This document shows, piece after piece, positions 1 through 22,083 of a stretch of DNA of 22,083 nucleotides. Source of the DNA: a virus. The notes under the pieces were generated by a model. The model had not been told where the DNA came from. It searched no databases and saw only the letters and a program-made list of their open reading frames with translations. Numbering within the stretch: position 1 is the first letter of the stretch; every line of letters begins with the position of its first letter. The stretch covers positions 1 through 22,083 of IMG/VR virus record IMGVR_UViG_3300009593_000140, one strand, 5' to 3'. The position numbers were made by a program, and so were the translations under genes.

Positions 1-1455
1 AGTAGAAGTTTCTACAACTGATATTTTGGGAATAGCCTCATAACCAGATCCAGTACCAGTTGTCTGTACTGTTCTAATATGTCCTGCATCTAATTTAGAA
101 AACCCAAGAGTATCAATAAGTCTATCTGACACATTAGAATCAGTATTACCACTCATTTCAAATGCAAGATCGTTTAAAACAACTGAAGTAAAATTTCCTA
201 TTATATCTTCATTCTGAGAAAAAGTAAATGTATCAACAACATCTTTAATTTTTCCTGCAAAACCCTCTCCCAATGTAGCAAAATTATTTACTGTTAATGC
301 CTTATCTTCAACATATCCATCTCCTCCATCATATATTGTAAAATCTGTTAAAGATCCAGAACCAACAGTTGTTACTTTTCCTTTTGCTTCTACACCACCT
401 CCACCAGAAAATGTAAGTTTATCATCTATTCTATAGTTTGATCCAGCACCACTAATTCTTATTGATTGTAACAATCCTTGTGTCACTCCAGATCCAGATA
501 CTCCTTCAACTTCATTTGAAGTAACTGTTTCCCCCACAACAAATGTTCCTGTAATATTTGTTAAAAATAATTCTGTTACATTAAAAACACCAGCCGCAAA
601 TTTTTCAATACGATTAACAATACCAGTTGCACCAGACTGTTTTCCAGTAACAATATGACTTTCAAATGCAGACATTGGATCGTCTGTTATAATTCTGATA
701 GATTTATCTTGTTGCCAATCACCTGAAGAAGGTTTTAATAAATCTAATTTTGGGGTATAATACGTAAGATTTTGAATATCATATAATGATTTAAATAAAA
801 ATTCATATGAAGTGCTTGTTCCTTTTGATCTATAAACATCTGCTATATGTTTTATTAAAAGTCCCTTATCACTACTTAAAGATATTGGAAGATTTACTAA
901 AAATTCTTTAGTGAAATTATCCAACATAGATGTTGAAACACTATCAATATCTCTTGATTTAAGTAATGTTCTTGAAGCATAAACAGGATTTTTATAAAAA
1001 CTTACTACTGTACCTTTTGTGCGATTATTAGTTCCTTGTATAAGTTCGCCAGGTTCGAAATCTGTTTTTGTTTCACCAGTTACATAAATTTTATATGATG
1101 TTGTATTCGAATTTCTATCAACTATTCCAATTGCACCTGAAGTTAGTCCAGTTATAACTTCATCTTTCTCATATGCACTACTATCTGTTCTAGGTCCCTC
1201 TAAATTAAGATTAGAACCGTCCTCTAAAACAAAAGCACCTTGCTCACTTTCTAAAGTAACAAAGAATTCATCTTGAACAATTTCTTTTATCGTAAGTTCG
1301 TGGGCTTCCATCCACTTATAATAAAATTTTAAAAATTCAGAAAAGTTTCCACCCTCATCTCTAACAAATTGAGGTAATTGACTATCAACTAAATTAGATA
1401 TTTTACCTAATAGTTTTATATTTTCTTCATCTTTTAAAAAATCGTATTCTGACAT
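1..1455 (-). CDS. Large T4-like virion structural protein, N-terminal part (truncated by window edge)
   Basis: This is an open frame of 485 codons with no stop before the left edge, so the C-terminus is missing. The ATG at 1455 follows the gp6 stop after one base, so it is the last seen gene of the baseplate operon. Residues about 27-50 carry a pattern (LPQFVRDEGG, then FLKFYYKWME) that I recall from the N-termini of large virion structural proteins in marine T4-like phages. Further on there are Gly-rich beta repeats with GxxGxV, DGGDGY and GSGYEAIP motifs, typical of elongated beta-structured tail or baseplate proteins. There is no transmembrane segment or enzyme motif. The Shine-Dalgarno sequence is weak, so translation is probably coupled to gp6. 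A baseplate-periphery or fibre-attachment role is inferred from its place after gp6; the exact T4 counterpart is not clear. Confidence 0.75.
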   Translation of the reverse strand, partial: MSEYDFLKDEENIKLLGKISNLVDSQLPQFVRDEGGNFSEFLKFYYKWMEAHELTIKEIVQDEFFVTLESEQGAFVLEDGSNLNLEGPRTDSSAYEKDEVITGLTSGAIGIVDRNSNTTSYKIYVTGETKTDFEPGELIQGTNNRTKGTVVSFYKNPVYASRTLLKSRDIDSVSTSMLDNFTKEFLVNLPISLSSDKGLLIKHIADVYRSKGTSTSYEFLFKSLYDIQNLTYYTPKLDLLKPSSGDWQQDKSIRIITDDPMSAFESHIVTGKQSGATGIVNRIEKFAAGVFNVTELFLTNITGTFVVGETVTSNEVEGVSGSGVTQGLLQSIRISGAGSNYRIDDKLTFSGGGGVEAKGKVTTVGSGSLTDFTIYDGGDGYVEDKALTVNNFATLGEGFAGKIKDVVDTFTFSQNEDIIGNFTSVVLNDLAFEMSGNTDSNVSDRLIDTLGFSKLDAGHIRTVQTTGTGSGYEAIPKISVVETST

Positions 1456-1456
1456 T

Positions 1457-3346
1457 TTAATAATTTACCGTTGTTGTTTGAATTGTCTTCGTGGTTCCAC
1501 TAGAAGTATCCGAGGTTTCAGCAGTTACAACCTGAGTCTGTTTAGTTACAATAGAAATATCATTCATTTTTAAATTAATATCTACTTCTTCAATTGTTAT
1601 TAACTGTTCCCTTAAAGATAAAACATCCCCTAAAACAGGAAGAATTGTTATACTAAGTTCCGCTCCTTCGTATGAAGCAGGATCAAAAGAGTTTAATATT
1701 ACTTTTCCAGTTATGTAATCTACACTACCTATATTTTCTCTGACTGTAATTTCTGTTCCTTCAGTATCCACTCTGTATACTTTTAATGTTCCATCAACAT
1801 CTTTTAATTTACATTCATCTCTTAAAATATTTTGTTCATCATTTATAGAAAATTCAGTAGAAACTAAAGATACATAACCAGACTGTGGATGTTCAATAGC
1901 ATTATTAAACTTTAAAGTATAAGACAATTTTTGATTCAATGTAGGTGTAATTGTTTTTTTCAATCTAATAGCACTATCGTTTCCTAGAATAGAAGAATCA
2001 GTATCATCTATTTGTGTTTGTAGTTTAGACAGTCTAAATGTTTGTTCAAATTTATAAAGATCGGAACTAACATAATTGTTTATTGATGCTATAACTGACT
2101 TTCTCAATGCTTGAGAAGGCCTTGTAGTCAATCTTGAATCAAAATTAACAGTAGTTGTTAATAATATGTAAATATAGTCAATATTAACAAATGTTGGTGT
2201 AATTGATGCTACATTATATTTTTTAAGTACATTATCTCTAATATTTGTTTTTACGGAATCTGTTAAATAGAGTCCAGATTTAGGTTTGATACCTATAAAT
2301 ACTTTTCCATATTCAGGAGGATCTGCTTCTTCGCCACCATAAACGACTATAGATTCTGCTAATGGATAGTCTCTCATTATAATTCGTTTATAATCGTCTT
2401 TAGTTACTGCCCTATTTTGAGTATTGTAATGTCTTGGTGCGTTAAATCTAATAGAATCTAAAGCCTCCTCATCAGAACCACCTTCTGCTTTAACATTAGT
2501 GGCTACTGTAACAGTTGCATAACCACCAGCAGTTGAAGAAACAGTAAAATTATTTGCACCATTCCCTAATACTCCTCCACAAACATTATAATCAATAATA
2601 ACAATATTTCCGTTTTTTAATTTTCTACCTAAAACCCCATCACCAAATTTTATATCAGTCAAAAAATCTGTATTTTCTTCGACAAAATATATGTTTGAAG
2701 AAGAAGAAGTTTCAAGTAAATCTGTTGCTTGTGTATAAGGAACTAAATCTGTAGTAAAAGAATTTTCTTTAATCGAAACCGTAACAGTTGAATGATCAAC
2801 TCCTCGATTAGGAATTGTAAATCTTTGCGAACTATCTTTTGTATTGGCTGTATATCTAAAAGATAGTGGCTCCCCTTCAACTAATGATACGTTTTGAAGA
2901 GTGATAGTAGAATTATCATTATTTGCAGTTTGTGAATATGCTTGATCTGTAACAAAAACATAATTAACACCATTAATTGATGTATTAAATTTTGTGTTTT
3001 TTGCTATCGTTATATTCGATGGAGAATCATCAGGAGTTACTGATATATTGACATTCGCTTTAGCACCTGTTCTTGATCTTGGCGTATAACCCAACATTTT
3101 TGATAAAGATACCATAGCACTTCTAGTAGTAGCAGAATCTATAAACATTTCATTTGCAACCATGTTCAAATAAAAAGAATTATAATGTGTATTATATGCT
3201 AAAATATCTAAAAGATGAGCAATAGTTGAACCTTCGAAATTATAATCCCTAAAGATATCTTGTTCTCTAAGAAAAGATTTAAAATTATTTTTTATTTGAT
3301 CGAAATCTAATTCCGAAACTCTTAATTTAGATGCTTCTGTAGCCAT
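1457..3346 (-). CDS. 6: Baseplate wedge subunit gp6 (gpJ-like)
   Basis: This 629-aa protein is close to the T4 gp6 length (about 660 aa). In T4, gp6 dimers form the continuous ring of the baseplate wedges that holds the hub and rearranges on contraction. The N-terminal 90 residues carry the family hallmark around NTHYNSFYLNMVANEMF and LGYTPRS, seen in gp6/baseplate J proteins. The middle has the J-like segment FGDGVLGRKLKNGN followed by APRHYNTQNRAVTKDDYKR. The C-terminal part is beta-rich and ends in a Thr/Ser-rich tail. The start follows an AGAGGG Shine-Dalgarno sequence at about 3354-3359 inside the gp25 end, four bases beyond the gp25 stop. Adjacency to gp25 matches T4-like wedge gene sets. 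Confident. Confidence 0.95.
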   Translation of the reverse strand: MATEASKLRVSELDFDQIKNNFKSFLREQDIFRDYNFEGSTIAHLLDILAYNTHYNSFYLNMVANEMFIDSATTRSAMVSLSKMLGYTPRSRTGAKANVNISVTPDDSPSNITIAKNTKFNTSINGVNYVFVTDQAYSQTANNDNSTITLQNVSLVEGEPLSFRYTANTKDSSQRFTIPNRGVDHSTVTVSIKENSFTTDLVPYTQATDLLETSSSSNIYFVEENTDFLTDIKFGDGVLGRKLKNGNIVIIDYNVCGGVLGNGANNFTVSSTAGGYATVTVATNVKAEGGSDEEALDSIRFNAPRHYNTQNRAVTKDDYKRIIMRDYPLAESIVVYGGEEADPPEYGKVFIGIKPKSGLYLTDSVKTNIRDNVLKKYNVASITPTFVNIDYIYILLTTTVNFDSRLTTRPSQALRKSVIASINNYVSSDLYKFEQTFRLSKLQTQIDDTDSSILGNDSAIRLKKTITPTLNQKLSYTLKFNNAIEHPQSGYVSLVSTEFSINDEQNILRDECKLKDVDGTLKVYRVDTEGTEITVRENIGSVDYITGKVILNSFDPASYEGAELSITILPVLGDVLSLREQLITIEEVDINLKMNDISIVTKQTQVVTAETSDTSSGTTKTIQTTTVNY

Positions 3347-3350
3347 TTAA

Positions 3351-3851
3351 TTACCCTCTTGTCCGTTGTAAAAATGTTGTAAAAGTTACTGGTTCAGTTT
3401 CATTAACAACTGAAAAAGTTATTACAACTTTATATTCAAAACCATCCCTTATACTTTCAATACCAACATCCATAACTCTTGCTCTTTTTTCCCAATTTTC
3501 TATTACTGTTCTTATTTCATCTTCAAGCAATTGCATAGTGATCAAATCATTTGGTTCAAATAATAAATTTTGTATGTTTGATCCTAAGGTTGGTTGAAAC
3601 GGCCTTTCGTATCTTCCTGTTTGTATTAAATTCTTTATAGATTCTCTTACTGCATTAGAACCAGTTTTTAGTCCAACATCTCCTGTATTAGGATTGTTAA
3701 TAAACTTTAAACTTAAATCTTTGGGTTGATGCATTTCTGAGAGGATGTTATTAATCTTTGCCTGTTCATCAGATATATTAACCTCTTCAAAAACTACATC
3801 TTCTTCCCAATTTCCGAAATTTTTACTGTTTATGTCTGTGTTATAACCCAT
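3351..3851 (-). CDS. 25: Baseplate wedge subunit gp25
   Basis: This 166-aa protein belongs to the gpW/gp25 family; T4 gp25 is 132 aa. gp25 sits at the inner wedge with gp6 and gp53 and is tied to the start of sheath assembly. The core begins near residue 45 (LSLKFINNPNTGDVG) and holds the conserved segment YERPFQPTLGSNIQNLLFEP at about 80-100, followed by a helix with ENWEKRARV and a C-terminal beta hairpin. The N-terminal 40 residues are an acidic extension absent from T4 gp25. The ATG at 3851 has no Shine-Dalgarno sequence; instead a CTAAATA element lies five bases upstream. An internal start at Met40 also lacks a good ribosome binding site, so the long form is kept. Confidence 0.93.
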   Translation of the reverse strand: MGYNTDINSKNFGNWEEDVVFEEVNISDEQAKINNILSEMHQPKDLSLKFINNPNTGDVGLKTGSNAVRESIKNLIQTGRYERPFQPTLGSNIQNLLFEPNDLITMQLLEDEIRTVIENWEKRARVMDVGIESIRDGFEYKVVITFSVVNETEPVTFTTFLQRTRG

Positions 3852-3856
3852 ATGTT

Positions 3857-3863
3857 TATTTAG
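3857..3863 (-). promoter_or_regulatory. Late-promoter-like CTAAATA upstream of gp25
   Basis: The minus strand reads CTAAATA, five bases, then the gp25 ATG, within the 22-base gap after the 80-aa gene. It differs from the last seven bases of the T4 late promoter TATAAATA only at the first base. The spacing would place the transcription start at or next to the start codon. The motif is short and AT-rich, so support comes from its position and from the similar arrangement at 18392. Confidence 0.5.
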
Positions 3864-3873
3864 TCAGAAATAC

Positions 3874-4116
3874 CTATGTTAATTTTCCTATACCCTTTAT
3901 AAGTGTTCCGCTTCCTGTAACTGGTCCTCCCGAAACCGAAGCACCTGAAACTGTAGTAGTACACATTGTAAGTTCTACTAATGCTTGAGAAGTATAGTTG
4001 TGTACGGCCGTTGCAATTGCAGTTGCAACATATCCTTCGGAATTATTAGCAGAACCTTCTTTAAACGCTTTTTTAAGTTCCGCTTCTAATCCTGATTTAG
4101 CACTACTTAATGGCAT
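3874..4116 (-). CDS. Small conserved-looking baseplate-operon protein, function unknown
   Basis: This is an 80-aa protein. The N-terminal half is probably helical (residues 1-50: Ser/Ala-rich, with EAELKKAFKEG and an Ala/Thr-rich stretch). The C-terminal half is rich in Thr, Val and Gly (TTTVSGASVSGGPVTGSGT) and ends in GIGKLT. It has a single Cys, so it does not look like a metal-binding PAAR spike tip. The ATG at 4116 has a clear AGGAG ribosome binding site that overlaps the TAG stop of the 1344-aa gene. It lies between the Ig-repeat protein and gp25, so a baseplate or tail accessory role is likely but unproven. I recall similar small Gly/Thr-tailed proteins in marine T4-like phages, without a known function. 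Confidence 0.8.
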   Translation of the reverse strand: MPLSSAKSGLEAELKKAFKEGSANNSEGYVATAIATAVHNYTSQALVELTMCTTTVSGASVSGGPVTGSGTLIKGIGKLT

Positions 4117-4127
4117 AATATTTTCTC

Positions 4128-7100
4128 CTATGAAGTTGTTGTAAATGAATTAAAATATACAGTTGATGCTAATGTTACTCCTGTTTCATTCGTTCCACCT
4201 ACACCTGAAACAACTCTTATATAATATTGTGTAGATGCCGCTAATCCAGTAGTAGTTGTTGGAGTTAAAACAATTTTATTTCCAAATTCTCCTGATCTCT
4301 CAACTCTCATATCCGTAAAATGTCCAGAACCAAATCCAGATGCAGTAGACAATTCTATTTCATTACCTGAACCTATTGCGAATGTTGATAATAAGATCGC
4401 CTCATTAAAATGAATTACAATGGGATAATTTCTAGAAATTATTGAAGACTGATTAGGCATAGATCCAGACCCTCCTACTCCTAATTCAATAATCTGTCCA
4501 TCATAAGTCATTACTTCACATTGTATTGCTTTAAAATCATGATTCGATGCAGTATTAGCATAATATGTTGTATAAGTAGCAGTTGATGCAAGAGTTGTCC
4601 CACCCTTACTTTTTGCAGTATCAGTTACAGTTGCATAAATTTTTGAATTTTGTGTTAAATTTAAACTTGTATTTGCTAATATTGCAGGTCTTAACTCAAA
4701 AGAAGTATCATTATTCGAACCAGTAATTGAATCAAATGGAATTGCATTTTTAAAACTACTATCATATGAAAATATAATATTATAATCATGATTAGCAGGT
4801 ACAAGAGAACTTGCAGGATAATTTAAACTATCGACATTCATTGTTTGTGTAAATCCAACTTTAAAATTTGCAGTACAATTAATAGAATTTTGATTTGCAC
4901 TTAAAATTGATACTACATCTCCATCTGTATTTGCAAATTTTACATCAGAAACTACAGCCGTAGAGGCCATTTTAAATCCTGGTCCAGTTTGCTTGGTACT
5001 TTCATGCCCAACAAAATGTCCATTAGACTCTCTTCCTATAATTCTATCTGAAGAAGACCCTATAGTTGTACTGCCTGTTATAAAATCAGCATCAACTTTA
5101 AGATTTCTATAAGTAACAGTTTTTGGTGAAGAAGAAAGATCCACTGATATAACTTCTCCTTCTGGATCAGGTGTAATAGCAACATTATCGATTACAAAAC
5201 TATGAGTTGCATTAATTCTACAGGTTTCACCAGGAATTAATTTTGTAATAGTCCCATCTAATCCAGGAATTTCTGTATATCTCATGCTTGTTATTGCACT
5301 TACATAATTTGTAGCCGCAGGATTTGTACTACCATTGGGAGTCCATGCATCTGGAAGATAATCAAAAACTTTACCTTTACCTTTAGAAGTTAATCCTATA
5401 AATTCATCTCCCAATGTTACAGTTGCATCACTATTAGCAGGAAAAACACCATCGCCTAAGTCTCCAACATCTATAGGAGTGTTAGCAGGGTTTGTATTTG
5501 ATTTAATGCTTATTGTTCTAAGACCATTAATAATTTCTCCAGCAACAAAAGTATTAGTAGAATCTATTGTACTCGTTGAATTCAAAGTTAGAATTATAGA
5601 AGAAGTAACATTATCTTCCGCCATCTGATTATTTTTTGGAGAACCGTCTGAAACACCTTTTGAAACCTTTAATGTATAATTTGCACCTCCTGCTAAATTT
5701 GCTACAGGAGTAAAAGTAAATGTATCATTCTCTTCTTCGGTCTTTGAAACTACTGGTGAAGTAGAAGTCATTTGAACAACTGTATTAAAACTATCACAAG
5801 ACAATTGAACCGTTCCCACAGGAGTTGTATTGCTAGTAGCAGTGGTCACAGAAGCAATATTCATTTCTTCAGTAAATTGTATAATTATAGATTCAGTATC
5901 CAGATCAATATCAACGTCCTGATACGTACTAGGGGAACTTATTTCAGAAGCAGTTTTACTTTCTAAAACTTTTCCAGCAAATCCAGCAGTTCCCGCAGTT
6001 GATGAAATTGATATCTTTTTAATTTCGGGAGGATCTTCATCTCTTGAATAAATGGTTGATTGCCCTGTTTTAGGATCAATAATCTTTAATCCAACATCAA
6101 TCCCCTCTGTAGATTCATACTGATAAACAAGATTTGTTTTTCCTAAATCCTGAACATCATCTGTAACTCTAATTTTATAACTATGATTTCTTTTTATAGT
6201 TGAAGGAAGAAGTGCAAAAGACGAATTACCTTTACTTGGAGTTATTGAAACACATTGTTCAATATTTTCAAATCCATCATCAGACATTTGTACTGTACTT
6301 GAAGCAGAATCTTGTTCTCCAGCAAATACCGCCGATGATCCATCAGCGGAAATAATATGAGAACTATTAGAAACAGAAATCGTACTCGTATTCATTGACT
6401 GACTAAAATTTATAATAATAGCATTAAAAGCATCTGCAAAAGAACCAGTTGCCTTTGTTTGTATTTTTACAGGACCAGGAGCAGGACTTTGTACACCTAT
6501 AAATGATGATGCCGTTAATTCATAATGTAAAGTATTTGCCGTAGGTGCGGCTAATACTTTTGTCTCTAAATTATAAACACTATTTGTTGAACCCAATATC
6601 TTAATTTCATCCCCTTTAGATAAATTATGTGGATGATTTGTTTCTATAATAGCAGTTTTTCCTCGTCTTAAAATATTTGAAACTGTTAATTTTCTTGGAA
6701 ATGATTCCCCATCTTCAGGAAAGGTTCCTTCTACTTTTGGTGCAGAAGAATTAAAGGGATGTATATTATGTGTAGGATATGTGTTCGCCTTTATATGAAT
6801 TCTAAGAGGTAAATCACCTCCCTCTAAATCAATTATAGTGTTATTTGCAAATGAATCAGATGTAATTGCTCCAGCAGAAGTAGTTGCAACATATTTAAAT
6901 ACATTATCATCTTCATTAAATTTTACTAATTTTCCTTGAAGTGAAGGAGTAGTTACAGTATCACTTTGTTTAATTAAATTAAATGTGTTATTGGTCATCT
7001 CTGAAGGAGTATTGAAAACCATTTGTGGCACAGATACTATTTTTTTTCGTGATACGTATGTTGTACCACCCGTACCGTCTGATTCCTGTCCTCTCACATA

Positions 7101-8162
7101 TGTACATTTAACTTGATCCCCCTTCATTAAATTTCTATAATAATTTAAACGACCTGCACCACTTGTTGTTCCATCTACAGGAATAGAAAAAGTATCAGAG
7201 GTAAGTTCAGTTGCAACATATGATCCTACGGCAATTGCATTTCCACTAACCATATCGTAAACTTGTACTATATCATTATCTGCTAAACCATGACCAACAT
7301 TTGTAATAACTACAGGATTTGTAGCAGTATAAGCACAATTCATTTGATATGCATCTTCATTTAACTGATATGTAATTGTCGAACTGTCTATTTTTTTAAT
7401 TTTATAACTACCAACTTGTGTCCCAGAAACATGAACTAAATTTTCATCAACGACCAATGGTCCTTGATTTTCATCCGCTACTTTCAGCATACCTTCTGTT
7501 TGTATAGTAAACCCACTATAATATTCTCCTGTTGTCACAAATGATCTAGAGTTATCAGTAACAAAACCTTTTTCAATATCATATGAAATAGCATGACCTG
7601 TTACATCGAATACATTCTCATCATCCATTCTAAAAAAATAAGTAGTATTAGAAGAAAGATTTGCTACTGGAGTCATTGTAAAAGAAATATTATCTTCCGT
7701 TGTAGGAAGAGTAGTCATTTCTACAAATTCATCATTTGCCGCTTGAAGTGGATTCGCTCCTGTTTGATCATAAACTCCTGCAACACTCTGGGCACCACCA
7801 TCGACACTTAATTTCAATCCCTCTAATCCATTATCTACTGGATTTGCACCTGCTTCTGGAGTACGAACAACATGTGTCAATCCAAAGGTTCCCTTTTTAT
7901 TATATTTTTCATCTGGTACATTAACATCTTTAGTAAATGTTACTACTGTGGCAGGATTTACTTCATCTGTAAATGTTATAGTAACTTCACTCTCTGTATT
8001 TGCAAAAATAGATTCATTATTTAAATCGTCATTGGAATAATAACTTGTTCCTGAAAAACCATCAGACCCACTTGTTATCTCGGCCGTGGTAAATCCTCCA
8101 TAATGATATGTTTTTGACTCACCATCTTCTGTTGTATAAGTTCCTGTTCTGCTAATAGACAT
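4128..8162 (-). CDS. Giant Ig-like-repeat virion protein (SbsA/Big_5-type domains)
   Basis: This 1344-aa secreted-style beta protein has no signal peptide. Five divergent repeats share the pattern of a strand ending F-x-x-x-(M)-N, then T-P/R-P-x-x-x-L and a Y-x-(I/L/F)-x-V strand followed by a D/S-G-V turn. They start at about residues 59, 581, 758, 1099 and 1247 (for example INFSQSMNTSTI, IQFTEEMNIASV, VGFTQTMNVDSL). This is the layout of bacterial Ig-like SbsA domains. Two other modules at about 285-330 and 505-550 contain HGLADNDIVQV and HPHNLSKGDEIKI, like the FCCH-type modules of marine phage structural proteins. The ATG overlaps the previous stop by one base and has a GGGAG site. Its role is probably a baseplate decoration or adhesin binding the cell surface, which is inferred from fold and position. 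Confidence 0.85.
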   Translation of the reverse strand: MSISRTGTYTTEDGESKTYHYGGFTTAEITSGSDGFSGTSYYSNDDLNNESIFANTESEVTITFTDEVNPATVVTFTKDVNVPDEKYNKKGTFGLTHVVRTPEAGANPVDNGLEGLKLSVDGGAQSVAGVYDQTGANPLQAANDEFVEMTTLPTTEDNISFTMTPVANLSSNTTYFFRMDDENVFDVTGHAISYDIEKGFVTDNSRSFVTTGEYYSGFTIQTEGMLKVADENQGPLVVDENLVHVSGTQVGSYKIKKIDSSTITYQLNEDAYQMNCAYTATNPVVITNVGHGLADNDIVQVYDMVSGNAIAVGSYVATELTSDTFSIPVDGTTSGAGRLNYYRNLMKGDQVKCTYVRGQESDGTGGTTYVSRKKIVSVPQMVFNTPSEMTNNTFNLIKQSDTVTTPSLQGKLVKFNEDDNVFKYVATTSAGAITSDSFANNTIIDLEGGDLPLRIHIKANTYPTHNIHPFNSSAPKVEGTFPEDGESFPRKLTVSNILRRGKTAIIETNHPHNLSKGDEIKILGSTNSVYNLETKVLAAPTANTLHYELTASSFIGVQSPAPGPVKIQTKATGSFADAFNAIIINFSQSMNTSTISVSNSSHIISADGSSAVFAGEQDSASSTVQMSDDGFENIEQCVSITPSKGNSSFALLPSTIKRNHSYKIRVTDDVQDLGKTNLVYQYESTEGIDVGLKIIDPKTGQSTIYSRDEDPPEIKKISISSTAGTAGFAGKVLESKTASEISSPSTYQDVDIDLDTESIIIQFTEEMNIASVTTATSNTTPVGTVQLSCDSFNTVVQMTSTSPVVSKTEEENDTFTFTPVANLAGGANYTLKVSKGVSDGSPKNNQMAEDNVTSSIILTLNSTSTIDSTNTFVAGEIINGLRTISIKSNTNPANTPIDVGDLGDGVFPANSDATVTLGDEFIGLTSKGKGKVFDYLPDAWTPNGSTNPAATNYVSAITSMRYTEIPGLDGTITKLIPGETCRINATHSFVIDNVAITPDPEGEVISVDLSSSPKTVTYRNLKVDADFITGSTTIGSSSDRIIGRESNGHFVGHESTKQTGPGFKMASTAVVSDVKFANTDGDVVSILSANQNSINCTANFKVGFTQTMNVDSLNYPASSLVPANHDYNIIFSYDSSFKNAIPFDSITGSNNDTSFELRPAILANTSLNLTQNSKIYATVTDTAKSKGGTTLASTATYTTYYANTASNHDFKAIQCEVMTYDGQIIELGVGGSGSMPNQSSIISRNYPIVIHFNEAILLSTFAIGSGNEIELSTASGFGSGHFTDMRVERSGEFGNKIVLTPTTTTGLAASTQYYIRVVSGVGGTNETGVTLASTVYFNSFTTTS

Positions 8163-11100
8163 TATACTAGACTCCCACTTAAAACTCGTACAGGTTGAAC
8201 ATCAAATCCTATACTGGTTACCTTTTCTCTCCTTAAACTCTGAGATTCTTCATTTAATATAGTGCTTCTAACTAAAACTTTATATTTACTTGTTGATCTT
8301 GCTAATGGAAGTTTAGGTCTTAAATCTATATTAAAAAATTGTTGCACCCCTTCTCCTCCTCCAGATGCAGATGTTCCAAATTGAATATCAAATTGATAAT
8401 ATACATTATCCGCCCCCCATTCCATCCTACCACTATCTTGATTACGTTCATATGTTCCTTGAAACAAAACAATCGAATCATCAATAGTTTCAACATAATT
8501 TTCATTATTAGTAAGTAGAACACTTTGAGTTTGAATTCTGGGACTAAAATCTACTGATCTTTCTGCTTGTTCTTCAACAATTTTTATTTCCTCTTCAGAT
8601 AGTGTATGGGCATCATTTGTAAAAACAATTCTTATAGTACCGTCTTGTTCTATTTGTGCATCATCTATATTTTTCCATTCTCCATCAGAATTTTGTTGTA
8701 TGTCATAAACTTCTGGTTGAATTTTTTCAGCAATAGTATCACCAACATTAAAAAGATTTGCTAAGAATCCTGCTCCAAGAGTTTCTAATGCATTAAAGTT
8801 ACTTACAAACTTTTTATATTTTTCGGAATCAGCACCTTGTGCAAAAAAGACTAATCCACCACAATATTTTAAATTACTCAATTCACTTATTGGTACTGGT
8901 TCTGTTGGAGCATCTGGATCTTCTACTTTTTGTACTGTTGGTCTTAAAATTTTTCTTTTAACTTTCTTAGGTAGTCCAGTAAACGGATCATCAATCACAA
9001 CTTCTTTTTCAATTGTCTCTAAACTTATTTCACTTACAGTATTTTTTGCGGCCTTTAATTTCATATTTTGTAATTTAGTTTTGAAATTTTTAACGCCTTT
9101 TCCATTAAAAGATTTAGAATATATTCCCGCAGAATTTAATCCTTGAGAAAAGAAAGCAATTAAATTTTGAATTTGATCATTTAATTTTTTAATATTTTTT
9201 ATCTGATTCTCTAAAAATTTAATATATTCATCAATATCTTTTACTATTCCTTGAACTTGTTTTTTAAATTTCTTTACTTGTCCTATTGCCTCTTGTATAG
9301 TAGAACCATATATAGGAAACAAATCTGAAACCCTTACATATTTCCAATTAGGAGTATCGTTTTTATTTGTCGTAAATAATTCAAAAGGACGATTTGGCGG
9401 ACCTGGCTCACCACCATCTGTTGGTATTTTTGTATCCCAAGAAAGAAGTAGACCATCAGGAGGACTTATATTAGGAACAAGCCAGGGATCTTCTTCAAAA
9501 GACCCATCATAATTCTGAAAACCTATAGAAATTGTAAGTTCTCTCATTTCATATGGAGTATCAACAACTCCTCCCACATCCATTTCATCATCATAATTAA
9601 ACAAATCTGTTTCTTTAAGGTCTGTAGTTGAAATTTCAACTCCATCAATTTTAATTGAAGCAACACTATAATTAACACCTAATGAAGGCACAACATCTAA
9701 CAATTTACCATAATTGAATTGAAACTTGCTATCAGCAAATACTTCATCTTTATAAAGGTTATGTGCCTGTTCAGAAAGATCATATGGTTTTAAAAATTGA
9801 TGATCAATTATCATTCCCTTTTTTAAACTCCTTACAAATCTCATATATGAAGCAACAACTCTTTGACTATCTGCACTATCTAATTCTTTAACCATTCTCG
9901 CTTTATACACATTTATTTTTGGAGTTCCTTGTGTCTCCCATTGATTTTTCATACCGATTCTAATTCGTTGTCCTTCTCTATCATTAGGAATAATATCTGT
10001 TATAACATTAGAATCCGCTTTCATTGTTCCAAAGAATGATAGATTTCTTGATGCTTGAGGCTTCTCTTGTGTATCTGGTCTAAACATAGGATAAGATAAT
10101 TGATTTAACTCCCCATCTTCTCTAATTGCACATCTAAATATTGGAAGTGTTGCCGAATTATAAGACTTCAAATTTGTTTTAATTATTTCACCTCTAACAC
10201 CCTTAACAATAACTCTATTTGATATTACCATTCCATTTTTAATGACTATTGGCTTATGCTCAACAACTGTAGCAGTAAAATTTGATAGTCCCATCACACC
10301 ACCTTCTTGAACTATTCTATCTCCCTTTTTAAACATAGGTATTTTATGAGTTGCTCCTACAGTTGAATTTGTAGTATCATCACTATCTTTATATGTTCCA
10401 TCTGGAAGTTTTTTCTCCCCCGTGTATGGTTTAAAATCTCCTGTTTCTGAAAACCATTCTGCATAGGGCTTACCGCTAACAAGTTGTCTTGTAGAGTCTA
10501 CTGGTTTAGTTAAAGGTTCTCCCATTTCAATTGTTTTCGTTTCTTCATCATTCTTTCCATTATCCGGTGAAGCCAATCGTTTCAATAATTCATCACTAAG
10601 AACATCTCCAAAATAATCTGCAAAAGATTGTACAACCTGAATTACAGAATTTATAGTTGGTAACGCAAACATTATAATATGTGCTTGATAATGACCAGAC
10701 CCAGATGGTCTATTATTATCAGGAGACGAACTTTCTAAAGACCTTACAATTTTATCCACAAATTCAGTAGGAGGAAGTTCTTTAACTATTAATTCTTTCT
10801 GAGTGAAATCTATAGTTTTAAGAAGAGTGTCCCTTGCATCATCCATTAGACTTCCATCTCCTGAATTTTCAACATCTCCACCCTGCCAAGTGTCAGGATG
10901 AAAAAAATTACGAATACTAAGAAGTGTATTATAGATATCGTCTTTTGTCATATCTGTATTTGAAACATCTCCTAAATCTTGATCTGGAGTTAATAGTGCA
11001 GTACCATTTTTTGTTTTTATAAAGTCTCCATCAGCACCTATCGCCATTGTTTTAGGATCTAATCCTCTTGCGGCCGCCGCAAGACCAATAATTGCTTGAT

Positions 11101-11428
11101 CTAATTTCTCGGTATTTACACGTGGAGGATATTGTCCATGTTCCCAAGGCCAAACAGTAACGCTACCCATTCCTATATTTTGCAAATCTTCAAGAGCAAC
11201 TATTAAAGAATCAATAGTTCTAATCAAAGGACCAGTAAGAGGATTTTTCATCATCACTAAAAAGGTCTTTGTTATTTGAAAAAACTGTATTAATTTATCA
11301 GCAACTTGAGAAAAATTATTTCCAAAAGTGTTTACACCTGTTAAAAATGCATTTAGTGCGACTGCCCCATCACCAAATATTGCCTGAGTTTTTTGTTCTA
11401 AAATAAGTTCTGTGTCTTGATCAGCCAT
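8162..11428 (-). CDS. 1088-aa baseplate-operon structural protein
   Basis: I do not recognise a T4 counterpart. Residues 1-95 are mostly helical and hydrophobic. Residues 350-700 are mixed alpha/beta with many short strands. A clear coiled coil spans about 711-760 (KKFKKQVQ through FLENQIKNIKKLNDQIQ). A basic linker near 817-832 follows, then a beta-rich C-terminal region to 1088. There is no signal peptide or enzyme motif. Its place between the gp5-like hub and the Ig-repeat protein suggests a baseplate or tail-tip component. Its start codon overlaps the stop of the preceding 54-aa gene by one base (TAATG), and an AAAGAGAA stretch upstream may act as ribosome binding site. Two of its segments, residues 5-13 and 735-749, recur in that 54-aa protein. 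Confidence 0.8.
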   Translation of the reverse strand: MADQDTELILEQKTQAIFGDGAVALNAFLTGVNTFGNNFSQVADKLIQFFQITKTFLVMMKNPLTGPLIRTIDSLIVALEDLQNIGMGSVTVWPWEHGQYPPRVNTEKLDQAIIGLAAAARGLDPKTMAIGADGDFIKTKNGTALLTPDQDLGDVSNTDMTKDDIYNTLLSIRNFFHPDTWQGGDVENSGDGSLMDDARDTLLKTIDFTQKELIVKELPPTEFVDKIVRSLESSSPDNNRPSGSGHYQAHIIMFALPTINSVIQVVQSFADYFGDVLSDELLKRLASPDNGKNDEETKTIEMGEPLTKPVDSTRQLVSGKPYAEWFSETGDFKPYTGEKKLPDGTYKDSDDTTNSTVGATHKIPMFKKGDRIVQEGGVMGLSNFTATVVEHKPIVIKNGMVISNRVIVKGVRGEIIKTNLKSYNSATLPIFRCAIREDGELNQLSYPMFRPDTQEKPQASRNLSFFGTMKADSNVITDIIPNDREGQRIRIGMKNQWETQGTPKINVYKARMVKELDSADSQRVVASYMRFVRSLKKGMIIDHQFLKPYDLSEQAHNLYKDEVFADSKFQFNYGKLLDVVPSLGVNYSVASIKIDGVEISTTDLKETDLFNYDDEMDVGGVVDTPYEMRELTISIGFQNYDGSFEEDPWLVPNISPPDGLLLSWDTKIPTDGGEPGPPNRPFELFTTNKNDTPNWKYVRVSDLFPIYGSTIQEAIGQVKKFKKQVQGIVKDIDEYIKFLENQIKNIKKLNDQIQNLIAFFSQGLNSAGIYSKSFNGKGVKNFKTKLQNMKLKAAKNTVSEISLETIEKEVVIDDPFTGLPKKVKRKILRPTVQKVEDPDAPTEPVPISELSNLKYCGGLVFFAQGADSEKYKKFVSNFNALETLGAGFLANLFNVGDTIAEKIQPEVYDIQQNSDGEWKNIDDAQIEQDGTIRIVFTNDAHTLSEEEIKIVEEQAERSVDFSPRIQTQSVLLTNNENYVETIDDSIVLFQGTYERNQDSGRMEWGADNVYYQFDIQFGTSASGGGEGVQQFFNIDLRPKLPLARSTSKYKVLVRSTILNEESQSLRREKVTSIGFDVQPVRVLSGSLV
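11066..11084. repeat. GC-rich perfect hairpin inside the 1088-aa gene
   Basis: An 8-base stem (TCTTGCGG against CCGCAAGA) encloses a 3-base CCG loop. It encodes Leu-Ala-Ala-Ala-Ala-Arg on the minus strand and is among the most GC-rich spots of the window. It may simply follow from the Ala codon choice; a function in the mRNA is not shown. Confidence 0.6.
11390..11416. repeat. Direct repeat copy A (start of 1088-aa gene)
   Basis: This 27-base segment encodes the DTELILEQK peptide on the minus strand. It matches 11554-11580 at 24 of 27 bases, including an uninterrupted 15-base run in the codons for ELILE. The copies are 164 bases apart and in the same orientation. Confidence 0.8.
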
Positions 11429-11592
11429 TATTGTTGATTCTCTTTCATAAGTTTTTTTGCATTTTCTATTTCATTTTCCAAAAATTTTATGTAAGTAGTA
11501 TTAAATTCTGCAACTTGATTTAATACATTTACCATATTACCATTAACTATTGGTTTTTCTTCTAAAATAAGTTCTTCGTCTTTTTCTATCAT
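11428..11592 (-). CDS. 54-aa mini-gene related to two segments of the 1088-aa protein
   Basis: This is a short gene linked to both neighbours: its ATG overlaps the gp5-like stop by four bases (ATGA) and its TAA overlaps the next ATG by one base. The product begins MIEKDEELILEEK and ends in a charged helix (TYIKFLENEIENAKKLMKEN). Residues 5-13 match residues 5-13 of the 1088-aa protein in 7 of 9 positions, and residues 34-48 match its coiled-coil residues 735-749 in 12 of 15 positions. The tight coupling and the retained protein similarity argue that it is a real gene. A role as partner, chaperone or assembly regulator of the 1088-aa protein is inferred. No family is recognised. Confidence 0.75.
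   Translation of the reverse strand: MIEKDEELILEEKPIVNGNMVNVLNQVAEFNTTYIKFLENEIENAKKLMKENQQ
11554..11580. repeat. Direct repeat copy B (start of 54-aa gene)
   Basis: This is the partner of the segment at 11390-11416 and encodes DEELILEEK on the minus strand. The three mismatches change two residues. This suggests a recent duplication or gene conversion of the 5' end of the 1088-aa gene, or strong constraint on the peptide. Confidence 0.8.
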
Positions 11593-13604
11593 GCTTTAAA
11601 TACCTTATCTATTTCTTGTTCAAATTTATCGAAATCTGCCATATTTTGTGCTGGACCACTCGGCCCCGAAGGTGTGGGAAAAGTCATTGCTTTTAATGCT
11701 TTATGTAAATTCTTTAATAAAGTATGAACATCTGATCCTTTACCTTTTAAAGCAATAAGCCCACCACTACTTAGTTCTACTTTTGCAAATTTATTTTCTA
11801 TTTGAACATCAGCCTTAGTATCAAATTTAATACCTGATGAGGCAGATGCTTCAAATTTTCCAGCCAATGCTTTTGTAGTAATATCTCCCAATTTGGTCGA
11901 TATATCTACTCCTTGCCCATCTACGTTTAAATGAGTAGCACTTCCTTTTGGGCCACTATTTAATTTAATCCCTCCACTGGCTCTAGACATATTTTGAGAT
12001 TCAAGTGTAATGGGTTTTAACATACATGTTTGTTTAATACCTGCCCCATGCAAGCCCTTTACAGATACGTTAAAACTACCTTCGGCAGTTTGTTCAAAAT
12101 CAGATCCAGCATTAAATTTTTGATTTCCAGCGGCATTATTTTCTATACTTGTCGCAACAAGTGTAGATTCTCCTGTTTCTGTTCTTTCTGATTGAGATTT
12201 TTTTGAGACTTTATTGGTTGGATCCCAGAGATCAAGTTGCATTTTTTCTAACTTAAATACAGAAGCACCCTCATCTTTTGCAGTTCCTATAAATTTAATA
12301 TTTTTTGCTTCTACAATAAAATCACCATTTCTTATTTGAGTATCAAAACTTCCTTCTCTGATTTCTAAATTTACATCACCAGAACCATCAAAAAGAATTT
12401 TAGAATTACCTGCACTTCTAGAATTATAAACACGATCCAATCTTCCTCTAACATTTTTTATATCATCACCTATAATATGAGTATAACTTTGACCATCTAC
12501 TAGATTATATTGATGACCAACAGTTGAATCTACCCTAGAACCATCAGGATAAAACTCAAGAAAACTTTGAGTTCTATGTAATAATCTAACTCTTTCTCCC
12601 CCAGGAGTATCATCAAATTCTAATAAATGTCCACTCTCGGTATATGTTACATGATTATAAGGATACTCAGGATTGAAATGTGTAGGAATTACATTTTGCC
12701 AACCAGATCCATCTGATTTTTCAACTCTCCCATGTATTTGTTCTTGAGCAGATTGTAAACTACCTGATATCCTATGCTGATTGAGTTGAATAGCACCCAA
12801 TGGCATTTTTGCAGACTTAGGATCTTTACTTTGTTTATCAAAGGTTTCTTGTTTTCTGTTTTTAAATTTTGTTCTATTTAAACCTAATAAATTAGTAGAT
12901 GGTAAAGATAAAATAGGTTTACCATCTGGATCAAACACCATTCTATTTTCGTCTGGATTTCTAGAAAATAATTGTAAAACCAATACAGGTTTAGCCTTTG
13001 GACCAGGAGCCCCCGATTCTAAATCTTTCGATTTATAAACACTTGCTTGTACTTTAGATTCGTCTTCGTTTTTACCAAAAAATATTGTAGAATTTTTTAA
13101 CGGTGTATCTCCTGTAAATGAGTATTGCATTTCCGAATATTGATTATGTTCTATAACTTTTGCGGGAGATCCTGTACGAAATCTATCAATGGCTAAGGGT
13201 GGATATGGAGCATTTTGTCTTTCTGCCATTGTTCTAGGATCATAAAACCCTCTATCAGGATTTGAAAAATTTTCGGGTATTCCTCCTGATGAACCCAAAA
13301 TAACAGGTTCTTGTGCTTCTCTTCCATCTCTAAAGAAACCAAATACATGAGTTCCCTCTACTAATCCAGTAGGTGTACGACCTATTCCAGATATAGCCGC
13401 AGAAGTTACAGGTTGTATAACATCTGCCCAAGGAAGATGTTCTGTGGGAATATTTTCTTTATCGTCTGTATGAAAACCTATGCATCTTACTTTAACTCTT
13501 CCAAGATAAAGAGGATCTTTTCTGTCTTCTACAACTCCGTAAAACCAGACAAATCCTTCTAATCCCATAAAGTCTGTAAAATCCATCATGCTTACATTAC
13601 TCAT
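11589..13604 (-). CDS. 5: Baseplate hub/spike protein gp5-like, without lysozyme domain
   Basis: This 671-aa protein has an N-terminal OB-fold domain at about 15-110 (FYGVVEDRKDPLYLGRVKVR, then LPWADVIQPV and GTHVFGFFRDG), the gp5/VgrG hub signature. A second gp5/VgrG-type segment is at about 325-380 (SGHLLEFDDTPGGERVRLLH, then FYPDGS and VDGQSYTHIIGD). From about 400 to 625 there are short beta repeats suited to a triple-stranded needle, then a C-terminal helix and a Pro/Gly linker. T4 gp5 carries a lysozyme domain between these parts; I see no T4-lysozyme-like Glu-8-Asp-5-Thr arrangement or fold signature here. It would form the trimeric spike that punctures the outer membrane. The start has a strong GGGGAGGT site, and the ATG directly abuts the gp27-like stop. 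Confidence 0.9.
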   Translation of the reverse strand: MSNVSMMDFTDFMGLEGFVWFYGVVEDRKDPLYLGRVKVRCIGFHTDDKENIPTEHLPWADVIQPVTSAAISGIGRTPTGLVEGTHVFGFFRDGREAQEPVILGSSGGIPENFSNPDRGFYDPRTMAERQNAPYPPLAIDRFRTGSPAKVIEHNQYSEMQYSFTGDTPLKNSTIFFGKNEDESKVQASVYKSKDLESGAPGPKAKPVLVLQLFSRNPDENRMVFDPDGKPILSLPSTNLLGLNRTKFKNRKQETFDKQSKDPKSAKMPLGAIQLNQHRISGSLQSAQEQIHGRVEKSDGSGWQNVIPTHFNPEYPYNHVTYTESGHLLEFDDTPGGERVRLLHRTQSFLEFYPDGSRVDSTVGHQYNLVDGQSYTHIIGDDIKNVRGRLDRVYNSRSAGNSKILFDGSGDVNLEIREGSFDTQIRNGDFIVEAKNIKFIGTAKDEGASVFKLEKMQLDLWDPTNKVSKKSQSERTETGESTLVATSIENNAAGNQKFNAGSDFEQTAEGSFNVSVKGLHGAGIKQTCMLKPITLESQNMSRASGGIKLNSGPKGSATHLNVDGQGVDISTKLGDITTKALAGKFEASASSGIKFDTKADVQIENKFAKVELSSGGLIALKGKGSDVHTLLKNLHKALKAMTFPTPSGPSGPAQNMADFDKFEQEIDKVFKA

Positions 13605-15323
13605 CTAGGCTACCTCCCCATAATCAAAAGCCGTGTTAAGATTCTCATCAAATGCATTCTCAAGAATATTATCATCATCTTTTAATCTATCAAATAAAGT
13701 ATCTTTTAATAATTTCATTACTGTTACATAACTTCCATTATGATTAACATTATGCATAATTTTTGTTATTAAATACATACCAGAATAAAAAGTATGGTCT
13801 TCACCTTGATAATAATTCGATGGTAATTTTAATTCTATTACTTCTCCAACTGTTCGACCTTGATCACCAGGAACTGTTATTTCAGTTATTATATTTTTCA
13901 ATTGTCGTGCTTGAGCATAACCCTGTATCAAATATCTTTCTACTTGTTTATCTACTGAAATTGCATTCATATCATTTTCCGTCATAACATTTTGTAACAT
14001 GCTTGTAATTGCTTTTTCATTATGTTGAAAATTAGTTGAAACATATCTATAAAACGATTCTGATGCATCAACACCATAATGTTGTTTAGGCGCCATTGGA
14101 TTTTTTTCTCCACCAACATGACGAAATTCTTCAAAATTTTTATAATAATCATATTCATAATAATCTTGTCTTTGATTAGATTTAAACAATCTTGATGTAA
14201 ATCTAGGATCTTGTCCATCTGTAGGAACATATGCTGAACTTGATTGTTGCTGAATTGTACCTATTCTTTGAAGTATTGGATCATATGTTAAAAGTCTTCC
14301 AGAATACATTCCTTCTATTAAATTGTTCAATACATTAAATGTAGATTCTATTTTATATTGCGTTACAGAAAAACTATTTTCCAAATCCGTAGGATCTATC
14401 ATATCTCCTGGTCGTATTATATAAGTTGCAACATGTGGTCTAGTAGAAATTGATTGAGGAGTAGTTTCTATTTTAACCCCCTGCTCTCTAGCCTTTTCAC
14501 TAAGGATTCCAGCATCTGGTCCTTTTTCTGCAATTATTTCAGTAATTGGAGCAACACCTGTTACTGCAGGAGTTTGTGTAACTTGAGGATGTAATAAATC
14601 TGATAATGATTTAAAATTAAAACCGTATCTGTTTTCAAAAAACACAAATCTTCCAAAATTTGCTTTTTTTGTTTCTCCTTGTGTTTGAACATTTGAAGCA
14701 ACTGATCTTTTTACAACCATATCTATTGCTTGAAAAGGTCTTATGCTAGGAAACACAAAATGCATTCCAAACCAAGTTGCATCTGCATCTCCCTTTTTGT
14801 CATAAATTAATCTTTTTTGATTTTTAACAAATCTGTCTTTTTGAATATATTTTGTATAAATGTCATTAATAATATTAGAAGCCAATTGTGCTTTCCATGA
14901 TTGAGACACTTTATTTCTTAAATTTGCAATAAATTCATCTGAACAAAATTCTAAAACATAAAAAGACCTTGGACCATCATTTATTGTTGCTGATCTTTTG
15001 ATGATTGTATATTCATTTTTTGATTTTTGAATACCACTCTTTGAACCTAACATTGTACTATTAAATTCTATTATGATTTTTTCATGCCCTATAAGAGGAA
15101 TTCTTTCATCTAAAGCGGCAGTATCTAATATTTTAACATCACCAGTTATAACATTACTATCAAATAAGGCTTCTTGTACAGTAAATCCTGCAATTACACT
15201 ATTCCTGTCTGACTCAACCACATATTTTTGTCCTCTATAATTTATAAAGGTAATAGTCCATTCGACTTCTCCAGCCGCTAAAGCATGTGGTTCTGTATAT
15301 TGAACTGTTGGATTTGTACTCAT
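13605..15323 (-). CDS. 27: Baseplate hub subunit, gp27-like
   Basis: This 572-aa protein is longer than T4 gp27 (391 aa), the torus at the centre of the hub to which gp5 binds. N-terminal beta domain: EWTITFINYRGQ, then a strand pattern with FTVQEALFDSNVITGDVKIL and LIGHEKIIIEF, as in hub tube-like domains. Middle: a helical region with ASNIINDIYTKYI and an IRPFQAIDMVVKRS stretch. C-terminus: GRTVGEVIELKLP, then FYSGMYLITKIMHNVN and YVTVMKLLKD, which parallels the T4 gp27 end where a substrate-like strand is followed by HELSNNNSVTHLYMF. It lies immediately before the gp5-like gene and overlaps gp53 by four bases. The assignment rests on remembered pattern and gene order, so it is moderate. 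Confidence 0.7.
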   Translation of the reverse strand: MSTNPTVQYTEPHALAAGEVEWTITFINYRGQKYVVESDRNSVIAGFTVQEALFDSNVITGDVKILDTAALDERIPLIGHEKIIIEFNSTMLGSKSGIQKSKNEYTIIKRSATINDGPRSFYVLEFCSDEFIANLRNKVSQSWKAQLASNIINDIYTKYIQKDRFVKNQKRLIYDKKGDADATWFGMHFVFPSIRPFQAIDMVVKRSVASNVQTQGETKKANFGRFVFFENRYGFNFKSLSDLLHPQVTQTPAVTGVAPITEIIAEKGPDAGILSEKAREQGVKIETTPQSISTRPHVATYIIRPGDMIDPTDLENSFSVTQYKIESTFNVLNNLIEGMYSGRLLTYDPILQRIGTIQQQSSSAYVPTDGQDPRFTSRLFKSNQRQDYYEYDYYKNFEEFRHVGGEKNPMAPKQHYGVDASESFYRYVSTNFQHNEKAITSMLQNVMTENDMNAISVDKQVERYLIQGYAQARQLKNIITEITVPGDQGRTVGEVIELKLPSNYYQGEDHTFYSGMYLITKIMHNVNHNGSYVTVMKLLKDTLFDRLKDDDNILENAFDENLNTAFDYGEVA

Positions 15324-15898
15324 GACTGGTAAACACCCCGTAATTCATTTAAACATTGTTTAGCATAAGTATTTTCTACTAGAATAATGTTTTTCTTTTT
15401 ATTATTTTCTTTTATCACATGATCATAATTCTTTATTGTTCTTCTATTACCATCCGCCAAAGTATCATAAGTTTCTTTATCTACAATTGCTACCTTTTCT
15501 AACACTCTAGCATTATCTGCACTTTTAGGAACGGCATGTCTCAATATTTGTTCATAATGATGTACTCCTGCTTTTGCATTTTCTACTGTTCCATATGCAT
15601 CTTCAATATAAAATTGTAACTGTTCTCCAAATAGGGGCCAATCATATATTGGATCTTGAATTTCATTTGCTAAAAGTATTAACCAAACAAAATCAGGAGA
15701 ACCATAATATTTTGTCGATACTGTATCTGGTCTTTCAAAATCTTCTATACGATAAGGATAATAAGATGCAACATGTTTAAATATGCCTTTATTCATATTT
15801 ACTCTAGACATTATATTTGTTGCAAGAGTTCCACGAATAGGTTTAATTTTATCTATGTTATAATAATTTGATCTATAATTTCTAAAAAAATCTGACAT
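15320..15898 (-). CDS. 53: Baseplate wedge subunit gp53
   Basis: At 192 aa it is almost the length of T4 gp53 (196 aa). In T4 it clamps adjacent gp6-gp25 units around the hub. The family signature is clear at about 60-90: KYYGSPDFVWLILLANEIQD followed by PIYDWPL, equivalent to YGNPQLYWVLLMCNDNYDPYYGW in T4. The N-terminus (FFRNYRSNYYNID) precedes a basic segment, and the C-terminal third is a lysine-rich helix region. The ATG at 15898 has a good AGAGAGG site and overlaps the previous stop by one base; its own stop region overlaps the gp27-like ATG by four bases. Confident. Confidence 0.93.
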   Translation of the reverse strand: MSDFFRNYRSNYYNIDKIKPIRGTLATNIMSRVNMNKGIFKHVASYYPYRIEDFERPDTVSTKYYGSPDFVWLILLANEIQDPIYDWPLFGEQLQFYIEDAYGTVENAKAGVHHYEQILRHAVPKSADNARVLEKVAIVDKETYDTLADGNRRTIKNYDHVIKENNKKKNIILVENTYAKQCLNELRGVYQS

Positions 15899-17043
15899 TA
15901 AAAATTCCTCTCTGCATGTGATCTATCCAGACCAAAATTTTCTTTAAAACTCAACTGCATTTGTATTTGTGTAGGTAGTCCTGTGTCATCAAAAAAAGTA
16001 GGTGCATATTTTACTTTTATTGATGTTAAAAAAGAACTTCCTATTTGATGTATTTTTTTATTCTGCTTACCCTTACTATAAAATCGAATCTTATATGTAT
16101 TAGGAAACTTAAAAAAAGCACTATTCATTCCATGATTAGATACCAGTTTTATTTGTTTTTTGGGACCTACAGTAAGAGAAGGATCTAGTTCCGGTCCTGA
16201 CATCTGCATTGCTTCTTCTTCAGATACATCATATTGTTCTGCAACTATAGGGCCAAGTTCAACTTTGGGTAAACTTGGTAACGAACCATCTTTTAAATTT
16301 ACTATAATACTCATTACTCTTTTAGATTCGTCACTATCTTTAGGATTAAATTCAAAAGCAAAATTATGAGTTCTTAACTTCTTTACTCCTGCAAATATAA
16401 GACTTGTATATGGATTTCTTTGGGCTCTCATAGACATTGCCGCCATTTGTTCACCCTTAGCATTTGAACCACCAAGTTTAGCCAAATTCCCAAAAGCAGA
16501 AGACACATTAAATTTTATTCTATTAGCAAAATCATCCCGAAGCCCTTCACTATCAACATATGGCATCGCCATTTGTTTTACATCTTTACCTACATTTTTA
16601 TAAAAATTCATTGTATTTTCTAAAAAACCAGAGTCCGTACCTGCTTGAAACTTTCCAAAATTTTCTTGTATAGTATCTGTTATTTTATTAACATTTTGAG
16701 ATAACATTTCTCCAAAAACACCCATATTAACTTCGTTATAATCTGAACTATATTGTGTCTTCAATGAACCAGTAGGTAAATGTAAAAGAAATGCTCTACC
16801 ATTCGTATAAAAATTACTTTGATTATCATCTTCTATCAATTTTTGAAATTGATGCTGACCATTAAATCCATCTTTTGATTTTTGTTCTTCAACCCACACT
16901 CGTTCAGTAATTAACATGAAATGTTGTAATCCTTGAGTTACTCCAATTCCTTCAGGATACTCATATCTAGCCAGACCACCCAATTCTTTGCTTAAATTAC
17001 TTGCTATAGTTGGATCTTTTAAACTTTCTCTAACAATGCTCAT
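15898..17043 (-). CDS. 48: Baseplate tail-tube cap/initiator, gp48-like (copy B)
   Basis: This 381-aa protein is close to T4 gp48 (364 aa), which with gp54 forms the platform on the hub from which the tail tube polymerises. The diagnostic part starts near residue 211: NPYTSLIFAGVKKLRTHNFA then FEFNPKDSDESKRVMSIIVN, matching the NRTKVFTWDLTPRSTEDLMAII block of T4 gp48. The C-terminus (SFLTSIKVKYAPT, GLPTQIQMQLSFKENFGLDR) matches the T4 gp48 end, including the aliphatic strand and E-x-x-x-L-x-R turn. The N-terminal 150 residues are more divergent. It overlaps the neighbouring paralogue by four bases (ATGA), so translation is coupled. gp54 function is the main alternative. Confidence 0.75.
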   Translation of the reverse strand: MSIVRESLKDPTIASNLSKELGGLARYEYPEGIGVTQGLQHFMLITERVWVEEQKSKDGFNGQHQFQKLIEDDNQSNFYTNGRAFLLHLPTGSLKTQYSSDYNEVNMGVFGEMLSQNVNKITDTIQENFGKFQAGTDSGFLENTMNFYKNVGKDVKQMAMPYVDSEGLRDDFANRIKFNVSSAFGNLAKLGGSNAKGEQMAAMSMRAQRNPYTSLIFAGVKKLRTHNFAFEFNPKDSDESKRVMSIIVNLKDGSLPSLPKVELGPIVAEQYDVSEEEAMQMSGPELDPSLTVGPKKQIKLVSNHGMNSAFFKFPNTYKIRFYSKGKQNKKIHQIGSSFLTSIKVKYAPTFFDDTGLPTQIQMQLSFKENFGLDRSHAERNF

Positions 17044-17930
17044 GAATTATTCCAATCTACATCGGAATTTATTTGATAATCTTCTCGCAATCTTTCCCTC
17101 GTATAAATTTTATTTTCTTTAATAGATAAACTTAAAGTAGCAGATAAAGGAGCATTATCCTTAAAAAATGTAGGAGTTGGTGTTCCTTCTGAATATTCAA
17201 CTGTAAAGTCAGTTATAGATGATTTTCTTATCTTTATTACTCCCGTATGGTGTTTTGTATAATCTTTTCCTGTAGTACCATAAAATTCCATATCCAATAA
17301 ATCAGGAGTTTCTGCAATTCCTGTCAATTGAGAAGTATCATCGATAGTATCTTCAATCATTTTTGGTAACATTGCTTTTTTAATTTCTGTAATAATATCT
17401 GTCATTACATTACTCTCTGCTCTAGATTTAGGCACAAGTTTAAAATTAAAATTAAATTCTCTAAATCCTACACTATTAAACACATTTGTTATAAATGGAT
17501 TTTGAATCGTATTCGTACCTTTTGCAACTCCTGCTTTTAAACCAGGTGTGCCACTTAATGCTACATCTGCGGCTACCCTAGCAAATGTTTGTGGATTAAA
17601 TGATTTTACACCTGTTTTTGCAATATTCGTTAATCTATCTAAACTTGCATTTCCTATAGTGGATCCTAGTCCAACCGCTCCCATCACATCAAATTCTGCA
17701 TTATCATATTTAACATTAACGGCATCATTTATCTCTGGGTAAGGCAATGCAATTACTGTTTTTATTTTACCAGTAGCCTGGTCTCTTCCTCTATTGAAAA
17801 ATTTCAATAAAACAAATTTTCTTGCTTCAGGCGCATCTCCTGCAGAACTTCCTATATTATCAGGAAATCTCATAATTTTACTTGTCTCTATGGCGGCAGT
17901 TACTAAGCCTTTTAATCTATCATCTGACAT
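17040..17930 (-). CDS. Baseplate tail-tube cap/initiator, gp48-like (copy A)
   Basis: This 296-aa protein is the first gene of the leftward operon. Its middle has NPFITNVFNSVGFREFNFNF then KLVPKSRAESNVMTDIITEI and a KAMLPKM stretch, the same block as in the next gene and in T4 gp48. The end has the matching strands IRKSSITDFTVEYSEG and ATLSLSIKENKIYTRERL. It is therefore a paralogue of the 381-aa protein. One of the pair may replace T4 gp54 in layering the tube start. The start has an excellent AAGGAG site at 17935-17940, five bases before the ATG, and a CTAAATA late-promoter-like element at 17952-17958, which suggests a short leader mRNA of about 15 bases. Confidence 0.75.
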   Translation of the reverse strand: MSDDRLKGLVTAAIETSKIMRFPDNIGSSAGDAPEARKFVLLKFFNRGRDQATGKIKTVIALPYPEINDAVNVKYDNAEFDVMGAVGLGSTIGNASLDRLTNIAKTGVKSFNPQTFARVAADVALSGTPGLKAGVAKGTNTIQNPFITNVFNSVGFREFNFNFKLVPKSRAESNVMTDIITEIKKAMLPKMIEDTIDDTSQLTGIAETPDLLDMEFYGTTGKDYTKHHTGVIKIRKSSITDFTVEYSEGTPTPTFFKDNAPLSATLSLSIKENKIYTRERLREDYQINSDVDWNNS

Positions 17931-17942
17931 TATTCTCCTTGA

Positions 17943-17950
17943 TATACATA
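17943..17950 (+). promoter_or_regulatory. Late-promoter-like TATACATA for the head-completion unit
   Basis: The plus strand reads TATACATA, one base off the T4 late consensus TATAAATA, ending nine bases before the gp4 ATG. It lies back to back with the minus-strand CTAAATA. A start six or seven bases downstream would leave almost no leader, and the gp4 ATG has no Shine-Dalgarno sequence. Confidence 0.4.
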
Positions 17951-17951
17951 A

Positions 17952-17958
17952 TATTTAG
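17952..17958 (-). promoter_or_regulatory. Late-promoter-like CTAAATA for the baseplate operon
   Basis: The minus strand reads CTAAATA, then 22 bases to the ATG at 17930 with AAGGAG between. It sits in the only divergent gap of the window, exactly where a promoter for the leftward operon is needed. A transcript starting about six bases downstream would include the ribosome binding site. Confidence 0.6.
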
Positions 17959-17959
17959 C

Positions 17960-18391
17960 ATGAGTTACAAAGGAAAATATAAAGTTAAAAAAATAAGAAA
18001 ATATCGTGGTGATCCTACTAAAGTGACTTATCGTTCTTCGTGGGAAAGAAAATTCATGACTTATTGTGAAGAAAACCCAATGATATTAGAGTGGTCAAGT
18101 GAAGAAATAATTGTTCCCTATAGGTCTCCTCTTGATAGAAAAATACATAGATATTTTCCCGATTTTTGGATTAAAATAAAACGAGGAAATGGTCTAACAG
18201 AGTGTATATTAATAGAAATTAAACCCAAAAAACAAACTTCACCACCCAAAAAACCTAAAAGAGTAACAAAAAGATATCTTACTGAAGTATACGCATATTC
18301 AAAAAATGAAGCAAAATGGAGAGCCGCAAAAGAGTTTTGCAAGGATCGTAAGTGGAAATTTGAGATAATTACAGAAGATCATCTTTTTTAA
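17960..18391 (+). CDS. 4: Head completion protein gp4 (PD-(D/E)XK nuclease fold)
   Basis: This 143-aa protein matches T4 gp4 (150 aa), needed to make packaged heads competent for tail joining and reported as a nuclease. The sequence shows the nuclease core: conserved SSWERKF with Glu29, Pro-Asp at 67-68 in the segment YFPDFWIKIK, then Glu86-Ile-Lys88 in LIEIKPKKQ, i.e. PD-X17-EXK. A basic region follows (PPKKPKRVTKR) and a helix with NEAKWRAAKEFC, a conserved end in this group. I take the ATG at 17960 and not one 26 codons upstream, because the upstream residues are read from the complement of the divergent gene and the remaining length and N-terminus (MSYKGKYK) fit the family. It is the first gene of the rightward unit. 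Confidence 0.92.
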   Translation: MSYKGKYKVKKIRKYRGDPTKVTYRSSWERKFMTYCEENPMILEWSSEEIIVPYRSPLDRKIHRYFPDFWIKIKRGNGLTECILIEIKPKKQTSPPKKPKRVTKRYLTEVYAYSKNEAKWRAAKEFCKDRKWKFEIITEDHLF

Positions 18392-18398
18392 CTAAATA
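18392..18398 (+). promoter_or_regulatory. Late-promoter-like CTAAATA upstream of the gp2-like gene
   Basis: CTAAATA follows directly on the gp4 stop and is five bases before the ATG at 18404, the same spacing as at gp25. No Shine-Dalgarno sequence is present between gp4 and this gene. Confidence 0.45.
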
Positions 18399-18403
18399 AC
18401 ATT

Positions 18404-18985
18404 ATGGCACAACAAGACCAGACATTTTTAGATAAATTAAAAACTGCAATAAGAAAAGGAAGAAGTGAACCTACTACACGTAATGCTTCACAATGGTTTC
18501 GCAGAAAAGTAGGAGCATTAAGAGCAGAATTGCGAGGAAGATTTAGTGAAGTTGATTCTGCTGATGAATTTTATAGAACTGCTAAAAAGTCAGGAGATAA
18601 TTCAATTACTCCTGGAAAAATGGCGGCATATTTCTATGATCCTAAAACAAAAAAGAAACTACCGTACTATGACAAGTTTCCTTTGATTATGTGTGTAAAA
18701 ATGTATAGTAATGGTTTTTTAGGATTGAATTTTCATTATCTTCCTCCATTGCTTAGAGCAAAACTAATGGATGCTATTGATCGATCAAAGTCTGTAAATT
18801 ATGAAGGTCTTGCAAGAATTAAACAAATTAAACCAACTGTAAAAAGATATCTTTACAAGCATATAAGTTCAAGAGTTGTTATTGTAGATGAAGATGAAAA
18901 AGAAATCGCATTGTTTTTACCAACAGAAAGATTTAAAAAAGAAAACAAACTTGTCGTTTGGGGAGATAGTAGGAGAATGATTTAA
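18404..18985 (+). CDS. 2: Putative DNA end protector, gp2-like
   Basis: This 193-aa protein has a basic N-terminal helix region, then RNASQWFRRKVGALRAELRG, PGKMAAYFYDPKTKKKLPYY and FPLIMCVKMYSNGFLGLNFH followed by YLPPLLRAKLMDAI at about 85-130. The C-terminal part has RVVIVDEDEKEIALFLPTER and a terminal VWGDSRRMI. I recall this set of motifs from T4-like phages under the name DNA end protector, the protein that coats packaged DNA ends so that they escape host exonuclease. T4 gp2 is longer (274 aa), so the name is tentative. In T4, genes 2 and 4 are adjacent, as here. It has no Shine-Dalgarno site but a CTAAATA element five bases upstream. The stop overlaps the next ATG by one base. Confidence 0.6.
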   Translation: MAQQDQTFLDKLKTAIRKGRSEPTTRNASQWFRRKVGALRAELRGRFSEVDSADEFYRTAKKSGDNSITPGKMAAYFYDPKTKKKLPYYDKFPLIMCVKMYSNGFLGLNFHYLPPLLRAKLMDAIDRSKSVNYEGLARIKQIKPTVKRYLYKHISSRVVIVDEDEKEIALFLPTERFKKENKLVVWGDSRRMI

Positions 18986-19590
18986 TGTTCAGTACAGAGA
19001 CATTTCGAAAAAAATTAATGCAGGATCACGGGCCAGCACCCGTAAATAGATTTAAAGTACAATTTTTGAATATACCTGTAAAGGTTCCTAGTAATCTAGA
19101 GTTTAGAGTAGAACAAGCAGAACTTCCTGGAAAAAATATATTAACTGTAGAAGATAAACAATTATATGGTCCTGTTAGAAAAATAGCATATGGCCAATCA
19201 TTCATAGATACAACAATGACTTTTGTTTGTAGTAGTAAAGGATGGGAAGAAAAAGATTTTTTTAATGCATGGCAAGACAGTATGATAGATCCAAATTTGC
19301 ATGATGCAAATTATTATGATGATTATACTGGTGAAATTCATCTAAACACTTATGATGAGAGTAACCTTATAAATCAAGGAATTATTTTTGAAGAAGCATT
19401 TCCATTAATGGCTGGTGCTATAAATCTTGGAATGGATCAAAATACAACTTATGCTAGATTAACTGTTACGTTTGCATATCGCAGATGGAAATTACTAACT
19501 ACCAAATATCCAGGCGGGTTAATTGCAAGCGGAGCCGGAATGAACGATGACCTGACCATGTTAATGCAGGGCCCAGAACTTACTAACTGA
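18985..19590 (+). CDS. Tail-tube fold protein (gp19 superfamily; gp54-like or tube protein)
   Basis: This is a 201-aa protein with the order of elements of the T4 gp19 superfamily: NRFKVQF strand, LEFRVEQAELPGK loop, YGPVRKIAYGQSFIDTTMTF strands, a helix with FFNAWQDSM, then FEEAFPLMAGAINLGMDQNT followed by YARLTVTFAYRRW. The last part parallels the T4 gp19 end (GLWPTNVGELQLDWDSNNEI then a hydrophobic strand). T4 gp54 shares this fold. Its location next to the hub-assembly chaperone and tape measure genes favours a tube initiator (gp54-like), while the length is nearer to gp19; there is no sheath gene beside it. The start has an AGGAG site and overlaps the previous stop by one base. Confidence 0.7.
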   Translation: MFSTETFRKKLMQDHGPAPVNRFKVQFLNIPVKVPSNLEFRVEQAELPGKNILTVEDKQLYGPVRKIAYGQSFIDTTMTFVCSSKGWEEKDFFNAWQDSMIDPNLHDANYYDDYTGEIHLNTYDESNLINQGIIFEEAFPLMAGAINLGMDQNTTYARLTVTFAYRRWKLLTTKYPGGLIASGAGMNDDLTMLMQGPELTN

Positions 19591-19620
19591 ATAAAACTTT
19601 TATATTATTAGGAGAATATA

Positions 19621-20346
19621 ATGACTTTACCTAAAATTGATGCACCCACCTTTGTAATGGATTTACATTCTATTGGAAAATCCGTACCCTATCGACCTTT
19701 TTTAGTTAAAGAAGAAAAAGTTCTATTAATGGCAATGGAGGGGGGAGATCAACGAGGAATATTAAATGCGACTAAACAAATAATTAGTAATTGTATTTTA
19801 GATGATAAAATTGATATTGATAAATTACCATTATTTGATTTACAATTAGCATTACTAAGAATAAGATCAAAATCTGTTGGTGAAGAAGCAATTATAACTC
19901 TTCTTCATCCGAATGGAAAGAATTCAAAAGATGAAGAATGTGATGGAAGAACACAGGGTAAAATTCATATTAATGAATTAAAAATAGAAATAAATGAAAA
20001 TCACAATAAAAATATTAGAGTGAATGATACAATTACTGTTCAAATGAAATACCCTACAATATCTGCTTTTGAAAATTTAGAAGAGGGTTCAATAGATGAA
20101 ATGTATAATATGATAATAGATTGTATTGATAACATATATTCTGGTGATGATGTTTTTAGTGCAAGTGAATATAGTAGAGAAGATTTGAATAATTTTGTTG
20201 GTAGTCTATCAACTACTCAATTTGGACAACTTAAAGAATTTTTTGATACAATGCCATCATTAAAACATGATGTATCATTTACTTGCAAAAAATGTGGATG
20301 TGAAGAAACACAGACTTTACAAGGAATTGGAGATTTTTTTTTATAG
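19621..20346 (+). CDS. 26: Baseplate hub / tail assembly chaperone, gp26-like
   Basis: This 241-aa protein has the family's N-terminal pattern: LPKIDAPTFVMDLHSIGKSV then YRPFLVKEEKVLLMAMEGGD, and further LPLFDLQLALLRIRSKSVGE. T4 gp26 (208 aa) is needed for hub assembly. Near the C-terminus lies a CKKCGC cluster (Cys222, 225, 227), half of a possible zinc ribbon. The start has a GGAG site seven bases upstream and follows a 30-base gap, the largest on this strand. The reading frame ends in D-F-F-L-stop over nine T residues; this T-TTT-TTA run, followed immediately by TAG, is a strong -1 slippery site that would extend the protein by 65 residues. Position before the tape measure agrees with tail assembly chaperone genes in other tailed phages. 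Confidence 0.85.
   Translation: MTLPKIDAPTFVMDLHSIGKSVPYRPFLVKEEKVLLMAMEGGDQRGILNATKQIISNCILDDKIDIDKLPLFDLQLALLRIRSKSVGEEAIITLLHPNGKNSKDEECDGRTQGKIHINELKIEINENHNKNIRVNDTITVQMKYPTISAFENLEEGSIDEMYNMIIDCIDNIYSGDDVFSASEYSREDLNNFVGSLSTTQFGQLKEFFDTMPSLKHDVSFTCKKCGCEETQTLQGIGDFFL
20337..20343 (+). promoter_or_regulatory. -1 ribosomal frameshift site (T TTT TTA)
   Basis: The heptamer T-TTT-TTA, the same as the HIV-1 gag-pol slippery site, lies in the correct phase for a -1 slip, directly before the zero-frame TAG. AAGGA at 20321-20325 is eleven bases upstream, the usual distance for a stimulatory Shine-Dalgarno-like element in bacteria; GGAG also lies at 20329-20332. Only a weak downstream pairing is seen (TTTGT with ACAAA). 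Confidence 0.75.
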
Positions 20347-20540
20347 TTTGTTGTCATAATAATTTACAAAATTACTATACTTTAACATTTCAATTGATGC
20401 AACATCATAAATATAATTTAACAGAGATTGAAAATATGATGCCTTTTGAAAGAGACCTTTATGTTGAAATGTTAATTAAACATTTAGAAGAAGAAAAAAA
20501 GAAAACTGAAGACCAAGAAAGAAAGTTAAGAAAGCACTAA
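20343..20540 (+). CDS. Frameshift extension of the gp26-like chaperone (G/GT-type second product)
   Basis: After a -1 slip the frame is open for 65 codons to the TAA at 20538, giving a 306-aa fusion. The segment begins IVCCHNN and continues YYTLTFQLMQHHKYNLTEIE, then MMPFERDLYVEMLIKHLEEE and a lysine/glutamate-rich tail. The only upstream ATG (20397, giving 47 aa) has no Shine-Dalgarno sequence and falls in the middle of what looks like one helical domain, so independent initiation is unlikely. In lambda-like and many other tailed phages the second chaperone gene is made exactly this way and recruits the tail tube to the tape measure. The stop overlaps the tape measure ATG by one base. The fusion is inferred, not demonstrated. 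Confidence 0.7.
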   Translation: MVCCHNNLQNYYTLTFQLMQHHKYNLTEIENMMPFERDLYVEMLIKHLEEEKKKTEDQERKLRKH

Positions 20541-22083
20541 TGGCCAGAAAACCTCACAACTATGTGCATTTTCAAAATCTAGTAGAAGAATTGAAATCTC
20601 ATAATGAATTAAATAATGAGATGATTGCCGAAAAGTTAGATCAAAATAATGCGATTTTAACAAAGATGCTTAATTTTGATGTAACAAAAATTAAAAATGA
20701 TAAAATTAAAGATAAAGAAGATAGACTTGAAGATAAGCCAAAAAAATGGAAGGGTCTTGATTCTAAATCTAGTATGAAATTACCAAGATTCTCAGGAAAA
20801 GGTTTCATGGGAATGTTGGGAGATTTTTTATCTACTGCACTTTTAGGAATTCCAGGTGGATTGAGAAAATTTTTACCAGCAAAACTTGGTATGGGTTTAA
20901 TGGGTACTTTAGTAAAGGGGATGGCTCTATTGGTCGCAGGACCAAATCTGCTTACCGCATTAGAGGCGGCATTTAAATCAGAAAATTTTTCAGGGGGATT
21001 AACCGCATTTGTTGATTCTTATTTTGCATCAGATAAAGAAGGATATAAAGGAGTATTTGAAGCCGCTTATGGTGGATCCTATAAAGGAGCATTGCTTGGA
21101 ATGATTGCAGGACCAAAAGGTGCGATAATTGGTGGTTTAATTGGAGGAGCAATATCGGGCCTAAATTATATTTTTACTGATGGTGGTAAAATGGATTTTG
21201 AATCACTAAAAACAAAAATGAGGGCACATTTAAAAGATAATCTTAAATTCTATGCCGCCGCTGGTATAGGATTAAAGATGGCTGGTTTGGGTTTCAAAGC
21301 AGGTGGAATTCCAGGAATGATAGCAGGTGGAATACTTGGTGCTGGTATTGGTTTACTTAGTGGCGATATTATATCCAAAGCATTAGAGGCGCAAGATAAA
21401 GACCCAAAGTTGTCTTTTGGTCAGGCATTATCCAAGGCATTTAAACAACATTTTATAGATATAGCAAATGAAGGCGATGGACCGTGGGCGGCAGGAGGAG
21501 CAGTTTTAGGTGCTATAATGGGAGGAAGTTTTGGACCTCCTGGAATTATAGCAGGTATGTTATTAGGTGCCGCCCTAGGACTTTTAACTGGTCCTGTTCT
21601 CGGAGAAGCATTCAAAATTCAAGAAGGTACTGGAGGCAAACTTTCAGATGCTTTCAAAGAGGCATTATGGAAGAAAGTATCAGAAGGAAGACTGGCTGGA
21701 TATCTTAAATCCGCCGCTTTTGGTGCCGCTTTATTTGGAACTGGTGCTTTATTAGGGTTAGGTCCAGTTGGATTTATGGCAGGTGCTATTATAGGAGCAG
21801 TTGTCGGAATTCTCGCACAATGGCTTACCAATATTGCAATTGATATTCTCGGTCCTAAATTAGCAAAATTGTTTGGACTTGAAAAAATTATTCCTCAAGA
21901 AGTGCATAATATGAAAAAAAATGCAGAACTGTCTCTAGCAAATGAAAAGTTCAACGATCAACTCTCAAACATGTCAGCGGCCGCATCCACAATTGTTACC
22001 TCAAAAAAACACACAAAGATGGGCAAAAGTGCGAGTGAATTAATTAAATTGTACAGAAACTTGCTTACTGAAAAAGCAAATAT
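20540..22083 (+). CDS. 29: Tape measure protein (gp29-like), N-terminal part
   Basis: 514 codons are open to the right edge, so the C-terminus is missing. Residues 1-75 form charged helices (HFQNLVEELKSHNELNNEMI, then KIKNDKIKDKEDRLEDKPKK). Residues 90-145 are hydrophobic. From about 176 to 440 there are four tandem units of roughly 65-76 residues, each with a Gly/Ala-rich hydrophobic hairpin built around a Gly-Pro turn (Gly194, Gly259, Gly335, Gly411) followed by a charged amphipathic stretch. After 450 the sequence becomes helical and polar again. Position directly after the tail assembly chaperone and the extended helical/hydrophobic composition identify a tape measure; T4 gp29 fills this role. 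The tape sets tail length and may leave with the DNA to form a membrane channel. The start overlaps the previous stop (TAATG). Confidence 0.82.
   Translation, partial: MARKPHNYVHFQNLVEELKSHNELNNEMIAEKLDQNNAILTKMLNFDVTKIKNDKIKDKEDRLEDKPKKWKGLDSKSSMKLPRFSGKGFMGMLGDFLSTALLGIPGGLRKFLPAKLGMGLMGTLVKGMALLVAGPNLLTALEAAFKSENFSGGLTAFVDSYFASDKEGYKGVFEAAYGGSYKGALLGMIAGPKGAIIGGLIGGAISGLNYIFTDGGKMDFESLKTKMRAHLKDNLKFYAAAGIGLKMAGLGFKAGGIPGMIAGGILGAGIGLLSGDIISKALEAQDKDPKLSFGQALSKAFKQHFIDIANEGDGPWAAGGAVLGAIMGGSFGPPGIIAGMLLGAALGLLTGPVLGEAFKIQEGTGGKLSDAFKEALWKKVSEGRLAGYLKSAAFGAALFGTGALLGLGPVGFMAGAIIGAVVGILAQWLTNIAIDILGPKLAKLFGLEKIIPQEVHNMKKNAELSLANEKFNDQLSNMSAAASTIVTSKKHTKMGKSASELIKLYRNLLTEKAN

Follow-up and report, generated by a model that had tools for sequence, protein, structure and literature searches.

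A conserved small gene paired with a large baseplate-operon gene in uncultured T4-like phages

In the viral DNA analyzed here, a gene encoding only 54 amino acids (S) directly precedes and overlaps the gene of a twentyfold larger, 1088-aa protein of the baseplate operon (B). S is a real, conserved gene, and it is always paired with B at the loci where B was inspected and had a readable start. As judged from sequence comparisons, the similarity between the N-termini of S and B is a property of whole families, the motif changing jointly in S and B from one family to the other. It is quite conceivable that S is a stand-alone form of the N-terminal anchoring module of B, which would dock beside B, the two proteins forming an obligate pair in the baseplate.

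The baseplate operon and its S and B genes

The window (the whole stretch of DNA analyzed, 22,083 bases, GC content 32%) is a single IMG/VR virus record, in which the baseplate operon is read on the minus strand. In operon order, its genes are as follows.

minus strand: 296-aa protein, first listed in operon order
minus strand: 381-aa tail tube cap (PHROG 230)
minus strand: 192-aa gp53-like wedge protein (PHROG 232)
minus strand: 572-aa hub-like tail protein (PHROG 350)
11589..13604, minus strand: 671-aa gp5-like baseplate hub/spike protein (PHROG 430, E 5e-79; Pfam Gp5_OB, 7e-25)
11428..11592, minus strand: S, 54-aa open reading frame; extended N-terminal motif plus amphipathic helix
8162..11428, minus strand: B, 1088-aa baseplate-operon protein, open reading frame; partner of S
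4128-8162, minus strand: 1344-aa protein after B (Pfam Big_5)
3874-4116, minus strand: 80-aa gene before gp25, unannotated family
minus strand: gp25, 166 aa, assigned by position and homology to relatives
minus strand: gp6, 629 aa, assigned by homology to relatives
minus strand: long protein after gp6, continuing beyond the window

Homologues of gp5, gp53, gp25 and gp6 within a single operon mark a T4-like baseplate locus, and the operon is of this type, carried by uncultured, probably marine phages. The gene content around S and B is like that of T4-type baseplate operons (gp53, gp27-like hub, gp5, gp25, gp6), and gp6 of the window is homologous to the gp6 proteins of HTVC008M, Melnitz and cyanophages (tblastn, 2,403 phage records). 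The operon differs from the T4-type ones in S and B themselves, which were not found in cultured phages (tblastn of either protein, no match in 50,697 phage records).

Several further features of the locus were observed. The gp5-like protein contains an OB domain but gave no match to a lysozyme domain in Pfam. The 1344-aa protein carries bacterial Ig-like (Big_5) domains in three matched stretches and is likely to be a large decorated baseplate or fibre protein. Most members of the 80-aa family end in L-S; two tandem copies occur in three related loci (L010-L012; L011 8978-9507, L012 8956-9488), and the family loosely resembles a 157-aa protein ending in GPLS in the family-2 loci described below. 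The direction of transcription switches near 17930-18404, and a glycine-rich, tape-measure-like frame, called by composition only, lies on the plus strand (20540-22083), opposite to the baseplate operon.

The open reading frame proposed for S in the initial annotation is borne out, its coding strand being the minus strand. Its overlap with both neighbours is also correct and amounts to 4 nt with the gp5-like gene (11589-11592) and 1 nt with B (11428). The two peptide matches that had drawn attention to this gene were reproduced exactly: residues 5-13 of S and B are identical at 7/9 amino acids and 24/27 nt, and residues 34-48 of S match residues 735-749 of B at 12/15 amino acids and 33/45 nt. 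The segments concerned are:

11554..11580, minus strand: N-terminal motif of S, residues 5-13 (DEELILEEK), at the same offset as B 5-13
11390..11416, minus strand: N-terminal motif of B, residues 5-13 (DTELILEQK)
11449..11493, minus strand: coiled-coil segment of S, residues 34-48 (YIKFLENEIENAKKL)
9182..9226, minus strand: coiled-coil segment of B, residues 735-749, inside predicted helix 705-766

Occurrence of the S-B pair in relatives

Neither the S nor the B family is represented in the databases searched. Sequence searches of Pfam, PHROGs and solved structures gave no convincing match for either protein; S had no Pfam match above noise, and B had none in Pfam or PHROGs, where a significant tape-measure match was also lacking. 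The AF2 model of the window B (18 sequences) is of low confidence (pLDDT 65, pTM 0.33), as is that of a family-2 B (pLDDT 64, pTM 0.51). Fold searches with B yielded no trustworthy relative (best E values of 0.05 and 0.18 in the PDB and 0.03 in BFVD), and the best hit of a VIA fold search (Z about 8) was an unrelated channel. The fold of B may already be known but hidden by the low-confidence models.

With S or B alone as the query, nothing was found in the phage collection or IMG/VR, and an alignment of B found nothing in genome contigs. Relatives were reached only via the neighbouring gp6 and then via B alignments. The gp6 search yielded 80 IMG/VR loci, among which relatives of S and B sit together, and the B alignments led to 26 loci of one family (family 1) and 42 of another (family 2). 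The initial annotation had suggested a search of marine phage genomes for the pair; in IMG/VR it occurs in two diverged families. Wherever the start of B was readable in an inspected locus, B was immediately preceded by S (52-80 aa), and no relative without the small gene was found among these loci. At one locus (L134) the start of the match is displaced, and S is visible in the same contig read as L018. A search from one S led only to loci that the B searches had already given, or to a contig that ends inside B.

In 41 of 46 pairs the overlap of S with B is exactly 8 nt long (ATGGCTGA); in the window it is 1 nt. The upstream neighbour of S is the gp5-like gene in family 1 and a gene of about 900 aa in family 2; because S stays with B while the upstream gene changes, its constant companion is B and not gp5. 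Purifying selection acts on S, with dN/dS below 1 in 36/37 comparisons (0.05-0.7, mostly 0.05-0.5); in the one remaining comparison dS is as low as 0.04. Homology between the two B families is clearest in their C-terminal helical region (hhalign E 2e-8), and the S proteins of families 1 and 2 are probably homologous as well (p 3e-4).

Three candidates were rejected during these comparisons. L002 was dropped as a false relative of gp5, and neither a 52-aa gene of Melnitz nor a 65-aa gene of L031, both located in the same region, is S.

N-terminal and coil similarities between S and B

The N-terminal match in the window contains a 16-nt exact identity at an equal offset from both ATG codons, and an exact match of at least 16 nt anywhere was obtained in 0.2% of B codon shuffles. 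In a single BLASTP comparison of S with B, the E value was 0.012 for the N-terminal match and 2e-5 for the coil match. The S N-terminal 9-mer scored 27, against a chance score of 26 elsewhere in B, so that the match is not convincing alone in this genome; it gains its significance from its position and from the relatives.

In family 1, S starts with E-E-x-[ILV]-[ILV]-[LF]-E-[EQ] or a near variant and B with x-[VI]-[VIL]-[LF]-x-Q or a near variant, and the best match of the S 9-mer within the whole of its own B was the B N-terminus in 13/19 pairs. In family 2, both proteins switch to a W-K type start, after which the helix begins at a constant spacing of 9 (S) or 10 (B) residues; the W-anchored 6-mer ranked first in 15/24 pairs, and the next 16 residues ranked 1-9. 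Alignment of S profiles with residues 1-75 of B (hhalign) gave p values of 0.011 for family 1 and 0.006 for family 2, and the real score was reached by 0/300 and 1/300 column shuffles, respectively. The N-termini of the gp5, gp6, gp25, gp7, 1344-aa and 80-aa proteins scored lower against the S profile. The similarity thus runs from N-terminus to N-terminus, in the same register and above chance in both families, as expected of a paralogue of the B N-terminal module. The low-confidence AF2 models place the motif of the window B in a short strand (residues 9-12) with two helices after it (21-37 and 39-59), and the W-K motif of the family-2 B in short strand residues followed by a helix (22-56), this stretch being itself of low confidence.

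The joint change of the motif in S and B would fit binding to a common site. The covariation of the N-terminal peptides, proposed initially as a check, was evident in this shift between families, but within family 1 without the window it was not significant (p 0.15). Chance look-alikes of such a short hydrophobic motif do occur: EEDVVFEE near the start of the window gp25 resembles the S motif, and this likeness was rejected since it is absent from the gp25 proteins of the relatives.

The coil match is outstanding in the window, where the 15-mer has a BLOSUM62 score of 63 and the runner-up among approx. 6,300 15-mers (long frames, minus strand) a score of 23; in the low-confidence model of B the segment lies inside helix 705-766. 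Of the 12 identical residues, 5 use different codons. The initial annotation took such synonymous differences as a sign of selection on the protein. Constraint at the protein level is supported by the dN/dS values, but the synonymous differences themselves point to the absence of recent DNA copying and are not positive evidence of selection. Identical coil residues share their codon in 46 of 65 cases (42 expected), and this lack of an excess likewise gives no sign of recent DNA copying.

In the family-1 relatives, the offset homologous to B 735 was the best or tied best of approx. 1,100 in 12/18 pairs, a count limited by the non-independence of sequences within a clade, and it was within the best 13 in all 18. 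The coil scores, however, are about 20, near the genome-wide background maximum. The full family-1 S profile found its best B match in the coil helix (p 0.012, 1/100 shuffles; p 0.033 and 2/100 with the window left out), whereas that of family 2 found it at the N-terminus (p 0.032, 0/100 shuffles). S matched its own B better than the B of other clades (p 0.006 with six representatives, 0.025 without the window). On these comparisons, the coil match is exceptional in the window only and weak in the relatives. The earlier idea that S could mix into the same coiled coil as B is thus the less well supported one, depending mostly on the window.

Possible roles of S

We infer the site, stoichiometry and function of S from these patterns. 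Since S repeats the N-terminal sequence pattern of B, we consider it probable that both proteins dock at equivalent positions of the baseplate. S and B would be made from their coupled, overlapping genes as an obligate pair, S consisting of a short extended motif and then an amphipathic helix. The motifs of both proteins may enter one type of site on a hub or wedge partner, with the S helix packing beside the B helices. In this way, S could fill B-equivalent positions without the body of approx. 1,000 residues, for example at the junction between the three-fold hub and the six-fold wedges. A more specific version, in which S and B share a docking module and fill equivalent sites unequally (e.g. 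three B and three S round the three-fold hub), appears doubtful; if true, gene duplication would solve the symmetry mismatch between hub and wedge, which A-1(L) meets with two conformations of one protein.

In Anabaena phage A-1(L), six chains of gp16 alternate between two conformations and join the trimeric hub to the hexameric wedges (PMC10966104), a precedent showing that baseplates do face this requirement. This LysM/gp53-like hub-wedge connector is like the S-B pair in its proposed job only, a single docking mode that would serve non-equivalent hub-wedge positions (PMC10966104), and it differs in using one protein in two conformations, where S and B would be two proteins whose sizes are far apart. 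S does not belong to the LysM connectors represented by A-1(L) gp16 and T4 gp53: it has 54 aa and no Pfam match, and the gp53-like protein of the window is encoded separately, apart from S.

Chaperone activity is common among small helical proteins whose genes lie immediately ahead of that of a large tail protein, and in the lambda gpG/gpGT type of tail assembly chaperone the small protein is encoded just upstream of, and overlapping, the large tail protein. S resembles these in that its gene is small, lies just ahead of the gene of a large tail protein and overlaps it, and S might accordingly be an assembly chaperone or placeholder that binds the B helices or occupies the B docking site until B is inserted, and then leaves. 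The small size and helical nature of S, its coupling to B from directly upstream and its resemblance to both the docking motif and the coil of B all favour such a role, but S and B have no conserved frameshift fusion of the gpG/gpGT kind, nor does a tape-measure gene follow S, B being located between gp5 and gp25 and having no tape-measure match. In the window (11428-11470, minus strand), the B frame is -1 relative to S and runs without a stop for the 14 codons before its ATG, and a -1 slip at the A7 run of S (11452-11458) could on paper fuse S to B. This fusion was rejected as not conserved, since the relative frame of S and B in the window differs from that in 45/45 relatives and the B frame is closed 0-7 codons upstream in 18/20 family-1 pairs. 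We consider the chaperone role somewhat unlikely, but it is the main rival to the reading of S as a structural subunit, and nothing yet separates the two. A similar arrangement occurs in cyanophage Syn1 (L163 824-5861), where the apparently helical 64-aa Syn1_098 (T4-like GC 112) overlaps the start of Syn1_099, a virion structural protein of 1618 aa. No common motif was seen by eye, and these proteins were rejected as homologues of S and B; the arrangement is at most analogous.

Two further explanations concern the origin of the similarity itself. It could have arisen by convergence, in an AT-rich genome, of amphipathic helices that begin with acidic and hydrophobic residues, S having a separate role and its adjacency to B being incidental. 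The low GC content, which enriches for K, N and I codons, the near-background coil similarity in several relatives and the lack of a codon excess at the coil are all compatible with this, but the N-terminal profile similarity exceeds shuffles and the N-termini of other genes in two families, in the same register in both, which makes convergence unlikely. Alternatively, the N-terminal match could reflect gene conversion at the DNA level or a shared start-region signal, and not protein function. Identical residues of the motif share their codon in 50 of 57 cases (32 expected), and the 16-nt exact match in the window points the same way. Start-region codon bias alone, or gene conversion, could each give this excess, and we therefore draw no inference from it. 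In diverged family-1 members and in family 2 the pattern is retained with other residues, and three family-2 B proteins (L018, 7002-9566; L140, 2381-4618; L147) carry an N-terminal extension, an additional domain, before the W-K motif. The motif is thus kept internally, away from the start codon, so that an extreme N-terminal position is not required. An origin in gene conversion or a start signal is for these reasons very improbable.

The S-B pair represents a conserved, unannotated pair of baseplate proteins of uncultured T4-like phages. A gene of approx. 55 residues, easily taken for noise, has stayed next to its large partner gene even in lineages between which most of the B sequence can no longer be aligned. 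Should S indeed be a stand-alone docking module, the pair would offer a simple genetic handle on how non-equivalent positions in the baseplate are filled.

Follow-up and report, generated by a model that had tools for sequence, protein, structure and literature searches.

In the T4-like phage record analysed here (22,083 nucleotides, about 22 kb; the whole stretch is referred to below as the window), gp26 and gp51 in all likelihood constitute one gene pair of the G/GT type, in which a -1 frameshift would join the two and yield a short gp26 as well as a gp26-gp51 fusion. This reading, which is drawn from sequence comparison, rests on the homology of both parts, their relative phase, the conservation of the shift site, the selection acting on the -1 frame, the lack of a usable start codon for gp51, and the collinearity of the fusion with gp51 of the T4 clade. 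A preliminary description of the locus had proposed a programmed -1 frameshift and likened the arrangement to the G/GT pairs of lambda-like phages; the proposal is supported by the conserved gp51 domain found in the -1 frame of related phages and by the slippery heptamer that most of them share.

Organization of the gp26-gp51 locus

The plus strand of the window carries genes for the head completion protein gp4, the DNA end protector gp2, the tail tube, gp26, gp51 and a tape-measure-like protein, and the baseplate genes are located on the minus strand. The features of the region are listed in Table 1. The profile matches of gp26 are strong (PF12322, E 2.2e-57; phrog_150, E 1.1e-61). The -1 frame, whose coding part spans 20343-20537 with the TAA at 20538-20540, matches phrog_634, the family of the baseplate hub assembly catalyst gp51, with an E of 7.3e-26, and also weakly matches the C-terminal end of phrog_150. 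The gp26 frame ends with the codons GAT TTT TTT TTA TAG, which create a run of nine Ts at 20334-20342, and the predicted long product is 306 aa. All the elements that had been reported for this site, i.e., T TTT TTA in phase, the adjoining stop codon, AAGGA 11 nt upstream and an open -1 frame of 65 codons, lie at their reported places. The tape-measure-like gene is identified by its position, its length and a weak glycine-zipper similarity, and in some relatives it is annotated as tape measure.

Table 1. Features of the gp26-gp51 region (positions in the window)
Feature	Position	Strand	Basis
Shine-Dalgarno sequence of gp26, AGGAGA	19610..19615	+	sequence
gp26, short tail assembly chaperone (TAC-N), 241 aa + TAG stop	19621..20346	+	PF12322, phrog_150
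Shine-Dalgarno-like AAGGA, 11 nt 5' of T TTT TTA; possible stimulator, weak evidence	20321..20325	+	
Slippery run TTTTTTTTTA with in-phase T TTT TTT (20334-20340) and T TTT TTA (20337-20343)	20334..20343	+	
gp26 stop TAG, abutting the heptamer	20344..20346	+	sequence
-1 frame extension, gp51 domain, 65 codons + TAA	20343..20540	+	phrog_634, selection, missing starts
TAATG, in which the gp51 stop and the ATG of the following gene overlap; translation of the two may be coupled	20538..20542	+	
Tape-measure-like gene (gp29 position), running off the end of the window	20540..22083	+	

Elsewhere in the window, on the minus strand, two very large ORFs (4128-8162 and 8162-11428; 1344 and 1088 aa) are situated amid the baseplate genes and have no PHROG match; a 54-aa ORF (11428-11592), also without a PHROG match, lies between the gp5-like gene and the 1088-aa ORF. 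Two neighbouring minus-strand genes (15898-17043 and 17040-17930) each show a match to phrog_230, the tail tube cap family.

Conservation of the shift site and of the frame relation

In the AT-rich window the heptamer alone is not rare (14 in-phase copies in 6644 codons) and thus the weight rests on comparative evidence. An open -1 frame is a rarer event: it extends over 191 nt past the gp26 stop in only 6 of 5000 dinucleotide shuffles. The comparative set was composed of IMG/VR loci and isolates dereplicated to 80 clusters. The gp51 domain is in the -1 frame at each of the 157 IMG/VR loci having both parts and in 79 of the 80 clusters, the frame of pf16 being assigned by hand and S-SCSM1 being the exception. 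Homopolymer errors are common, and the frame break could be imagined as a sequencing error in a metagenomic T run that interrupts one continuous gp26-gp51 gene; this explanation is refuted and retains practically no probability, since the relatives, among them cultured phages whose sequences come from several groups, share the same frame relation.

An in-phase T TTT TTN near the gp26 stop, scored within the last 20 codons of gp26 and counted at the first register where two fit (as in the window), is present in 76 of the 80 clusters. One codon separates the heptamer from the stop in 64 of these 76, and the same heptamer occurs 8 times in the 17,520 other codons of gp26. The T that precedes the first Phe codon and the TTT of that codon are kept in 76/76 clusters (log10 P of about -30 if the clusters are treated as independent, which they are not). 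In nearly all relatives the heptamer reads T TTT TTC or T TTT TTT. The earlier choice of T TTT TTA as the slip site is right as to phase, but this heptamer is one of two possible registers in the window and the relatives mostly have TTC or TTT in its place. The AAGGA element to which significance had also been given is indeed present, but we rejected it as strong evidence because synonymous resampling yields almost as many such elements: they are found in 66 of 76 clusters vs 59.8 expected, i.e., barely above what the amino acid sequence dictates.

Runs of nine Ts can cause slippage of RNA polymerase. The run is of this length in the window and its two nearest clusters, and an extra U introduced into some of the mRNAs would open the gp51 frame with no ribosomal frameshifting. 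We consider such an origin of the fusion very unlikely: most clusters have runs of six (44 of 76) or seven (23 of 76) Ts and nevertheless keep the phase and the heptamer, which fits tandem slippage by the ribosome, and the folding of the RNA is raised just 3' of the site. Taking the first T of the heptamer as origin, the mean z relative to synonymous recodings is about -1.6 at offsets of 9-12 nt and decays to values between -0.1 and -0.6 at most offsets further 3'. The RNA structure 3' of the site is weak in the window itself (z of about 0.1), and a downstream hairpin common to the relatives was not found, the hairpins being lineage-specific.

The -1 frame upstream of the first methionine

From the shift site to the first conserved Met, dN/dS in the -1 frame is 0.12, while pN/pS in the other two frames is 1.05 and 1.35; by this measure, purifying selection on these codons is confined to the -1 frame. 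Residues kept in this interval are H, L, Y-Y, N and F, the last in 97 per cent. Judged from these comparisons, translation of the -1 frame very probably extends back to the shift site.

It is conceivable that gp51 is made as a free small protein, either from an internal ATG or by ribosomes that reinitiate once gp26 has terminated. The separate gp51 ORFs annotated in GenBank for cyanophages would fit this, as would the TAATG that marks the end of gp26 in the KVP40 group, Cygsa01 and two Ackermannviridae-classed vibriophages. The starts themselves argue otherwise. Upstream of the conserved Tyr, 34 of 75 clusters have no ATG, GTG or TTG, and a start preceded by a Shine-Dalgarno sequence occurs in 0 of 75; at the conserved Met, a Shine-Dalgarno sequence accompanies 0 of 48 ATGs. 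The ATG in the -1 frame of the window, at about 20397, is devoid of one, as had been noticed before. Together with the selection on codons that lie 5' of the first Met and with the fact that gp51 of the T4 clade is a single protein collinear with the fusion, this makes a free gp51 highly improbable. The preliminary description had named two findings in relatives that would speak against frameshifting: a -1 frame interrupted by a stop codon between 20343 and 20397, and an ATG with a good ribosome binding site for a free small protein. Neither was encountered, the first in the heptamer-bearing clusters other than S-SCSM1 and the second upstream of the conserved Tyr in 75 clusters, and the alignment that it called for reveals both the slippery site and the 20343-20397 codons to be conserved.

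Relatives that deviate from the rule

In S-SCSM1 (about 1960-2010 in L179), some 11 extra bases after the shift site create a stop in the -1 frame and place gp51 in the other frame; the insertion may be genuine or may reflect an error in the sequence. The heptamer is absent from four clusters: the Ackermannviridae-classed vibriophages 1.255.O, GR28A and Kuja, and Pseudomonas phage Cygsa01. Three of these, two of the vibriophages and Cygsa01 (L172, L173 and L176), are distant relatives with TAATG where gp26 ends, and their pairs may use reinitiation instead. The TAATG of the KVP40 group is likewise a possible reinitiation start. In Kuja (about 3220-3245 in L174), neither an in-phase T-run heptamer nor an ATG is seen near the junction; its CTT TTT C might allow single-codon slipping. 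A search of IMG/VR for further relatives of the Ackermannviridae-type gp26 returned none, and the ValKK3 query there yielded no more than two contigs, both of Vibrio phages and with identities of 100 and 87 per cent.

Relation to T4 and to other tail assembly chaperones

Both domains are homologous in sequence to the gp26/gp51 family of T4 (PF12322, phrog_150, phrog_634). T4 gp26 (208 aa) and T4 gp51 (249 aa) both match PF12322, and T4 gp51 matches phrog_150 over residues 3-248 in addition to phrog_634. A profile built from the in-silico fusion extends through the junction in its alignments with gp51 of Aeromonas phage 25, Acj133 and T4, whereas its alignment with T4 gp26 stops at the shift site. 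T4 gp26 is thus homologous to the short form and T4 gp51 to the whole fusion, so the T4-clade counterpart of the predicted frameshift product is gp51. Separate genes on opposite strands encode gp26 and gp51 in T4, Aeromonas phage 25 and Acj133, and no frameshift is involved, as had correctly been said of T4 at the outset; here, in contrast to two full-length genes, gp51 is a C-terminal domain only and is in the -1 frame. In 685 phage records gp26 occurs once per record; the window covers 22 kb of a larger genome, the rest of which might hold a second copy. We infer that the T4 state was derived by duplication.

The AlphaFold model of gp26 (pLDDT 91.6, pTM 0.84) has the HK97 tail assembly chaperone gp13 (2ob9) and 3fgx as joint closest folds in the PDB after re-alignment, with a Z of 7.8, a moderate value within the common range of the tool, and an rmsd of 4.1 over 84-86 residues of the N-terminal domain only. 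The match agrees with the gene position of gp26. Foldseek gave no PDB match with E below 1e-3 for gp26, the HK97 chaperone being at rank 4, and the gp26 profile found no relative among PDB sequences (best E 0.51).

Proposed mechanism

In the G/GT type, the long form amounts to a few per cent, the short form binds the tape measure protein, the extension binds the tail tube protein, and both forms are absent from the virion. The window shares with it two overlapping frames, of which the second has no start of its own and lies directly upstream of the tape-measure-like gene, and a slippery heptamer that is in phase, conserved and located close to where the first ORF ends. By analogy, most ribosomes would terminate at the TAG at 20344 and produce the short chaperone, while a minority would slip by -1 on the T run and produce the fusion; the slip would be a tandem one, with T TTT TTA or T TTT TTT as the heptamer on which the tRNAs of the P and A sites move back. 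As in lambda, the tape measure protein may be covered by many short and few long chaperones, with the gp51 domain recruiting the tail tube protein. T4 makes the same two proteins from paralogous genes, the short one from gp26 and the long one from gp51. We infer the ribosomal slippage, its low rate and the chaperone role. The likeness to the lambda gpG/gpGT system (Xu, Hendrix and Duda 2004) consists in a short chaperone and its -1 long form encoded before the tape measure gene; the shift site is a T run in place of that of lambda.

Known systems and annotation of T4-like phages

Tail assembly chaperones of T4-like phages were reportedly identified by Vladimirov, Gautam and Davidson in 2022 (Virology 566:9), in a work whose title stresses a mechanism other than frameshifting. 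Their genes are very probably the same as gp26 and gp51 here; the present finding is largely known in kind, and this group of phages has possibly been covered there already. PMC12846349 cites the 2022 work for poly-T -1 shift sites in the TAC-N genes of T4-like phages and PMC10885494 cites it for short and fused long genes in some of these phages, and a 2016 review speaks of G-T frameshifting as widely conserved 'except T4' (PMC5009743). A similar arrangement exists in other phage families, at the chaperone locus of the Vandenendeviridae/Andersonviridae (phage Adele): the last codons of the short gene contain a conserved GTTTTT motif, and every genome has an open -1 frame (PMC12846349).

Our comparison indicates that frameshifting is the rule in cyanophages, KVP40-like vibriophages and Aswh_1-type Aeromonas phages, as well as in T4-like phages of the Sinorhizobium, pf16 and DLP6 type, which makes the textbook phage T4, with its two paralogous genes, the exception. 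In the GenBank entries examined gp51 is annotated as a free small protein or is missed; the appropriate annotation of the long form is a gp26-gp51 fusion.

The next gene and its possible coupling to frameshifting

The start codon of the following gene, an ATG, was located in 62 clusters, and in 53 of them the distance between it and the gp51 stop is at most 8 nt. A Shine-Dalgarno sequence precedes 15 of these 53 ATGs vs 59 of 75 gp26 starts, a count that allows any of the first ATGs of gp26 and so favours gp26 somewhat. Since the ATG overlaps the stop of the frameshifted frame, usually with no Shine-Dalgarno sequence, synthesis of the tape measure protein might be coupled to frameshifting, so that mainly slipped ribosomes would reach its ATG and reinitiate there; we put this forward tentatively, as a possibility suggested by these counts but somewhat less likely than not. 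If it is true, a single slip rate would fix the ratio of short chaperone to long chaperone to tape measure protein.
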